From: Pelotomaculum sp.
GTDB taxonomy: Bacteria > Bacillota > Desulfotomaculia > Desulfotomaculales > Pelotomaculaceae
DNA length: 64,000 nucleotides
Assembly: GCA_018435055.1 (NCBI GenBank)
Contig: JAHDOA010000020.1
Location: 62,001 to 126,000 of the forward strand
Direction: 5' to 3'
Under the pieces are notes generated by a model. The model did no database searches and had not been told where the DNA came from. It saw only the letters and a program-made list of their open reading frames with translations. The stretch's first letter is position 1. The number at the start of each line of letters is the position of its first letter. This document shows, piece after piece, positions 1 through 64,000 of this stretch. The translations under genes were made by a program, and so were the position numbers.

Positions 1-532
1 CGTCAGCTACTATCCTGGCTCCAGCCTGTACCAATTCCACAGTCGTTTCCTCCGCCAGGTGGGTGTTGTTGATCAAGCCGTCCACCCGCCCCATGGCGCT
101 GACCTCCGCCACAATATCCTTGACACTGGCCGTCATCGGCCGGGATACATTTATTACCGCTAAAATTTTTAAATCAGGATCACACGCGGCGCCTGCCAGC
201 AGGTTCAGGGTCCTGGCCCCTTCTACCCCGTAACCGGTATCCAGGATAATATCTCCTTCGCGCCTCAGCGCCCAGCGCGCCGCTGGTTTGATCACCGCGC
301 CGGCCTCGCCCAGCCCCAGGGTTTCTTCGGTTTTCCAGGCGATTACCTCCAGCCCCAGGCCGGACAGTTCTTTTTGCAGGGGGCGCAGGGTGTAAAATGG
401 CTCAACCAGGTCCAAATCGACCAGGTTAACCTTCCTGCCCTGCCTGGCTAGTTCCAGAGCCCTGTTGATGGCGCTTTCACTTTTGCCCGAAGCATATTCA
501 CCAATATATGCTTCCACGATCCGGCCTGTCAT
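1..532 (-). CDS. P-loop ATPase of the MinD/ParA/CobQ kind (partial, C-terminus outside window)
   Basis: The visible 177 residues begin at an ATG with an upstream AAGGAG. They carry a variant Walker A loop, GEYASGKSE, at about residues 11-19, followed by VDLDLVEPF, which resembles the first switch segment of SIMIBI ATPases. A later stretch, DIILDTGYGVEGAR, sits where Walker B is expected, and VINVSRP and LINNTHL fit the following strands. The loop lacks the usual KGGxGKT form, so assignment to ParA, MinD or CobQ proper is not possible. It may be in the same transcript as bofA upstream, about 210 bases away, although that gap shows nothing I can assign. The substrate or partner is unknown. The reading frame runs off the left edge of the window. 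Confidence 0.7.
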   Translation of the reverse strand, partial: MTGRIVEAYIGEYASGKSESAINRALELARQGRKVNLVDLDLVEPFYTLRPLQKELSGLGLEVIAWKTEETLGLGEAGAVIKPAARWALRREGDIILDTGYGVEGARTLNLLAGAACDPDLKILAVINVSRPMTASVKDIVAEVSAMGRVDGLINNTHLAEETTVELVQAGARIVAD

Positions 533-745
533 TAGTATACTTAACTCCTTATTTTTTAAGCGTAAATTCCTTGAAAAAGCAAAAAAGCAGGTTGGCAAGA
601 TGGATCCGGCAGGACCCTTCCATCTATACTTCTCCCTGCTTCCCGTTATTATTCTTTAAACGACAGATCTGGACTAAAGGACAGAATCAAAACTTGAGGG
701 GCTCAATGCTCAATAAGGATATCCTCTCCAACCTGGTGTTTTTTA

Positions 746-1018
746 TCAACCCATAAAAAAACAGTTCAGCAGCACCAGGAGAGCCACGCCGGGCAGTTGG
801 AGCAGGCCTGCTGTCAGTATTGTTGTGGGGTTGATGGCGATATGAAAACCGAACTGACCGAACAACGCGTTGATGGCCGCCAGCAGCACTCCCCCCAGCA
901 AAGCCCAGGCGGCCAGGCGAATAAGAAACCGTAAAGGGCGAAATAAAACAGACCCGACCAGATAAATCCCAAAAAGCCCTGCCAGCGCGACAACAACCAA
1001 TTTCCATTCCAAAGCCAA
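746..1018 (-). CDS. bofA: BofA-family pro-sigma-K processing inhibitor
   Basis: This 90-residue membrane protein has hydrophobic segments near residues 5-22, 33-52 and 65-88. It ends in the INPTTILTAGLLQLPGVALLVLL pattern typical of BofA (quoted in part; key features are NP, the small-residue turn and LPG). In Bacillus, BofA sits in the outer forespore membrane and holds the SpoIVFB protease inactive until pro-sigma-K is to be cut. The location next to recR, ybaB and dnaX matches the Bacillus order dnaX-yaaK-recR-yaaL-bofA. The likely start is TTG at 1018 behind GGGGAGGTG; a second in-frame TTG two codons on is also possible. This gene is one of two clear signs that the organism forms spores. 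Confidence 0.85.
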   Translation of the reverse strand: MALEWKLVVVALAGLFGIYLVGSVLFRPLRFLIRLAAWALLGGVLLAAINALFGQFGFHIAINPTTILTAGLLQLPGVALLVLLNCFFMG

Positions 1019-1064
1019 GGCACCTCCCCTGGGACCATTATATGGCCTGAAATGAAAATTATTC

Positions 1065-1667
1065 CTATTTCATTTCCCGCCTGCCTTCCAATGCTTTGCT
1101 GAGCGTCATTTCATCTGTGTATTCCAGGTCGGCGCCGACAGGAAGCCCGTGGGCCAATCTAGTCACCGTAATTCCCAGGGGCCTGATCAAACCGGACAGG
1201 TAAAGGGCTGTCGCATCCCCTTCCACGTTAGGGTTGGTAGCCAGAATAATCTCTTTAACAGAACCGCTTTCCAGGCGTCTTATAAGTTCCTTGATGCGCA
1301 GTTGCTCCGGCCCGACGCCGTCCATCGGCGAGATTGCCCCGTGCAGCACGTGGTACAGGCCTTTAAAACTCCTGGCCTTCTCCATCGCCACAATGTCCCT
1401 GGGACGTTCCACCACGCATATGACGTCGTCACGGCGCCGCCCGTCACTGCAGACAAAACAGCGGTCGCTGTCAGTAAAATTACCGCACACCTGGCAGTGG
1501 CGGACAGTCCGCCGCGCTTCCGCAATAGCCCCGGCCAGGTCCGCAGCCACCTCCGGCGGCGCCACCAGCAAATAAAAGGCCAGGCGCTGGGCTGTTTTGG
1601 GGCCGATACCGGGGAGTTTGGACAGCTGGTCAATCAGCCGGGCTACTGTTTTAGCATAATAGTTCAT
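1065..1667 (-). CDS. recR: Recombination mediator RecR
   Basis: RecR works with RecF/RecO to load RecA on gapped DNA. The 200-residue length is normal for the family. A helix-hairpin-helix (LSKLPGIGPKTAQRLA) lies at about residues 15-30, and a four-cysteine zinc finger follows with C58, C61, C70 and C73. A Toprim domain then starts with VICVVERPRDIVAMEK and ends with the Walker-like LAHGLPVGADLEYTDE segment. The gene starts at ATG just downstream of ybaB (stop and start are about 2 bases apart), so the two are translationally linked and share the dnaX transcript. Nothing is missing. Confidence 0.97.
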   Translation of the reverse strand: MNYYAKTVARLIDQLSKLPGIGPKTAQRLAFYLLVAPPEVAADLAGAIAEARRTVRHCQVCGNFTDSDRCFVCSDGRRRDDVICVVERPRDIVAMEKARSFKGLYHVLHGAISPMDGVGPEQLRIKELIRRLESGSVKEIILATNPNVEGDATALYLSGLIRPLGITVTRLAHGLPVGADLEYTDEMTLSKALEGRREMK

Positions 1668-1669
1668 TT

Positions 1670-1987
1670 TTAAAACATACCGGGTATTTTCAGACCACCG
1701 GTAAGTTTGCCCATTTCCCGGGATACCATCTCCTGCGCTTGGCGCAAGGCCTCGTTAACCGCAGCGGTAATCAGGTCCTGTAACATTTCCACGTCCTCCG
1801 GGTCCACCGCTTCCGGTTTAATTTCTATTGAAATAATTTCATTTTTCCCGTTAGCGATTACCTTCACCACCCCGCCACCGGCGGTGCTTTCCACCTTGCG
1901 CTCACCCAACTCCTCCTGCAGCTTTACCATTTCTTGCTGCATTTTCTGGACTTGTTTCATCATTTTGTTCATATTGCCGCCCATCAT
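1670..1987 (-). CDS. YbaB/EbfC family nucleoid-associated protein
   Basis: This 105-residue protein has the family pattern: a methionine-rich N-terminus ([19 protein letters not shown]), a long charged helix, then [37 protein letters not shown]. It binds DNA as a dimer and is nearly always found between dnaX and recR, as here. The listed start is the first of two adjacent ATGs behind AAGGGGGAACTAT. The spacing to dnaX is 24 bases and to recR 2 bases, which indicates an operon. Confidence 0.95.
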
Positions 1988-2011
1988 TTTATAGTTCCCC
2001 CTTTAATATGG

Positions 2012-3763
2012 TCAAAATAAAGAGCTTTCCTCTTCTTCATCCAGAATAATTTCTACCCCGCCGAAGCGTCTTTTTGCATCCAGCACCTGACCCCCGTCAT
2101 CATGCTTTTTTCCGGGCGTTTCAACTTTACCGCCGTAAGATTTAAAGGAAACCTGCCATTCTCCCTGGAAAATTCTTTGCAGCAAGCTCTCCAGGTATTT
2201 TTTTTGTTCCGGACGATCAGCCATCTCCCTGGCCAGGTCCTCACCCTCCGGGAAGCCGACCACCAGGCTGTTTCCCTGCAGGGCCAGCGGCTGTGCCTTT
2301 ATATAATTATGGTAAAACGGCAGGCGTTCCCGCCTGATCAGATTCATTATCTCTCCCCAGGAATTTTTAACCCGCGCCAGGTTCACTTCAGCTTTCGGGG
2401 AGTAAGCGCCTGATTCTTGTGTCCGCCTTCCCCTTTCTGGAGATATATCACCGGCCGCCGGCTGAAATGGTTTCTCCCCTCTTTCAGCAGGTTTCTTATT
2501 GGTTTCCCCCTGTAAGCTTGTTTGCACAGGTCCGGCAGACGCGTATTCCCCGCCAGGTTTGCCCGCCCGCGGCGCAGGCTTTGGCGTTGCTGCAGTCTTT
2601 TCCGATAATGCCCGGCCCAGCATCTGTAGTTTTTCCTCCACTGCTTCCAGGCGGGCCAATAATGAGGACTCGCTGGTTATCATCGCGGCGCGGCAGGCTT
2701 TGACCAGGGCCAGCTCCAGGACGATGCCGGGCTGGGAGCTCCATTTCATCTCCTGCTCCGTGTTCGCCATAAGCTCTACCGCGCGCAGCAGGCCTTCCAT
2801 GGAAAACTCAGCCGCCCTTGCTGTGATCATAGCGGGGTCGCCCCAGGCTTCCCGGGCGGCTGAACCCGGCGTGATTTTTTCCAGCAGCAGCCCCCGCAGA
2901 TATCCGGCCATTTCCCTGGCAAAAAAGCGGAGGTCCTTGCCCTCAGATGTCAGCCCGGCCACCAGGCGCAGGGCTTGGCCTGTTTCGCCGGCAGCCAGAT
3001 GGCCGGCCATCCTGTCTAAAGCGTCAATTTTAACTGTCCCTAGAATATTATGCACGTCAGCGGCGGTTATTTTTAATTCCCCGAAAGCCGCTCCCTGGTC
3101 CAGGATACTGAGAGCGTCACGCAGGCCGCCTTCAGCCGCCCTGGCAATGAGCCGCAGGGCTTCCTCCTCCACCTCCAGGCCGGCGCCGGCGGCGACCTCG
3201 CCAAGCCGCTTGATTATATCCGCCGGCCCGATACGCCGGAAATCAAAGCGCTGACACCGTGACAATATTGTCAGGGGCACTTTGTGCGGCTCAGTGGTGG
3301 CCAGGATCAACACAGCGTGCCGCGGCGGTTCCTCCAGGGTTTTTAAAAGGGCGTTAAAGGCCTCATTCGTAAGCATGTGGACCTCATCGATGATATATAC
3401 CCTGAACCTGGTCACGGCCGGCGCGAACTTTATTTTCTCCCTCAAGTCCCTGATTTCGTCAATACCACGGTTGGAGGCGGCGTCTATTTCAATAACGTCA
3501 ACGGACAGCCCATCGGTAATGCTTTTACAGACCTCACAGCGGTTGCAGGGCTCGGCTCCCGCCCGCTCCGTGCAGTTTAACGCTTTTGCCAGCACCTTGG
3601 CGGTCGTGGTTTTTCCCGTGCCGCGCGTGCCGCAAAAAAGATAGGCATGGCCGGTCCGGCCGGACTCAACCGCGTTTTTCAGCGTCCGGGTGATATGTTC
3701 CTGCCCGATGATTTCCCCGAATGTCTGGGGACGCCATTTTCTGTATAGAGCCAGATAGGTCAT
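2012..3763 (-). CDS. dnaX: DNA polymerase III subunits gamma/tau
   Basis: DnaX is the clamp-loader ATPase that opens the beta clamp and ties the replisome together. The 583-residue protein has Walker A GTRGTGKTT at about 45-53, four zinc cysteines C64, C73, C76 and C79, a DEVH Walker B, sensor 1 (TTEPHKVP) and the SRC arginine finger. The N-terminal ATPase part is followed by the lid, the oligomerisation domain and a variable proline- and lysine-rich linker (about 395-450). A C-terminal tau-like region is retained, so it is full length. It starts at ATG behind AAAGGAAT. It heads the operon dnaX-ybaB-recR and follows the SRP RNA gene, as in Bacillus. Confidence 0.97.
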   Translation of the reverse strand: MTYLALYRKWRPQTFGEIIGQEHITRTLKNAVESGRTGHAYLFCGTRGTGKTTTAKVLAKALNCTERAGAEPCNRCEVCKSITDGLSVDVIEIDAASNRGIDEIRDLREKIKFAPAVTRFRVYIIDEVHMLTNEAFNALLKTLEEPPRHAVLILATTEPHKVPLTILSRCQRFDFRRIGPADIIKRLGEVAAGAGLEVEEEALRLIARAAEGGLRDALSILDQGAAFGELKITAADVHNILGTVKIDALDRMAGHLAAGETGQALRLVAGLTSEGKDLRFFAREMAGYLRGLLLEKITPGSAAREAWGDPAMITARAAEFSMEGLLRAVELMANTEQEMKWSSQPGIVLELALVKACRAAMITSESSLLARLEAVEEKLQMLGRALSEKTAATPKPAPRAGKPGGEYASAGPVQTSLQGETNKKPAERGEKPFQPAAGDISPERGRRTQESGAYSPKAEVNLARVKNSWGEIMNLIRRERLPFYHNYIKAQPLALQGNSLVVGFPEGEDLAREMADRPEQKKYLESLLQRIFQGEWQVSFKSYGGKVETPGKKHDDGGQVLDAKRRFGGVEIILDEEEESSLF

Positions 3764-3954
3764 GGATGTATTCCTTTCTTACCCGCCTGCACTATATTTT
3801 ACCTTTATACTTCGTCGATCAATACACATTTCCTGTTAAATAATGCGGTTAGCCCAATAAAATCGTCTTTCATGTAGCTGTTAATTGCCGGCTACACGAT
3901 GCACATAACCGTGATAAAATAATATCTGAGAGAACGTGACTTTATCTATAACCT

Positions 3955-3981
3955 GAAAAACCGCCCACGGGGGGCGGTTCA
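3955..3981 (-). terminator. Rho-independent terminator of the SRP RNA
   Basis: On the minus strand, a GAACCGCCC/GGGCGGTT stem with a short loop is followed by a T run. It lies about 12 bases past the 3' end of the SRP RNA. Confidence 0.8.
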
Positions 3982-3992
3982 ATTCAAATATT

Positions 3993-4264
3993 AAGCCGTG
4001 CACCTGCCTTCGAATATTAACTTCCGGGCGATACAACCGCAGGTAGCTCAGACCAGGCGCCCTCGCGGCGCCCGGAGTATTTCCCTTAGTGCTGCTTCCG
4101 TCAAGACCTGACACGGTTCAGGAAACTCCGTCGCACGAGACCCAATCGTCAACGCCCCTTACGGCAGCCGGACCCCACAAGCTAAACCCTCGGACAGGAA
4201 TTCAACCCCGCTGCAGCGGATTGCGGGTACAGGGCACCGCTACCTCCCCGTCTAGCACGGCAAA
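3993..4264 (-). ncRNA. ffs: Signal recognition particle RNA, large (Bacillus/Clostridium) type
   Basis: Read on the minus strand, the sequence opens with GCCGTGCTAGACGGGGAGGT and closes with the pairing partner GGTGCACGGC, so the two ends form the long SRP helix. The Alu-domain motif GGTAGCGGTGCCCTG follows the 5' end. The Ffh-binding hairpin is present as GTCAGGTC...GGAAGCAGC near 4085-4120. About 270 nt is right for the Firmicutes long form with an Alu domain. It sits between tRNA-Ser and dnaX, the usual Firmicutes place. The ends are estimated from the pairing to within a few bases. Confidence 0.93.
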
Positions 4265-4272
4265 TTTTTTAC

Positions 4273-4362
4273 TGGCGGAGAGACAGGGATTCGAACCCTG
4301 GAGACGGTTACCCGTCCACACGCTCTCCAGGCGTGCGCCTTCATCCACTCGGCCATCTCTCC
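4273..4362 (-). tRNA. tRNA-Ser (GGA)
   Basis: Acceptor stem GGAGAGA pairs with TCTCTCC, followed by an encoded GCCA end. The anticodon loop CTGGAGA in the stem GCACGC/GCGTGT gives anticodon GGA. A long variable arm and GGTTCGAATCC T-loop confirm a class II serine tRNA. It lies just upstream of the SRP RNA. Confidence 0.96.
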
Positions 4363-4524
4363 GTGCACTACGTAAAAAATATTATACCTTTATTTCCGTT
4401 CGACTGCAAGCAATTTTACCGGTGATGGGCGCCCGTGTCTGAGAAAACCCTTAAAACATATAGTTTAAGAGGTTTTTGAAAATCCTTCATGTATTTTGCA
4501 GAGCCAGGGTTTCAAAAAAGGCTG

Positions 4525-4791
4525 CTAATTGTATTTGCTGTGCGAAATTAAATCGTTCAGAGTAGTGGATTTGCAGCTACGGCCATGGTCATCATCATCA
4601 TCGCATAGATAAAGCGCTGTTATTACAGTGTTCAGAGCGGAGATTTTATCGATTTGCCGGATAATTGAATTGATATATTTCTTCGACCAGCCAGGATGGT
4701 CACATTGCAGCGCCATCTGGGCATAGCCTCTGATTATAGTAGCCCTGTCGTTCAATTCATTAATCATCCATATGAGTCCTTCCTTGTTCAC
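4525..4791 (-). CDS. Small unrecognised protein resembling a histidine-kinase dimerisation helix
   Basis: I do not recognise a named family. The 88-residue ORF starts at GTG behind a GGGGGGTG site. The segment MINELNDRATIIRGYAQMAL looks like the first helix of kinase HisKA or Spo0B four-helix domains (compare the kinase pattern HE.RN.LT.I.G..QL), but the phospho-accepting histidine is replaced. The middle carries a run of five aspartates (about 64-68) followed by HGR. No membrane segment or ATPase domain follows. It stands alone between tRNA-Ser and the Crp/Fnr regulator, on the same strand as both. It could be a decayed kinase or a free-standing helical partner; the resemblance is inference only. 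Confidence 0.55.
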   Translation of the reverse strand: MNKEGLIWMINELNDRATIIRGYAQMALQCDHPGWSKKYINSIIRQIDKISALNTVITALYLCDDDDDHGRSCKSTTLNDLISHSKYN

Positions 4792-4923
4792 AACTGCACC
4801 CCCCCTGCTTATTTATAACAATAGACGCCTTAATAATAATTGATAATTATTAATTTTTTATTGGCAATTTCTTTTTTTTCCCTTAATCTTAATCATAAAT
4901 GGAGGAGCATGGCTGTTGATGCC

Positions 4924-5616
4924 CTATTCAGCCATGCTTTTCAATGTGTCCAATTCCTTTATTTTTATCGAATCCCCATGGAATTCTATCACCCCCTCGT
5001 CCCTCATCCTGCACATCTCGCGGGAAAGGGCCGGACGGGTAACATTCAGGAAATCGGCCAGCTCGTTCCGTTTCATGGATATCATGAAAATAGCGCTGCC
5101 CGCCCTCTTATACTGCTCAAGCAGGAAAGTGCTGATTTTTCCCCGCAGGCTCTTTATGGTCAGGTATTCCAGTTTGCGGTGCAGCACAAGCGCCTTGCCG
5201 GAAACAATCTCCAGCATGTTCGTAATCAGCTGCCTGTGGCTGGCGCATAACCTTTCACAGTTGCAGATAATTTTGCCGGCCGGCAGAAACATGACTGTGC
5301 AGGCCGTCCGGGCGGCCACCGAAGCCGGCCACACCCCTTCTCCCGAAAACGCGGACATTTCCCCAAACATCTCCCCGGGGCCGTTTACCGCCAAAATAAC
5401 CCGGCTGCCGGCCGCATTCTCCCTGGTCACTACTACCTCACCTGATATTACTATCCCCAAACCGGTGAACTTCTCGCCGGCGACGGCTACCAATTCATTC
5501 TTTTCGTAGGAGCTTACCTTTGGTTTCAAACAGCCAAACACTATATTAAGTTCTTCCGGGGTAATCCCTTTAAACAATTCACATGTGGACAAACCATTGA
5601 TCCATTTTTTAAACAT
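4924..5616 (-). CDS. Crp/Fnr family transcriptional regulator (HcpR-like by context)
   Basis: The 230-residue protein has an N-terminal cyclic-nucleotide-binding fold (about 15-130; note VISGEVVVTRE and GPGEMFGEMSAFSG) and a C-terminal winged helix (about 150-222). The recognition helix reads NELADFLNVTRPALSREMCRMRDEG, shown here only as the region around residues 184-208. It lacks the four-cysteine set of oxygen-sensing FNR. It is divergent from the ferredoxin-hcp pair, and a perfect palindrome lies between them. Crp/Fnr proteins in this position (HcpR type) control hcp in response to nitric oxide or nitrite in other anaerobes, so that role is a reasonable inference. The start is ATG at 5616, with a weak upstream GGGGGTG. 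Confidence 0.88.
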   Translation of the reverse strand: MFKKWINGLSTCELFKGITPEELNIVFGCLKPKVSSYEKNELVAVAGEKFTGLGIVISGEVVVTRENAAGSRVILAVNGPGEMFGEMSAFSGEGVWPASVAARTACTVMFLPAGKIICNCERLCASHRQLITNMLEIVSGKALVLHRKLEYLTIKSLRGKISTFLLEQYKRAGSAIFMISMKRNELADFLNVTRPALSREMCRMRDEGVIEFHGDSIKIKELDTLKSMAE

Positions 5617-5637
5617 TTTTTCTCACACCCCCTTTTT

Positions 5638-5653
5638 GGTAACCATGGTTACC
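5638..5653. promoter_or_regulatory. 16-bp perfect palindrome, probable operator of the Crp/Fnr regulator
   Basis: GGTAACCATGGTTACC is its own reverse complement and lies between the divergent regulator and ferredoxin genes. For the plus-strand gene a TATAAT at 5670-5675 follows, so the palindrome overlaps the expected -35 area. Crp/Fnr proteins bind two-fold symmetric sites of about this length. No second copy is evident directly upstream of hcp. Confidence 0.65.
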
Positions 5654-5723
5654 GTATTAATTACTTCAATATAATAAAATAACCATACAAAAGTTACAAG
5701 CAAGTTTATAGAGGAGGGCTTTT

Positions 5724-6443
5724 ATGAAAAGGAAAATTGTGAAGATCGATGAAGAGAAATGCACCGGCTGCGGGCTTTGTGTCGATGCCTGTCATGAGGG
5801 AGCCCTGCAAATGGTCGACGGTAAAGCAAAACTTGTGTCAGAAAGTTATTGCGACGGTCTGGGGGCATGTCTGCCGGAGTGTCCGGCCGGGGCCATTACT
5901 ATCGAGGAACGTGAAGCCGATGCCTTCGACGAAGAGGCTGTAAAAAAACACATGGAGGCGCAAAAAACCCGCCCCCCCCAAACACTGGCCTGCGGCTGCC
6001 CCGGCGCCCAGGCACGGGCTATCGAGAGAAAAGAAGAAGTTTTACCGGCCGCGCCGGGACAGGCCGTTCGGCAGACCTCGCAGCTGCGCCAGTGGCCCTG
6101 TCAGATTAAGCTGGTACCGGTAAACGCGCCTTATTTCGATGACGCCCACCTGCTCGTGGCGGCAGACTGCACAGCCTACGCTTATGCTGACATCCATAAT
6201 GATTACATGCGCAATAAAATCACTGTTATCGGCTGCCCGAAGCTGGATGATATCGATTACACGGAAAAACTGACCGGCATATTAAAATCCCATGACATAA
6301 AAAGCGTCACCGTGCTGCGCATGGAAGTGCCCTGCTGCGGCGGTATTGTCAAAGCGGTAAAACAGGCCCTGATAAACAGCGGTAAAATGATACCCTGGAG
6401 TATAGTTACTGTCACCACCGGCGGAAAAATTGCCGAAGAATAG
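5724..6443 (+). CDS. 4Fe-4S ferredoxin-type protein linked to hcp
   Basis: The first 60 residues hold two iron-sulfur motifs: CTGCGLCVDAC at about 13-23 and CDGLGACLPEC at about 44-54. The second has the changed spacing often seen in this hcp-linked family. The remaining 180 residues include a CGCPG pair and further cysteines (CP.KLDDIDY; VPCCGG) that could bind another cluster. It is probably an electron donor or redox partner for the hybrid cluster protein that follows 180 bases downstream. It starts at ATG behind GAGGAGGGC. It is divergent from the Crp/Fnr regulator and likely under its control. Confidence 0.88.
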   Translation: MKRKIVKIDEEKCTGCGLCVDACHEGALQMVDGKAKLVSESYCDGLGACLPECPAGAITIEEREADAFDEEAVKKHMEAQKTRPPQTLACGCPGAQARAIERKEEVLPAAPGQAVRQTSQLRQWPCQIKLVPVNAPYFDDAHLLVAADCTAYAYADIHNDYMRNKITVIGCPKLDDIDYTEKLTGILKSHDIKSVTVLRMEVPCCGGIVKAVKQALINSGKMIPWSIVTVTTGGKIAEE

Positions 6444-6622
6444 GAGCAGTTTTTGCCGTCTGCAAAGCCGTCTTGTCAGTGGTCTTTTGTACCGTTTCTT
6501 AATAAAAAATTAATGAATTGTTAAATTGCCCATAAGCCTCACCAATTATAATGAACAAAATATGTGGAAGCGGATAAGCGAATACAGAAAACTTTGCTAT
6601 TAATTATAAGGAGGAGCTAAAA

Positions 6623-8176
6623 ATGTTTTGTTTTCAATGTGAACAGACTGCGGGAGGTAAAGGCTGTACCAAAGTAGGCGTGTGCGGTAAAAAGCCGGAA
6701 ATCGCCGACAAGCAGGACGAACTGACCGGCGCTATGGTCGGGCTGGCCCGCGCCGCACAGGACAAGATCCCCGGCGGGGAAGCAGACGCGCTGATGATGA
6801 AGGGGCTTTTTGCCACAATCACCAACGTTAACTTCGACGGTCAACGTATTGACGAACTGAAAAGTCTGATACAGGCTGAAAAAGAAAAACTGGGAGGCGC
6901 GGCTGACATGGATGCCGAGACTCTCTGGCAGGGCGATCCCGACATGGTTTCCCTGCGCTCTACCCTGCTTTTCGGGATGCGCGGCATGGCTGCTTACGCG
7001 TGGCATGCCAGCCTGCTGGGCAAAAAAGATGATGCGGTGACAGCATGGCTCTACAAAGGTATGCGCGCCATTGGTGAGGAGCATACAGTCGAGGGATGGC
7101 TGGGCCTGATCATGGAATTCGGGCAGGTTAACCTTAAATGCATGGGCCTGCTTGACGAGGCCAACACCGCCGCTTACGGCCAGCCGGCGCCGGTTAAAGT
7201 CCCCATGACTATTGAAAAAGGACCCTTTATCGTGATCACCGGGCACGACCTGTATGATTTGCGGCAGCTGCTCGAACAGACTGAAGGAAAAGGGATAAAC
7301 ATTTACACCCATAGTGAAATGCTGCCTGCCCACGGCTACCCGGAATTAAAGAAATTCCCACATTTAAAGGGTAATTTCGGCACCGCCTGGCAGAACCAGC
7401 AAAAGGAATTTGACGGCATACCGGCGCCTATTTTATATACAACTAACTGCCTGGTACCGCCCCGTTCTTCCTATGCGGACAGGATCTTCACCACCGACGC
7501 CGTCGGTTACCCGGGCCTCAAACATATTGAGGGGGTTAACGGGGTGAAAGACTTCACGCCTGTGATCAATATGGCTTTGGAGCTCGGCGGCTGGGCCGAG
7601 GACAGGAAGCTTACCGGCATTAACGGCGGCTCAGAGGTCATGACCGGTTTTGCCCGTGGTACCGTGTTGGGCGTCGCCGACAAGGTCATAGAAGCGGTTA
7701 AAGCGGGCGCCATCAAACATTTCTTCCTGGTAGGCGGCTGCGACGGCGCCAGGGCCGGCAGAAACTACTACACTGAATTTGTTAAGAAAACCCCCAAAAA
7801 TACCGTCGTCCTGACCCTGGCCTGCGGCAAGTACCGCTTTAACGACCTGGACATCGGTGAAATCGGCGGCCTGCCGCGCCTCATGGACATGGGCCAGTGC
7901 AACGACGCATATTCCGCCATTCAGGTTGCGGTAGCCCTGGCCGGCGCCTTTGAGTGCGGGGTGAATGATTTACCCCTAACGCTGGTACTCTCGTGGTATG
8001 AGCAGAAAGCCGTGTGTATCCTGCTGACCCTGCTGTCGCTGGGCATCAAGAACATCTACCTGGGTCCCACGCTGCCCGCTTTCATCTCGCCGAACGTGCT
8101 GAATGTCCTCATCGAAAAATTTAATATCAAGCCGATCAGCACACCGGATGCCGACTTAAAAGCTATCCTCGGGTAG
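6623..8176 (+). CDS. hcp: Hybrid cluster protein (hydroxylamine/NO reductase)
   Basis: Hcp reduces nitric oxide or hydroxylamine in the cytoplasm of anaerobes. The N-terminus MFCFQCEQTAGGKGC with later VCGK supplies the four cubane-cluster cysteines (C3, C6, C15, C21). Hybrid-cluster ligand regions follow: GHDLYD, NCLVPP, GGCDGARAGRNYY and LACGKYRFN, with the closing WYEQKA segment. The length of 517 residues is close to the class I norm of about 550. The start ATG follows AAGGAGGAG. A TATAAT lies at 6547-6552. A strong terminator follows at 8192. The ferredoxin and Crp/Fnr neighbours support a nitrosative-stress role. Confidence 0.97.
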   Translation: MFCFQCEQTAGGKGCTKVGVCGKKPEIADKQDELTGAMVGLARAAQDKIPGGEADALMMKGLFATITNVNFDGQRIDELKSLIQAEKEKLGGAADMDAETLWQGDPDMVSLRSTLLFGMRGMAAYAWHASLLGKKDDAVTAWLYKGMRAIGEEHTVEGWLGLIMEFGQVNLKCMGLLDEANTAAYGQPAPVKVPMTIEKGPFIVITGHDLYDLRQLLEQTEGKGINIYTHSEMLPAHGYPELKKFPHLKGNFGTAWQNQQKEFDGIPAPILYTTNCLVPPRSSYADRIFTTDAVGYPGLKHIEGVNGVKDFTPVINMALELGGWAEDRKLTGINGGSEVMTGFARGTVLGVADKVIEAVKAGAIKHFFLVGGCDGARAGRNYYTEFVKKTPKNTVVLTLACGKYRFNDLDIGEIGGLPRLMDMGQCNDAYSAIQVAVALAGAFECGVNDLPLTLVLSWYEQKAVCILLTLLSLGIKNIYLGPTLPAFISPNVLNVLIEKFNIKPISTPDADLKAILG

Positions 8177-8191
8177 GTCGCCCCGCAAAAA

Positions 8192-8220
8192 GGGCCGGAG
8201 AACACTCCGGTCCTTTTTTT
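8192..8220. terminator. Bidirectional terminator between hcp and mscS
   Basis: A 9-bp stem GGGCCGGAG/CTCCGGTCC with loop AACA is followed by seven T. On the other strand it is followed by TTTTT, so it can serve both convergent genes. Confidence 0.88.
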
Positions 8221-8274
8221 GCCTATTTGCCCACCTCTGCTACGATTGGCTGAGCATATATAAAAAGCGGGCTG

Positions 8275-9423
8275 TTATTTTTCTTTACTATTTCCTTCAT
8301 CCCGCTGATAAAGCACCCGCTTGGGATAGGGCGCCCTGATGCCCGCCCGGTCCAGGGCGTTCTTGAAGCGCCTGCGCAGTTCCCTTTCAACAGCCCAATA
8401 TTCCTCCGGCAAAGCAGGGGCTACGACACGGATGCGCACCGATGAGTCATCTAAATCTGTAACGCCCTGCACCTTTGGCCTATCAATAATTGCCTCTATT
8501 TCCCGGAAGGCTGCTTCACACTCCTGATTCAAAACAGCTATTGCCTGATCGATGTCTTCTTCATAGGCGATACCAACCATTACCAGGCCTAACAACGGAC
8601 CCCGGTTGTAATTGGTCACCCTGGTAATTTGCCCGTTGGGTATGATGTTCAACTGGCCGGTCCACTGGCGTATTTTGCAGGTGCGCAGTCCGATTTCCTC
8701 CACAGTGCCTTCTACCCCGTCGATTACCACATAGTCACCGACGTAAAACTGATTCTCAAATAATATGAAGAACCCGCTGATCACATCCTTGACCAGGTTC
8801 TGAGCGCCAAATCCCACCGCCAGCCCCAAAATACCGGCGCTGGCCAGGATGGCGCTGGTATTCACGTTGAATATCTGCAGTACCATAATAAAGGCAATAA
8901 AAAAGATTGTATAAGTAATCACGCTGAGCAGCAATTTTTTCAGGGTCTCGGGCCGGCGATTTTCTGTGGAGCCTTCGCTGTCGTCTCTGTATTTGTGTTT
9001 TTCAAAGAACTGCTTAACCGCCAGTTGCCCCAAATTTATAATCAGCCTCGACCCGGCCAGCACGCCGATAATTTGTATCGCTTTAATCCCCAAAAACTTT
9101 AGCTGATCAGATGAAATAATTTTAAAATCAAAGATGTCCAGGATAATGATCGCCGCAATAAAATAACCGCCGTATAGTAGAAGTGTCTGCAGCAAAATAC
9201 GCGCTGAACGTACAAAGCTGTCGGAAATCGCCCCTTTCTCAGCAGCTTGCTCATTACCATCAATCCTGCTTTCTCTGAGCAACCTGTTTATAATGCCGGA
9301 AAATATTTTTATTAGTATATAAGTTGTGAGCAATACCGCCAGGGACAGACTCAGGTCAATCATTAGATTTTGCAGGCGCTCCGGCGCAAACCATTCCTTA
9401 ATCCCGGCTAAAAGCATTTCCAT
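8275..9423 (-). CDS. Small-conductance mechanosensitive channel, MscS family
   Basis: MscS channels release solutes on hypo-osmotic shock. The 382-residue protein has transmembrane helices at about 18-42, 82-105 and 125-150, then the pore region around 165-215 with the glycine/alanine-rich stretch ILASAGILGLAVGFGAQ. The beta domain follows (VGDYVVIDGVEGTVEEIGLR, given here as the region near 232-251, then IPNGQI), and a C-terminal alpha/beta domain. It starts at ATG behind AGGAGAG. It lies back to back with the c-di-AMP riboswitch/abl operon, which makes compatible solute, so this stretch forms an osmotic-stress neighbourhood. Confidence 0.93.
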   Translation of the reverse strand: MEMLLAGIKEWFAPERLQNLMIDLSLSLAVLLTTYILIKIFSGIINRLLRESRIDGNEQAAEKGAISDSFVRSARILLQTLLLYGGYFIAAIIILDIFDFKIISSDQLKFLGIKAIQIIGVLAGSRLIINLGQLAVKQFFEKHKYRDDSEGSTENRRPETLKKLLLSVITYTIFFIAFIMVLQIFNVNTSAILASAGILGLAVGFGAQNLVKDVISGFFILFENQFYVGDYVVIDGVEGTVEEIGLRTCKIRQWTGQLNIIPNGQITRVTNYNRGPLLGLVMVGIAYEEDIDQAIAVLNQECEAAFREIEAIIDRPKVQGVTDLDDSSVRIRVVAPALPEEYWAVERELRRRFKNALDRAGIRAPYPKRVLYQRDEGNSKEK

Positions 9424-9651
9424 CTGCTCTCCTATAATTGCTTTTCACCTCACACATAACATAAAATTATTGCCGGTAATTATAACATAAAAATCTTTGA
9501 TTTCCCATAACAACTGTATTTACCCTTGGCGCTTTTTAATACTTAAAAGATAAAACCAATAAACCGGCATAAAAGGTCAATCCGCCGAAAAAACGCGGGA
9601 AAGCCGTTTACAAAGCCATGTAATCTCACCCGGCTACATAGTTTTGCTATA

Positions 9652-9680
9652 TTGCAGCTGACAACTTTATGTGATATAAT
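9652..9680 (+). promoter_or_regulatory. Sigma-A-type promoter of the riboswitch-ablAB transcript
   Basis: TTGCAG at 9652-9657 and TATAAT at 9675-9680 are separated by 17 bases. The aptamer begins about 30 bases further on. Confidence 0.65.
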
Positions 9681-9711
9681 AAGTTGCAGGAATAAAATAA
9701 CAAATATTTTT

Positions 9712-9980
9712 TAACGCCTAATTCTTATATTAAGAAGCGGGGGACCCATTCTTCCCGGGGTGAATCGACTCCAGGGGCCTGTAGTAAAAAATCTGAGGTC
9801 AGCATTAAGAGAGGAATCGTCCAGGGCGATTTCCAACAAGCAATCTGATTTCCGATATCCGACCGGTCCCTGGGTTCGTAGGGCTATCTCTAGTCCGAAT
9901 CCGTCAGCTAACCTCGTAGGCGTGCAAGAGAAGAATTGGGCTGCTATGTAATGGCCGGATCCTTCCGGTCATTTATTTTT
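9712..9980 (+). promoter_or_regulatory. c-di-AMP riboswitch (ydaO/yuaA type) with terminator
   Basis: Conserved ydaO blocks occur in order: GGGGACCC near 9739, CCGGGGTGAATCGACTCC at 9756-9773, GAGAGGAATC near 9808, and the signature CCGAATCCGTCAGCTAACCT followed by CGTAGGCGTG at about 9896-9925. The end, AAGAGAAG, is also typical. It is followed by a 10-bp stem AATGGCCGGA/TCCGGTCATT (9950-9973) with loop TCCT and TATTTTT, an intrinsic terminator. In this class, ligand binding favours termination. Aptamer ends are estimated. The downstream genes are ablA-ablB, so high c-di-AMP would shut off solute synthesis. Confidence 0.9.
9950..9980 (+). terminator. Expression-platform terminator of the c-di-AMP riboswitch
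   Basis: A 10-bp hairpin with one G-T pair and a TCCT loop is followed by TATTTTT, 100 bases ahead of the ablA start. Confidence 0.8.
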
Positions 9981-10080
9981 CGCTCTTACCCCTCTTTTAT
10001 CCAGATTTAGCAACATTATTACAATCTATTACCCCTTACCATCGTTATCCCTGGGAAAATGAAATTGGAGGTGTAAACAT

Positions 10081-11361
10081 TTGAATGTAAAAATATTATC
10101 GCTTAAATCAAAAGAGCATGAGGGCTGGCCGGATTGGCGATGGCAAATGCGGCGCCGGATCCAGTCGGTGGAAGGACTATCTAAATACATCGATTTTACC
10201 GATGACGAAAAACAAATTATGCAAATGGCCAGTGATGTTTTTCCCATGGCTATCACTCCATATTACGCATCGTTAATCAACAAAGATGATCCCGGATGCC
10301 CAATTCGTATGCAGTGTATACCGGACTACCGGGAATTAATTGAAGGGCACGGTGATATGGACGATCCATTACACGAAGACTCTGATTCCCCCGTGCCGGG
10401 GCTGACTCACCGTTATCCCGACCGGGTGCTGCTTCTGGTAACGAATGAATGTTCTATGTACTGCCGTCACTGTACCCGCAAACGTAAAGTGGGCGATAAC
10501 AATACATGTGTTAATGAGAGGGATATTGGCCGGAGTATTGATTATATTAAAAAGCACCCCGAAATCCGCGATGTCCTGCTGTCGGGAGGAGATCCCTTGA
10601 TCCTTTCCAGCGCCCGCCTGGAACGGATCATCCGCAAAGTGCGAGAAATACCTCATGTACAGGTAATCCGCATCGGCACCCGCACTCCGGTAGTGATGCC
10701 CCAGCGCATTACTGATGAACTGGTCAAGATGCTCAAAAAGTACCATCCGGTCTGGATCAACACCCATTTCAACCACCCCCGTGAATTTACGCCCGATTCT
10801 ACACGGGCCCTGGCCAGGCTGGCTGACGCCGGAATTCCCCTGGGCAACCAAACAGTATTGCTGAAGGGTGTCAACGACTGCCCGATGATTATTAAAAAAC
10901 TTGTACACCTCCTGGTAAAAAACCGCGTGCGTCCGTACTATCTATACCAGTGTGATTTATCACGCGGCATTGAACATTTCCGTACCCCAGTAGCCAAAGG
11001 GATAGAGATCATGGAGTCATTAATCGGTCACACTTCCGGCTTTGCCGTTCCTACTTATGTAGTGGACGCGCCGGGCGGAGGAGGCAAAATCCCGGTTCTG
11101 CCTAATTACCAGCTGTCCATGACCAATACAAAAACAGTATTGCGCAATTACGAAGGTGTCATATGTGTTTATGAGGAGCCTAATAACGCTAAATTTGTTT
11201 GTCCAGAGGCCTGTACAATATGCGACCTCAATGTAAAGCAAGAACCGGTAGGTCTGCAAAAGCTGTTTGATCCCAACAAACGAATAGTCAGCCTGGTACC
11301 GGAAGGAAACCTTCGTAAGGCTCGCTGTACTATTAGTAAAGGGAAGGCGCATGGCTGTTAG
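10081..11361 (+). CDS. ablA: Lysine 2,3-aminomutase
   Basis: This radical-SAM, PLP-dependent enzyme moves the amino group of L-lysine from C2 to C3 to make beta-lysine. The 426-residue protein has the cluster motif CSMYCRHC (C124, C128, C131) and the DVLLSGGDPL SAM-binding region. PLP contacts lie around VVDAPGGGGK near residue 335. The typical C-terminal cysteines (CPEACTICD) are also present. It starts at TTG behind GGAGGTG. The overlap of 11 bases with ablB, an acetyltransferase, points to N-epsilon-acetyl-beta-lysine, an osmolyte, rather than lysine fermentation. Expression is expected to respond to c-di-AMP through the upstream riboswitch. Confidence 0.95.
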   Translation: MNVKILSLKSKEHEGWPDWRWQMRRRIQSVEGLSKYIDFTDDEKQIMQMASDVFPMAITPYYASLINKDDPGCPIRMQCIPDYRELIEGHGDMDDPLHEDSDSPVPGLTHRYPDRVLLLVTNECSMYCRHCTRKRKVGDNNTCVNERDIGRSIDYIKKHPEIRDVLLSGGDPLILSSARLERIIRKVREIPHVQVIRIGTRTPVVMPQRITDELVKMLKKYHPVWINTHFNHPREFTPDSTRALARLADAGIPLGNQTVLLKGVNDCPMIIKKLVHLLVKNRVRPYYLYQCDLSRGIEHFRTPVAKGIEIMESLIGHTSGFAVPTYVVDAPGGGGKIPVLPNYQLSMTNTKTVLRNYEGVICVYEEPNNAKFVCPEACTICDLNVKQEPVGLQKLFDPNKRIVSLVPEGNLRKARCTISKGKAHGC

Positions 11362-12238
11362 CATAAGAATTCTTGCGCTGCCAGGTCAAGATAGCTGGGG
11401 AAATATTACAGGCCGCGGCTTTAACTGTCACATTCTTGTATCTCCTTTCAACAGGCGGATTACAGTATATAGATTTAACCTGACCCGGCACGATGGCGCG
11501 GAGGAAATGGTGCGGGTTCTAATGGAAAAAGCCAGGGCTCAGGGTCTTGACAAAATATGGCTCAAGTCCGTTACCAGGTGGGAAAATGCTTTTTTGGACA
11601 GCGGAATGAAGCTGGAGGCATCCATTCCTGGATATTATAAGGGTGAAGAGCCGGCCTTGATCTTTGCCAAGTATCTAAGCGCCAGGAGGCAAACCCCTTC
11701 AAACAGCAGAAGCATTGAGCTTGTAGAAAAATTAATTTTCGATCTTAAAACAAAAACCGAAAAACGAATCCTGCCGGCCGGCATTACGCCTAAATGGGCG
11801 CAACGGGAGCACTGTGCCGACCTGGCCAGGTTGTTCAGCAGGGTTTTCCCCACGTATCCTTTCCCGGTTGGCGACCCTGATTACATTAAGCATACGATGG
11901 ACAACGGCGTCTGCTATATAACGGCCCGGCATAACGGTAAACTGGTAGCCGCTTCTTCAGCAGAGATTAACCGTCCACAGAAAAACGCGGAGATGACGGA
12001 CTTTGCCACACTCCCCGTATGGAGAGGGCACGGCCTGGCAAATTGCCTCCTTTCCCAGATGGAATCCCGCCTGAAAGTCGAAGGGTACCGGTGCCTGTAT
12101 ACCATAGCCCGCAGCAGTTCGATCGGGATGAACAAAGTATTCGCCGGCGCCGGATACGGCTTTAACGGAGTATTAATCAACAACTGTAACATCAGCGGGG
12201 ATTTTGAAGACATGAACGTGTGGTCAAAAATTCTATGA
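11351..12238 (+). CDS. ablB: Beta-lysine N-acetyltransferase
   Basis: AblB acetylates the epsilon amino group of beta-lysine to give the compatible solute N-epsilon-acetyl-beta-lysine. The 295-residue protein has an N-terminal family-specific part and a GNAT domain from about residue 150 to 285. Within it, DFATLPVWRGHGLANCLL is the acetyl-CoA-binding motif A (RGHGLA in place of the usual RGxGxA), and NKVFAGAGYGFNGVLINN lies in motif B. The start ATG overlaps the end of ablA by 11 bases. There is no terminator before the convergent gene on the opposite strand, 16 bases away. Confidence 0.93.
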   Translation: MAVSIRILALPGQDSWGNITGRGFNCHILVSPFNRRITVYRFNLTRHDGAEEMVRVLMEKARAQGLDKIWLKSVTRWENAFLDSGMKLEASIPGYYKGEEPALIFAKYLSARRQTPSNSRSIELVEKLIFDLKTKTEKRILPAGITPKWAQREHCADLARLFSRVFPTYPFPVGDPDYIKHTMDNGVCYITARHNGKLVAASSAEINRPQKNAEMTDFATLPVWRGHGLANCLLSQMESRLKVEGYRCLYTIARSSSIGMNKVFAGAGYGFNGVLINNCNISGDFEDMNVWSKIL

Positions 12239-12254
12239 TGATCGCAGGCGGTAT

Positions 12255-12605
12255 TCAGGAGACAAATGCCACTTCATCATGGTTCACCATCCAGCGATAC
12301 AGCTCCATTAATTCATATATTAGTTTTCTATGCTTAACCGGGTTGAAGAAATTATTGCGCAGTATTATTTCCAGGTTATTTAAATCAATTCTAAAAACCC
12401 ACAAATCGTCTTCGATGAAGAGGTCCTTCCCGCCGATACAATATGTCTCGTTTAAAAACTGGAGCAGTATTATTTCCTTAAACTTTTTATCTTTATATTT
12501 ATCGCTGGCTCTAAAAAGAATCCAGGTTAAAAGACCACCCAAAAGGGCGATTACAATATGACTATGTCTGACGATTATGTTTTCCAGGAAAGAAATATAC
12601 TCCAC
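12255..12605 (-). CDS. Small membrane protein of unknown function
   Basis: I do not recognise the family. The protein is about 116 residues, with one transmembrane helix near residues 13-30 (HIVIALLGGLLTWILF) and a charged cytoplasmic part rich in Lys, Asn and Leu. GTG at 12605, 5 bases from an AAGGAGG site, is the better start; GTG at 12608 is also in frame. It is convergent with ablB. The strong ribosome-binding site and long open frame argue it is a real gene. Confidence 0.65.
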   Translation of the reverse strand: MEYISFLENIIVRHSHIVIALLGGLLTWILFRASDKYKDKKFKEIILLQFLNETYCIGGKDLFIEDDLWVFRIDLNNLEIILRNNFFNPVKHRKLIYELMELYRWMVNHDEVAFVS

Positions 12606-12730
12606 CACAGCCTCCTTACCACAAAAATTCTTGTCAATTTATCAACAATTATGCCCCTTCTTTTTTTATAAATTTGTGTAAATTTATGAGTTTTCTTTTT
12701 CATGCGGCAGCTGGAGTTTACCTGCAAAAA

Positions 12731-12770
12731 CAAAAACAGGGACTCTCCCATCCGTTAGGAGGGTCCCTGC
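12731..12770 (-). terminator. Terminator downstream of the stalk-domain protein
   Basis: On the minus strand, the stem CAGGGACCCTCCTA/TGGGAGAGTCCCTG is followed by TTTTTGTTTTT. Confidence 0.85.
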
Positions 12771-12847
12771 TTGTTACTTTAGAAATTCAGGCAGGTCGCC
12801 AATTCTTTTGTGCCTGCTGAACCGTTTCCGGCCCGGGTGTTAGTATG

Positions 12848-13891
12848 CTAAGACAGCCTGCCGCGATCCACATCATAATCATAACTGTCCAACCGGGTAT
12901 TGTTATTATTTCGGAAATCAATGTACATGGTTTTAACACTAAAGCCTTCATCGGCAAAAATGTCTGCAATGTCCTCGCAAATATCTATCGCGTCCGGCAT
13001 TATATCGTAGCGGTAATCCAAATTATCCCAGCTGTTAAGCGCATTGTAATCCGCTTTTAGTATTACTGAAAGCTCTTCATCATCCTCATCGTAAGAAACA
13101 TCTGTCACGGTAAAATCTATACCACTGACATCATAACTGCTGCCGTTAATGTCGTCCTCAACATCACTCGCGTCTGAACCACCTCTCCGGTAATCATCGT
13201 CATAAAAAGTTACCCTGAGCCTGCTTTCGCCGTTCTTGTTAAATTTAACTAATACGTCATCACTGTCAATGTCTATTATTTCTCCGCTGATATACGTGTC
13301 GCCGGACAATTCATACTGAATATCTTCAACCAGGTCTTCAATCCAATACTGGATGTCTCTGTCAGTCAACCTTTTCCACCTACTCGCGTAGTCATACAGG
13401 TCGATTTCAATTTCGACATCGGCGTCGTCTTTGTCACCGTCCAGGATGATATCCTTAATCTTAACGTCTTTCAGTTTGCCGTAATCGGCAAGTAGCTCAT
13501 CTTCAAGATCCCGGAGATCTATACCCTTTTCCTTATCCTGATAAGCCTTCAACTGGGCTTTTAAACTGGCGTTCTCAGCCTTGAGGGCTTCAAGTTCGGA
13601 TGAGGAGGTTGATCCGGTAATCTGTACCGCGTTAAGCCAGTCCACCCATTCCACATCGAGTCCTAAAGCCTCCGCCGCCATCCTGATGGGCACATACGTC
13701 CTTCCTTCGCTGGTTACAATAAAGGGTTCTCCCATACCGGGCTCCGGGGTGACCACATTGCCGTTGGTCATAATTACGATCCCGCGGTATGTAGCGTCGA
13801 TCATCTTAGCGCCTGTGGTAGCGTTTGCTATTGCGGCCAGTGACAGCATTACAGCCACCGCCAACAGTGCGATAATAACCTTTTTCTTCAT
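12848..13891 (-). CDS. Secreted protein with copper-amine-oxidase-like N-terminal (stalk) domain
   Basis: The protein starts at ATG 13891 (spacing 9 from AAGGAG); an upstream in-frame TTG would add three residues. A signal peptide (KKKVIIALLAVAVMLSLAAIANA region) is followed by a stalk domain with GRTYVPIRMAAEALGLDVEW at about residues 62-81. A coiled-coil linker (SSELEALKAENASLKAQLKA, about 94-113) and a very acidic C-terminal half follow, rich in Asp and Tyr (DIDSDD, YDDDYRR, SYDEDDEEL). The stalk domain is common in surface proteins of Firmicutes and is not an oxidase. The acidic half could bind cations, but this is inference. It is a single-gene transcript with its own terminator. Confidence 0.85.
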   Translation of the reverse strand: MKKKVIIALLAVAVMLSLAAIANATTGAKMIDATYRGIVIMTNGNVVTPEPGMGEPFIVTSEGRTYVPIRMAAEALGLDVEWVDWLNAVQITGSTSSSELEALKAENASLKAQLKAYQDKEKGIDLRDLEDELLADYGKLKDVKIKDIILDGDKDDADVEIEIDLYDYASRWKRLTDRDIQYWIEDLVEDIQYELSGDTYISGEIIDIDSDDVLVKFNKNGESRLRVTFYDDDYRRGGSDASDVEDDINGSSYDVSGIDFTVTDVSYDEDDEELSVILKADYNALNSWDNLDYRYDIMPDAIDICEDIADIFADEGFSVKTMYIDFRNNNNTRLDSYDYDVDRGRLS

Positions 13892-14184
13892 TCTCACCAA
13901 CTCCTTCGCATTATTTTTAACTATTTAACTGACAAATACAACCCCTGCATTTCCGGCTAATAGCCATCGAGCATAAAACACCCCCTGTATTGGTAAAAAA
14001 AAATTATTTAAGCCTTTATCCGGCAAAATCTTATATTTCGAGTATATATATTAAATTTTACCAGGACAAGGTTTATCTCTTGCCAAAAGCAACCGGTTTC
14101 AGCTAAAAATAAGATAAATCTTCAATTATCTAAAGGTCCTTTTATTTTATAAGACGCCCCGGTTTATAGCCTGGTTCATTTAAA
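13892..14184. other. Intergenic stretch with no gene seen
   Basis: The gap is AT-rich, holds the promoter area of the stalk-domain gene, and shows no open frame with a ribosome-binding site and no strong hairpin. Only the terminator of the acyl-CoA synthetase gene closes it on the right. Confidence 0.6.
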
Positions 14185-14222
14185 ATAAGGGATTCCCGCC
14201 CGTATCAGCAAGAATCCCTTAT
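14185..14222 (-). terminator. Terminator of the acyl-CoA synthetase gene
   Basis: The inverted repeat ATAAGGGATTC/GAATCCCTTAT has a 16-base loop and is followed on the minus strand by TTTTAAAT. Confidence 0.65.
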
Positions 14223-14237
14223 CTATTATAATTTTAC

Positions 14238-15872
14238 TTACCTTTCCGTTTGAGCCGCCACCAGGCTTATTGCGCCGTATTTTTCTCTCAGGCGCGGTTT
14301 TTCAATCTTGCCGGTGGGATTGCGCGGTACTTTATCGAAAATAATTTTTCGCGGACGTTTATAACGGGGCAGTGCGGCACAAAATGTATTTATTTCTTCT
14401 TCCGTGCACCGGCAGCCAGGTTTTACTTCTATGATCGCCGCCGCTATTTCACCCACACGCTCGTCCAGCAATCCAATGACGGCCACATCCTTGACGGCGT
14501 CGTGCGCGCGCAGAAAATCTTCAATCTGCACCGGATATATATTCTCTCCGCCGCTGATAATCACATCTTTTTTCCGGTCTACCAAATAAATAAAACCGTC
14601 TTCATCCATGCAGGCCATATCCCCGGTATATAACCAGCCGTCTTTAATTACCGCCGCAGTCGCTTCCGGGTCGTTGTAGTAGCATTTCATCACACCCGGT
14701 CCCCTGACAGCCAATTCGCCCACTTGCCCCTGGGCCACAGGACGTCCGTTCTCATCGATAATCTTGGCTTCCCAATTGTAACCGGGAATGCCGATGGCGC
14801 CGACTTTATGAATATTCTCAGTGCCCAGGTGGACACATCCAGGACCGATAGATTCACTTAGCCCATAGTTCGTATCATAAAGGTGGCTGGGGAAATATTT
14901 TTTCCAGCGGTGAATCAAGCTGGGCGGCACCGGCTGCGCACCGATATGCATCAGCCGCCACTGGGAAAGCTTATAATCTTCCAGCCGCACATCTCCTCTT
15001 TCAATGGCATCCAGGATGTCCTGGGCCCAGGGGACCAGCAGCCAGACAATGGTGATTTTTTCTTCTGAGACTGTTTTGAGTATCCATTCCGGCCTGACTC
15101 CGCGCAACAATACGGCTTTGCTCCCCGACAGGAGACTGCCGAACCAGTGCATCTTGGCGCCGGTATGGTAAAGCGGCGGAATACACAAGAAATTATCTTC
15201 CCGTTTTTGACCATGGTGTTCGTTTTCTGTATAACAGGCCGACATCAGACTCCGGTGCGTATGCAGAATTGCTTTGGGAAACCCGGTAGTCCCCGAGGAA
15301 AAATATACGGCCGCGTCATCCTCGTCAGTAAGCTTAATCTGCGGGGCTGCTGAGGAACAATTGGCTGTAAGCCGATCGTAATTTTCAGCGAAAGAAGGAC
15401 GATTTTCGCCGGCAAAAAATAATATCCGCACATTAGGTATCTGATCATAAATCGTTTCAACCCGGCCAATAAATTCCGGCCCAAAAATCAAGGCGACAGT
15501 GTCGGATAAATCTAAACAATATTTTATTTCCTCGGCCGTGTAGCGATAATTTAATGGTACCGCAACAGCGCCGGTTTTTAAGATACCAAAATAAATCGGC
15601 AGCCACTCCAAACAGTTCATTAAAAGTATGGCCACCTTGTCCCCTTTTCCAATCCCCCTCTTGAGCAGCAGATTGGCCAGCCGGTTGGCCTTCTCGTCAA
15701 AAACCTGCCAGGTCATGTCCCGGCGATATTCACCGGCCGGGTTGTTCTCAATCAGTTCATATTCCTTCCAGGTAACGTTATGGCTTTCCTGGAGATCCAT
15801 GTTGATCTCAGTCAGGCATAACTCCGTACCATATAACCTGGCATTGCGCGATAGTATTTCCGTAATCAGCAT
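14238..15872 (-). CDS. AMP-forming acyl-CoA synthetase / ligase
   Basis: This enzyme activates a carboxylic acid with ATP to an acyl-adenylate and passes it to CoA. The 544-residue protein carries the family signatures: FSSGTTGFPK at 191-200 (P-loop), TNYGLSESIGPG, WLYTGDMACMDEDGFIYLVDR and SGGENIYPVQIE, and the catalytic lysine in NPTGKIEKPRLR near the C-terminus. The start ATG follows GGAGGAAAAG. The order and sequence fit medium- or long-chain fatty acid or aryl-CoA ligases; the substrate cannot be told from sequence by eye. It is a single-gene unit. Confidence 0.9.
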   Translation of the reverse strand: MLITEILSRNARLYGTELCLTEINMDLQESHNVTWKEYELIENNPAGEYRRDMTWQVFDEKANRLANLLLKRGIGKGDKVAILLMNCLEWLPIYFGILKTGAVAVPLNYRYTAEEIKYCLDLSDTVALIFGPEFIGRVETIYDQIPNVRILFFAGENRPSFAENYDRLTANCSSAAPQIKLTDEDDAAVYFSSGTTGFPKAILHTHRSLMSACYTENEHHGQKREDNFLCIPPLYHTGAKMHWFGSLLSGSKAVLLRGVRPEWILKTVSEEKITIVWLLVPWAQDILDAIERGDVRLEDYKLSQWRLMHIGAQPVPPSLIHRWKKYFPSHLYDTNYGLSESIGPGCVHLGTENIHKVGAIGIPGYNWEAKIIDENGRPVAQGQVGELAVRGPGVMKCYYNDPEATAAVIKDGWLYTGDMACMDEDGFIYLVDRKKDVIISGGENIYPVQIEDFLRAHDAVKDVAVIGLLDERVGEIAAAIIEVKPGCRCTEEEINTFCAALPRYKRPRKIIFDKVPRNPTGKIEKPRLREKYGAISLVAAQTER

Positions 15873-16093
15873 TTTTCTTTTCCTCCCGTTCTACCATCAT
15901 AAAAAATTTATGCTTTAAAAAGCGCTTAATAAAAACATTGCAAAACACCACCATTAAATTATAAATCCATATAAGCAGTTAATCAACCGCTTAGTACCCA
16001 TTGCCTAAAAGCGCCCCTGTCAAAATTGTGACGGGTTTTTCCGGAAAAATCGGCCGGGGCGCGGGCTTGAACCTGCGCCCCGTACAGACAACA

Positions 16094-16273
16094 TCACTGT
16101 TTCGTATCGCAGGAAGACGAGCCCGCGGCGCATCCTGCGCAGCCGCAATCGCACCCGGCATGCTTTCCTTTTCTTTTATCGCGGACAAGTTTTACGATAA
16201 TTGCCGACACAATTCCCGCAACGATAAGACCGACTATAATTGTTCCGAGATTTTCAGTTAAAAACGCGAACAT
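16094..16273 (-). CDS. FeoB-associated Cys-rich membrane protein
   Basis: This 59-residue protein begins with a single transmembrane helix (about residues 9-29, TIIVGLIVAGIVSAIIVKL). A short basic stretch follows, and then a cysteine cluster CDCGCAGC at about 41-48 with one more Cys at 54. This layout is the FeoB-associated family found after feoB in many anaerobes, where the cysteines may handle ferrous iron. It starts at ATG behind GGAAGGG, 22 bases after the feoB stop. It remains intact even though feoB itself is broken. Confidence 0.88.
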   Translation of the reverse strand: MFAFLTENLGTIIVGLIVAGIVSAIIVKLVRDKRKGKHAGCDCGCAGCAAGSSSCDTKQ

Positions 16274-16295
16274 ATAAAACCCTTCCTTTCGGGCG

Positions 16296-17214
16296 TCAGC
16301 TTTTCACGCTCAGCATACTGCCGTACATTCTGCCGGATTGCCTGTTTCCCTTTGCCGGACGGAGCAGCAGGAACAGGAACCCCGCCACCAGCAAAAGCGC
16401 CGCAACCGTTCCGACTCCGAAGCTTCCCGCCGTGAACAGCATGCCGAGCTGATAAACGCACAGCGCTACAATATAGGCGAATACGAACTGATATCCGATG
16501 GCGGCCCAAAACCATTTAGCGTTGTTCATCTCCCGCTTGATTGCCCCCATAGCGGCAACGCAAGGAGCGCAGAGCAGGTTAAACAGCAGGAAAGAGTAGG
16601 CGGACAGCATGGTAAAGGCGGCGGCGAGCTCCGCCCAAACCTCCGAGCCCTCCTCCGCCACTTCCGCAAAGCCATACAAAACACCAAATGTGCCGACCAC
16701 GTTTTCTTTGGCGATCAAACCGGTGATGGCGGCGACGGCGGCTTTCCAGTCCCCCCAGCCCAGCGGCGCAAAAATTGGCGCGAAGATGTTGCCGATTTTA
16801 GCAAGGATACTGCCGGTCATGTCCACCATGCCGAAGCCGTTCCCGTCCCAGCCAAAGCTGGCCGTAAACCAAATGATAATCGTTGCCAACAGGATAATAG
16901 TTCCGGCCTTCTTGATAAACGACCAGCCGCGCTCCCACATGCTCCGCAGGACATTCCCCACGGTCGGCCAGTGATACGCGGGTAATTCCATAACAAACGG
17001 CGCTGCGTCCCCGGCGAATAGCCTCGTTTTCTTCAAAATTATACCGGAGCAGACAATCGCCGCTATACCGACAAAATAAGCGCTGGTGGCAACCCACGCC
17101 GCACCGTTAAAGATCGCACCTGCAATCAGGGCAATAATCGGCAGCTTTGCGCCGCATGAAAAGTGTTGTCTTGCCGCTGTTGGGGTTTCCGGCAAGCGCG
17201 ATCTTAATAGACAT
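16296..17214 (-). pseudogene. feoB: feoB, ferrous iron transporter B, with a large internal deletion and frame change
   Basis: The start is intact: ATG at 17214 behind AAGGAGGAAGA gives MSIKIALAGNPNSGKTTLF, the start of the G domain. Near 17155 the sequence then jumps, out of frame, to SCGAKLPIIALIAG, the first gate motif of the membrane part. The rest of the gate domain runs to the stop at 16296 with normal motifs, for example LIAKENVVGTFGVLYG and LLCAPCVAAMGAI. Roughly 380 codons of the G domain, spacer and first helices are absent. The intact start would make only about 35 residues. It may be a true deletion or an assembly fault. FeoB would import Fe(II) using GTP. Confidence 0.9.
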
Positions 17215-17240
17215 GAGAATCTTCCTCCTTCAAACATGTC

Positions 17241-17272
17241 GGATTCTTGTTAGTTATGACTAACAAGAATCC
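17241..17272. promoter_or_regulatory. Operator ahead of feoB
   Basis: A perfect inverted repeat with 14-bp arms, GGATTCTTGTTAGT and its complement, surrounds TATG. The core GTTAGTTATGACTAAC is shared with two sites ahead of feoA, so it is probably bound by the DtxR-family regulator encoded nearby. Confidence 0.75.
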
Positions 17273-17320
17273 CTTAATATGCGGAGAATTCAATTCACGT
17301 CTCTCCGCACAGCTTAAAAG

Positions 17321-17542
17321 TTATTCCACCTCAATGAGTTGAGCGTCGGATTTCCGTAAAGAAAGCTCATAGCCTCGCACCGTAACCTCCACCGGGTCAC
17401 CGAGAGGGGCAACCTTGCGGACAAAGACGTCCACGCCTTTGGTAATACCCATCTCCATAATCCGTCGTTTGATGGGTCCACCGCCCCCGATTTTCGTCAC
17501 CCGCACAGTTATGCCTGGTTTGGTTTCTTTGAGTGTCTGCAT
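17321..17542 (-). CDS. feoA: FeoA family protein (second copy)
   Basis: FeoA is a small SH3-like protein that supports FeoB-dependent ferrous iron uptake. The 73 residues run from MQTLKETKPG to the end and include the family core GGGGPIKRRIMEMGITKGV and a VRGYELSLRKSDAQLI strand. The ATG follows AAAGGGGATC. The longer open frame that reads into it from upstream is not the gene. It lies 44 bases after the first feoA and about 105 bases before the feoB start, with an operator in between. Confidence 0.92.
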   Translation of the reverse strand: MQTLKETKPGITVRVTKIGGGGPIKRRIMEMGITKGVDVFVRKVAPLGDPVEVTVRGYELSLRKSDAQLIEVE

Positions 17543-17586
17543 GGTCCGATCCCCTTTCAAATTTATGGAATTATGCCTCATTCTGT

Positions 17587-17799
17587 TCATATCATTATTT
17601 TCGCCGCCATCTCGCGGCTGATAGCCACACGAGATTCTTTTATATTCACAATCACGTTGCCGCTGATTTCCGTGATGATTGTGACATGGGTACCGGGGAC
17701 AAATCCAATATTGGCGAGAAACCGGCGCGTCTCTTCTTTGCCGCCTACCTTTTTGATTGAGTTTTCCTCTCCAACCCTGGCCATTGTCAAAGGCATCAT
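17587..17799 (-). CDS. feoA: FeoA family protein (first copy)
   Basis: This is a 70-residue SH3-like FeoA with the core ETRRFLANIGFVPGTHVTII and a closing VNIKESRVAISREMAAKIMI strand. It starts at one of two adjacent ATGs behind GGAAGGTG. It is the first gene of the feo transcript and lies directly behind two operator copies. Two feoA genes before feoB is a common Clostridia layout. Confidence 0.92.
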   Translation of the reverse strand: MMPLTMARVGEENSIKKVGGKEETRRFLANIGFVPGTHVTIITEISGNVIVNIKESRVAISREMAAKIMI

Positions 17800-17825
17800 A
17801 ATACACCTTCCTGCCCACGATATGA

Positions 17826-17841
17826 GTAAGTTATGACTAAC
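17826..17841. promoter_or_regulatory. Operator copy upstream of feoA (one mismatch)
   Basis: GTAAGTTATGACTAAC matches the feo operator core at 15 of 16 positions. It is about 27 bases before the first feoA start. Confidence 0.65.
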
Positions 17842-17850
17842 ATCAGCTTA

Positions 17851-17886
17851 AATAAAAGTAGTTAGCCATGACTAACTACTTTTATT
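17851..17886. promoter_or_regulatory. Main feo operator, extended palindrome
   Basis: Arms of 15 bp, AATAAAAGTAGTTAG and its exact complement, flank CCATGA. The core GTTAGCCATGACTAAC matches the other feo sites. It lies between feoA and the DtxR-family gene. Confidence 0.75.
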
Positions 17887-17997
17887 CTATCTATCTGGTA
17901 AATGTCTGTCAAGAAGTTTTGGGTAAATATTTCTTAAGAATCTAGCAACATTAAATGGAGAAAAAAATAGTTTTCTGGGCGGTAGTGCAAGCAGACG

Positions 17998-18372
17998 TTA
18001 TTTTTTCAGGCTTTTTTCACACAGCTTCTTTATCGCGAAAAAGGTATCCTCGCTTAACACATGCTCCATGCGGCAAGCGTCCGCTGCGGCAATCTTTTTG
18101 CTGACGCCAATACTTATAAGCCAGTCATAGAGCGTTGAATGGCGATCATACACCTTTTCTGCGGCCTGTATGCCTTTTTCGGTCAACGTGATATAGCCGT
18201 CCTCGTCCATGTGAATCAACTCTTTTTCACGCAGCTTTTTCATGGCGACGCTGACGCTCGGCCTGGAAAATCCCATTTCTTCAACAATGTCGATGGAGCG
18301 CACCGCACCCGTTTTCTTTGATAATAAATAAATAGTTTCTAAATAGTCCTCCGCAGACGAACGTATCTGCAT
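17998..18372 (-). CDS. DtxR/MntR-family metal-dependent regulator
   Basis: The 124-residue protein has the family winged helix (DYLETIYLLSKKTGAVRSID, then IVEEMGFSRPSVSVAMKKLRE as recognition region) and a shortened dimerisation part with a conserved HxxxE-like CRMEHVLSED metal-ligand stretch. It lacks the C-terminal SH3 domain, as MntR-type members do. It lies upstream of feoA on the same strand. Three matching palindromes occur in the feo region, so it probably represses feo when Fe(II) is plentiful. The binding link is inference. The ATG is used, with a weak upstream GGAG. Confidence 0.9.
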   Translation of the reverse strand: MQIRSSAEDYLETIYLLSKKTGAVRSIDIVEEMGFSRPSVSVAMKKLREKELIHMDEDGYITLTEKGIQAAEKVYDRHSTLYDWLISIGVSKKIAAADACRMEHVLSEDTFFAIKKLCEKSLKK

Positions 18373-18646
18373 AATAGATTCTCCTATACTCTAAACGGCG
18401 CGAAGCTGCCCGGGAAAATATACCCGACAATAGTCCCAAGGTTAATTTACCCTAATAGTACCATGCGCTGCTTGAAATAATCAAGTTTTAACAGCTATCC
18501 CCCGCTGTTAACAATCGGATTGCACGTCGCTGCGAAAGAGAACTCGTGTTTGTTGAACTATAAAGTCTAGTTAATTGTTTTCACCTATTTTGGCGGCCAA
18601 CTGGCGGCTGTCGTCGGCTAAACCGTCGGCTGCTGATTGTTTCGGC

Positions 18647-18693
18647 CAAAAAAAAGCCCAAGGGGTTACCGCCCTAAATAGCGATAACCCCTT
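18647..18693 (-). terminator. Terminator downstream of tadA and tRNA-Ser(CGA)
   Basis: On the minus strand, the stem AAGGGGTTATCGC/GCGGTAACCCCTT is followed by GGGCTTTTTTTT. Confidence 0.85.
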
Positions 18694-18708
18694 GATTTAT
18701 ATGCTTTA

Positions 18709-18802
18709 TGGCGGAGAGACAGGGATTCGAACCCTGGAGACCGCTCATCACGGCCTACTCGATTTCGAGTCGAGCGCCTTCGACCAGCTCGGCCATCTCT
18801 CC
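18709..18802 (-). tRNA. tRNA-Ser (CGA)
   Basis: Acceptor stem GGAGAGA/TCTCTCC and an encoded CCA end are present. The anticodon loop CTCGAAA gives CGA, and there is a long variable arm. The 5' half overlaps the 3' end of tadA, whose stop codon lies inside the tRNA. Confidence 0.95.
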
Positions 18803-19261
18803 AACTGTTTTCTTTTCTCTTAATTCCCGGAAAAATTTCTGCAAAATATGGCGGCATTCCTCTTCCAGCACCCCGGCCACCACTTCTACCCGGTGGTTAA
18901 AGCGAGGCTGCCGGACCACGTCAATCACCGAGTCTATCGCGCCGGCTTTTGGATCGGCGGCCCCGTAGACCAGTTTTGTCACCCTGAACTGCACCAGCGC
19001 CCCGGCGCACATGGGACAGGGCTCCAGGGTCGAGTACAGGATCGCGCCGTTCAGCCGCCAGTCCCCCAGGCGTCTGGCAGCTTCCCGCAAAGCCAGCAAT
19101 TCAGCGTGAGCGGAACTGTCCTTCAGGGTCTCGCGCAAATTGTGCCCCCGTCCGATTATTTCCCCGTCCAGCGCCACGACGGCGCCGACGGGCACCTCAC
19201 CCAGGGCGCAGGCTTTTTCAGCCTCTACCAGGGCTGCGCGCATATAGCCGGCGTGATCCAC
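18755..19261 (-). CDS. tadA: tRNA-specific adenosine deaminase
   Basis: TadA converts the wobble adenosine of tRNA-Arg(ACG) to inosine; that substrate tRNA is encoded at 24.7 kb. The 168 residues carry the zinc and catalytic motifs HAELLALREAA (HAE near 51-53) and LEPCPMCAGAL (PCxxC near 84-88), then the FNHRVEVVAGVLEEECRHIL tail. The start is GTG at 19261, read as MDHAGYMRAAL. The usual end of the family is near KFFRELREKK; here the frame runs on for about 17 codons into tRNA-Ser(CGA). The stop lies within the tRNA. Confidence 0.95.
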   Translation of the reverse strand: MDHAGYMRAALVEAEKACALGEVPVGAVVALDGEIIGRGHNLRETLKDSSAHAELLALREAARRLGDWRLNGAILYSTLEPCPMCAGALVQFRVTKLVYGAADPKAGAIDSVIDVVRQPRFNHRVEVVAGVLEEECRHILQKFFRELREKKTVGEMAELVEGARLEIE

Positions 19262-19506
19262 AGAGCTTTCCCCTTCAGTAAAACTGTACTAACGCGCCTA
19301 ATTTTAACCATAATTATATTCATTCACCCAGCGCTTTATTAGCTTAGCATAACCCCGCAAGGCGTGTCAAGCAAGATAAAGCACGGGCTAAAGTAGTTTA
19401 AACTTTAAAAACGTCTTAAATTTCTTAGCAGAATAATTAATTTTAGTTTCAATTAATGCAAATACTATACAAGGTTAATAAAACAATTTATAAAACAGGA
19501 GATCAC

Positions 19507-19659
19507 ATGAAAAAAACAAACAAAACAAACCGCAAGGAACCCCTGCTGGCGCCGGGTGTTAAAGGCATATTAGAAAAAAGCGCCAGCCAAAAAGAAAAAA
19601 AAGTAGGTAATTTTACCCGCGTAACCACCCTGTCATATGATGAGGCCGACCCCAGTTAG
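19507..19659 (+). CDS. Short basic protein of unknown function
   Basis: A 50-residue ORF starts at ATG behind CAGGAGATC. It is rich in Lys, Thr and Asn at the N-terminus (KKTNKTNRKE) and ends LSYDEADPS. There is no signal peptide or membrane segment and no family that I recognise. The strong ribosome-binding site supports translation. It is convergent with the next gene, whose stop is 11 bases away. Confidence 0.5.
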   Translation: MKKTNKTNRKEPLLAPGVKGILEKSASQKEKKVGNFTRVTTLSYDEADPS

Positions 19660-19670
19660 ATTATTCTTCT

Positions 19671-19997
19671 TTATTCGCGGGAGCAAGAACAATGATGCGC
19701 TGCGGGTTCATTTTCTATTTCCTCTGTTTCCCACATGTCAACCGGCTTAATAAATTTTATTGAAACCAGGCCGGGCTGCCCCTCCCCCTCTTCAGCAATA
19801 ATCAATTCATATATTCCCGGGAACACCTCAAGATCCCGGCAGGCATCCAAAGAAGCGGCAGCTGTCCGGGGCTCTGACTCGCGAAAAAAATCTTCATTAA
19901 GTACGGCGTAATGTTCATAATAGAATATTAGTTTTGCCTTAACACAATTATTGTCATCACAAATATCTTCCGCTTTTAGGACCAGACACTTAGCCAT
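19671..19997 (-). CDS. Unknown protein with cysteine-rich ends
   Basis: The likely start is ATG at 19997 behind GGGGAAGGG, giving 108 residues; an upstream in-frame start at 20015 lacks a good site. The N-terminal part has CDDNNC near 13-18, and the C-terminus is HHCSCSRE, so metal binding is possible. The middle looks like a small alpha/beta domain (FYYEHYAVLNEDFF, VFPGIYELII). I cannot name a family. Confidence 0.55.
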   Translation of the reverse strand: MAKCLVLKAEDICDDNNCVKAKLIFYYEHYAVLNEDFFRESEPRTAAASLDACRDLEVFPGIYELIIAEEGEGQPGLVSIKFIKPVDMWETEEIENEPAAHHCSCSRE

Positions 19998-20145
19998 AAC
20001 GCACCCTTCCCCCACTTTAAAGTAGTTTTGTAATTTCTATTGATCAGCCCGGCGGCACTTAACCGCACTGGTTTTTTAACACTTCCTATATTATAAAGTA
20101 TCGCCGGTTGATTTATCAACCTGTCCATAATAGTGTATCCCTTTA

Positions 20146-20174
20146 TTGACACGGATCAAACAACCGTATAGAAT
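20146..20174 (+). promoter_or_regulatory. Sigma-A promoter of pyrE
   Basis: TTGACA at 20146-20151 and TAGAAT at 20169-20174 are separated by 17 bases. The pyrE start lies about 50 bases downstream. Confidence 0.75.
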
Positions 20175-20222
20175 TATAACGATATAAAGCTTGAAGGTAA
20201 TCGTCTGAAGGGGGGGTGAATT

Positions 20223-20804
20223 TTGACAGATAAAATAATTAACTTAAATAGCAATCCTGGCGATTGGGAAGAGCTACGTCTGCTTGTAAAAAACTATTCA
20301 TTTGAATTTGGAAATTTTGTACTTTCTTCAGGCAAAGAAAGTACATATTATTTTGACGGTAAACAAGTAACACTTTCCCCCAGAGGAGCACATCTACTAA
20401 GTAAAATCATTATCGATAAAATTAAAGATTTAAAAATCGATGCTATTGGCGGTTTAACTATCGGCGCTGACCCAATTGTAGGGGCAGTTGCTGTATCAGC
20501 TTACCTTGCAGGCTTAGCTGATTTAAAGCTTTTTATTGTGCGAAAAGAACCTAAAAAGTATGGAAAATGTAAATATATTGAGGGTCCCCCTTTAAAGAAA
20601 GGTAATAGAGTAGTCATTGTTGATGATGTAATTACAACCGGTGGTTCTATAATAAAAGCAATTAATCAAGTTAGGGACTTGGGTTGTGAGGTGGTTAAAG
20701 TAATTGCTTTAGTTGATAGAGAAGAAGGAGGAACCGAAGCAATTAAAAAAATTAATGTAGAAGTTGACCCAGTATTTCGAATTGGAGATTTTATTAAAAA
20801 ATGA
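20223..20804 (+). CDS. pyrE: Orotate phosphoribosyltransferase
   Basis: PyrE joins orotate and PRPP to make OMP in pyrimidine synthesis. The 193-residue protein has the PRPP-binding motif VVIVDDVITTGGS near residues 123-135 and the loop KKYGKCKYIEG, normal for the family. It starts at TTG behind GGGGGGTG. The coding sequence is clearly richer in A and T (AAA, ATT, TTA codons) than its neighbours and stands alone rather than in a pyr operon. That suggests a different history, such as transfer. Its own promoter lies upstream. Confidence 0.93.
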   Translation: MTDKIINLNSNPGDWEELRLLVKNYSFEFGNFVLSSGKESTYYFDGKQVTLSPRGAHLLSKIIIDKIKDLKIDAIGGLTIGADPIVGAVAVSAYLAGLADLKLFIVRKEPKKYGKCKYIEGPPLKKGNRVVIVDDVITTGGSIIKAINQVRDLGCEVVKVIALVDREEGGTEAIKKINVEVDPVFRIGDFIKK

Positions 20805-21039
20805 GCAGGTTCCAATTAAATGAAATGCTTGACGAGCCGTTTACTCAATGACACCTCTGGAGGATAGTACAATTTTGTCATAGCGTGCCCCGGAATTATT
20901 ATGATTGGCGTATTTCCATAATTCATAGAACATAATTCATAGAACTATCCTCGGAAGAACAAAAACCTGCCCTAAAATTAGCGAAATAACCCCTAAAAAA
21001 GCCCTTGCTCCCAAGACCAGAAAAACGCAATCCGTAAAA

Positions 21040-21070
21040 ATACAACAGCCCCGCAAAACCATGCGGGGCC
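21040..21070 (-). terminator. Terminator of tRNA-Arg(CCT)
   Basis: The stem GCCCCGCA/TGCGGGGC with a short loop is followed on the minus strand by TGTTGTATTTTT. Confidence 0.7.
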
Positions 21071-21079
21071 TTATCTTTC

Positions 21080-21156
21080 TGGCGCGCCCGGAGGGACTCG
21101 AACCCCCGGCACGCGGTTTAGGAAACCGCTGCTCTATCCGCCTGAGCTACGGGCGC
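21080..21156 (-). tRNA. tRNA-Arg (CCT)
   Basis: The 77-nt gene has the acceptor stem GCGCCCG/CGGGCGC and an encoded CCA. The anticodon loop TTCCTAA gives CCT. D arm (AGCTCAGGCGGATAGAGC) and T loop GGTTCGAGTCC are normal. Confidence 0.96.
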
Positions 21157-21412
21157 CTGCTGATAAATCGTACTTTGGAACACGTTATAGTATAGCGGAG
21201 TGAGGAATCCTTTGTCAAGGACCCGGCCGCATTTCACCTGAATCGCTACCACCCTGTTTGAGTTTTGCGCTGACAATAAATAAAATGTGTGCGGGTCCTG
21301 CAGGCCAACCAAACAAAACGGAGAATTAAATAAAAAACCCGGAAACAACCGGGCAAAAAGGTTTTAATTAAAGGCAGAAATAATTCCAGCTGCTATTAAG
21401 GGGGCAAAAATA

Positions 21413-21613
21413 ATGCTGATCATTGATCGTTTTGAGGGCGAATATGCGCTGATAGAAATGAAACGCAGGATCTTTCACATTCCCAAGGTCCTGCTGCCAA
21501 AAGGCGCCAGGGAAGGAGACGTCATAACCATACAAATCACTGTCGATAAGGAAGCTACCAGGCGGCAGAAGCAATCTGTGGAAGGGCTGGCTGATAAATT
21601 ATTTGAAGACTAG
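21413..21613 (+). CDS. DUF3006 protein
   Basis: This 66-residue protein opens LIIDRFEGEYALIEM and has the short beta-rich layout of DUF3006 (KVLLPKGAREGDVITIQI). The family is often found next to ComEC-like metallo-beta-lactamases, as here, where the next gene overlaps its end by 11 bases. Function is unknown; the pairing suggests a partner or modulator of the hydrolase. Confidence 0.85.
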   Translation: MLIIDRFEGEYALIEMKRRIFHIPKVLLPKGAREGDVITIQITVDKEATRRQKQSVEGLADKLFED

Positions 21614-22508
21614 CAGCTTAAACTTGATCAGAAAACTGTCAGGCGCCCTTTTCCTTTTTGTTTTTCTGCTGGCGGCCACCTACTGCGGCAGCCACCGCGC
21701 CAGCGGGCCACCCCAACCTTATACCGGTCAAACCCCGGAGAACCCCCTGGGAAGGATGGTTGTGCACTTCCTGGATGTCGGCCAGGGCGACAGCATTTTT
21801 GTCCAGCTGCCCAACGGCCAGCATATGCTGGTAGACGCAGGCTCAAAAGACAGAGGCAAAAATGTTGTTAATTACCTGAAACAAGCCGGGGTTAAAAAAA
21901 TAGATTACCTTGTCGCCACCCACCAGCATGAAGATCATATCGGCGGCATGGCCGCCGTATTACGGATGTTTGAAATTGAGCGGGTTTATATGCCCAAAGT
22001 CACACACAATACTAAAGTATATGAGGATTTGCTGAAGTCCATCCAGGCTGAGGGGCTGAAAATAAATAAAGCCGCAGCCGGCGTGGAAATCATTAATTCC
22101 GGGGAGCTACGGGTGAAAATAATAGCCCCCAACAAGGCGTCATATGGGGATATTAATAATTACTCCGCGGTAATAAAACTCTCCTTCGGGGGGGTCAGTT
22201 TCCTCTTAACAGGAGATGCTGAGAAACAGTCAGAACAGGAGATGCTGGCAAGCAGTTTCAATCTCGGGGCAGATGTGCTCAAGGTAGGACACCATGGCAG
22301 CGATACCTCTACTACACCGGCTTTCCTCAGTGCGGTGAAGCCAACATACGCAGTTATTTCAAATGGAGCCGACAATGCTTACGGTTGTCCTCACGCGGCG
22401 ACCCTGCAGAAGCTCAGCGGGATACAGGTATTCAGGACTGACCTTGATGGAAATGTTGTTTTCACAACAGACGGGGAAGGGCTGACGGTTTCGACTAATG
22501 GGAAGTAA
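21603..22508 (+). CDS. Secreted ComEC/Rec2-type metallo-beta-lactamase-fold hydrolase
   Basis: The 301-residue protein starts at TTG and has an N-terminal signal (GALFLFVFLLAATYC region). The metallo-beta-lactamase fold follows: DVGQGDSIFVQLPNG, the zinc motif THQHEDHIGG, LTGDAEKQSE, and VGHHGSDTSTTP with a late H in CPHAAT. This corresponds to the free-standing C-terminal domain of ComEC, which may act as an exported nuclease or phosphodiesterase. It carries no ComEC channel domain. It forms a two-gene unit with the DUF3006 gene. The exact substrate is not evident. Confidence 0.88.
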   Translation: MKTSSLNLIRKLSGALFLFVFLLAATYCGSHRASGPPQPYTGQTPENPLGRMVVHFLDVGQGDSIFVQLPNGQHMLVDAGSKDRGKNVVNYLKQAGVKKIDYLVATHQHEDHIGGMAAVLRMFEIERVYMPKVTHNTKVYEDLLKSIQAEGLKINKAAAGVEIINSGELRVKIIAPNKASYGDINNYSAVIKLSFGGVSFLLTGDAEKQSEQEMLASSFNLGADVLKVGHHGSDTSTTPAFLSAVKPTYAVISNGADNAYGCPHAATLQKLSGIQVFRTDLDGNVVFTTDGEGLTVSTNGK

Positions 22509-22512
22509 GTAC

Positions 22513-22550
22513 CAGGGCAGATAAAAGCCCCTGTCTTTCTTGATTTTTTT
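22513..22550 (+). terminator. Terminator of the DUF3006/hydrolase operon
   Basis: Hairpin CAGGGC...GCCCCTG is followed by a T-rich stretch ending in seven T, directly after the stop codon. Confidence 0.65.
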
Positions 22551-22559
22551 GATAGTCAG

Positions 22560-22581
22560 GCCCCGCAAGGCTTTGCGGGGC
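22560..22581. terminator. Second GC-rich hairpin after the hydrolase gene
   Basis: GCCCCGCAA/TTTGCGGGGC forms a near-perfect hairpin but has only a short T run. It could be a backup terminator. Confidence 0.45.
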
Positions 22582-22662
22582 TTTAGGCATAATTATATCT
22601 TTACAGTCCGACTTGTTCACACCCCTTTTGTCCTACTAACTTCAGGACACACTGCCGGGCGC

Positions 22663-22694
22663 ACAAACAAAAACACCCTCGGGTGAGAGTGTTT
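22663..22694 (-). terminator. Terminator of the toxin-antitoxin unit
   Basis: On the minus strand, AAACACTCTC/GAGGGTGTTT with loop ACCC is followed by TTGTTTG. Confidence 0.65.
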
Positions 22695-22733
22695 ATAATG
22701 GGCTTTTAAGCGTTACGGGCAGGCCAGATTGTT

Positions 22734-23099
22734 TCATAAATTCAATGCTTTTCTTATAGAATCCATAACTTCCTTATATTTATTTGGCAGTCTGTTAACG
22801 AGGTCGTAATTAATTCTAAACAATAGCTGTTCTCGCCGTATAGTATAAATTTTATTGGTCCTTATGTAGGTCGGCTTTCTAAGTTGTACCAGCTTATCCC
22901 AGTCGCCCCTAGACGCTTGTGAAGTGCAGGTGCATATGATTACGTCTTTTTTGTCGCCATCATTGCCAATAATAAACACTGGAGCGCGTTTAGATTGGCC
23001 GCTGTTGTTGTAATACTCAGCAAAAAAGAAGTCGCCGTGCTTGGCGCCTTCTCTCTCTTGTTTTAATTTAGTTTCTTTTAAATAATTCTCTGAGCTCAT
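22734..23099 (-). CDS. PemK/MazF-family toxin of a type II toxin-antitoxin pair
   Basis: The likely start is ATG at 23099, inside the antitoxin gene, giving 121 residues; an upstream in-frame start exists but lies further into the antitoxin. The MazF/PemK core is visible: KHGDFFFAEYYNN, KRAPVFIIGND and KDVIICTCTSQ, then VQLRKPTYIRTNKI with the strand carrying the conserved Thr/Ser position. These toxins cut mRNA. The start overlaps the antitoxin by 32 bases, the usual coupled order. A terminator follows. Confidence 0.82.
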   Translation of the reverse strand: MSSENYLKETKLKQEREGAKHGDFFFAEYYNNSGQSKRAPVFIIGNDGDKKDVIICTCTSQASRGDWDKLVQLRKPTYIRTNKIYTIRREQLLFRINYDLVNRLPNKYKEVMDSIRKALNL

Positions 23100-23283
23100 C
23101 TTCGTACATATCCTTAAAATATTCCTTGTCTCTGTCAAAATCACTCTCTGCCTCAGAAGATGTTAAGATAATAGGTTTAACCTTGTCAAGGCCAAGGGCT
23201 TGTTCAATTTGGCTAATAGGTATCTTAACCCTTGTGGCTAGACCGCGTTTATTGAAATTGCCTTTTTTAACTGTTGCAGGCAT
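23068..23283 (-). CDS. Putative antitoxin partner of the PemK/MazF toxin
   Basis: The protein is 71 residues when started at ATG 23283 (MPATVKKGNF). The N-terminal half RGLATRVKIPISQIEQALGL suggests a short DNA-binding strand-helix unit. The acidic C-terminal half (ESDFDRDKEYFKDMYEDELRELF region) is the kind of tail that covers the toxin. No named antitoxin family is certain. Its role is inferred from the overlap with the toxin gene. Confidence 0.7.
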   Translation of the reverse strand: MPATVKKGNFNKRGLATRVKIPISQIEQALGLDKVKPIILTSSEAESDFDRDKEYFKDMYEDELRELFKRN

Positions 23284-23602
23284 ATTAACACCCCATTTCT
23301 TTTTGATTCTGTACTTCAAATCACCACCCCCGGCTTCATGTTCATAGAATATCTATGCCCAACCTGCCGGGAGCATAACCATTTTCTGTATTCCAGCCAC
23401 CTTTATGTGTAGCAGAAACTAGGCTTTATGAAAGACACCGCCTTCAATGTGTACCAGAAACTGTCTCAATATATCAAACCCCTGAGCTGGGTGCTGCTGG
23501 TTGAAACTTTTCTTTTGCCATTTATGTCCTATCTGCATTGTAGCATGTCGCGCATAGTGTGTCTAGGTTGTTTTCAATCCCCCCTTCGCCAGTACCGGAC
23601 GG
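23284..23602. other. Gene-free stretch with short direct repeats
   Basis: No gene is seen. A 16-base sequence ATGTGTAGCAGAAACT at 23405-23420 recurs with one change at 23447-23462, 42 bases away. GTTTTCAATCCC at 23571-23582 resembles the start of a CRISPR repeat but lacks the rest. Confidence 0.5.
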
Positions 23603-23632
23603 GTTTCAAACCCTTATAGGTAGACTAAGAAC
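23603..23632 (+). repeat. Single CRISPR-like repeat (relict)
   Basis: This 30-base element begins GTTTCAAACCC, continues TTATAGGTAG and ends ACTAAGAAC. It closely follows the well-known Clostridia CRISPR repeat type that begins GTTTCAATTCC and ends with TTATAGGTAGGCTAAAAAC. No further copy, spacer or cas gene is visible in the window. It directly abuts the truncated start of an integrase gene. Confidence 0.55.
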
Positions 23633-24657
23633 TTTGTCCATGAATACAAGAGAAACAAGATCGCTCCCAAGACTTACGACCTCTATGACCGGACAATAGA
23701 ATCCTTGATCAAGCCCGCTGTCGGCGAGATATCGCTCCAAGACCTGGACGCCGACCACCTGCAAAGCCTGTATAACTCCATCCTGGACGCTGGAAAATCT
23801 GTACGCCTGGCACATCTGGTCCACATGCTCATATTTGGCGCCCTGAGACAGGCAAAGAAAGGCAGGAAAATAAGATACAACGTGGCTGAAGACACGGAGC
23901 TGCCTCCGTTGCAGCAGAAAGAAATACGGCCCATGACCGCCGGGGAACAGGACAGGTTTATAGCAGCCCTTGCCGGGCACCCCAAAGGGGCCGCCTTCGG
24001 CACCAAACGGGGACCGGCCTACGGCGAGGTGAGCTCTTGGGCCTGTGGTGGGAAGACGTGAACCCGGCCGTGGATGCCTACGCCGCACAGCTTGAAAAAA
24101 AAGGGATCGCGGAAATCCAGGCCGGTGAAAACCCGGACCAAGAGATGATTAAGGGTCTGTTAGCGGAAATAGCAGATCTGAAAACAAAAAAGATCCTGCG
24201 TGTCCGCCGACAGATCGTATATGTCCGCAAAAAAGGAATTATCGAAGAACCTCCCAAGACAAAAAAAGGCTTACGAGTTGTCCCCCTGCTGACCATGGTC
24301 CTCCAACTACTGTGCCGGCACCGAGAGCAGATGAAAGAAAAAAAGCTCTTCAGGCCGGATGGACCGGTATTCTGCTCCGAAACCGGCGGGTACATCTGGC
24401 CCGACAACTTTAACCGCAGCTTTGGAGCTTTCCGGAAGAAATTGGGCCTGCAGCACATAAACCCCCATGCGCTGCGGCACACTTTTGCCACCAGGCTTTT
24501 GGAGGCCGGCGAAGAAACCAAGACCATCCAGGAGCTCCTGGGCCGCAGTAAGGAGAGCACCACCAACGATATTTACATCCATGTTACGGAAAACCTGAAG
24601 CGCCGGGCAGTCGATAAAATTGATAGTTCTTTCACTTTGGGCACCAGCGAAAACTAA
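23633..24657 (+). pseudogene. Tyrosine recombinase/integrase, N-terminally truncated and frameshifted
   Basis: The frame opens as FVHEYKRNKIAPKTYDLYDR, a core-binding domain entered mid-way, directly after the CRISPR-like repeat, which supplies an in-frame stop upstream. The first part runs to about 24030 (AYGEVSS). The sequence then continues in another frame as GLWWEDVNP, so about one base is lost or gained near 24030. The C-terminal catalytic part is complete: [15 protein letters not shown] with the R and H residues, TIQELLGRS, and the tyrosine in TNDIYIHV. It lies 73 bases from tRNA-Arg(ACG), the likely attachment target of a lost element. It is not expected to be active. Confidence 0.85.
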
Positions 24658-24729
24658 CACCTGGGCACCAATCGGACACCAAAAAGCCCTCCGGCACCGT
24701 TTGGCGATCCCCGGAGGGCTTGATATCAC

Positions 24730-24806
<77 letters not shown>

Positions 24807-25039
24807 ATTTTTTTGCCTCGTTCCCGTGGCAAGTTACATTGTAACAAAATCATTCAAGCTCGTCAAGGCGTGCTCAAGCGGGAGCGCGCCGTGTGGAAGC
24901 CTTATTTAATCCCTCTATATTGATTCTTATCATGAAATTTTCATTGTAAAGTTAAAAATAAAATAGCAGGAAAATATTTGTTGGGTCAGTGTCATCACTC
25001 GTTTAATACAATGTTTTAAAACCTTATGGGCAGGTGTTG

Positions 25040-25936
25040 ATGTTGTACCAAACTGATCAGGCAGGCGTGTCATTAATTATCCCCTGTAAAAACGAAGGGC
25101 AAAATGTCAGAATGACGCTGGACTCGCTTTTTGCCGCCGCCCCGGTTAACCGGGTGGAATACATTGTTGTAGATGATGGCTCCATTGACGGCTGCTGTAA
25201 TTTTATTCAAGGGAGCAATAAATACAGCGGTGTAAAGCTTGTTTCATCTGCCGGACTGGGGGTTTCACGGGCCAGGAACATGGGCGCCGCTATCGCCCGG
25301 GGAGAATATTTAATCTTCTGTGACGCCCATATCACCGTCCCGGCAGACTGGCCGGACAGCCTGGTTAAAACCTTCCGGCTTGACGGGGTTGACGCTGTTT
25401 CACCGGCGATCGGCTCACTGGATAACCCGGACGCAACAGGATACGGTCAGACCTGGAATGAGCGGCTCCAGGTGGCCTGGCTGCCCCCGCCGCCGGGGAT
25501 GAAAACCGCGCCTGTCCCCCTCCTGCCGGGAGGCTGTGTCGCCGTCCGCAGGGATGTCTTCCGGCAGGTGGGAGGATTCGACCCCGGTTTTATCGCCTGG
25601 GGCCACGAGGATGTAGAATTTTCCCTCAGGCTCTGGCTTTTCGGGTACAGTTTATTCGTCGCGCCGCAAGTAAAAATCCTGCACCTTTTTCGCAAAAAGC
25701 ATCCCTACCCGGTAAAAATGGACCATTTTCTTTACAATATGCTGCGTCTGGCGTATTCACATTTTAACGGGGAACGGATCAAGAAAGTCATGGGCTTTAT
25801 TGAGGAGGCCGGCAACGCGAAAAGAATAAACCAGCGCGTTTTAAAGGGCGGCGCCATGAAACAGCGCCTGGACTGCTTTGCCAGGCGCAAACATGATGAC
25901 GATTGGTATATGGGGAAATTTGGCGTTCCATTTTGA
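25040..25936 (+). CDS. Glycosyltransferase family 2
   Basis: This GT-A fold transferase is likely cytoplasmic and adds sugars to a surface polymer. It opens with VSLIIPCKNEGQNVRMTLDSL and has the nucleotide-sugar motif VVDDGS near 45-50, a DxH-type CDAHI near 97, and GGCVAVRRDVFRQVGGFD with the catalytic region AWGHEDVEFSLRLW near 193-206 (as in GalNAc-transferase-like members). No membrane helix is apparent. The start could be ATG 25040, or GTG or TTG one to two codons before. It stands alone, 223 bases past tRNA-Arg. Confidence 0.88.
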   Translation: MLYQTDQAGVSLIIPCKNEGQNVRMTLDSLFAAAPVNRVEYIVVDDGSIDGCCNFIQGSNKYSGVKLVSSAGLGVSRARNMGAAIARGEYLIFCDAHITVPADWPDSLVKTFRLDGVDAVSPAIGSLDNPDATGYGQTWNERLQVAWLPPPPGMKTAPVPLLPGGCVAVRRDVFRQVGGFDPGFIAWGHEDVEFSLRLWLFGYSLFVAPQVKILHLFRKKHPYPVKMDHFLYNMLRLAYSHFNGERIKKVMGFIEEAGNAKRINQRVLKGGAMKQRLDCFARRKHDDDWYMGKFGVPF

Positions 25937-26017
25937 ACTAAGGCGGAACGACCCGATCGAAAACGCGGGTGAGGTGACCAGGCTATATAGCGGGCGCCAT
26001 GTCAGCGGCATGTTTCT

Positions 26018-27469
26018 TTAATCAGAAACAACCTGGGCGTCATTGGACAGAAAAGCCCTTTCCCAATCGTCCACATAAAACCCTGTCGCCCATTCAGCCA
26101 TAATAATAGTTTCGCCTTCGCTCAACTCAATTTCCTCCAGAGGCAGGCTGTCTAATTGATCGCCGCTTATACCGTAGATATACAGTTTGTTTTTCGTTTC
26201 AATTATGGCTATATCCTGGTTCGGAGAAGTAAAGGCGTCCAGAGCGTTCGGAACCCGGTCTTTAATACTCCGCCAGCTGAGATATAGCGTGTCATAAGAG
26301 ATTAAATTGGCGGGCGGGATGAAGTTGATATTAAAATCCCTCGTTGCAGGCGTTCCGCTGCTTTGATAGTCTATCCCACCCCGCAGATACCAGTGTCCGT
26401 TTTTTCGTGTCAGCCCCAGGTTCTCCTCGTCCGTAGCCTCGTCGATCGCAATGCCTTCGTCACGCAACGACCGCAGCGCTTGTTCCCTGGCGCTGTGATA
26501 AGCTGTTAAGCCCCTGGCGCCCAACAAATCAGCAACCTTGATACCAGTCTGGGAAGACAATTTGTCCACCGGTAATATCTGAAAACTGCATGCGCCGCCG
26601 GTAATGTTTTCTACAGCAATATAATCATTTCCAATATAATCAATGGCCAATGACGTATTACCCTTGGGCGCTTGTATTAAAGATGTTTCCCCGGGCGCCC
26701 GCTGGTCTGCCGAATCTTTCCACGCTATGTCGCGCGCGAATAATTCCGTGATCCCACTGCCTGAAGTATTGCGCGCCTGAAGTTCCCAGAAACCGCTGAT
26801 GCGCGGGAAAAAAATATTGCTCCTGGTCAGGACCGGACGGAGTTTTTTATCGTCCGCGGCAACCCAAAGGGTTTCATATGTATAGCCGTTGCCGGATGGT
26901 ATTTTCATTCCTATGAAAATACCGGAGGCATCTCTATCGCTTTCCCTGTCTGTATCGCTAATATGCGTGTTCGCAACCGGCTGGCGGCTGTCCGCCAGAT
27001 CAGATGTTTTCTGCAGCAGCAGCGCCCTGTTTTGTACAAAAGCTATTACCGTGTCTTCATCAATTTTCATAAAATCGCCCAGGAACCTGGCGTTGGCGAA
27101 TATAGTAACGACATCTACTTCTTTATTCATAGACAGGTAGCTGTTGAGCGCAATATATCTGGTCATTAAATACTCAGTGGAATTCACCTTCTTTATTTTA
27201 TAGGAAGGTTTGTTCCAGACACAACCGCCCCATTCGGCAAATCCCCTGGTAAACTGCGCGGTACGACCTTCCGCTGGAAGGTCCGTGCCGCCGTCGCCTT
27301 GATATTCTTCGGGCGCCAGACTTTCTGCCACCGTCCATTTCCCTTCCAATGGACAAACATCATATACCGGCGGGACAATTTTCCCCGTCGCCGTCCATGA
27401 AGGATTGGCGCAGCCGCCCAGCAGAAGAAGGGACAGCAGCGCCAGTAAAAGCCTATAGCTGTTGCGCAT
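26018..27469 (-). CDS. Putative lipoprotein of unknown function, coupled to a two-component system
   Basis: The 483-residue protein begins with a lipoprotein signal ending in LLLLGGC (Cys20). The rest has no family that I recognise. It is Thr-, Asp- and aromatic-rich, with a segment DSRQPVANTHISDTDRESDRD, and looks extracellular and beta-rich. Its ATG overlaps the end of the histidine kinase gene by 17 bases, so it is the last gene of a regulator-kinase-lipoprotein transcript. It may be a sensor partner or a target of the pair. Confidence 0.75.
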   Translation of the reverse strand: MRNSYRLLLALLSLLLLGGCANPSWTATGKIVPPVYDVCPLEGKWTVAESLAPEEYQGDGGTDLPAEGRTAQFTRGFAEWGGCVWNKPSYKIKKVNSTEYLMTRYIALNSYLSMNKEVDVVTIFANARFLGDFMKIDEDTVIAFVQNRALLLQKTSDLADSRQPVANTHISDTDRESDRDASGIFIGMKIPSGNGYTYETLWVAADDKKLRPVLTRSNIFFPRISGFWELQARNTSGSGITELFARDIAWKDSADQRAPGETSLIQAPKGNTSLAIDYIGNDYIAVENITGGACSFQILPVDKLSSQTGIKVADLLGARGLTAYHSAREQALRSLRDEGIAIDEATDEENLGLTRKNGHWYLRGGIDYQSSGTPATRDFNINFIPPANLISYDTLYLSWRSIKDRVPNALDAFTSPNQDIAIIETKNKLYIYGISGDQLDSLPLEEIELSEGETIIMAEWATGFYVDDWERAFLSNDAQVVSD

Positions 27470-28859
27470 CCGTACGCTCCCCTTTGGGCAGGATTACCAC
27501 CACATCCGTCCTCTTATTCAGTTCGCTGCTGACTTCCAGCTTGCCGCCCATCAGGCTGACGATCTCCTCGCAAATCGAAAGCCCGATGCCGCTTTTGGAA
27601 TGAGAGCTTTTTCCCTTGTAAAATTTTTCTTTGACCATGGGCAGTTCGTCTGCTGCAATCCCGCTGCCGTTATCAGAAATGGTAAATTTAAGACTTTTTT
27701 CCTGCGACTCCGCCTTAAAACTGACATAGCCTCCCGGACGGTTGAAATTAAAGGCATTGTCCAGTATATTAATAAACAACTGTTTAAGGCGATCCGCATC
27801 CGCATAAATATTTGGCATGTTTTGGGGATAATCAACCGTAAAATCAATATTTTCCCGCACTGCCCGCGGGATTAATTGTTTATGCAAGTGTTCAAATAGA
27901 TTTATCAGATTTACGTCTACAGGGTTTAGTTTGATGCGGCCGGAGACAAACCTGGAAAAATCCAGGAGTTCCTCGACCATATGAGTAAGCCTTTCACTTT
28001 CTTTGGAAATGATATTCAGACCGTCGTTGAGCGTTTCTTTATTTTGAAAGTTTTCGTTCTGCAGGGTAATCGCCCAACCCTTGATGGAGGTCAAAGGCGT
28101 GCGCAGTTCATGCGACACGGATGAAATAAAGTCATTTTTGAGTTGTTCTTTTTTTACGATTTCATCAGCCAGGTAATTCAATGTATCCGATAGTCCGCCG
28201 ATTTCATCATCGCGTGTTTTCTTGCTCTTTATCTGAAAATTGCCTGCCGCCATCCTTTGCGCTACCGCCGTTACCTCCTGCAGGGGGACAACGATGCTAT
28301 TGGCGAAAAAAACGCTGATTGAACCCACGGCGAGGATCACAAACAGACCGATTAAAACAAAGATCCTCTCTGTTTTAACAATATCCTGATCGACGGCGCT
28401 CAAGGAGGCGATAAAGCGCAAGGCGCCCGCGATTTGCCCGTCCGATATGAGCGGATGGGCGACAGCCAGGACCTTTTGCCCGTTCAAATATCCGACCCAC
28501 ACACCCTTTTTGCCGGCCAGGGCTTCCTCAATATCCTTGCCCGCCACATCCTGCAAAATGCTGCCCTGTGAATCCATGATAATACTGCCGTTTCTGTCGA
28601 TAATCTGCACCTCGGCATTACTCTGGTTCCAAAAGGCGTCAACATTATAAAGCACATTTTCTTGCAGGGACGTGTCCGAAAAATATTTTGTATACATCTC
28701 CGCGCAAATTTTTATCTGGTTGTGGAGACTACCTTCAAGGCTGCTATAGTAGTTCTGGCGGACGATACAAATAAGGAGCAATTCAAGGATCGCTACTGTG
28801 AAAATAATGACCAGAACAAAATTAGCGGTTAATCTGACCCTGATTCCTTTCCCTCTCAT
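27453..28859 (-). CDS. Sensor histidine kinase
   Basis: The start is ATG 28859 in an ATGA overlap with the response-regulator stop; the longer upstream frame is not used. It has transmembrane helices near residues 12-33 and 164-187 around an extracellular PAS-like sensor loop (VQIIDRNGSIIMDSQG). A HAMP domain (about 188-240) and a HisKA with His250 in FISSVSHELRTPL follow. The ATPase motifs are NAFNFNRPGG, DNGSGIAADE and GIGLSICEEIVSLMGG. At 468 residues it is complete. The signal is unknown. Confidence 0.93.
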   Translation of the reverse strand: MRGKGIRVRLTANFVLVIIFTVAILELLLICIVRQNYYSSLEGSLHNQIKICAEMYTKYFSDTSLQENVLYNVDAFWNQSNAEVQIIDRNGSIIMDSQGSILQDVAGKDIEEALAGKKGVWVGYLNGQKVLAVAHPLISDGQIAGALRFIASLSAVDQDIVKTERIFVLIGLFVILAVGSISVFFANSIVVPLQEVTAVAQRMAAGNFQIKSKKTRDDEIGGLSDTLNYLADEIVKKEQLKNDFISSVSHELRTPLTSIKGWAITLQNENFQNKETLNDGLNIISKESERLTHMVEELLDFSRFVSGRIKLNPVDVNLINLFEHLHKQLIPRAVRENIDFTVDYPQNMPNIYADADRLKQLFINILDNAFNFNRPGGYVSFKAESQEKSLKFTISDNGSGIAADELPMVKEKFYKGKSSHSKSGIGLSICEEIVSLMGGKLEVSSELNKRTDVVVILPKGERTDAQQL

Positions 28860-29572
28860 GTGGCGCTCCAGTCCTGCGCCGCCTGCAACCGGTACCCGGA
28901 CCCCCAAACTGTTTTTATGTGGTTGGGCTCAGACGGGTTATTCTCTATCTTTTCCCTCAGCCGCCTGATGTGTACGTCCAGGGTTTTCGTGTCCCCAAAA
29001 TAATTTTCCCCCCAGACGGCATTCAGTATTTCATTTCGTTTTAGCGCCTTCCCCTGGTTTTCCATAAACATCTTCAGCAAGGCGAATTCGGTTGGCGTTA
29101 ATTCAATTTCCACACCCTTTTTAAAAAACTTGTGGGCTACAAGGTCCAAACACAAATAACCGCTTTGCAGGACAACTCTTCTATCCACCTGAAAATGTGT
29201 CCTGCGCCTGAGCATGGCTTTGATACGCGCTATCAGTTCAAAGGGGTTAAATGGTTTCACCATATAATCATCGGCGCCCAGTTCAAGTCCAAGGATTTTG
29301 TCAGTATCCTGCCCCTTCGCCGTGAGCATGATCACAAATGTTTCGGGCATCATTTCACGGATCCGCTTGCAAACCTCAAATCCGCTGATCCCCGGCAGCA
29401 TTAGATCCAATACGGTAACATCAGGCCTGAAGCGCCCCAGTACCGCCAGGGCTTTCTCCCCATTCTCCGCTTCTTCTACCTCATATCCAACCGCACTAAG
29501 GTTAAGGGTGATAAAACGCCTGATCGATTCCTCATCTTCCACAACTAAAATTTTACTTTTTATATCATTCAT
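28856..29572 (-). CDS. OmpR/PhoB-type response regulator
   Basis: The 238-residue protein has a receiver domain with acidic pocket VVEDEES, phospho-acceptor Asp56 in VTVLDLMLPG, Thr in MLTAKG, and Lys in DYMVKPFNP. A winged-helix domain follows (TPTEFALLKMFMENQGKALKR, then GDTKTLDVHIRRLREKIE, with HIKTVWGSGYRL). It starts at ATG near 29572 and overlaps the kinase gene by ATGA. It regulates unknown targets, probably including this operon and perhaps the acyltransferase gene just upstream. Confidence 0.95.
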   Translation of the reverse strand: MNDIKSKILVVEDEESIRRFITLNLSAVGYEVEEAENGEKALAVLGRFRPDVTVLDLMLPGISGFEVCKRIREMMPETFVIMLTAKGQDTDKILGLELGADDYMVKPFNPFELIARIKAMLRRRTHFQVDRRVVLQSGYLCLDLVAHKFFKKGVEIELTPTEFALLKMFMENQGKALKRNEILNAVWGENYFGDTKTLDVHIRRLREKIENNPSEPNHIKTVWGSGYRLQAAQDWSAT

Positions 29573-29632
29573 TTAACTTCACCATTACAGGATCAAAAGC
29601 TGTTTTCCCATTAGAAATCTTGTGGATGTAAC

Positions 29633-31561
29633 TTATGAACTGAAGGCGCCCGAAACAAGCGCGGCATAAGCCTGGATCCCTTCCTGTCTCAGGTGGACCC
29701 CGTCCGGGTAAAAATATTCGTCGTGGCCGCTGCTCGCCGCATACCAGTCAACTAGTTTTATTTCCGGATGAGTGGACGCGACCCGGGCCAGAATCTGATT
29801 GACCACATTTTCCCACGGTTTCGGCACGCGGGTATTCACCAGGACAACCTGTCTCTCCGGCCCAAGTAAATTCAGTATATCCATAAACTGGCCTTCTGTA
29901 AATGATCCATTTGAACCCAGCGCAATAACAACCGTCTTCCCCAGGGCGCCCTGTTCCGCAAGATCTTCTATTACCTGCGGCGCCTGGATCATTTGCCGGC
30001 CGAGTTCCGCATCCACGACAATGTCTGGAAAAAGTTTCTTTAGCTCAGGGCCGACATTGATCATTACTGAATCTCCAATCACCGTGACGCATTCACCATT
30101 ACATATATTTTTTTCGCCCTCTGCCCGGGCCGCATCCCCGGGGACAGGAGTTTCACCTGCGCCATATTCTTCATTTTCCAAAGCTTCCTCCCCGGGACCA
30201 GCTTCCTTTCCAGCGCTTTTTTCCCCGCTATCCTGCGGTCCTGTCTCTGCGGGCTCTGTTTGTTCCGATGCGATAGCGATCCCCGGTTCCATATTCGGTT
30301 GTTTCGTCTGGCCGATCATCGCGCACCCGCTTACCGCAAGGACAAATACACTTAAAAATACTGTCGTGGCGCTCCTTCCCGGAATCCCCAAAGATTTTTG
30401 CCTCCCCTTGAAATAGTATAATAAGCCCGGTAAAAATTCCTTCCATTGGCCGCGGCGAATCGGCGTCTCGATGAAGAACCAGGAAAACACCGCCAGGGCG
30501 ACGCTCAAGGCTGTCTGTCCAAGCGCCAGCCGAATGTCCAAACCCCCGGTATTAACGGTGGGGCTGGTCAGCACAATGACCGGGTAATGCCACAGGTAGA
30601 TCCCATATGAACAGACACCCAGGAATCGTAAAGGTTTGATGCTGAAAATCTGGCCCAGACGGCTGGCAGGATGAGCCAGAACCGCTACCACAACGGCTGC
30701 TGCGAAGGAAAAGAGCAGGATCCCGCCGTAATATAAAAATGATTGATATTGATTGCTGTGCCAGATCATCCACAACACAACCAGCAGCGCAGCCCCCCCG
30801 GCGGCATCAAGCCCTATGCGTCCCCTGGCAGACAAATTTCCGGACAGTTTGCGGCTGGGCCACAAGAGCGCCAGTGCAGCGCCGATAAGTAAAGAAAAAG
30901 CGCGTGTATCGGTACCATAGTAGACACGGCTGGGATCCAAACCCGGCGTATAAATAATTGCCATCGCCGCGGCTGAAATCATAGCCAGGGCGGCTATTAA
31001 GGCGGCCAGGCGGCCTCGCTTGATAATGTAGCGCAGACCCAGCCCCAACAGTAATGGCCAGATCAGATAAAACTGTTCCTCCACGGCTAAAGACCACAGG
31101 TGCCCCAAAGGCTCAGGCGGTCCAAAACTGGCAAAGTAAGAAACCTGATGAAAGATTTGCCACCAGTTGTTTGAATAGAACAACGCGGCCAAAACATCGT
31201 CCCACAGGGACGACAGCCGGGCCGGATCGGATATGGAAATCCAGACTATGACCCCGATCAGCATTAAAAACAGGGCGGGCAACAACCGCCGCGCCCGGCC
31301 CAGCCAGAAACTTTTCAGGCTTATGCCTGTGGAAGACTCCCATTGGGCAACCAAAATGTCAGTGATTAGATAACCGGACAGCACAAAAAACAGGCATACG
31401 CCGAGGAGTCCCCCCTGGGTCCAGGAAAGATTTTGATGGTAAGCGATCACCGCCATTACCGCCAGGGCCCGCAACCCATCCAGTCCCGGCATATAACGTC
31501 TGGTGTGAAGCGAACCCTGTTCATAACGCTCTATAAGTACAGGCTTTCCATCCCATGCCAT
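29633..31561 (-). CDS. Membrane acyltransferase (OafA type) with C-terminal SGNH domain
   Basis: These enzymes acetylate cell-surface polymers. The N-terminal acyltransferase-3 part has about ten membrane helices, from MPGLDGLRALAVMAVIAYHQ to about residue 390 (catalytic H in AYHQ), with the loop SVALAVFSWFFIETPIRRG at its end. A Glu/Pro-rich linker follows. The SGNH hydrolase-like domain reads VTVIGDSVMIN, LGRQM, VIALGSNGSF, and closes with DGVHLRQEGIQAYA. The start is uncertain: ATG 31561 has GGAG about 13 bases upstream, and a longer frame reaches 31648. Confidence 0.9.
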   Translation of the reverse strand: MAWDGKPVLIERYEQGSLHTRRYMPGLDGLRALAVMAVIAYHQNLSWTQGGLLGVCLFFVLSGYLITDILVAQWESSTGISLKSFWLGRARRLLPALFLMLIGVIVWISISDPARLSSLWDDVLAALFYSNNWWQIFHQVSYFASFGPPEPLGHLWSLAVEEQFYLIWPLLLGLGLRYIIKRGRLAALIAALAMISAAAMAIIYTPGLDPSRVYYGTDTRAFSLLIGAALALLWPSRKLSGNLSARGRIGLDAAGGAALLVVLWMIWHSNQYQSFLYYGGILLFSFAAAVVVAVLAHPASRLGQIFSIKPLRFLGVCSYGIYLWHYPVIVLTSPTVNTGGLDIRLALGQTALSVALAVFSWFFIETPIRRGQWKEFLPGLLYYFKGRQKSLGIPGRSATTVFLSVFVLAVSGCAMIGQTKQPNMEPGIAIASEQTEPAETGPQDSGEKSAGKEAGPGEEALENEEYGAGETPVPGDAARAEGEKNICNGECVTVIGDSVMINVGPELKKLFPDIVVDAELGRQMIQAPQVIEDLAEQGALGKTVVIALGSNGSFTEGQFMDILNLLGPERQVVLVNTRVPKPWENVVNQILARVASTHPEIKLVDWYAASSGHDEYFYPDGVHLRQEGIQAYAALVSGAFSS

Positions 31562-31712
31562 TTGTTGGTATTCACACTCCGTCCCAATTATAAATAGCAA
31601 AGCCTTTTTAGGCTGATCCGGGTACGACCTTTTTCTCCACAATACCATTTTTTTTGCAAAATTGCTTTACAAAATACTTAAGAATTGTTACGAAAAAGTT
31701 ATATTTGGAAAA

Positions 31713-31746
31713 TAAAAAAGCCCATCCAATTTTTCATCAGGATGGG
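31713..31746 (-). terminator. Terminator of tRNA-Ser(GCT)
   Basis: On the minus strand CCCATCC/GGATGGG is followed by CTTTTTTATTTT. Confidence 0.8.
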
Positions 31747-31755
31747 TTTTGTTTC

Positions 31756-31850
31756 TGGCGGAGAGTGAGGGATTCGAACCCTCGATACAGGTTTATGCCC
31801 GTATACTCGCTTAGCAGGCGAGCGCCTTCAACCTACTCGGCCAACTCTCC
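31756..31850 (-). tRNA. tRNA-Ser (GCT)
   Basis: The gene has a class II fold, GGAGAGT/ACTCTCC acceptor stem, encoded CCA, anticodon loop CTGCTAA (GCT), and long variable arm. Confidence 0.96.
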
Positions 31851-31880
31851 ATACCTTTATTTATACGTTTTTCAGTATGC

Positions 31881-31970
31881 TGGCGGAGGGGGTGGGATTC
31901 GAACCCACGGGACCCGTCAAGGACCAACGGTTTTCAAGACCGCCTCCTTCAACCGCTCGGACACCCCTCC
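31881..31970 (-). tRNA. tRNA-Ser (TGA)
   Basis: The gene has a class II fold, GGAGGGG/CCCCTCC acceptor stem, encoded CCA, and anticodon loop TTGAAAA (TGA). It is 30 bases upstream of tRNA-Ser(GCT) in the same direction, just after serS. Confidence 0.96.
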
Positions 31971-32164
31971 AGTTTTGGTTGTCGGTAGTTAGTCTTTGGT
32001 AGTTGGGCTGCTTGTAGGAAATCGCCTTGGCGATTTCCATTTAATTTAATTTGGTCATCAGTCGTCGGACGCCGGGTTGTTTGCTCTTTAAGGCATTATC
32101 AAGTCTAACATAGATTAAATACTGTGTCAATAAACCCGCTCCAAACCGTTTCACGGTTTCTCCG

Positions 32165-33433
<1,269 letters not shown>

Positions 33434-33529
33434 TTAATCTGCCCCCATTGGAAGTTAACGATATGTAAAGCTTATCTATTATACTACATAGACACAGGTT
33501 TGTAAAATATGGATACGCAAGCGTGTCAA

Positions 33530-33757
33530 GGGGACGGTTCTCCTGACACATTTTTTATTTACTGGAATGGGGATGCGATTCAGCCGTGTCTTCTAATGCC
33601 GGACGTCATAAATAACCGATACCAGACAGGGAAATGGGGACACACCTCACATATGTCAGCAAACTTGTGTCTTAATAAACATACTATAACAGAGGAATAG
33701 GGACACACCTCTCTCACAGGTATTCCTTTGATGTCAGAGGAATGTCCCCCGATCTTG
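33530..33757. repeat. Composite of REP-like repeat modules between serS and serA
   Basis: The gap holds several copies of a GGGGACA...TGTCCCC hairpin theme. The best is 33690-33753, AGAGGAATAGGGACACACCT...GAATGTCCCCCGATC, which matches the element at 60563-60627 along most of its length. Others start AATGGGGACACACCTC near 33632 and AGGGGACGGTTCTCCTGACA near 33530. No gene is seen here. Confidence 0.6.
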
Positions 33758-33761
33758 TATT

Positions 33762-35342
33762 TTAGATGCTGACGTTTTTGACGCCCAGCACCCCGTCAAT
33801 CTTGGCTATTTCGGCCAGTGTCTCATCCGGCACAGGACCGTCAACGCTGAGCAGCATCACGGCTTTTCCGCCGACCACCTTGCGCCCGACCTGCATCGAC
33901 GAGATATTTACGTTATGGGCGCCGATGAGGTTGCCTACCGGCCCGATAATCCTTGGTTTGTCTATGTGCGGAATATACAGGATGTAACCTTCGGGAACAG
34001 CGTCGACGTGGTAGCCGTTAATAGAAACTATGCGGCGGTCGTACCCCCTGAAAACAGTGCCCTCTACCGAAATCTCATCTTTGTCTGAGATTGCCTGCAC
34101 TGAAATCAGGTTGGCATAGTCTCCTTCTTTTTCAGCCTGTTTTTGCACAACGGCGATGCCCCTGTTTCTGGCCAGCAACGGCGCGTTTACGTAGTTGACC
34201 ATCTCCTGCAGGATGGTATCAAGAAAACCCTTTAACAGCGCAGTGGTAATAGGCCCCACCTCCTGGTTGGCCAGGTCGCCGCTGTAGGTGATCTCTATTT
34301 TATTGACCCGGCCGCTAACCAACTGGGCGGTAAACCTGCCCATCTTTTCGGCCAGCGAGAGAAACGGTTTAACCACGGCCATAACTTTCGGACTGAGGGA
34401 TGGAATATTGACCGTGTTCCGGACCAGATCCCCCTTCAGCGCAGAGACAACCTCTTCGGCGACATCAACTGCCACACACAGCTGCGCCTCCTGTGTGGAA
34501 GCGCCCAGGTGGGGTGTGGCGATAAAGTTGTTTAATTCAAAAAGGGGACTGTCGGTGTTGGGTTCTTTTTCAAAAACATCCAGCGCCGCTCCTGCAACCC
34601 GTCCTGATTTCATTGCTTCATACAAGGCGGTTTCATCTACCACACCGCCCCGGGCGCAGTTTACAATTCGCACCCCCGGCTTCATCAAGGCAAAAGCCTC
34701 TTTACCCAGCATGTTTTTGGACTCCCTGGTCAGGGGCATATGCACAGTAATAAAGTCAGCGGTTTTGAATAGATCTTCCAAAGAAATGAGTTTGACGCCC
34801 TGCATTTCCGCCTTTTCCTCGGTAATATAGGGGTCATAGGCCACAACCTGCATTTCCATGCCCTGCGCCCGCTTGGCCACGGCTGAGCCGATCCGTCCCA
34901 GGCCGATTACACCGAGGACTTTGTCTCTGAGTTCTACGCCCTTGTACGCTTTCTTATCCCATTTGCCCGCGCGCAGGCTGGCGTTGGCCTGGGGAATGTT
35001 GCGGGCCAGGGACTGCATCATGGCCATGGTCAGCTCTGCCACCGCTATTGTATTGCCGCCCGGCGCGTTGACCACGAGTATCCCCCTGGTGGTAGCGGCG
35101 GCGACATCAATATTGTCGACGCCCACCCCGGCGCGACCGACAACTTTCATTTTTGTGGCGCACTCCAGCACCCTGGCGGTTACCTTGGTGGCGCTGCGCA
35201 CAATCATGCCGTCATAGTCGCCGATGATTTTCACCAACTCGTCCTCGGTCATCTTGCTTCTGATATCAACCTCTATGTCATTTTCCCGCCGCAGGGCCTG
35301 CAGGCCCTCCTCCTCAACGTTATCCAGCACAAGTACCTTCAC
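33762..35342 (-). CDS. serA: D-3-phosphoglycerate dehydrogenase
   Basis: SerA oxidises 3-phosphoglycerate, the first step to serine. The 526-residue length is that of the long form. It has the substrate-binding part, the Rossmann loop GLGRIGSAVAKRAQG near 150-164, the catalytic Arg in NCARGGVVDE and the His in TPHLGAST, an intervening domain, and a C-terminal ACT domain (IIGPVGNLIGAHNVNISSMQ). The start ATG follows GGAGGTAG at 5 bases from the aminotransferase stop, so the two are co-transcribed and probably controlled by the upstream T-box. Confidence 0.96.
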   Translation of the reverse strand: MKVLVLDNVEEEGLQALRRENDIEVDIRSKMTEDELVKIIGDYDGMIVRSATKVTARVLECATKMKVVGRAGVGVDNIDVAAATTRGILVVNAPGGNTIAVAELTMAMMQSLARNIPQANASLRAGKWDKKAYKGVELRDKVLGVIGLGRIGSAVAKRAQGMEMQVVAYDPYITEEKAEMQGVKLISLEDLFKTADFITVHMPLTRESKNMLGKEAFALMKPGVRIVNCARGGVVDETALYEAMKSGRVAGAALDVFEKEPNTDSPLFELNNFIATPHLGASTQEAQLCVAVDVAEEVVSALKGDLVRNTVNIPSLSPKVMAVVKPFLSLAEKMGRFTAQLVSGRVNKIEITYSGDLANQEVGPITTALLKGFLDTILQEMVNYVNAPLLARNRGIAVVQKQAEKEGDYANLISVQAISDKDEISVEGTVFRGYDRRIVSINGYHVDAVPEGYILYIPHIDKPRIIGPVGNLIGAHNVNISSMQVGRKVVGGKAVMLLSVDGPVPDETLAEIAKIDGVLGVKNVSI

Positions 35343-35347
35343 AATGG

Positions 35348-36493
35348 CTACCTCCCTAAAAATACTTTCTGGGCTGCCTTCACACCGGTTCCCAGCTCTA
35401 CAGGATAGCCGGCCTGGGCCAGGCCCATTTCCAGAGCGCTTACCGCGATTATGATATCCATTTTATCGCAAAATCCCATGTGGGCTATCCGGAAGGCTTT
35501 GCCCTTGATCGGACCCTGCCCGCCGGCAAAAGTCACACCGTAATTTTTCTTGATTATTTTACGCAGTTCGTCAGCGCCTATATTTTCCGGTCCCCACACA
35601 GCGGTCAGCACGTTTGACGCACAGTGGTCCTCCGCCAGCAGTTTCAAGCCCAGCGCTTTAACAGCGGCACGGGTGGCCCCGGCCAATATGGCGTGTCGTC
35701 TGTATACGTTATCCAGCCCCTCCGCCAGCATCATGTCCAGTGACGCGTCAAGTCCGTAGAACAGCGACACAGCCGGTGTATAAGCTGTATTCCATTTACC
35801 ATATACTTTTTTGAAAGCCGGCAGGCTGAAATAAAAACGGGGAGATTTATTCTGGTTTGAAATTTCCCAGGCCTTGTCGCTGACACTGACCATGGATAGA
35901 CCGGGCGGAAGCATAAACGCCTTCTGTGAAGCCGTGCAGAGCATGTCGACGCCCCACTCGTCCACTTTTATTTCTATCCCGCCAACACCGCTGACACCAT
36001 CAACCAGCAGAAGCGCAGGGGTTTTAGCCACCAGGTCGCCGATACCCTTAATATCGTTGCAAACACCGGTGGATGTTTCGTTCTGGGTAGCCAGGACAAC
36101 CTTGGCGTCGGGGTTCTCCGCCAGCTTTTCCTGAACCACATTTAGATCCACAGCGTTGCCGTAACCGAAGTTTACCTCCAACACATCGCCGCCATAAGCC
36201 CTGGCGATGTTGGCAAAACGCTCCCCAAAATTGCCGGTAATCAGGGCCAGGACCTTGTCTCCGGGGCTTACAGTATTGGCGATCGCCATCTCCAGGGCGC
36301 CGGTGCCGGTATTTGTAATGATAAAGAGGTCGTTTTTGGTCTGAAAAACCTTTTGTACTTTTATTACTATCTGTTCATACATCTGGGCAAAATTTTCAGT
36401 CCGGTGGCCGATGATCGGCTTCGAGATGGCCGCTGTCACCGTTGGAGGCACAGGTGTCGGTCCTGGTACCATTAAATACTGTTTATCCTGCAT
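35348..36493 (-). CDS. Class V aminotransferase, phosphoserine- or serine-pyruvate-type
   Basis: The PLP-dependent enzyme probably makes phosphoserine from phosphohydroxypyruvate together with SerA, although the serine-glyoxylate/alanine-glyoxylate family is also a fit. The start is ATG 36493 (MQDKQYLMVPGPTPVP) behind AAAGGGGAT; the ATGs further upstream lack a site. Features are TGTGALEMAIANT, LLVDGVSGVGGIEIKVDEW and the Schiff-base Lys in CTASQKAFMLPPGL near residue 190. It is 382 residues. The gene is first after the T-box. Confidence 0.9.
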   Translation of the reverse strand: MQDKQYLMVPGPTPVPPTVTAAISKPIIGHRTENFAQMYEQIVIKVQKVFQTKNDLFIITNTGTGALEMAIANTVSPGDKVLALITGNFGERFANIARAYGGDVLEVNFGYGNAVDLNVVQEKLAENPDAKVVLATQNETSTGVCNDIKGIGDLVAKTPALLLVDGVSGVGGIEIKVDEWGVDMLCTASQKAFMLPPGLSMVSVSDKAWEISNQNKSPRFYFSLPAFKKVYGKWNTAYTPAVSLFYGLDASLDMMLAEGLDNVYRRHAILAGATRAAVKALGLKLLAEDHCASNVLTAVWGPENIGADELRKIIKKNYGVTFAGGQGPIKGKAFRIAHMGFCDKMDIIIAVSALEMGLAQAGYPVELGTGVKAAQKVFLGR

Positions 36494-36544
36494 TTTTTTA
36501 GTATCCCCTTTCATCAAAATAAAAATTTAGCCTAAAATCAATTA

Positions 36545-36800
36545 AACCCCCCGTCTCTGTAAAATTTTACAGGGACGAGAGGTTTTTCTCCCGCGGTGCC
36601 ACCCTTATTGATCGGATATTATCCGGTCCTCTCGAGTATGTGATAACGGGAACCGCCCGTGTCCGCCTACTGCTGTTTTCAACGGACCCCCTCGGGGGAG
36701 CCTTTTCGTCCTGACGAAATTGCCGGTTCACAGCCGCCACCGGCTCTCTGAAAATTTCGGCGGATTACTTTACCCCTTCACCGGGTTAGTATGTCTAAAT
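36545..36800 (-). promoter_or_regulatory. T-box riboswitch ahead of the serine synthesis genes
   Basis: The T-box proper, GGGTGGCACCGCGGGAG, lies at 36588-36604 on the minus strand. AGAGAG and a Stem I built on TCCGCC/GGCGGA precede it. A terminator hairpin TCCCTGTAAAA/TTTTACAGAGA with GGGGGGTTT follows. A serine codon AGC occurs in the probable specifier region (GAAAACAGCAGTAGGC), which fits a tRNA-Ser-sensing leader; the specifier call is uncertain. Confidence 0.88.
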
Positions 36801-36943
36801 TTAAATATGATTAAAATATTACTACACCAGGCAATGTTTTGCAATAGCCTAATTTAATTACGCGCTTTTCTAAATATTAAAAACAATTCGTTAAACTTTT
36901 AAATTCTGTTAACCCTGTGTTATTTTCTTTATCTTGCTTAAAA

Positions 36944-37100
36944 CAATTTGACAGGATTAACAGGACTATTTGGATTTACAGGATTTGAAGGCTCTCAATA
37001 AAAATAAAATCATTGCATTCTTTGCAAGCTTGTAGACCTTTTCGTTTTTTATAATTAATTATAAATATTTTTAATCCTGTTAATCCTGTCAGTTTGTTTT
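36944..37100. repeat. Dispersed inverted-repeat element with 9-bp internal period (copy 1)
   Basis: The left arm ATTTGACAGGATTAACAGGA is followed by GGATTTACAGGATTT; the right arm TTAATCCTGTTAATCCTGTC lies 80 bases on. The unit GATTAACAG recurs with about 9-base spacing. A second copy is at 53689-53875. No gene is present. Confidence 0.65.
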
Positions 37101-37142
37101 ATATTTCTCTGATTTCCAACCTCCGACGACCGGCCTCTTAAA

Positions 37143-38027
37143 TTACCAGCCGCGGTCCTGCATTTTATGTTCGGGGGCGATAGTTTGTATTTCCAGGCCG
37201 GGCATGGCCTCACCCAAATTTTTGGAGACTTCCGCCAGAATTTGCGGGTCATTATAGTGAGTAGTGGCCGCTACGATAGCTTTTGCCCTGGCGGCGGGAT
37301 CTTTTGATTTAAATATGCCTGAGCCGACAAAAATGCCGTCGCAACCCAGGTTCATCATTAAGGCTGCATCGGCGGGAGTGGCTATGCCTCCGGCGGCAAA
37401 ATTCACTACCGGCAGGCGCCCATTTTCCGCCACCTCCAATAAAAGGTGATATGGGGCGCCCATATCTTTGGCTGCAGACATTAATTCCTCTTTTGGCATG
37501 TTTTGCACGCGCCTTATTTCTCCCATCACCATTCTTATATGCCTTACGGCCTCAACCACGTTTCCAGTACCCGCCTCTCCTTTGGTCCTGATCATCGCCG
37601 CTCCCTCACCAATGCGCCTGAGCGCCTCGCCCAAATTGCGGGCGCCGCAAACAAACGGCACATTGAAGGAATTTTTATCTATGTGGAAGCTTTCATCCGC
37701 CGGTGTAAGTACTTCACTTTCATCAATACAGTCCACGCCCAGCGCTTCCAAAATTTGCGCCTCAACAAAATGGCCGATGCGGGCTTTGGCCATCACAGGA
37801 ATTGTCACGGACTCCATAATGCGTATGATTATAGTGGGGTCGGCCATCCTGGCCACACCTCCGGCTGCCCTGATATCCGCCGGAACCCGTTCCAAAGCCA
37901 TTACAGCGCAAGCTCCCGCCTCTTCTGCTATCTTAGCCTGCTCGGGAGTTGTGACATCCATAATCACGCCGCCCTTTAATTTTTCCACAAGGCCTTTTTT
38001 TACAGACCAGGTCCCCTTTTCCACCAC
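37143..38027 (-). CDS. pdxS: Pyridoxal 5'-phosphate synthase, PdxS subunit
   Basis: PdxS makes PLP from ribose 5-phosphate, glyceraldehyde 3-phosphate and ammonia. The best start is GTG 38027, 8 bases from TTGGAGGC, giving 294 residues, the usual length. The frame before it, starting at TTG, covers the ribosome-binding site. Motifs include GGVIMDV near 22, the catalytic Lys in [28 protein letters not shown] and [17 protein letters not shown]. The glutaminase partner pdxT, normally next to it, is not found downstream or elsewhere in the window; repeats occupy that place. Confidence 0.95.
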
Positions 38028-38120
38028 AAAAAATGCCTCCAATCAAGTCCTTTTTAACTATCAAGTTATTTTATAATAATTTATATGCAAAAACAAGTGA
38101 ATCTGCAGACAGGCAAGACT

Positions 38121-40577
38121 TTATGTCTCCGTGGCGACCCCCTTGATTTCTGAATCGACCCGGGCCATGGCCACCACGGTATCTCCTTGATCAAGCTTCA
38201 TCAGGGTAACTCCCTGGGTAGCCCGGCCAATTTTAGAGATATCCTCAGCGCTGAACCTGATCGCAATCCCTTCAGCGCTGACCATCATAATTTCCTCATC
38301 GTTTTTAACTACCTGTACAGCTACAACAGGGCCGTTCCTCTTGTTCGCTTTGATGTTAATAACACCTTTGCCGCCCCTGGTCTGCGCGCGGTACTCGGTA
38401 AGCAGGGTCCGTTTGCCAAACCCATTGGCTGTTACTGTGAGCAAATATGCCTCGGGCCGCACGGTCTCCATACCTACAACCGCGTCACCGGCCTTCAGAC
38501 TGACTCCCTTTACACCGCGAGTATTGCGGCCCATCGGACGCACCTGCTCCTCCGGAAAACGGATGGCCAGCCCTTTTCTTGTAGCCAGTACGATCTGTTC
38601 TTCCCCGTTGGTGAGTTTTACATCCACAAGCTGGTCCTCTTCATTCAGGGAGATGGCTATAATGCCGTCCCGCCGGGAGTTGTCATACTGATCAAGGGAT
38701 GTTTTTTTGACCAGGCCGTACCGGGTGGCCATGAACAGGTATTGCTCGCAGTCAAATTCTTTGATCGGGATCACCGCCGTAATTTTTTCATCGCCGCCAA
38801 TATAGAGCAGGTTAACGATCGCGGTGCCCCTGGCCTGCCGTCCGGCTTCGGGTATTTCATGCACCTTCAGGCGGAATACCTTGCCCCGGTTGGTAAAAAA
38901 CAGGAAAAAGTGATGTGTTGTAGTCACAAAGAGGTGCCGCACGAAATCTTCCGTTTTAGTGCCCATGGCCATGACGCCACGGCCGCCGCGGCGCTGGTTC
39001 CGGTAGGTGTCCAGGGGGATTCTCTTTATATAGCCCTGGTTGGTGATTGTTATTACAACGTCTTCTTCCGGAATCAGGTCCTCGATTTCCAATGTCATTT
39101 CTTCATCCGATACAAAGGTGCGCCGTGTGTCGGCATATTTTTTCTTAACTGCTAATAGCTCTTTTTTAATGATATCAAGGACCTTCTGCTCGCTTTCCAG
39201 AATGCCGCGCAGGTAAGCAATTTTGGCCAGGAGCTCATTGTATTCCTGATCGAGTTTTTCGCGCTCCAGACCGGTCAGTTGCCGCAGCCGCATTTCAACG
39301 ATAGCTTCCGCCTGTTTTTCCGATAACGAAAATCTTTCACGTAAAGCTTTTTTGGCTATATTTGTGGTGTGGGAAGACCGGATTATTTTTATAACCTCGT
39401 CCAGGTAGGCAATGGCTATGCGCAGTCCCTCTAAAATATGCGCGCGTTCCTCGGCCTTTCTAAGATCAAAGCGTGTGCGTCTGACGATAACATCTTTTTG
39501 GTGTTCCAGGTAATAAAATAATACCTGTTTCAAGTTTAATACCCGTGGCTGCCCGTCCACCAGAGCCAGCATAATCACCCCGAAGCTATCCTGCAGCTGG
39601 GTGTGTTTGTAAAGTTGGTTTAGGATTACCTGTGGGTTGGCATCCCGCCGGAGTTCAATCATGATCCTCATGCCGCGGCGGTCGGATTCGTCCCTCAGAT
39701 CAGTGATCCCGTCAATCTTCTTGTTCTTAACCAGATCGGCTATTTTTTCTATCAACTTGGCTTTGTTGACCTGGTAAGGTATTTCATTAACAATAATGCG
39801 GCTTTTACCGTTATTGGCTTTTTCGATCGAGGTCTGGGCACGCACTTTAATAGCTCCCCTGCCGGTGCGATAAGCGTTCAGGATGCCTCCCCTGCCCATA
39901 ATTTTACCGCCGGTGGGAAAATCAGGCCCCTTGATTACGGTCATAATATCTTTGACCTCTGCTTCGGGGTTGTTGATCAGCATGATCACCCCGTCAATCA
40001 CCTCGGCCAGGTTATGGGGGGGTATGTTGGTGGCCATGCCCACGGCTATGCCGGCCGACCCGTTTATCAGCAGGTTTGGTATACGGCAAGGCAGAACGGT
40101 TGGTTCCTCGGTTTTTTCATCGTAGTTGGGAATAAAGTCGACCGTTTCTTTTTCAATATCCACCAGCATTTCTGTGGCTATCCTGGCCATCCGCGCTTCG
40201 GTGTACCGCATGGCCGCAGCGGAGTCGCCATCCACAGAGCCAAAGTTGCCATGGCCGTCCACCAGAGGATAACGACTGGCAAAATCCTGGGCCAACCTGA
40301 CCAGGGCGTCATATACGGCAACATCACCGTGCGGGTGATATTTTGCCAGGACCTCCCCTACTATATAAGCAGATTTGCGGTGAGACTTGTCCGGCGTCAG
40401 GCCCAGAGAATGCATGGCATACAGAATGCGGCGGTGTACCGGCTTTAAGCCGTCCCTCACATCCGGCAGCGCCCGTCCCACAATAACGCTCATGGCGTAA
40501 TCGAGGTAAGAGTGCTTCATTTCTTCATTTATATCAATTGGAACCACTTTACCGGTTAAAGACGGCAAGTTGGTCAC
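38121..40577 (-). CDS. gyrA: DNA gyrase subunit A
   Basis: GyrA cuts and rejoins DNA to introduce negative supercoils with GyrB. The 818 residues are complete: an N-terminal winged helix, the catalytic Tyr in [14 protein letters not shown] near residue 124, the quinolone-resistance region ([17 protein letters not shown]), a coiled coil, and the C-terminal beta-pinwheel with the gyrase box QRRGGRGV near 540. The start follows a GGAGGTGACC site. It is separated from gyrB by about 1.2 kb of small ORFs. Confidence 0.98.
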
Positions 40578-40650
40578 CTCCAGATAAAGTTACCAGGGGA
40601 ATTATACCAAAATAAAGGCGCAATTGCAATTTATCAGATTCAGACAGGGC

Positions 40651-40679
40651 TAAAAAGAGCAGGCTATCCAGCCCGCTCT
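40651..40679 (-). terminator. Terminator of the small-ORF cassette between gyrB and gyrA
   Basis: On the minus strand AGAGCGGGCT/AGCCTGCTCT with loop GGAT is followed by TTTTTA. The stop codon of the last small ORF is part of the stem. Confidence 0.75.
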
Positions 40680-40878
40680 AAATATCCTGGTCAAAAAATG
40701 AACCTGTGTTGTTGCTGCCTTTGGCGGCATGGCTGAAAACAAGGGCATGTCTACCCCGGGGCATCGAGCTGTAACCCCGTTGATTATAGCCTCCTGGCCG
40801 CTGCGGCAGCGCCGGGTCCCTGTTTTTCCCCCCAGGCCTGGTAACGCCTGAGAGTTTCATACAATCAAACTGCCTCAC
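40678..40878 (-). CDS. Small Gly/Arg-rich protein of unknown function
   Basis: This 66-residue ORF starts at GTG behind AGAGGATTTGAG. It is rich in Gly, Pro, Arg and Asn (KLSGVTRPGGKNRD, RPGGYNQRGYSSMPRG) and looks unstructured and basic. I recognise no family. It is the third of three small ORFs that run in one direction and end at a terminator. It may not be translated; the evidence is its ribosome-binding site, spacing and the hairpin. Confidence 0.4.
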   Translation of the reverse strand: MRQFDCMKLSGVTRPGGKNRDPALPQRPGGYNQRGYSSMPRGRHALVFSHAAKGSNNTGSFFDQDI

Positions 40879-40893
40879 CTCAAATCCTCTTAT

Positions 40894-41040
40894 TTATTTT
40901 GCCTTTCTCTTAATCGATACGTACGTACGAAATATTTTCCTGCCGTTTTTCCGGGGAGCAAGTTTCAAATTCTGCCTGAACCTGCCCATTAATGTCTGCG
41001 CCCAGCGCCTTGGGATAACTATTATTTTTGTTTCCCCCAA
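40894..41040 (-). CDS. 48-residue basic protein of unknown function
   Basis: A TTG start at 41040 lies 5 bases from GGGAGGTG and opens a frame of 48 codons with 15 Arg or Lys (KIIVIPRRWAQTL, then RQNLKLAPRKNGRKIF). The ORF ends at TAA 15 bases before the next small ORF. A DNA- or RNA-contacting role is possible from charge alone. It is too short for certainty. Confidence 0.4.
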   Translation of the reverse strand: MGETKIIVIPRRWAQTLMGRFRQNLKLAPRKNGRKIFRTYVSIKRKAK

Positions 41041-41082
41041 CCAAACACCTCCCTTTCCTCATGTTTCTTATGCTTTAACCTT

Positions 41083-41376
41083 TTAAGGCCCCCTGATGAC
41101 GTGGGTACCTGCCTGCATTATTATTGATATTATGATTACCGCAGACCATTTGATCTGTTCGGCCATGACGCCAACCTTAAATATGATTTTTTCCCTGAAA
41201 AACGTTTTCATCTCGTTAAGCACAACGGGCGCAGCGGCGATAACATCCTGCAGAAAGTGGACTGATTTTTCCGTAACGGCGCCGGCTAAAAAAGCCATTA
41301 CCAGGAGCAGCGCCACCATAAATAGAGATTTTGCTTTTTTTGCCTTTGTCGGCCTGTAGACAGTGACCGTTTTCAT
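41083..41376 (-). CDS. Small membrane protein of unknown function
   Basis: The 97-residue ORF starts at ATG 41376 behind AAAGGAGAGGAT. A basic N-terminus (VYRPTKAKKAKS) leads into a transmembrane helix at about 17-35 and a second hydrophobic stretch near 76-90. I recognise no family. It heads a cassette of three small ORFs that lies between gyrB and gyrA. Confidence 0.6.
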   Translation of the reverse strand: MKTVTVYRPTKAKKAKSLFMVALLLVMAFLAGAVTEKSVHFLQDVIAAAPVVLNEMKTFFREKIIFKVGVMAEQIKWSAVIIISIIMQAGTHVIRGP

Positions 41377-41736
41377 TCTATCCTCTCCTTTGGTTACCCA
41401 TTTAAGAAAGGCCGGTTGATTAAAATATAGATTTATTGTTTGTTATTGCGGCTTTCAGCTCCCTCTAATTTGATTTCAAATCGATCTATATTCAATTGTC
41501 TGCTGCCGTCTCTAAATTTTTCCGGCATTCAGACAGTAACTGTTTTTTAAACCGGACGCTATTTATTGATGTTGCCCCGCAGCGGGCTGTTTACATATAA
41601 TTCCAGGTGTTTTAATTTAAATACTAACATATGGATGCAAATCCGCTATGAGGCAATATTTGGAAATTATCTCTGTCCATCTTGCGCTATTTCGTTATTT
41701 CTTCGTTTTCCTAATAATTAGAACGCTGAAAAAATT
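41377..41736. other. Intergenic region upstream of the small-ORF cassette
   Basis: No gene is seen. The sequence is AT-rich, with the palindromic TTGATTTCAAATCGATCTAT stretch near 41469, and the promoter of the cassette is likely here. It ends at the gyrB terminator. Confidence 0.5.
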
Positions 41737-41767
41737 AAAAACCACCTGTCGCAAAACGGGTGGTTTT
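41737..41767 (-). terminator. Terminator downstream of gyrB
   Basis: On the minus strand AAACCACC.../GGTGGTTT closes a loop and is followed by TTAATTTTT. Confidence 0.8.
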
Positions 41768-41818
41768 CTAGATGCTTCTTTTTACTTTTAAACGGCCTTA
41801 AAACACAGGCGCTTATCT

Positions 41819-43732
<1,914 letters not shown>

Positions 43733-43828
43733 TTAGGAAACACTCCTTTAAGTTCAAAAAGTATCGTCTTTATTTTAGCAAAACACAGTGACAGAATTTA
43801 AACAACAATCTTAACAGGAATTAAAATT

Positions 43829-44077
43829 TTAAAGTGAAGTAATTCTTTCCGCTCTTTTCTTTAAGGTGCTGCATGAAATTGGCGACATGTATATATTCCT
43901 GGTTGTTATTACAATGGATTTTTCCTTATTTTTTTTATAAATTTTTTTAATGAAACCCTCATCCCCGGCAATTTCCATAAACTCTTTTGTCGCATCCGCC
44001 TGCGCGGTACGGACACCCAGGATAGCGATAATATCCTCCTTTGGGACCACGACATTTCTTCCAAGATGTAAAAACAT
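43829..44077 (-). CDS. remB: RemB-type extracellular matrix/RNA regulator (DUF370)
   Basis: The start is ATG 44077, giving 82 residues; the longer upstream frame is a read-through within recF. The N-terminus MFLHLGRNVVVPKEDIIAI is the RemA/RemB fold with the family core. It follows recF with only 1 base between stop and start. In Bacillus, RemB and the related RemA regulate matrix genes by binding DNA. The family role here is inferred from sequence and place (yaaB-like position). Confidence 0.88.
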   Translation of the reverse strand: MFLHLGRNVVVPKEDIIAILGVRTAQADATKEFMEIAGDEGFIKKIYKKNKEKSIVITTRNIYMSPISCSTLKKRAERITSL

Positions 44078-44078
44078 G

Positions 44079-45197
44079 CTATTCCCCCTCAACAATATCA
44101 ACAATCCTGCCCGCATGTACAATAAATTTTTTAACAGTAAAACCGTCCTTAAGCGTAACTTTATGATCACCTGTAGTGGTTACAAATGTCTGGACCAGGC
44201 CTCCCACCCGTTTTAACAGAGCCCGGCGCCGGTTTTCATCAAGTTCAAAGAATACATCGTCGAGCAGCAGGAGCGGGTATTCACCTATTTCCTTATGCCA
44301 TTGCAGGATTTGAGAAATTTTCAGTGTTAAAACTATGGTCCGCTGCTGGCCCTGAGAACCATAGGTCCTGGCGTCTCTGTTATTAATATATAAAGAAAAA
44401 TCATCCCGGTGCGGACCAATCAAGGTTTGCGCGCGTTTAATTTCTTCTTCTTCAATTTCCCGCAAACCTTTTATAAACTGGCTGTATATGTCTTCTACCG
44501 AAGACGGGACATTTATTTTAAGTGTGGAAAGGTACCTGATATCGAGGTCTTCTTTGGCGCCTGTTAAATCATGGTGGATATCCCTGATCAGGGGACTAAA
44601 CAGTTTAAAAATTTCTATCCGCTGCAAAAGTAACCTCGACCCATACTGGCAGAACTGTTCATTCCATACCTGAAGCGAGCTGTTTTTTTCTTTTTTGTCT
44701 TTTATTTCTCTCAGCAAGTTGTTACGCTGCATCAGCACCCTGTTATACTGCCCAAGTAAATAGCCATACTGTGGATAAAAAGGACCGAACTCAAGATCCA
44801 GAAAACGCCGTCTTTCAAGCGGGGAACCTTTAACCAGGGCCAGGTCCTCCGGTTTAAATAAAACTACCCCCGGCCATCCCTGTGGGTAACCTCTGGTTAA
44901 AATACCGTTTACCTCAATTCTTTTTTTGCCCGGCAAGAGCTCTGCCCTTACCTCAACCTGCCTGTTATTGGTCTCAAACAGAGAGTTTATATACGAAAAT
45001 TCCTTCTGCCAGGATATTATTTCACTTTCCCTCTGTGTGCGAAATGATTTACCCGTACAAGAAAGATAAATTGCCTCGAGTAAATTGGTCTTCCCCTGGG
45101 CGTTAGAGCCGCTAAATATATTAAAAAATAAATCCGGCTCAATTACCTGACTGCTGTAATTTCTTAAGTTGGCTATTTCCAGGCGCTTGAGGTACAA
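44079..45197 (-). CDS. recF: DNA replication and repair protein RecF
   Basis: RecF binds single-strand gaps and loads RecOR/RecA. The 372-residue SMC-like ATPase opens with MYLKRLEIANLRNYSSQV, has Walker A GSNAQGKTNLLEAIY near 36-48, a signature SQGQQRTIVLTLKIS near 305, and Walker B LLLLDDVFFELDENRR near 330. It is in the usual place between dnaN and remB/gyrB, with 4 bases to the dnaN stop. Confidence 0.97.
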   Translation of the reverse strand: MYLKRLEIANLRNYSSQVIEPDLFFNIFSGSNAQGKTNLLEAIYLSCTGKSFRTQRESEIISWQKEFSYINSLFETNNRQVEVRAELLPGKKRIEVNGILTRGYPQGWPGVVLFKPEDLALVKGSPLERRRFLDLEFGPFYPQYGYLLGQYNRVLMQRNNLLREIKDKKEKNSSLQVWNEQFCQYGSRLLLQRIEIFKLFSPLIRDIHHDLTGAKEDLDIRYLSTLKINVPSSVEDIYSQFIKGLREIEEEEIKRAQTLIGPHRDDFSLYINNRDARTYGSQGQQRTIVLTLKISQILQWHKEIGEYPLLLLDDVFFELDENRRRALLKRVGGLVQTFVTTTGDHKVTLKDGFTVKKFIVHAGRIVDIVEGE

Positions 45198-45201
45198 TCA
45201 A

Positions 45202-46314
45202 TCAGCTCTCCTCGCGCAGCCGGACCGGCAGGAGCAGAGAAAGATATTCCATCTCCCCTACAGGTTTAATTATTACCGGGCTCAATGGGCCGGTAAACTC
45301 CAGGATTACTTCTTCTGTGCCGATTGCCTTCAATGCGTCGCTTAAATACCTGGCGTTAAAAGCAAACCGCAGGTCTTCCCCCTCCTGGAAAACAGATATT
45401 TCCTCCCGCACACGGCCAGCCTCCGTATTAACTGATACTACGAGAATATTATCACCAATGTTAATTTTAATTACCGGCGCACCTTCCCTGGCCAACAGGG
45501 CCGCCCTTTCCGATGCCTCGGCCAGATCCCGGGCTTTTAAACGGGTTCTGGTTACATAGTCATTTGGTATGACCTGCCGGTAATTGGGAAAATTACCTCC
45601 GATGAGCCTTGAAACTAAATATACATTTTCAGTTTTAAAAATCACCTGATTTTCCGCCACGGTAATTTCCAGGGGTTGATCGGACAAGCCGGCGACCTTG
45701 ATCAGTTCATTAAGAGTTTTTCCAGGAATTATTAAATTTATATTAAGCTCACCAATATTATCCAGTAAAATTTTTCGCCAGGCCAAACGGTGGGTATCGG
45801 TGGCCACGATATTTACTTCGCCATTGCTTATCTCGAAAAGTACTCCTGTGTAAAGGGGCCTGTTTTCATCCCTGGCTGTGGCAAAGATTACCTGAGAAAT
45901 GACTTCTTTTAAAATTTCTCCAGGAATGCTAAATTTTGTATCACCCACAGGCAAAGGCAATTCAGGAAATTCTTCCACCGGGTAACCGTTGATATTGGCT
46001 TCAGATTGACCGTATTTTACAGTCACGCTTCCGTTAAGAGGATCCGATTTGAAAAAAATTGTCACGTCGGGAAACCGCCTGACTAATTCTGTTATTACCT
46101 TTGCCGGCAGGACCGCCTTTCCCTGCTCAATTACCTCTGCCGGGAATGAATAACTTATACCCAGTTCCAGATCTGTCGCAGAGATAACCACATTGCCCTC
46201 CTCCGCCTCAAATTTTATGCCGCTTAGTATGGGCAGGGGATTTTTCAATGAAACTGCTCTTTGCACAACCTGCACGGCGTTGAGCAACTCCTCTTTATCG
46301 CTGGTAAAATTCAT
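45202..46314 (-). CDS. dnaN: DNA polymerase III beta sliding clamp
   Basis: DnaN encircles DNA and tethers the polymerase. The 370 residues form three similar domains (about 1-125, 126-250, 251-370) with the family signs RAVSLKNPLPILSGI, FSIPGEILKEVI and the C-terminal ILPVRL-like LLLPVRLREES. It follows dnaA by about 220 bases, which hold the DnaA-trio part of the origin. Start at ATG 46314, at the near side of the AT-rich stretch. Confidence 0.98.
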   Translation of the reverse strand: MNFTSDKEELLNAVQVVQRAVSLKNPLPILSGIKFEAEEGNVVISATDLELGISYSFPAEVIEQGKAVLPAKVITELVRRFPDVTIFFKSDPLNGSVTVKYGQSEANINGYPVEEFPELPLPVGDTKFSIPGEILKEVISQVIFATARDENRPLYTGVLFEISNGEVNIVATDTHRLAWRKILLDNIGELNINLIIPGKTLNELIKVAGLSDQPLEITVAENQVIFKTENVYLVSRLIGGNFPNYRQVIPNDYVTRTRLKARDLAEASERAALLAREGAPVIKINIGDNILVVSVNTEAGRVREEISVFQEGEDLRFAFNARYLSDALKAIGTEEVILEFTGPLSPVIIKPVGEMEYLSLLLPVRLREES

Positions 46315-46316
46315 TT

Positions 46317-46532
46317 AAAATTCTCCCATCATTAATCATTATTATATTTATTAACTAGTAATAGTAGTAGCTGTGATTATGTGCATAAGGCCCAATAAAC
46401 GTTTCACCAAATGAAAAAACGCCTGTTTATAAAAAAACAATTAAATCAACCGGTAAAAAAGAATGTCAAAATATGTCTGAAGTTATCCACAGAAATAGTA
46501 ACAATCTATACATTAATCTGCACAAAGAAAAT
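46317..46532. other. oriC: Origin of replication: unwinding region between dnaA and dnaN
   Basis: On the plus strand, TAGTAATAGTAGTAG at 46356-46370 is five TAG/TAA triplets, the DnaA-trio pattern. On its dnaN side an AT-rich run (46331-46355) fits the unwinding element. On its other side a DnaA box TGTGCATAA at 46380-46388 (TTATGCACA on the minus strand) follows closely, and TTATCCACA lies at 46483-46491. This matches the Bacillus layout. Genes diverge from here in both directions. Confidence 0.8.
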
Positions 46533-47861
46533 TTAACTTTTTTTAATCAAGTTGATTAGATCCTTGATAGTGTCCTGAAAAATACTATTTTCTTTTAACT
46601 CATCGTTTATTCTATCATAAGCGTGGATAACAGTGGTATGGTCCCTACCGCCAAAAAAATTGCCTACCTGGGGCAGAGATGCGTCAGTTAGTTCTCTTGA
46701 CAGGTACATAGCTATCTGTCGAGGAAAAGAAATTGAACGATTTCTTTTTTTAGACTTAAAGTCTTCAACCTTCAGGTTGTAAAAATCCGCCACAACTTCT
46801 TGAATAAGTTGAATGGTAATCGGGCGGGGACGATTGGGCATAATATCCTTCAGCACTTCTGCGGCCATTTCTGGATTTATTTCTTTTCCGTTTAAGGAAG
46901 AACTAGCTATGACACGGTTTAATGCCCCTTCCAGAATACGAATATTCGATTGTATTTTATTGGCAATAAAAGCAATTGTATCATCTGGCACTGTTAAATT
47001 TTCCAATTGTGATTTTTTACGTAAAATTGCAATCCTTGTTTCCAGATCCGGCGGCTGAATATCAGTGATCAGACCCCATTCAAAACGGGAGCGGAGCCTG
47101 TCTTCCAGGGTAGGAATTTCTCTTGGCGGGCGATCGCTGGAAATGATTATTTGCTTATTCGCCTCATACAGTGTGTTGAATGTATGGAAAAATTCTTCCT
47201 GTGTCCGTTCTTTACCAGCTAGAAATTGAATATCGTCAACCAGTAGAATATCCATACCGCGGTATTTATTTCTAAATCCCACAGTTTTGTCATCACGGAT
47301 GGAGTTGATTAATTCATTGGTAAATTTTTCTGAGGTAACGTAGAACACCTTCAGCCAGGAGCTGTGTTCCATAATATGTTGACCGATGGCGTGCATCAGG
47401 TGTGTCTTACCCAAACCAACACCGCCGTATATAAACAATGGGTTATAAGATTTGGCCGGAGCCTCCGATACGGCCAGGCAGGCGGCGTGGGTAAACCTGT
47501 TGCTGTTACCGACAATAAAAGTATCAAAGGTGTACTTTGGGTTCAGTGGTGATGATTGGTAACTTTCTGCTGGTTTTTGAAAAATATTGTTTTGCATGCC
47601 CAGTATTTCACTTGATAGGAAAAACTGGATGCTGATATCCTGCCTGGTTATATCTTGCAAAACGTTTTTTAAAATTGGCGCATAACGTTCACTGAGCCAC
47701 CCGCGCGAGAAATCATTAGGCGCCTCGATAATAATGGTATTATCGTGACAGCCAAGTGGTTTTAAGGGTCTCAGCCATGTATCGAACGCATTTTTATTAA
47801 TTTTTTTTTCTAAAACCTTTAGTGCCTTTTCCCAGAGAACCAGCACTTCACTTTTAAGCAT
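46533..47861 (-). CDS. dnaA: Chromosomal replication initiator DnaA
   Basis: DnaA binds origin boxes and opens DNA with ATP. The 442 residues have the four domains: I (about 1-80), a linker II, the AAA+ domain III with Walker [16 protein letters not shown] near 148, Walker [15 protein letters not shown], and domain IV with the box-binding motif [17 protein letters not shown]. The start follows GGGGGCTGATC. DnaA boxes lie on both sides. The gene marks the origin for this window. Confidence 0.98.
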
Positions 47862-48095
47862 GATCAGCCCCCTGATAAAATAAAAAATACAAGCCTAAAA
47901 ATCCCCCCTGACTTAAGGGAGTCATTCCAGGTTTGGTTATCTACAAATTAATCCACATTATAATATTGAGATTGTTGAAAACGTTGTTTAAGTTAGCTAC
48001 ATAGCCATTAAAATAATACCAAAATTTACTTTAGTTATCAACAGGCTTTTGGAATTAACCGGTCCTACAGGCCATAACGCCATTGAGGTTGTTTC
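47862..48095. other. oriC: Upstream part of the origin with DnaA boxes
   Basis: The gap between dnaA and rpmH has DnaA-box matches TTATCTACA at 47937-47945 and TTATCAACA at 48035-48043, and a weaker TAATCCACA near 47949. It also holds promoters for both divergent genes. Confidence 0.7.
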
Positions 48096-48124
48096 TTGAC
48101 GTTGGAAATTGATTACTATATAAT
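48096..48124 (+). promoter_or_regulatory. Promoter of the rpmH-rnpA operon
   Basis: TTGACG at 48096-48101 and TATAAT at 48119-48124 have a 17-base spacer, about 60 bases before rpmH. Confidence 0.75.
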
Positions 48125-48186
48125 AATTGTGTGCGTCTGCCGGAAGAGGCTTTTTGGTGTTTTTCGCAAAAAAGGAGGTGTTAATA

Positions 48187-48321
48187 TTGAAACGTACTTA
48201 TCAGCCAAAAACGCGTAAACATAAAAAAGTACATGGCTTTCTGAAAAGAATGGCTACCTCATCAGGAAGGAATGTAATAAAGAGAAGGAGGGTTAAAGGC
48301 AGGAAAAGATTAACCGCTTAA
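48187..48321 (+). CDS. rpmH: 50S ribosomal protein L34
   Basis: The 44-residue basic protein has the family sequence [17 protein letters not shown] and ends KGRKRLTA. It starts at TTG 48187 behind AAAGGAGGTG; the longer frame starting at 48127 is not the gene. It is the first gene on the right arm of the origin, and an imperfect AAGGCC hairpin follows the stop. Confidence 0.97.
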
Positions 48322-48464
48322 GGCCGCTTAATCAAAGTGGCCTTTATAAATATTACTGACATTTTAGGTATTATAGTATTGTTTTGCGGTTATAATGTAT
48401 AATGGAAAACTGTTTTTTATTAGATGTATGTCTGAGAGTGATTAAAAAACCTTCAGAGGATTAG

Positions 48465-48797
48465 ATGAAAGTCCTTATCACACTAAAAAAAAATAAGGAA
48501 TATAGACACGTGTACAGCCGGGGAAAATCTTATGCAGACCGTTACCTGGTAATATATTATTTGTCTAATAATTTGGATTTTTGTCGATTTGGTTTTACTG
48601 TGAGCAAAAAGACAGGCAACGCTGTTACCAGAAACAGGGTCAGGCGCTTGTTGAAGGAAGTGTGCCGGCTAAATAGTAATGTTTTTACAGGGGGGTTTGA
48701 CCTGGTGTTGGTGGCCCGCCGCAGCATTGTGGGTTTAGACTTCTGGCGGGTTGAAGAAAGTTTATTAAGAATAATAAAAAAAATTTATAAAAGGTGA
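48465..48797 (+). CDS. rnpA: Ribonuclease P protein component
   Basis: RnpA pairs with RNase P RNA to trim pre-tRNA 5' ends. The 110 residues include the conserved basic motif [19 protein letters not shown] near 52-68 and RFGFTVSKK before it. It starts at ATG 48465 after GAGGATTAG, and the gene ends 4 bases before yidD. It sits in the classic rpmH-rnpA-yidD-yidC order. Confidence 0.97.
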
Positions 48798-48801
48798 TTT
48801 T

Positions 48802-49008
48802 TTGAAAGTCTTATTGCTTACTATAATCAGGATCTACCAGCTATTTTTATCACCGCTGAAAAAGCCCAGTTGCCGTTTTTATCCCACCTGTTCTCATTAC
48901 GCGTTGCAGGCGGTGGAAAAGCATGGTGCTATTAAGGGATCCTGGATGGCTCTGGTCAGGCTGGCGAAATGCCATCCGTTTCATCCCGGGGGATACGATC
49001 CGGTGTAA
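48802..49008 (+). CDS. yidD: Membrane protein insertion efficiency factor YidD
   Basis: This 68-residue protein has the family core [37 protein letters not shown] and [11 protein letters not shown]. It aids YidC at the membrane. It starts at TTG 48802, 4 bases after rnpA, so the two are translationally linked. Confidence 0.95.
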
Positions 49009-49086
49009 AGCAGTATAAAAAGCCGCTCGACTTTTAATAGTCCATTTAAGGAGGCGGGGATAATTTTTCAAAGTATTGTTGATGGG

Positions 49087-49725
49087 ATGACCTGGCTCTT
49101 AAATAACCTCTATTATTTAACCGGTTCTGTAGGTTTTCCCAGTTATGCGCTAGCCATAATCCTGCTTACTATCCTGATCAAAATAATCCTGTACCCGCTA
49201 ACGCAAAAACAAATGAAGTCAATGATGGGTATGCAGAAGATACAGCCAAAGATCAAGGAAATCCAAGATAGGTGGAAAAAAAAGGATCCCAAAAAAATGC
49301 AGGAAGAAATTATGAAGCTATACAAGGAGCATAATATCAATCCTGCCGCAGGCTGTTTACCCCTTTTGATCCAGATGCCGATTTTAATAGCCCTGTACCG
49401 GTCCTTGTTTACCTTTGACTATGTAAACCCGGCCCATGCGACTTTTTTTTGGTTGCCAAATTTGACTGATGTGGATCCTTTCTTTATATTACCTGTTTTG
49501 GCGGGGGTTACAACCTATTTTCAATCAAAGATGACGATGACAAGCAACGATCCGACACAAAGAATGATGCTATACACCATGCCGGTTTTTATCGGGTATA
49601 TATCAGCCAAGGTTCCCGCCGGACTGGCGCTGTACTGGGTTGTGTTCAATATAGCCGGCATTGTCCAGCAGTATTTTATTAATAAGCAAATCCTACCTGT
49701 GAAAGGGGAGGTTAGCGGAAAGTGA
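49087..49725 (+). CDS. yidC: Membrane protein insertase YidC/OxaA
   Basis: YidC inserts proteins into the cytoplasmic membrane. The protein has about five helices: TWLLNNLYYLTG, SYALAIILLTILIKIILYP (short form of the first), then INPAAGCLPLLIQMPILIALYRSLF with the typical Lys-rich loop before it (KQMKSMMGMQKIQPKIKEIQ), a FFILPVLAGVTTYFQSK helix, and a last helix ending at the charged tail. The first canonical ATG is 49087. The strong AAGGAGG (49048-49054) is too far upstream for it and fits an ATT at 49063, so the true start may be non-canonical. Confidence 0.93.
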   Translation: MTWLLNNLYYLTGSVGFPSYALAIILLTILIKIILYPLTQKQMKSMMGMQKIQPKIKEIQDRWKKKDPKKMQEEIMKLYKEHNINPAAGCLPLLIQMPILIALYRSLFTFDYVNPAHATFFWLPNLTDVDPFFILPVLAGVTTYFQSKMTMTSNDPTQRMMLYTMPVFIGYISAKVPAGLALYWVVFNIAGIVQQYFINKQILPVKGEVSGK

Positions 49726-50342
49726 AATTCATCGAAGAAATAGGGAAAACCATAGATGAGGCAGTTGACAAGGCGTTGAAAGAGCTTGACGCCACCAGAG
49801 ACGAAGTTGAAGTGGACGTACTGGAAGAACCCTCCAGGGGTATATTCGGTTTAATCAAAGTGAGACCGGCCAGAGTAAAGGTGACACTGAAAGATAATCC
49901 GCTTAAAAAGGCCTCCGGTTTACTGAAAAGTATTTTTCAGACCATGGATCTTGATATTAAAATAAATATTTCAGAAAATGACAAGACTATGTTTATAAAT
50001 CTGGAAGGAACTGACCTGGGTATTTTAATCGGACGGCGGGGTGAGACGCTCGACGCCCTGCAGTACCTGCTCAACCTGGCGGTGAATAAGAATCAGGAAA
50101 TCAGAAAAAAAATTATTATTGACATAGAGGGATATCGCGACAGGCGTGAAAAAACTCTGCAGAGGCTGGCTATAAAACTGGCGGACAAGGCCAGGCAAAG
50201 AGGGAGAAACGTAGTTTTGGAGCCAATGAGCTCACAAGAACGGCGCATTATACACACTGCCCTGCAGGGAAGGGACGACATATACACTTTTAGTGAAGGG
50301 GACGAACCTTACCGCAAAATTATAATATCCCCCAAGAAATAA
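49722..50342 (+). CDS. jag: Jag/KhpB RNA-binding protein
   Basis: The 206 residues hold a Jag-N domain ([23 protein letters not shown] near 31-52), a KH-II domain with the loop [19 protein letters not shown] near 92-112, and a C-terminal R3H domain with the arginine/histidine motif [12 protein letters not shown] near 165-175. It binds RNA and acts with KhpA on cell division and shape in other Firmicutes. It starts at GTG, overlapping the yidC stop by 4 bases. Confidence 0.95.
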
Positions 50343-50344
50343 AA

Positions 50345-50376
50345 AAAACCCAGCGGAAAGTAACCGCTGGGTTTTT
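50345..50376 (+). terminator. Terminator after jag
   Basis: AACCCAGCGG/CCGCTGGGTT with loop AAAGTAA is followed by six T. Confidence 0.92.
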
Positions 50377-50404
50377 TAAAAATAAGACACCGGAGGACGG
50401 CGCT

Positions 50405-51784
50405 TTGTTCGAAGACACTATTGCCGCGATTTCAACCCCTTTGGGCGAAGGGGGTATCGGAATAGTCAGAGTAAGCGGGCCGGCGGCTGTAAAAATTGCC
50501 GGCAAAATATTTAAGGCCAGACGAGGCGAATGGGCCGGCGCTGAAGGCGGCAGACTTATTTACGGTCATATTTATGATTTTGCCGGCGCGCTAGTAGACG
50601 AAGTCCTTTTAGGTTATATGAAAGCCCCCCATACATATACGCGGGAAGATGTAGTAGAGATTAATTGCCACGGGGGAGCGTTGCCCCTGAAAAAAATACT
50701 GGAGTTAACGCTGGCTGCGGGAGCGCGTTTAGCTAAACCGGGCGAATTTAGCATGAGGGCTTTTTTAAACGGCAGGATGGACCTGGCCCAGGCCGAATCT
50801 GTAATAGATATAATACGCGCTAAAACAGAAGGTGGGTTAAAGCTGGCGGTAGGCCAGCTCAAAGGGGTACTTTCCGAAAAAATATATTCCTTGCAGGACA
50901 AGCTTTTGGGTCTGCTGGCCCGGGTAGAGGCAAATATTGATTTTCCTGATGAAGATCTGGAAGAAGGGACTATGCAGGAAATAGCGCTGCAAAGCGCAAA
51001 AATTAGTGAAGAGTTGCAAGAATTAATCAGGGGCGCCGATGCCGGGAAAATATACCGGGAAGGGATCAGCACGATTATTATCGGACGGCCCAACGTGGGC
51101 AAGTCATCCCTGCTAAACGCCCTGTTGCGGGAAAACAGGGCTATTGTTACAGATATACCTGGCACAACAAGGGATATCATTGAGGAAATAATAAATATCG
51201 ATGGACTGCCCCTAAAAATAATTGACACGGCGGGGCTGCATGAGACAGAAGATATTATTGAAAAGATCGGTATTAAAAAGACAAAAGAGATAATTGAAAA
51301 AGCCGGCCTCGTGCTCCTGGTCCTTGACGCCGCAAGGGAATTAACAGGAGAAGACCTGGCGATTATTAATTCTGTAGGTGACAAGAAAATAATCTTTCTG
51401 ATAAATAAAGCAGACATTGCAGAGAAAAGGATTGACCAAAATAAGGTAGCCGCACACGCGGCAGGACGGCCGCTCTTATGGATTTCGGCAAAAAAAGGTA
51501 CAGGGCTGGATCAACTGAAAAAGATAATTTTTAAAATGGCTCTGGAAGGGCGAATAGCAAATTCTGATGAAGTAATGGTAAGCAGTGTAAGGCACAAGCA
51601 TGCTTTGGAAAAAGCGGCGGCCTACCTGGCGGACGCGCAGGCAGGCATTGGGGACAGCGTTCCAGTTGATATAATCGCTATAGATATCCGTGCGGCCTGG
51701 GAGGCGCTGGGTGAAATAACCGGATCGACAGTAACGGAGGACCTATTGGACAGGATATTCGCCGATTTTTGTATCGGGAAGTGA
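50405..51784 (+). CDS. mnmE: tRNA modification GTPase MnmE
   Basis: With MnmG it makes the 5-carboxymethylaminomethyl group on wobble U34. The 459 residues have the N-terminal folate-binding domain starting [21 protein letters not shown], a helical domain, and a circularly placed G domain (about 215-370) with [31 protein letters not shown] and NKAD. It ends with FCIGK, the conserved Cys tail. It starts at TTG 50405 behind GGAGGACGG, and mnmG follows after 10 bases. Confidence 0.97.
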
Positions 51785-51794
51785 GGCGGCGCAA

Positions 51795-53687
51795 GTGGAG
51801 TATTCAGCCGGAAAATATGATGTTGTAGTGATCGGGGCAGGGCACGCGGGCTGCGAGGCCGGACTAGCCGCAGCCAGGATGGGATGCCGTGTCCTGGTGC
51901 TGACCCTGAACCTGGATAATGTCGCCCTGATGCCCTGCAATCCGGCAGTGGGCGGTCCGGCCAAGGGACACCTGGTACGGGAAGTAGACGCCCTGGGCGG
52001 TGAAATCGGGCTGAACACCGACCGCCATTCTATCCAAATGCGTCTCTTAAACACGGCTAAAGGCCCTGCTGTACATGCGCTGCGGGCGCAGGCGGACAAA
52101 AAGAGCTACCAGGAAGGCATGAAGCAGGCGCTGGAGATGCAGCCGGGGCTCGATTTGAAACAGGCGCTGGTCGAAAGGCTGATGGTTGCAAAGGGAAAGA
52201 TCAGCGGTGTTGTAACCAGCACCGGCGCGGTTTTTCAGGCCGGGGCGGTTGTGCTGACCACAGGCACCTATTTAAAAGGAAAAATTATTATCGGCGGCCT
52301 TTCTTTTTCCGGCGGGCCAAACGGGCAGTTTCCCTCTATCGCGCTATCCGGCAGCCTGAAGGAACTGGGGTTTAAGCTGGGACGCTTTAAAACCGGCACA
52401 CCGGCCAGGATTGACCGCAACAGCGTCGATTTCAGCCGTATGGCCATCCAACCGGGTGATGAAAAGACCCATAATTTTTCCTTTATATCGGATATTAAAA
52501 AAAGGGAACAGGTACCCTGCTGGCTTACCTACACCACAGCGGAAACGCACCGGATCATACTTGACAACCTGTACCGGGCGCCTCTTTATACCGGGCTTAT
52601 TCAGACCCGGGGTCCCCGCTACTGCCCGTCTATAGAAACAAAGGTAGTACGATTTTCAGATAAACCGGCGCACCAGGTATTTATAGAGCCGGAAGGAAGA
52701 AACACGGCGGAAATGTATGTGCAGGGCATGTCTACCAGTTTGCCCGAAGACGTGCAGTTAGCCATGCTGCGCACCTTGCCCGGTTTAGAAAAGGTAGAGA
52801 TCATGCGGGCCGGCTACGCCATTGAATACGATTATATTATTCCTACGCAGTTGAAACTGTCTCTGGAAACAAAAACTGTGCCCGGTCTTTTTACGGCCGG
52901 CCAGATCAACGGCACTTCGGGTTACGAGGAAGCGGCGGCTCAGGGTATTGTTGCAGGAATAAATGCCGCCCTGTATGTGCGGGGACAGGCGCCTTTTACT
53001 CTGGCCCGGTCCGAGGCTTATATAGGTGTAATGATAGATGATCTGGTTACAAAAGAGATTACTGAACCCTACCGCATTCTTACCTCAAGGGCAGAATACA
53101 GGCTGCTTTTAAGACAGGATAACGCCGACCTGCGGCTGTCTGAAAAAGGCTATGCTGTGGGACTCGTATCACCGGAAAGGTTTAAAGCCATGGAAAAGAA
53201 GAAGAAGATGATTGAAAAGGAAAGGGAGCGGCTGGATCGGACAATGTCGCCGGTAACAGAAGAAACAAAAAAAATTTTACAGGAATTAAACAGTTCTTCA
53301 CTGCCACAGCAAGGGATTTCTCTCGCCGGGATACTGCGCCGCCCCGAAATAAGCTATGAAAGCCTGCTGCTGCTGCCTGCGGCACACCCTGACCTGCCGG
53401 AGGATGTGCGGGAGCAGGTGGAGATCCAGTTGAAATACGAGGGATATATAAAGAAGCAGCAAGCCCAGGTGGAACGGTTTAAAAAAATGGAAGAGAAAAA
53501 AATTCCACAGGATCTGGATTATGCCGGGGTGGGCGGTCTTAAAGCCGAAGCGAAGGAAAAGCTGGAGCAGATCAGGCCGGTCTCTATCGGCCAGGCCGGC
53601 AGGATAGCGGGTGTTACCCCGGCGGATATTGCGGTGCTGCTAATCCACCTGGAAAAAAGGCGCCGCCGCAAGGAAGGAAAAGAATAA
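51795..53687 (+). CDS. mnmG: tRNA uridine 5-carboxymethylaminomethyl modification enzyme MnmG
   Basis: This FAD-dependent partner of MnmE has the Rossmann motif [21 protein letters not shown] near 11-30, the [23 protein letters not shown] signature, and a C-terminal helical domain with [22 protein letters not shown]. It starts at GTG 51795 with a weak GAGGCGG upstream. The length, 630 residues, is normal. It is followed by a dispersed repeat rather than a clear terminator. Confidence 0.97.
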
Positions 53688-53688
53688 A

Positions 53689-53875
53689 ACAAATTTGACA
53701 GGATTGACAGGATTAAAACAAGATTTACAGGATTATAAATTATTTATTTTTATTTATTTATTTTGTAAATATTAGTCTTATAACTTATGTTTGTTAAATT
53801 GATTGTTATACGCGGTTTTAATACCAAGAACAATTTTAAATTATTTCATCCTGTTAATCCTGTCAAATTGTTTAA
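53689..53875. repeat. Dispersed inverted-repeat element with 9-bp internal period (copy 2)
   Basis: The left arm AAATTTGACAGGATTGACAG and the right arm CTGTTAATCCTGTCAAATTG are nearly complementary and lie about 140 bases apart, with GATTTACAGGATT after the left arm. The element lies between mnmG and rsmG and is AT-rich between its arms. Copy 1 is at 36944-37100. Confidence 0.7.
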
Positions 53876-53892
53876 ATTTTTAAGGGGCTTTT

Positions 53893-54612
53893 ATGAGCAT
53901 TTTGAGAGAGACCCTGTCAGGCGGGGCCGCTGAATTGGGAATAAAACTAGCGGATAATCAACTGGACCAGTTTGAAAAATTTTATCACATGGTTGTTGAA
54001 ACCAATAAAAGCTTTAATCTTACTGCGATAACTGATGAAAAAGAATTTGCGATAAAACACCTGGTTGATTCGCTGACCTGCTTGCATGCTGTTTCCATAA
54101 AAAAAGACGCCGCAGTCCTGGATGTGGGCGCCGGCGCCGGATTTCCAGGTATTCCGCTGGCTATATACCGGCCTGACCTTGTGTTAACCATGATCGAAGC
54201 AACTGAAAAGAGGGTAAAATTTCTCAAAAAAGTTATATCGGGGTTGAATTTACAGGGTGTGGAAGCTTTTCATGCGCGGGCAGAAGATTTTAGCCGTAAA
54301 AGAATATTCAGAGAAAAATATGATCTAGTTGTGTCCAGAGCTGTGGCGCCTCTAGCTGTGCTGGCGGAATATTGCCTGCCACCGCTGCGGACGCAAGGCA
54401 TTTTTATTGCAATGAAAGGGCCGCACGTAAAAGAAGAGATTAAAACAGCGCAAAATGCCCTGGCCATATTGGGAGGAATTATTAAAGAAATCATTAAAAT
54501 TGAGCTCCCCGGCCTCGGGGATGAGAGAAAACTGGTAGTGATCAACAAAATTAAAGCTACACCGGACGCTTACCCCAGGCGCTCCGGCATCCCGGCCAAG
54601 AAACCCCTTTGA
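53893..54612 (+). CDS. rsmG: 16S rRNA (guanine-527 N7)-methyltransferase
   Basis: RsmG methylates G527 of 16S rRNA using SAM. The 239-residue Rossmann-fold enzyme has FNLTAITDEKEFAIKHLVDSL (N-terminal) and the SAM loop VLDVGAGAGFPGIPLA near 76-91, then IEATEKRVKFLKKV and the catalytic-region VVSRAVAPL. The start ATG follows AAGGGGCTTTT. It stands between the repeat and parA, as expected for the origin block. No Noc gene follows. Confidence 0.96.
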   Translation: MSILRETLSGGAAELGIKLADNQLDQFEKFYHMVVETNKSFNLTAITDEKEFAIKHLVDSLTCLHAVSIKKDAAVLDVGAGAGFPGIPLAIYRPDLVLTMIEATEKRVKFLKKVISGLNLQGVEAFHARAEDFSRKRIFREKYDLVVSRAVAPLAVLAEYCLPPLRTQGIFIAMKGPHVKEEIKTAQNALAILGGIIKEIIKIELPGLGDERKLVVINKIKATPDAYPRRSGIPAKKPL

Positions 54613-54892
54613 ATAGATATCCCCACTCCTTTATAAAATCCGTACCTGCAATTTTCAGGATAGAAATCCATGCTATGTGATTTTATGAAATAAGGCGCGT
54701 TAGCAATTTTATTAATACTTTCTGTTGGTAATTATTTATCATTTATGGTTTCCACTGACACTGGTCTGTTTCAATCTTTAAAAATAAGAACCATGATAAA
54801 ACCTGCTGTAAATTAAGCCAACCTAAAAGGAAATATATTGTCGGATAGAGAAGTAATAGAAAAGTTTTAATAGTACCTGTCGGGGGTGGGAC

Positions 54893-55654
54893 ATGGGTAA
54901 GACCATAGCAATCGCAAACCAGAAGGGTGGTGTGGCAAAGACCACTACTGCCGTTAACCTTGGCGCCTGGCTTTCTCTCATGGGGCAAAAAGTCCTGCTC
55001 ATAGACGCTGACCCGCAGGGAAACGCTACAACTGGTGTGGGCGTTGACAAAGAAGCCGTAGAAAACTGCATGTACGATGTCATGATCAACAAAATACCTG
55101 TTGTTGAGGCCGTTATACCCAGCGCGGTAGACAACCTCGCTATCCTGCCCGCGACTATAGAACTGGCAGGCGCGGAAATAGAACTGGTCGGTATTACTGA
55201 GAGGGAACATGTACTAAAAAAGGCGCTGGCGGCGGTAAAGGAGAGCTACGATTTTATCTTTATAGATTGTCCGCCTTCACTCGGCTTGCTCACCATCAAC
55301 GCGCTGACAGCAGCGGACTCATTGTTGATCCCCATCCAGTGCGAATATTACGCGCTGGAAGGCCTGGGACAACTGTTAAACACTTTTCAGCGGGTGCAGC
55401 AGAATCTTAATAGGGATCTTGTTTTGGAAGGGGTGCTGCTGACCATGTTTGACGGGAGGACGAATTTGTCCATCCAGGTGGTGGATGAAGTTAAAAAATA
55501 TTTTAAGGACAAGGTTTTTAGATCGATTGTGCCCAGGAACGTCAGGTTGAGCGAAGCGCCAAGCCACGGTAAGCCCGTAATGGTATACGACCGCAGATCC
55601 AGGGGATCGGAAGTGTACCATGAGCTGGCAAAAGAGGTGATGGGAATTGACTAA
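54893..55654 (+). CDS. parA: Chromosome-partitioning ATPase ParA/Soj
   Basis: ParA (Soj) drives segregation of the ParB-parS complex and adjusts DnaA activity in relatives. The 253 residues open with the deviant Walker A QKGGVAKTTTAVNLG near 9-23, then DADPQGNATTGVG and Walker B-type FIFIDCPPSLGLLT near 120-131. It starts at ATG 54893 behind GGGGGTGGG and overlaps parB by 8 bases. The 280-base gap before it shows nothing clear. Confidence 0.97.
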   Translation: MGKTIAIANQKGGVAKTTTAVNLGAWLSLMGQKVLLIDADPQGNATTGVGVDKEAVENCMYDVMINKIPVVEAVIPSAVDNLAILPATIELAGAEIELVGITEREHVLKKALAAVKESYDFIFIDCPPSLGLLTINALTAADSLLIPIQCEYYALEGLGQLLNTFQRVQQNLNRDLVLEGVLLTMFDGRTNLSIQVVDEVKKYFKDKVFRSIVPRNVRLSEAPSHGKPVMVYDRRSRGSEVYHELAKEVMGID

Positions 55655-56525
55655 GCGGAGGGGATTGGGTAAAGGGCTGCAGGCATTAATCCCTGTAAAG
55701 GAGGAGGCGCTACACAGCAAGGAAGGGCTGCTGGAAATTGATATTGAGGCGATCCGGCCGGCCCAGCATCAGGCCAGGCAGGTCTTCGACCAGGAAAAAC
55801 TAGCCGGGCTGGCGGATTCGATCAAAAAACACGGGATTATACAGCCAGTGCTGGTAAGGAAGCTGCCTGACGGGAGATATGAACTTATCGCGGGTGAAAG
55901 ACGCTGGCGGGCCTGCCGGAGCCTGGGGTATAAAACCATAGCGGCGTTTGTTAAGGATTACCCTGATCTGGAAGCCGCGGCCGCTTCATTGATTGAAAAT
56001 GTGCAGCGGGAAGATCTTAATCCACTGGAGGAGGCTTCTGCTTACCGCCAGTTAATAGAATGTTTTGCCCTGACCCAGGAAGAGGTGGCGGAGAGAGTAG
56101 GGAAAAGCAGGCCTCTGATTGCCAACACCTTAAGGCTGCTTGGCCTCCCCGGCAAGATAAAGGAATTAATTTACACAGGAAAAATAAGCGCCGGACATGC
56201 GCGGGCGCTGTTAGCGATAAGTGACGCGCAACAACAAATAACTGCAGCAGAAAAAATTGTCGCCCGGCAGTTGAGTGTAAGACAGGCGGAAATAATGGCC
56301 AGGGAAGCCGCTGCGGAAAAAAAGGAAACCGCCCCCCAAAAGCAGAAGCCGGCACAGAACCTGATCAAGGCCGGGGAACAACTGGGAGAATTTTTAAAAA
56401 CAAAGGTAAAGGTGAAAGAAAATCGCGGTGGGGGCGGCAAACTAGAAATTGGTTTCAGCAGCGAAGAAGAACTCGCAAGGATTACGGCGCTTGTTATAAG
56501 GGGTGTAAAGAATAGTGAAGAATAA
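55647..56525 (+). CDS. parB: Chromosome-partitioning protein ParB/Spo0J
   Basis: ParB binds parS and spreads along DNA. The 292 residues include the CTPase-type N-terminal domain (PAQHQARQVFDQEKLAGLADSI, then GERRWRACR) and the EN.QREDLNPLEEA motif near 110-124. The helix-turn-helix EEVAERVGKSRPLIANTLRLL near 135-155 and a C-terminal dimer domain after a Lys-rich linker complete it. It starts at TTG within the parA end. A perfect parS follows its stop codon directly. Confidence 0.97.
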   Translation: MTKRRGLGKGLQALIPVKEEALHSKEGLLEIDIEAIRPAQHQARQVFDQEKLAGLADSIKKHGIIQPVLVRKLPDGRYELIAGERRWRACRSLGYKTIAAFVKDYPDLEAAAASLIENVQREDLNPLEEASAYRQLIECFALTQEEVAERVGKSRPLIANTLRLLGLPGKIKELIYTGKISAGHARALLAISDAQQQITAAEKIVARQLSVRQAEIMAREAAAEKKETAPQKQKPAQNLIKAGEQLGEFLKTKVKVKENRGGGGKLEIGFSSEEELARITALVIRGVKNSEE

Positions 56526-56541
56526 TGTTTCACGTGAAACA
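56526..56541. promoter_or_regulatory. parS site 1
   Basis: TGTTTCACGTGAAACA is the exact 16-bp parS palindrome. It starts at the base after the parB stop. Confidence 0.97.
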
Positions 56542-56570
56542 TTTCACAAGGAACGACGGGGGATGTTCTT

Positions 56571-57263
56571 TTGACAGGCACCATTGTAAATGCGTCAGCA
56601 ATAGTATTGGGCGCCCTCGCAGGGCTCTTGTTTAGAAAAGGCATGCCGGAAAATATGCGCAACACCATTATGCAGGGGTTAGGACTGGCCATTCTGTTAA
56701 TCGGACTGCAGATGTCCCTGCAGAGCCAGGAGATACTGGTAGTTGTGGCCAGCCTGGTACTGGGCGGCCTGACCGGGGAACTGCTGAATATTGAGGGGTG
56801 GCTCGCTCGCCTGGGATGTTGGGTGGATAATAGAGTAGGCGGAACGGCAGGAGAAGCAGGCAAGGCATTTGTTACGACCAGTCTGATATATTGCGTAGGC
56901 GCCATGGCTATTATGGGTTCACTGGAAGAAGGCCTAAACAATAACCATCAAATACTCTTTACCAAGGCTGCCCTGGACGGAGTTTCGGCGGCCTTGTTTG
57001 CTTCCACCATGGGGCTGGGTGTTGCCTTTTCCGCATTTCCGGTTTTTGTTTATCAGGGGGCCATCACAATGCTTGCCGCATCGTTAAAGGGATTTTTGAG
57101 TCCGGCGGCAGTTCTGGAAATGAGCGCTACCGGCGGTCTGTTAATAGTAGGGATCGGCATTAACATCCTCGGTATTAAGGAAATAAAAGTTGGCAATTTG
57201 CTGCCGGCCATATTTTACGCGGTACCGCTGGCGTACTGGCTTCCCAATATTATACCCAAGTGA
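56571..57263 (+). CDS. DUF554 membrane protein
   Basis: The 230-residue protein has about six or seven membrane helices, opening with GTIVNASAIVLGALAGLLF and including GLGLAILLIGLQMSL, LGGLTGEL and GLLIVGIGINIL (part). This is the YdfK/YqgA-type DUF554 family, with unknown transport role. It starts at TTG 56571 behind GGGGG. It sits between the two parS sites in the same direction as parB. Confidence 0.9.
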   Translation: MTGTIVNASAIVLGALAGLLFRKGMPENMRNTIMQGLGLAILLIGLQMSLQSQEILVVVASLVLGGLTGELLNIEGWLARLGCWVDNRVGGTAGEAGKAFVTTSLIYCVGAMAIMGSLEEGLNNNHQILFTKAALDGVSAALFASTMGLGVAFSAFPVFVYQGAITMLAASLKGFLSPAAVLEMSATGGLLIVGIGINILGIKEIKVGNLLPAIFYAVPLAYWLPNIIPK

Positions 57264-57284
57264 TTATTTTGACTGACTGCAAAT

Positions 57285-57300
57285 TGTTTCACGTGAAACA
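57285..57300. promoter_or_regulatory. parS site 2
   Basis: A second exact TGTTTCACGTGAAACA lies 22 bases after the DUF554 stop and 759 bases from the first copy. Confidence 0.97.
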
Positions 57301-57394
57301 ATATCGAAGGAATAGTTTAGCAAACAACACCAGCCAGTGAAAATATGTTTATTTTTTTAAACATTTTAAATCAGTGAAATGAGAGATTTGGGAG

Positions 57395-57448
57395 AATAAT
57401 CACCCCCCTTTTTCCAAATAATATTTCTCGAAAAGGGGGGTGATTATT
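57395..57448 (+). promoter_or_regulatory. Long hairpin covering the ribosome-binding site of ykuS
   Basis: Arms of 18 bp at 57395-57412 (AATAATCACCCCCCTTTT) and 57431-57448 are exact complements around an 18-base loop. The right arm contains GGGGGGTG, the ribosome-binding site for the GTG at 57450, so the folded RNA would hide it. Such a fold could be a temperature- or factor-sensitive switch, or a terminator remnant. Confidence 0.6.
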
Positions 57449-57449
57449 T

Positions 57450-57686
57450 GTGAAAAAAATTATTGCTGTAGAAGAGGGACTGTCTAATGTAATTAAGGAT
57501 TCTCTTGCCGGGGCCGGATATAAGGTAGTTAAACCGGGCGGTGACGAGAAAGTGGACGCTACTGTCGTAACTGGGATGGATATGAATTTTATGGGGATGC
57601 AGGATATTACAAACAAGAATCCGGTAATCGATGCCCGCGGCAAGACGGCCGCACAAATCATAAAGGATCTTGAGGCGCGTCTATAG
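57450..57686 (+). CDS. ykuS: UPF0180 protein YkuS
   Basis: The 78-residue protein has the family pattern KIIAVEEGLSNVIKDSLAGAG, TVVTGMDMNFMGMQDI and PVIDARGKTAAQI. The family is small and uncharacterised. It starts at GTG 57450, directly behind a long hairpin that encloses its ribosome-binding site. It lies after the second parS and is followed by a convergent yyaC. Confidence 0.9.
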   Translation: MKKIIAVEEGLSNVIKDSLAGAGYKVVKPGGDEKVDATVVTGMDMNFMGMQDITNKNPVIDARGKTAAQIIKDLEARL

Positions 57687-57724
57687 CATATTAAAAACAA
57701 AGGTGAATACTGCAATGTGGGATC

Positions 57725-57776
57725 AAAAAAACAGGGATATGCCGTTACCAGTCTTGCCACAGCATGTCCCCGTTTT
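57725..57776. terminator. Possible bidirectional terminator between ykuS and yyaC
   Basis: AAACAGGGATATGC and GCATGTCCCCGTTTT pair imperfectly, with A runs on the left and T runs on the right. Confidence 0.4.
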
Positions 57777-57805
57777 ATTTATCGGGAGTATACAACCCGG
57801 GGGCA

Positions 57806-58405
57806 TTAACAGCCTCGTGCGCTTTGCGGGTGAGTATTATCCATTATAACTTTGCAAAGGCCTTTTACAATTATATCGGCCAGTCCCATCACAATATTCA
57901 GACGAGTATTCTGTAGTACCATGTATTCCATGAAGCCGCCAACATTAACAATGCCTGTTATGTGGATCTGTCCTACAGGAGGGAGATGTTTGTTAACGCC
58001 GGCGCCCGGGTGAAGAGAACCGTCTGCCAGGTTGATGCAGCCCACGTTTTCAATCCGTCCGAGGCAGGCGTCAATGGCAATAATTAAAGGGTTTTGATAT
58101 CTGGTATATATTTTTTCCAGGGTATCTTTCAGGTTGCTGGCATGGACCGGATTGTTCAGGGTACCGTAGACCTCAAAATAATCCTGTTTTAGCTGGTCTA
58201 TTTTGGATCCTACCAGCGGCCCCAGGCAATCCCCGGTGGAACGATCAGTGCCTATGCAGAGCAGGATCCGGGGGCTTTCATAATCATGCTTTTTCAGGCG
58301 CAAAGAAAGATCGCCGGCAAGTTTGCTGGGCGCCAGCACGTCTTCCATGCGAATTTTAGTTTTTATAACATTGTTGGATTGCGCCCTTTTGCTAAAAACA
58401 GCCAT
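57806..58405 (-). CDS. yyaC: Spore protease YyaC family protein
   Basis: The 199-residue protein has the GPR-like core ILLCIGTDRSTGDCLGPLVG near 47-66, LIIAIDACLG near 103-112 and GIVNVGGFMEYMVLQNTRL. The family is present in spore formers beside parAB, as in Bacillus; members are thought to be germination-type peptidases, but the role is not settled. It starts at ATG 58405 behind GAGGGAAA. The gene is on the opposite strand to its neighbours. Confidence 0.88.
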   Translation of the reverse strand: MAVFSKRAQSNNVIKTKIRMEDVLAPSKLAGDLSLRLKKHDYESPRILLCIGTDRSTGDCLGPLVGSKIDQLKQDYFEVYGTLNNPVHASNLKDTLEKIYTRYQNPLIIAIDACLGRIENVGCINLADGSLHPGAGVNKHLPPVGQIHITGIVNVGGFMEYMVLQNTRLNIVMGLADIIVKGLCKVIMDNTHPQSARGC

Positions 58406-58584
58406 TCTATTTCCCTCCTCAAACAGCCAGACTACTATATCTTATTTCCAAAGGGGGGGGTGGTTATTCCTAATTCACAATAATTCTTAGTCAGAACCTA
58501 ATTTTGCGGGCATAGAATGGACTTAGACCGCATTATTCTTAAAAACTGCTTTTCACATTCAGCGGCGCATACTATTTTTAGGCG

Positions 58585-59661
58585 GTGGTTATTATCCGGC
58601 AGAGGGAAGGCTTTTCGCTGTTGGCCAAGGTGATCAGCGCCTACATCGGCGCCGTGATCGGCGCCGGATTCGCTTCCGGTCAAGAAATAATGCAGTTTTT
58701 TATACTGCACGGCAGCTCCGGGCTGATGGGAGCGGTTTTAGCGACGATCCTTTTCGCCTACCTGGGCGGGCTGGTAATGTTCTTGTCCATAAATATGCAT
58801 TCCAGCAACTACAGGAAGGTGTTCGGATTTCTGTTGGGAAGCAAGGCAGGGCGTTTTATGGATATGTTGAACCTCTGTATGCTGCTGGGCGGGTTGGGAG
58901 TAATGATGGCGGGCAGCGCCGCGGTGTTCAGCGAACATTTTGCCTTGCCGGCCCGGACTGGGATCTGGTCAGTGGCGATTTTGACGTCACTGGTGCTCAT
59001 GGGCGGGCTGGAAGGTGTCTTAACCGCCAATGTCTGCCTTGTTCCTTTGAAATACCTGGCGGTTGTGGCGATATCTCTTGCTGCGCTTTCAGGCTATCCG
59101 GGCGGCCTGGCGGGAATATCAGCCTCAGCGGCGGCAGGAGGGGGCATCACAGGCAATTGGGCGCTGGCCGGGTTTTTATATGTCTCATATAATATGGTGG
59201 TGCCGGTGGCGGTCCTTTCTTCCCTGGGCCGGACTGTGCCGTTGAAAACAGGACTGGCAGGAGGATTGCTGGGAGGACTGCTGCTGGGACTGGCCATTTT
59301 TCTTGTAACTGCGGCGGGACTGGCCCACCAGCCGGATGCCGCCACATACCAGATCCCCATGCTGTATCTGGCCGGATCTTTTGGTGATGTGCTACGTCTG
59401 GGTTTAAGCCTGTTGATCTGGCTGGCAATTTTGACTACGGCGATAGCGAATGCGCACGGTTTTGCCAGCAGGCTTGCTTCTGCGGGGGGAACCCGCTACC
59501 GCCTGTATGGCATAGTCGCATGTCTGCTGGCGCTGCCCCTGGCCGGCTTTAGCTTTACCAGCCTGGTCCGTTTTCTTTATCCGCTATTTGGCTATGCCGG
59601 TCTGATTCTGATGATTGCGCTGCTTGTCAGACCGTTATTATGTTTTTTCCGGAATCGTTGA
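58585..59661 (+). CDS. YkvI-like multi-pass membrane transporter
   Basis: The 358-residue protein has about ten membrane helices and the APC-like opening ISAYIGAVIGAGFASGQEI near 18-36, the characteristic region of the YkvI family. Later parts include GLVMFLSINMHSSNYRKVFGFLLG and LVPLKYLAVVAISLAA. Substrate and direction are not known. The start is GTG 58585 with a GGCGG region upstream, and it is followed by CvpA in the same direction. Confidence 0.82.
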   Translation: MVIIRQREGFSLLAKVISAYIGAVIGAGFASGQEIMQFFILHGSSGLMGAVLATILFAYLGGLVMFLSINMHSSNYRKVFGFLLGSKAGRFMDMLNLCMLLGGLGVMMAGSAAVFSEHFALPARTGIWSVAILTSLVLMGGLEGVLTANVCLVPLKYLAVVAISLAALSGYPGGLAGISASAAAGGGITGNWALAGFLYVSYNMVVPVAVLSSLGRTVPLKTGLAGGLLGGLLLGLAIFLVTAAGLAHQPDAATYQIPMLYLAGSFGDVLRLGLSLLIWLAILTTAIANAHGFASRLASAGGTRYRLYGIVACLLALPLAGFSFTSLVRFLYPLFGYAGLILMIALLVRPLLCFFRNR

Positions 59662-59734
59662 AAAGCATTTCACAACCGGGAATTTTTCCTTATAATTAAT
59701 TAAGTGACATTAAAAACGCAGGGGGGTTTAAAGG

Positions 59735-60448
59735 TTGAACTGGCTGGACTGGTTGATCGTGGCAGTACTGGTCTTTTCCGCTTTTCAGGGTCTGCGCCGC
59801 GGACTGGTGTTAAGTGTGGCAAAACTTGCCGGGGTCCTGCTGGGCTTCGGTCTGGGCATAACCTATTATCGTGATCTCGCCGCTTATCTAAATAACCAGT
59901 GGCAATTGAATGATAAAATGATGCCGTTGATCGCTAAAATGATAGAATTTTTCTTTCCGGCCAAGCTGACAGCAGGACCTGCCCTTTTTGCAGGGCCGGC
60001 GCCCCAAATTAACCCTTACAGTATGTTGAATTCCTATGGTGAATATCTGGCCGGTTCGTTTACCGCTGTGATAGTTAACACGATTTGTTTTTTAGCCCTG
60101 GTGATCATAACGGTCTGGGTAGTAAACCTGGCCGGCCTTATTCTTAGCAGGATAGCGGACTTAAGCTTTTTGGGGCCGCTTAACCGTGTCGGCGGACTTT
60201 TTTTTGGTGGGGTCAAGGGGATTATTATTGTGATGATAATTTTGACGCTGATATCGCCTTTCCAGCAGGCTGATCTGTTGCCGCAAAATTTCCCGCAAGC
60301 GCCGGGTGGGACACCGTCAAACAGGGGCGGGGTTTTTTCGGATTCCAGGATGTTGCCTTATTTTGTGCCCCTTTTCAACGCCATTGATCGCCCGCTCCCG
60401 GGCTTCCCCTTAAATTTGGACGGGGAAAACCCGGTAAAATCAATTTGA
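59735..60448 (+). CDS. CvpA family membrane protein
   Basis: The 237-residue protein starts at TTG 59735 and has four or more helices, with the family opening NWLDWLIVAVLVFSAFQGLRRG, GVLLGFGLGITYY and a GGLFFGGVKGIIIVMIIL segment near 155-172. CvpA proteins are named for colicin V production in E. coli, but their wider role is unsure. The C-terminal part is Pro/Asn-rich. The 256-base gap after it contains a dispersed repeat. Confidence 0.88.
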   Translation: MNWLDWLIVAVLVFSAFQGLRRGLVLSVAKLAGVLLGFGLGITYYRDLAAYLNNQWQLNDKMMPLIAKMIEFFFPAKLTAGPALFAGPAPQINPYSMLNSYGEYLAGSFTAVIVNTICFLALVIITVWVVNLAGLILSRIADLSFLGPLNRVGGLFFGGVKGIIIVMIILTLISPFQQADLLPQNFPQAPGGTPSNRGGVFSDSRMLPYFVPLFNAIDRPLPGFPLNLDGENPVKSI

Positions 60449-60562
60449 GCGATTATAAATATTTTTTCTGAGTAAATACGGTAAAAATGCAGACATTAAA
60501 GGCGAAGCGGTATGGTGACACATCTCTATTTCTGCATCATTATATCGTTGCATGGCGCCAGG

Positions 60563-60627
60563 CAGAGGAATGGGGACACATCTCAGCTTATGGGCATTCC
60601 TCCGGGGTCGAGATATGTCCCCGATCC
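60563..60627. repeat. REP-like imperfect palindrome, copy at 60.6 kb
   Basis: CAGAGGAATGGGGACACATC pairs with GAGATATGTCCCCGATC about 30 bases on, with GGGCATTCCTCC between. It matches the copy at 33690-33753 through most of its length. A single GACACATCTC is also seen at 60514-60523. Confidence 0.65.
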
Positions 60628-60704
60628 GATCGGGATGGCTGGGGCATGTTAAGAAAATGATCATTAAAAACGGTACAGGTATCCTGACAAAGGGAGGTTT
60701 GAAA

Positions 60705-62117
60705 ATGACTGATAACAAGGAACAGCACCCTGCGGCTAGGTTGGCGTACCGCAGGGACAACGCCTGGGACCGTATGGGTAGCGGCGAAAGAAGCGCGGCG
60801 CAGGCTTTTTGCGAGAAATATAAAAGGTTTCTGGGATCCGCAAAAACGGAACGGGAAGCGGTGGCTGCCGCGCAGGTTCACCTGGTAGAGGCGGGTTTCC
60901 GCCCTCTGCCGGATACCGCCATGTTGAGACCGGGGGATAAGGTCTATACTGTAAACCGCCGCAAGGCATTAATTGCGTCCGTTATCGGAAAAAACCCGGC
61001 GGCGTCCGGTTTCAACATCATCGGCGCGCACATTGACAGTCCCCGCCTGGATTTGAAGCCGCAGCCTCTTTATGAGGAGGACGGTTTGGCCTTGCTTAAG
61101 ACTCATTATTACGGGGGGATAAAGAAATACCAGTGGCTTTCCGTACCGCTGGCCATGCACGGTGTGGTAATTAAAGGTGACGGGACCGCAGTCTCTGTTG
61201 TAATCGGGGAAAAGCCGGGGGAACCCGTTTTTACCGTGGCTGATCTTTTGCCGCATCTGGCCAAGGACCAGATGGACAAGAAAATGGCCGATGCTGTTCC
61301 CGGGGAAAGTTTAAATGTTTTAATGGGAGGTATCCCTGTAGGCGCGGTTGATCTTAAAGACCGCTTCAAGCTTGCTGTTTTGGAACGACTGAACAAGCTA
61401 TACGGCATAGTTGAAGAGGACTTGATCAGTGCGGAAATTGAGCTGGTCCCCGCCTGGAGGCCAGCTGATGTAGGCCTGGACAGCAGTTTTGTCGGCGGTT
61501 ACGGCCAGGACGACAGGGTGTGTGTTTACACTGCCCTGCGCGCTGTGGCAGAAATGGGTGTGCCGGAACGAACAGCCCTGGTAGTGCTGGCTGACAAGGA
61601 GGAGATTGGCAGCGCCGGCAATACAGGCATGGAGTCATCTTTTTTTGTCAACGCGACAGCAGAAATTGTATCCCGGTGTTTGCCGGGATACAATGAACTG
61701 GCGCTGCGCCGGGTTCTGTCCCATTCCCGGGCACTTTCTGCGGATGTTAACGCCGCGCTGGATCCGAATTACGGCGAGGTCTTTGAAAAAGCAAACGCGG
61801 CGCGCCTGGGCGGGGGGGTTGTGCTGACCAAGTATACCGGCAGCAGGGGCAAATACGCCACAAGCGACGCGCATGCTGAAGTAATGGCTGATATCAGGCG
61901 TTTATTTAACAGCGCGGGAGTGGTCTGGCAGACCGGTGAATTGGGCAAGGTCGACCAGGGGGGAGGCGGCACTATCGCCCACATCATGGCTTCCCACGAT
62001 ATGGATGTACTGGACTGCGGCGTGGCTTTGCAGGGTATGCACTCGACTTTTGAGATAGCCAGCAAGGCCGACGTATACATGGCTTATAAAGGATATAAAG
62101 CTTTTCTGACAAGTTAA
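60705..62117 (+). CDS. M18-family aspartyl aminopeptidase
   Basis: This zinc metallopeptidase removes N-terminal residues from peptides. The start is ATG 60705 behind AAAGGGAGG; the longer upstream frame is not needed. The 470 residues contain the metal-binding regions GAHIDSPRLDLKPQPLYE, GQDDRVCVYTA near residue 265, ADKEEIGSAGNTGM, and DAHAEVMADIRRL with the final His in GMHSTFEIASKAD. It is complete. It lies alone between repeats and the hairpin-rich gap. Confidence 0.94.
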   Translation: MTDNKEQHPAARLAYRRDNAWDRMGSGERSAAQAFCEKYKRFLGSAKTEREAVAAAQVHLVEAGFRPLPDTAMLRPGDKVYTVNRRKALIASVIGKNPAASGFNIIGAHIDSPRLDLKPQPLYEEDGLALLKTHYYGGIKKYQWLSVPLAMHGVVIKGDGTAVSVVIGEKPGEPVFTVADLLPHLAKDQMDKKMADAVPGESLNVLMGGIPVGAVDLKDRFKLAVLERLNKLYGIVEEDLISAEIELVPAWRPADVGLDSSFVGGYGQDDRVCVYTALRAVAEMGVPERTALVVLADKEEIGSAGNTGMESSFFVNATAEIVSRCLPGYNELALRRVLSHSRALSADVNAALDPNYGEVFEKANAARLGGGVVLTKYTGSRGKYATSDAHAEVMADIRRLFNSAGVVWQTGELGKVDQGGGGTIAHIMASHDMDVLDCGVALQGMHSTFEIASKADVYMAYKGYKAFLTS

Positions 62118-62430
62118 CAAAAAAGGAGGTGAAAGACCTGGTTTTTTGGAAGTAGCACAGAAAACAACTGTTAGCAGGGTAAGCCCTGTCATAAGTTTTG
62201 CGCGGCGGCACAGTACACGCAGAAAAAGGCTGTTGCCGCAAGTCACAATCAGGCGGTGGGAAACATCCCCTTCCGGGCAGCGCCCAGCACTCAACCTGGC
62301 GTTTGACAGGAAAGATTAGAAGTTTTATCAATCCGCCAGGGAGTCAACCTATCAAGCATAGGTTGAGTACCGGGGCGGCTTTTAAGCCACCCGGAATACA
62401 GAATTAAATCTATGGCTTGAAGTTGAATCT
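62118..62430 (+). other. Hairpin-rich intergenic region, possible structured RNA
   Basis: No reliable gene is present, yet the sequence is dense in stems. Examples are CAGGG/CCCTG, GCGGCACAG/CTGTTGCCGC, GGGC/GCCC, CCTGGCG/CGCCAGG (7 bp), CAACCTAT/ATAGGTTG (8 bp, loop CAAGC) and CCGGGGCGGCTT/AAGCCACCCGG. It begins with AAAGGAGGTG, which could serve a short TTG-started ORF of about 57 codons. I cannot match it to a known RNA class. It may be a non-coding RNA, a leader of the DUF951 gene, or a remnant of an element. Confidence 0.5.
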
Positions 62431-62718
62431 GTGATACTGCCTCCCGTTAGTCGGCGGGAGAGAAAGCAAAACTCCGGGCTACCTTTTATTAAACGGATTT
62501 GTTTAGCTTTTAGAAACCAGGTTTTCGCCATTTACAAATATGCTGTCGGTGATGTGATAAAGACAAAAAAACCCCACCCGTGCGGCGGGGATTTGTGGGA
62601 GGTTCTCCGTGTGGGAGTGGATTTCCGGATAAAATGTGTAAAATGCGGCAGGGTGCTGCTGCTGCCGCGGCCAAAATTCGAGAAATCGGTCAAAACAGTA
62701 ATGCAGCCGGGTGAATAA
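62431..62718 (+). CDS. DUF951 (YyzM-type) protein
   Basis: The core YAVGDVIKTKKPHPCGGDLW, with CVKCGRVLLLPRPKFEK, is the short DUF951 family (about 65 residues) found just ahead of rpsF in Firmicutes. The in-frame GTG at 62431 gives 95 residues but has no good ribosome-binding site. The family would begin near 62530, where the only candidate is a non-standard ATT. The start is therefore unresolved. The two CxxC-like pairs suggest a zinc-binding core. Confidence 0.8.
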   Translation: MILPPVSRRERKQNSGLPFIKRICLAFRNQVFAIYKYAVGDVIKTKKPHPCGGDLWEVLRVGVDFRIKCVKCGRVLLLPRPKFEKSVKTVMQPGE

Positions 62719-62736
62719 AGTTAATGTTATGGATGG

Positions 62737-63072
62737 TCAACAGGATATACGATAGGCCCAGTTGTCCCCGCTGTTATTATCCCAGTTTTTAGAGCCGTCC
62801 CGGAAACAAAAGTTGAGGCTGTTCCCCGTATCTATGTGCAGGGTCTTTTCCCAGCCGTCGTCCACCTGCTTCATCGGTAAATCAGTCACTTTTTCCCAGT
62901 CGTTTTTATCTCCGTAACCGCAGTGCAGGTAAACCTTATCCGCGCCGGCTTTCGACAGCAGCCCGTCATAAAATATGCTTACCTCTTTGCCGTCGTCCGC
63001 CAGGGGTTTAACCTTGACCCCATGAATAGAATGGGAATAGGCGTGGGCTTTTATTTGTATTGTATTATTCAA
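62737..63072 (-). CDS. Stand-alone carbohydrate-binding module (CBM25-like)
   Basis: The 111-residue protein is one starch/glycan-binding domain: ADKVYLHCGYGDKNDW and WEKTLHIDTGNSLNFCFRDG near 82-100, then WDNNSGDNWAYRI. There is no catalytic domain or signal peptide. It starts at TTG 63072 behind AAGGAGG at the best spacing. It is the only minus-strand gene in this stretch. A cytoplasmic glycogen-binding protein is one possibility; the role is not known. Confidence 0.82.
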   Translation of the reverse strand: MNNTIQIKAHAYSHSIHGVKVKPLADDGKEVSIFYDGLLSKAGADKVYLHCGYGDKNDWEKVTDLPMKQVDDGWEKTLHIDTGNSLNFCFRDGSKNWDNNSGDNWAYRISC

Positions 63073-63205
63073 AAACAGCGCCTCCTTAATCGTTTCGTAT
63101 ATCTATTCTGTGTAGAAGGCAATTTGTTTATTAGCGTAAAAAAGAAAAAGAAAAAGGGAAAATTTTTTGCTTAATTATCTTCATATTCACCTTTTTCTTT
63201 CTTCC

Positions 63206-63234
63206 TTGCCATTTATCAGGTGTTGTGCTATAAT
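63206..63234 (+). promoter_or_regulatory. Promoter of the rpsF-ssb operon
   Basis: TTGCCA at 63206-63211 and TATAAT at 63229-63234 are separated by 17 bases, with the rpsF start about 80 bases on. Confidence 0.75.
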
Positions 63235-63259
63235 ACTTTAGTCAAATTTTTTTGACACC

Positions 63260-63312
63260 GTCCCTGCTCTATCCGGGTGGTAGGGCCATAGTCCATGGGG
63301 AGGAGGTGATTT
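63260..63312 (+). promoter_or_regulatory. Possible S6:S18 leader
   Basis: Between the promoter and rpsF is CCGGGTGGTAGGG and a pairing ACCGTCC...; rpsF leaders of Firmicutes often carry such an S6:S18-binding structure. I cannot confirm it without folding. Confidence 0.4.
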
Positions 63313-63315
63313 GCT

Positions 63316-63603
63316 TTGCGCAAATACGAAGTAGTCTTTGTCTATCGTCCTGATCTGGACGAGGAGAAAAGCGCGGCGCTCATTGAGAGATTCAAAAACC
63401 TTATTGAAAACCACGGCGGGGAAGTCCTCAAGATTGACAAGTGGGGTAAGCGCAGGCTGGCTTATGAGGTGAAGGATCTGAGGGAAGGCGTTTATATCAT
63501 TGCTCATATAAACGCTAAACCGGAAGTGGCGGCAGAACTGGACCGCGTTTTTAAGATTACCGACGATGTGCTCAGGCATATAATTGTGCGGGAAGATGTT
63601 TAG
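63316..63603 (+). CDS. rpsF: 30S ribosomal protein S6
   Basis: S6 binds with S18 in the small subunit. The 95 residues have [15 protein letters not shown] at the start, [16 protein letters not shown] and the C-terminal [12 protein letters not shown]. It starts at TTG 63316 behind GGAGGAGGTG. It leads the rpsF-ssb(-rpsR) operon, with ssb 62 bases downstream. Confidence 0.97.
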
Positions 63604-63665
63604 CGCCGGCAGACAAGCCGGGGCGGTCCCCGGCCATTTTAGAATAACAACCAGGTGGTGAAAAC

Positions 63666-64000
63666 ATGCTCAATAAAGTAATCTTGATTGGCAGGCTTAC
63701 AAGAGATCCGGAATTGCGTTATACGCCCAGCGGCGCTGCCGTGGCCAAATTTACATTGGCGGTAGACCGGCGCCAGTCCAGGGACAGGGAAAGAGAAACC
63801 GACTTTATTGACATCGTGGTCTGGCAGAAACTAGCGGAAACCTGTGCCAACTACCTGGGCAAAGGCAGGCTGGTGGCGGTTGAGGGCAGGCTGCAGGTGC
63901 GTTCCTATGAGGACAGTCAGGGGATTCGCAGAAAAGCCGCTGAAATAGTGGCTGGAGAAGTGAAGTTTCTGGACTGGCCCAAGGAAGGCGGCGCAGCAGC
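63666..64000 (+). CDS. ssb: Single-stranded DNA-binding protein (partial)
   Basis: About 111 residues are visible: the OB-fold start MLNKVILIGRLTRDPELRYT, FTLAVDRR, FIDIVVWQKLAETCANYLGK and LVAVEGRLQVRSYED. The C-terminal tail lies outside the window. It starts at ATG 63666 behind GGTGGTG, in the rpsF operon. It coats single-strand DNA in replication and repair. Confidence 0.97.
   Translation, partial: MLNKVILIGRLTRDPELRYTPSGAAVAKFTLAVDRRQSRDRERETDFIDIVVWQKLAETCANYLGKGRLVAVEGRLQVRSYEDSQGIRRKAAEIVAGEVKFLDWPKEGGAA

What the first reader, a model, noticed from the sequence alone, without database searches (positions are those of the whole stretch)
62118..62430. Dense run of hairpins between the M18 peptidase and DUF951 that fits no RNA class I know
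At least six stems of 5-10 bp occur in about 300 bases, with loops of 3-16 bases and little spacing, which is more than expected by chance. A strong AAAGGAGGTG at its start has only a poor short ORF behind it. It could be a non-coding RNA, a leader that controls DUF951 (whose start is also odd), or the end of a lost mobile element.
Basis: seen in the sequence. Interest (0 to 1): 0.55.

Follow-up and report, generated by a model that had tools for sequence, protein, structure and literature searches.

The report
Transposon guide-RNA relic before DUF951
The run of hairpins is the leftover RNA-coding end of a jumping gene whose intact relatives pair it with a likely RNA-guided DNA-cutting enzyme; it sits in the ribosome-binding site of a small gene, and related copies in other bacteria look like long-conserved structured leaders of ordinary genes.

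Summary
The hairpins are real and are a structured RNA. Complete copies elsewhere are IS607-type transposons (tnpA, divergent tnpB); the RNA is their 3' end, overlapping the end of tnpB and closing on the right end, AAACCAGG. Its stems covary strongly on the + strand. Most recognisable left ends follow GGAGG, a Shine-Dalgarno sequence; in two congeners the DUF951 site is empty and has such a sequence. The window copy has lost left end, promoter, tnpA and tnpB; its genome holds only tnpB relics of this kind. I read it as a guide-RNA (omegaRNA-like) relic, now part of the DUF951 leader. The surprise lies outside the window: 7 of 65 copies read have a long tnpB, some others form compact mobile elements, and 50 of 59 have a start codon 4-18 nt downstream. 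At a CoA-transferase gene the RNA is seen in 16 of 17 genomes of eight genera with compensatory changes, suggesting exaptation as a leader. No Rfam family matches. Guide activity and regulation are inferred.

The parts
62118..62521 (+). 5'-truncated copy of the RNA/right-end module of an IS607-type TnpA-TnpB transposon
   Evidence: copies in own genome and relatives; alignment; R1 match
62118..62171 (+). remnant of the tnpB 3' coding end, including AAAGGAGGTG
   Evidence: alignment to copies whose open frame ends ..KSLVSWQ..
62137..62146 (+). 5' strand of closing helix P1 (CCTGGTTTTT), can pair with 62512-62521
   Evidence: sequence; most tnpB-linked copies have CCTGGTTTC / GAAACCAGG
62288..62369 (.). 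nested short repeat with terminal inverted repeats (CACTCAACCT..AGGTTGAGTA); in the family only in G000 and G008, inverted in G008:C1
62386..62521 (+). conserved 3' domain (model R1, 103.2 bits); 21 of 26 scored pairs intact
62441..62460 (+). hairpin P3, CTCCCG-TTAGTCGG-CGGGAG
   Evidence: sequence; covariation
62512..62521 (+). transposon right end / 3' strand of P1, AGAAACCAGG
   Evidence: shared end of copies, variable sequence beyond
62522..62541 (+). sequence that would serve as guide if the RNA were used (inferred by analogy)
   Evidence: position after the right end; 20-nt guide in ISFba1 (PMC11061315, abstract)
62530..62718 (+). DUF951 gene, predicted ATT start (frame open from 62431)
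   Evidence: PF06107 E 1.2e-26; congeners G001 and G004
60705..62117 (+). M18 peptidase gene upstream, full-length open frame
   Evidence: PF02127 E 3.3e-84, profile 1-431 of 432

Best explanation
The feature is the 3' RNA module and right end of an IS607-type transposon that inserted by its GG end into the Shine-Dalgarno sequence of DUF951 and then lost its left end, promoter, tnpA and nearly all of tnpB, together with the native M18-DUF951 spacer. In complete copies this RNA most likely is the guide-RNA scaffold of TnpB: transcribed from the element, closed by a helix between the end of tnpB and the right end, with the host sequence beyond CCAGG as guide, directing TnpB to empty sites (GGAGG plus the start of that gene). 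Shown: the repeat family, linkage to tnpA/tnpB, covarying stems, GGAGG at most recognisable left ends, empty DUF951 sites in two congeners, only tnpB relics of this kind in this genome. Inferred: TnpB binding and guide function, the deletion history, and that the window copy is now only a structured, partly decayed leader between M18 and DUF951.
For: 10 matches in the own genome; 31 of 100 genomes match, own included. R1 hits 21 of 25 family genomes, own included (76 places), and 33 of 101 class genomes. TnpAs of intact elements: NF033518 IS607 transposase 203.3 and 199.6 bits, cut-off 110; 172.7 in a fused ORF. Element about 2.5 kb. Covariation: 92.3% of 1554 cells paired, 27 of 29 pairs with double changes, 0 of 500 shuffles as high (alignment fitted to the model); 13-copy alignment not so fitted: 94.9%, 9 of 29, 0 of 500. 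11 of 11 left ends found by an inner motif follow GGAGG. Congener sites: GAGGGGG, GAGGAGG. Own genome: two C-terminal tnpB relics, no IS607 TnpA over the cut-off.
Against: This TnpB is divergent: NF040570 is under its 100-bit cut-off in 5 of 5 scanned (38.5-63.7), TIGR01766 over its 32-bit cut-off in 2 of 5; no PDB chain matches; RuvC-III shows H/E where I recall an Asp is usual. Some left ends lack GGAGG: three compact copies, two of them distinct (G016:C5:25197, G016:C34 and its duplicate), and the two G047 ends read. No transcript, binding or cleavage data. Only 7 of 65 copies read have a long adjacent tnpB. RAGATH-18, the known IS607 guide RNA, does not match.
Confidence: 0.82

Rival explanations
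1. The RNA is primarily a cis-acting leader: it folds next to the start codon of the downstream gene and sets translation or mRNA stability; the transposon spreads it, but host retention is for leader function, including at DUF951.
For: 50 of 59 non-redundant copies have an open start codon 4-18 nt downstream, against 2343 of 20000 random positions. CoA-transferase gene: leader seen in 16 of 17 genomes of 8 genera with varied but paired P3, P4 and P1.
Against: Insertion into Shine-Dalgarno sites alone explains the position. The window copy is absent in both congeners read and has broken pairs (21 of 26). No ligand, transcript or expression data. In other orthologous groups broken pairs are as common as or commoner than compensatory ones. 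Only 7 of the 17 CoA leaders reach E 0.001 with R1; the rest were recognised by eye.
Confidence: 0.35
2. It is a self-splicing element (IStron-like): the RNA splices out and restores the split Shine-Dalgarno sequence.
For: The element splits GGAGG-type sites, and IStrons are known in IS605/IS607 elements (recalled).
Against: No group I or II intron match at permissive thresholds. Compact copies have a promoter-like site inside the element, whose transcripts would lack a 5' splice site. The window copy has lost its left end. Five of 16 CoA leaders have AAGGAG beyond the right end, so splicing is not needed there.
Confidence: 0.04
3. It is a neutral fossil: the 3' end is retained only because it now provides the AGG of the DUF951 ribosome-binding site, and the upstream stems are decaying.
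For: Pairs intact: window 21 of 26, own genome 204 of 232 (87.9%), copies without tnpB 1170 of 1276 (91.7%), tnpB-linked 211 of 218 (one antisense row of 17 of 17 included by mistake; 194 of 201 without it). Gaps in the terminal helix. No partner tnpB.
Against: Stems elsewhere are kept by compensatory change at an orthologous gene, though not in every group.
Confidence: 0.5

Closest known systems
RAGATH-18-derived reRNA of IS607 TnpB (ISFba1; PMC11061315: abstract, passages and Discussion read)
   Same: IS607-type element; structured RNA downstream of tnpB; AG-rich TAM beside the left end (5'-AGGAG or 5'-GAGGG there, GGAGG at most left ends here); some RNA copies not next to tnpB (64% adjacent there, 7 of 65 here)
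   Different: No RAGATH-18 match in Rfam scans; TnpB about 490 codons against 330-433 aa and under the NCBI TnpB cut-off; here the RNA 5' end lies inside the tnpB coding end, whereas that paper calls its reRNA independent of the coding sequence
omegaRNA of IS200/IS605 TnpB (recalled; overlap with the coding sequence stated in the PMC11061315 Discussion)
   Same: RNA overlaps the 3' end of tnpB
   Different: Serine-recombinase TnpA here instead of the Y1 TnpA of IS200/IS605 (recalled)
Structured cis-regulatory leaders (riboswitch-like; recalled)
   Same: Directly upstream of start codons; stems kept with compensatory changes at one orthologous gene over eight genera
   Different: Same RNA in front of many unrelated genes and in mobile copies; no ligand or regulation known

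Membership tests
IS607-family TnpA-TnpB element | Serine-recombinase TnpA of IS607 type | tested here: met
   NF033518 203.3 (L066) and 199.6 bits (L062), cut-off 110, for complete relatives; absent in the window copy, and no match over the cut-off in its genome (7 weaker ones)
IS607-family TnpA-TnpB element | RNA-guided nuclease TnpB | tested here: inconclusive
   NF040570 under cut-off in 5 of 5, TIGR01766 over cut-off in 2 of 5; D289 and E350 invariant in 5 of 5, RuvC-III H/E
IS607-family TnpA-TnpB element | GG at the junctions of the insertion | tested here: met
   right end CCAGG in most of 65 copies; GGAGG before 11 of 11 left ends found by inner motif, with exceptions by other criteria; empty DUF951 sites
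TnpB guide RNA (omegaRNA/reRNA) | Conserved structured RNA at the 3' end of tnpB, ending at the right end | tested here: met
TnpB guide RNA (omegaRNA/reRNA) | Binds TnpB and guides cleavage by the flanking sequence | not testable with these tools
   needs biochemistry
RAGATH-18 RNA | Match to the Rfam covariance model | tested here: not met
   no match in Rfam 15, gathering or permissive
IStron (group I intron in an IS) | Group I intron core | tested here: not met
   no group I or II match
Structured cis-regulatory leader | Conserved stems at the same gene in related genomes | tested here: met
   for the CoA-transferase gene, 16 of 17 genomes read; mixed in other groups
Structured cis-regulatory leader | Present at DUF951 in congeners | tested here: not met
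   empty site in 2 of 2 read: G001, G004
Structured cis-regulatory leader | Changes expression of the downstream gene | not testable with these tools
   needs reporter assay

The most novel reading that the evidence does not exclude
A transposon guide-RNA module that lands in Shine-Dalgarno sequences has repeatedly been exapted as a structured leader at ribosome-binding sites. Compact tnpB-less elements carrying their own, possibly LexA-type, promoter and the RNA insert next to start codons; some become fixed and are maintained by selection for structure over genera, as at the CoA-transferase gene, giving a new class of leader RNA with a transposon origin, of which the window copy is a young or failing example.
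Probability: 0.45. Interest if true: 0.8.

Novelty: new variant of a known kind. Interest (0 to 1): 0.6.

Why it matters
It adds a structured RNA family not matched by Rfam 15, linked to a divergent TnpB lineage whose elements land in ribosome-binding sites. If the leader reading holds, it gives a traceable route from selfish guide RNA to host leader RNA, testable at one gene across eight genera.

Tried and rejected
Known RNA classes: Rfam at gathering level on the window and permissive on 62050-62600, 17 loci and 9 loci; the weak hits (Fungi_U3, sn1185, isrD, PyrR sites, microRNAs, Afu_190) I take as chance or unrelated. The short ORF behind AAAGGAGGTG was dropped as tnpB remnant. Intron reading: see rivals. 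An anti-Shine-Dalgarno role of CCUCC in P3 was dropped because P3 is CUUCCG in some copies. No relative of this TnpB was found in the PDB by sequence. Paper searches for this RNA, for tnpB-less guide RNAs or for IS607 at Shine-Dalgarno sites showed no description of it in their listings; only PMC11061315 was opened, so this is no proof of absence.

Counts, dropped rows and weak points: of 76 R1 places, 65 were read with context, 11 weaker ones were not. For one search, five G020/G023 duplicates of G016 were dropped and one place had too short a downstream sequence, leaving 59. Four of the 65 have under 400 nt upstream, so tnpB could not be judged there. A4 is fitted to R1 and contains six antisense matches; still kept one antisense row (L167). 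Seven-base P1 complementarity was found in 40 of 65 copies with no chance control, and some of these are surely chance. Promoter-like sites in L166 (1 found, 0.9 in shuffles) and L066 (2 found, 1.1) are not more numerous than chance; the argument is their place and 11 of 12 matches. The LexA-like box count (19 of 65; four of these are duplicates) has no chance control. In one search a slide of +1 gives 8 pairs with double changes against 7 for the structure itself (cells 18 against 21, score 0.212 against 0.316), because P4 is misaligned in some rows; further pair types are not above shuffles (400 of 500). For the three g6 genomes no P1 5' strand was assigned, and for G000 and G001 the script listed another helix than P3. 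G002 holds part of the CoA-transferase gene but was not read.

Full report
Observation. The window segment 62118-62430 folds better than dinucleotide shuffles on both strands (z -3.45 and -4.89). Nothing in Rfam 15 matches it above chance.

It is a repeat. The segment has 10 matches in the same genome; 31 of 100 genomes searched, own included, match. Alignment of 19 copies, the window's among them, shows shared conserved blocks and a shared right end, AGAAACCAGG in most, followed by unrelated sequence. In the more complete copies an open frame with RuvC-like motifs runs into the 5' part of the RNA. Comparison of copies gives an element of about 2.5 kb: left end, tnpA (215-218 codons), tnpB (about 490 codons stop to stop), RNA, right end. 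NCBIfam calls the TnpAs IS607 transposase (203.3 and 199.6 bits, cut-off 110). The TnpBs are divergent: NF040570 gives 38.5-63.7 bits in five, all under its cut-off of 100, and TIGR01766 passes its cut-off of 32 in two of five. One element (G008:C2) has tnpA and tnpB fused in one frame. Five aligned TnpBs keep RuvC D289 and E350, but RuvC-III carries H/E, and I see no zinc-finger cysteine pairs.

Structure. On 13 copies of the 3' domain, 94.9% of cells pair and 9 of 29 pairs change on both sides (0 of 500 shuffles as high; slid structures pair 33-45%). With the model extended to 64 distinct rows, 92.3% of 1554 cells pair and 27 of 29 pairs show double changes, 194 cells against 54.8 in shuffles; this alignment was fitted to the model and includes six antisense rows. 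A closing helix P1 joins GGUUUC, in tnpB-linked copies inside the last tnpB codons, with GAAACC of the right end. In the window P1 can form (62137-62146 with 62512-62521), but only 21 of 26 scored pairs of the 3' domain are intact, against 194 of 201 in tnpB-linked rows (211 of 218 with one antisense row) and 1170 of 1276 in the other copies. The window copy also carries a nested 82-nt inverted-repeat insert; in the 25 family genomes it matches only G008 and two pieces at another own-genome copy.

Target site. Left ends found by an inner motif are preceded by GGAGG in 11 of 11 cases. Exceptions found otherwise: of five compact copies located by their promoter, two follow GGAGG and three (two distinct) do not; and the two G047 left ends read do not. 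At DUF951 two congeners are empty: G001 has GAGGGGG and G004 GAGGAGG where the window has the element ending in CCAGG. So the element entered the Shine-Dalgarno sequence. A later deletion joined the M18 stop codon to the end of tnpB; a short shared TTAAC/CTAAC suggests microhomology (inference). DUF951 itself (PF06107) lacks a canonical in-frame start at the right distance also in those congeners; I predict ATT at 62530.

Partner. The own genome has two C-terminal tnpB relics of this kind, a TnpB-family gene matched in two pieces plus one weak fragment that the lineage's TnpB does not find, and no IS607 TnpA over the cut-off. In the family 7 of 25 genomes match the TnpB query, four of them (G008, G010, G020, G022) nearly full length, while 21 of 25 hold the RNA. 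Of 65 RNA copies read in context, 7 have a long tnpB match; four have too little upstream sequence to judge.

Compact copies. In G008, G016 and G020 and G010, copies without tnpB of very roughly 380-475 nt keep a left end and the RNA; L166 has a promoter-like site between them (such sites are not more frequent there than in shuffles). Three in G008 are near identical at three loci, so they moved recently. In 19 of 65 copies a TTGA is followed by a palindrome within two mismatches of CGAACRNRYGTTYC, the LexA/DinR box of Bacillus as I recall it; the tnpA promoters of L063 and L066 match it exactly. SOS control is a hypothesis.

Position at start codons. Of 59 non-redundant copies with enough downstream sequence, 50 have an ATG, GTG or TTG opening at least 60 codons 4-18 nt beyond the right end, against 2343 of 20000 random positions and 404 of 3215 positions after AGG. 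Of the nine failures, three are L32 genes of about 59 codons, two are other short frames, and one is DUF951. Downstream genes checked in Pfam: ribosomal L32 and L28, CTP synthase, AICARFT/IMPCHase, a PyrR-like phosphoribosyltransferase, ThiC, superoxide dismutase and YlbF.

An old copy. A CoA-transferase gene (PF01144) occurs in 18 of 25 family genomes. I read 17 upstream regions: 16, from eight genera, carry the RNA at the same place; G003 does not. R1 finds 7 of these at E 0.001 or better; the other nine rest on aligned position and motifs. The loop TAGTCG is kept in 13 of 16. P3 occurs as CUCCCG/CGGGAG, CUUCCG/CGGAAG, CUCCUG/CAGGAG and AUCCCG/CGGGAU; P4 as AAAUCCGG/CCGGGUUU, AGGCCGG/CCGGCCU, GAGAAUCUAA/UUAGAUUCUU and others; P1 as GGUUUCU/AGAAACC and GGUUUCC/GGAAACC. 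The count gives 86.1% of 208 cells paired and 21 double-change cells against 7.4 in shuffles (0 of 500), with the caveat that a +1 slide scores 8 pairs to 7. In smaller orthologous groups the picture is mixed: apeB leaders L155/L158 one compensatory and no broken pair; YlbF leaders 0-2 compensatory and 3-4 broken; L32 leaders 1 and 2; the g5 pair 0 and 4; the Memo-type leaders of the window's genus 4 and 7.

Range. R1 hits 33 of 101 genomes of the class, own included, 21 of 51 genera. Named TnpB-bearing loci are from Pelotomaculum propionicicum, Pelotomaculum sp. PtaB.Bin013, Desulforamulus putei, Desulfotruncus arcticus and two Peptococcaceae MAGs.

Comparison. The nearest described system I found is the RAGATH-18 reRNA of IS607 TnpB (PMC11061315: abstract, passages and Discussion read): AG-rich TAM beside the left end, 187-nt scaffold, 20-nt guide, 64% of RNAs next to tnpB, RNA independent of the coding sequence. 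Here the GGAGG and the right-end position agree; the RNA family, the overlap with tnpB and the rarity of adjacent tnpB differ. It works like a TnpB guide RNA by anatomy; activity is untested.

Verdict. The window feature itself is a decaying relic and of modest interest. The family it uncovers, a transposon RNA module at ribosome-binding sites, mostly parted from its nuclease yet structurally maintained at least at one gene, is the noteworthy part.

Noticed in passing
L211 and orthologues (CoA-transferase gene; own genome G000:C11 about 38258-38386): The same RNA is seen as a leader in 16 of 17 genomes of eight genera, with compensatory changes.
   Followed up: yes
L066 3616-3629, L063 1493-1506; compact copies L164-L166: Element promoter carries a LexA/DinR-like palindrome (recalled consensus) in the promoter spacer; 19 of 65 copies within two mismatches, no chance control. 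Suggests SOS-controlled transposition.
   Followed up: partly
L066, L062, L063, L060, L064 TnpB (alignment A5): Divergent TnpB of about 490 codons without visible zinc finger and with H/E in RuvC-III where I recall Asp is usual.
   Followed up: partly
62288-62369: Nested inverted-repeat insert inside the RNA, inverted at the same site in G008:C1, with one match (G008:C35:49674-49767) away from any R1 hit; a mini-MITE or an invertible segment.
   Followed up: partly
62520-62535: DUF951 seems to start with ATT; the two congeners read also lack ATG, GTG or TTG there.
   Followed up: partly
L009 168-1565: TnpA (MerR HTH plus resolvase domain) fused in frame to the C-terminal half of TnpB.
   Followed up: no
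G047 (L050-L053, L064, L065): A relative of the same order with 13 R1 matches, most near identical in score; the copies fetched have full tnpB frames, so the element looks recently active there.
   Followed up: partly
60510-60640: Another inverted repeat (GACACATCTC .. GAGATATGTCC) upstream of the M18 gene.
   Followed up: no
G000:C49:302321-303113: A TnpB-family gene of the own genome, outside this lineage, matched in two overlapping pieces (possible frameshift).
   Followed up: no
L147, L153, L137 and L155, L158, L139: In genus g6 the RNA sits upstream of a YlbF gene and of an M18-like peptidase gene in three genomes each.
   Followed up: partly
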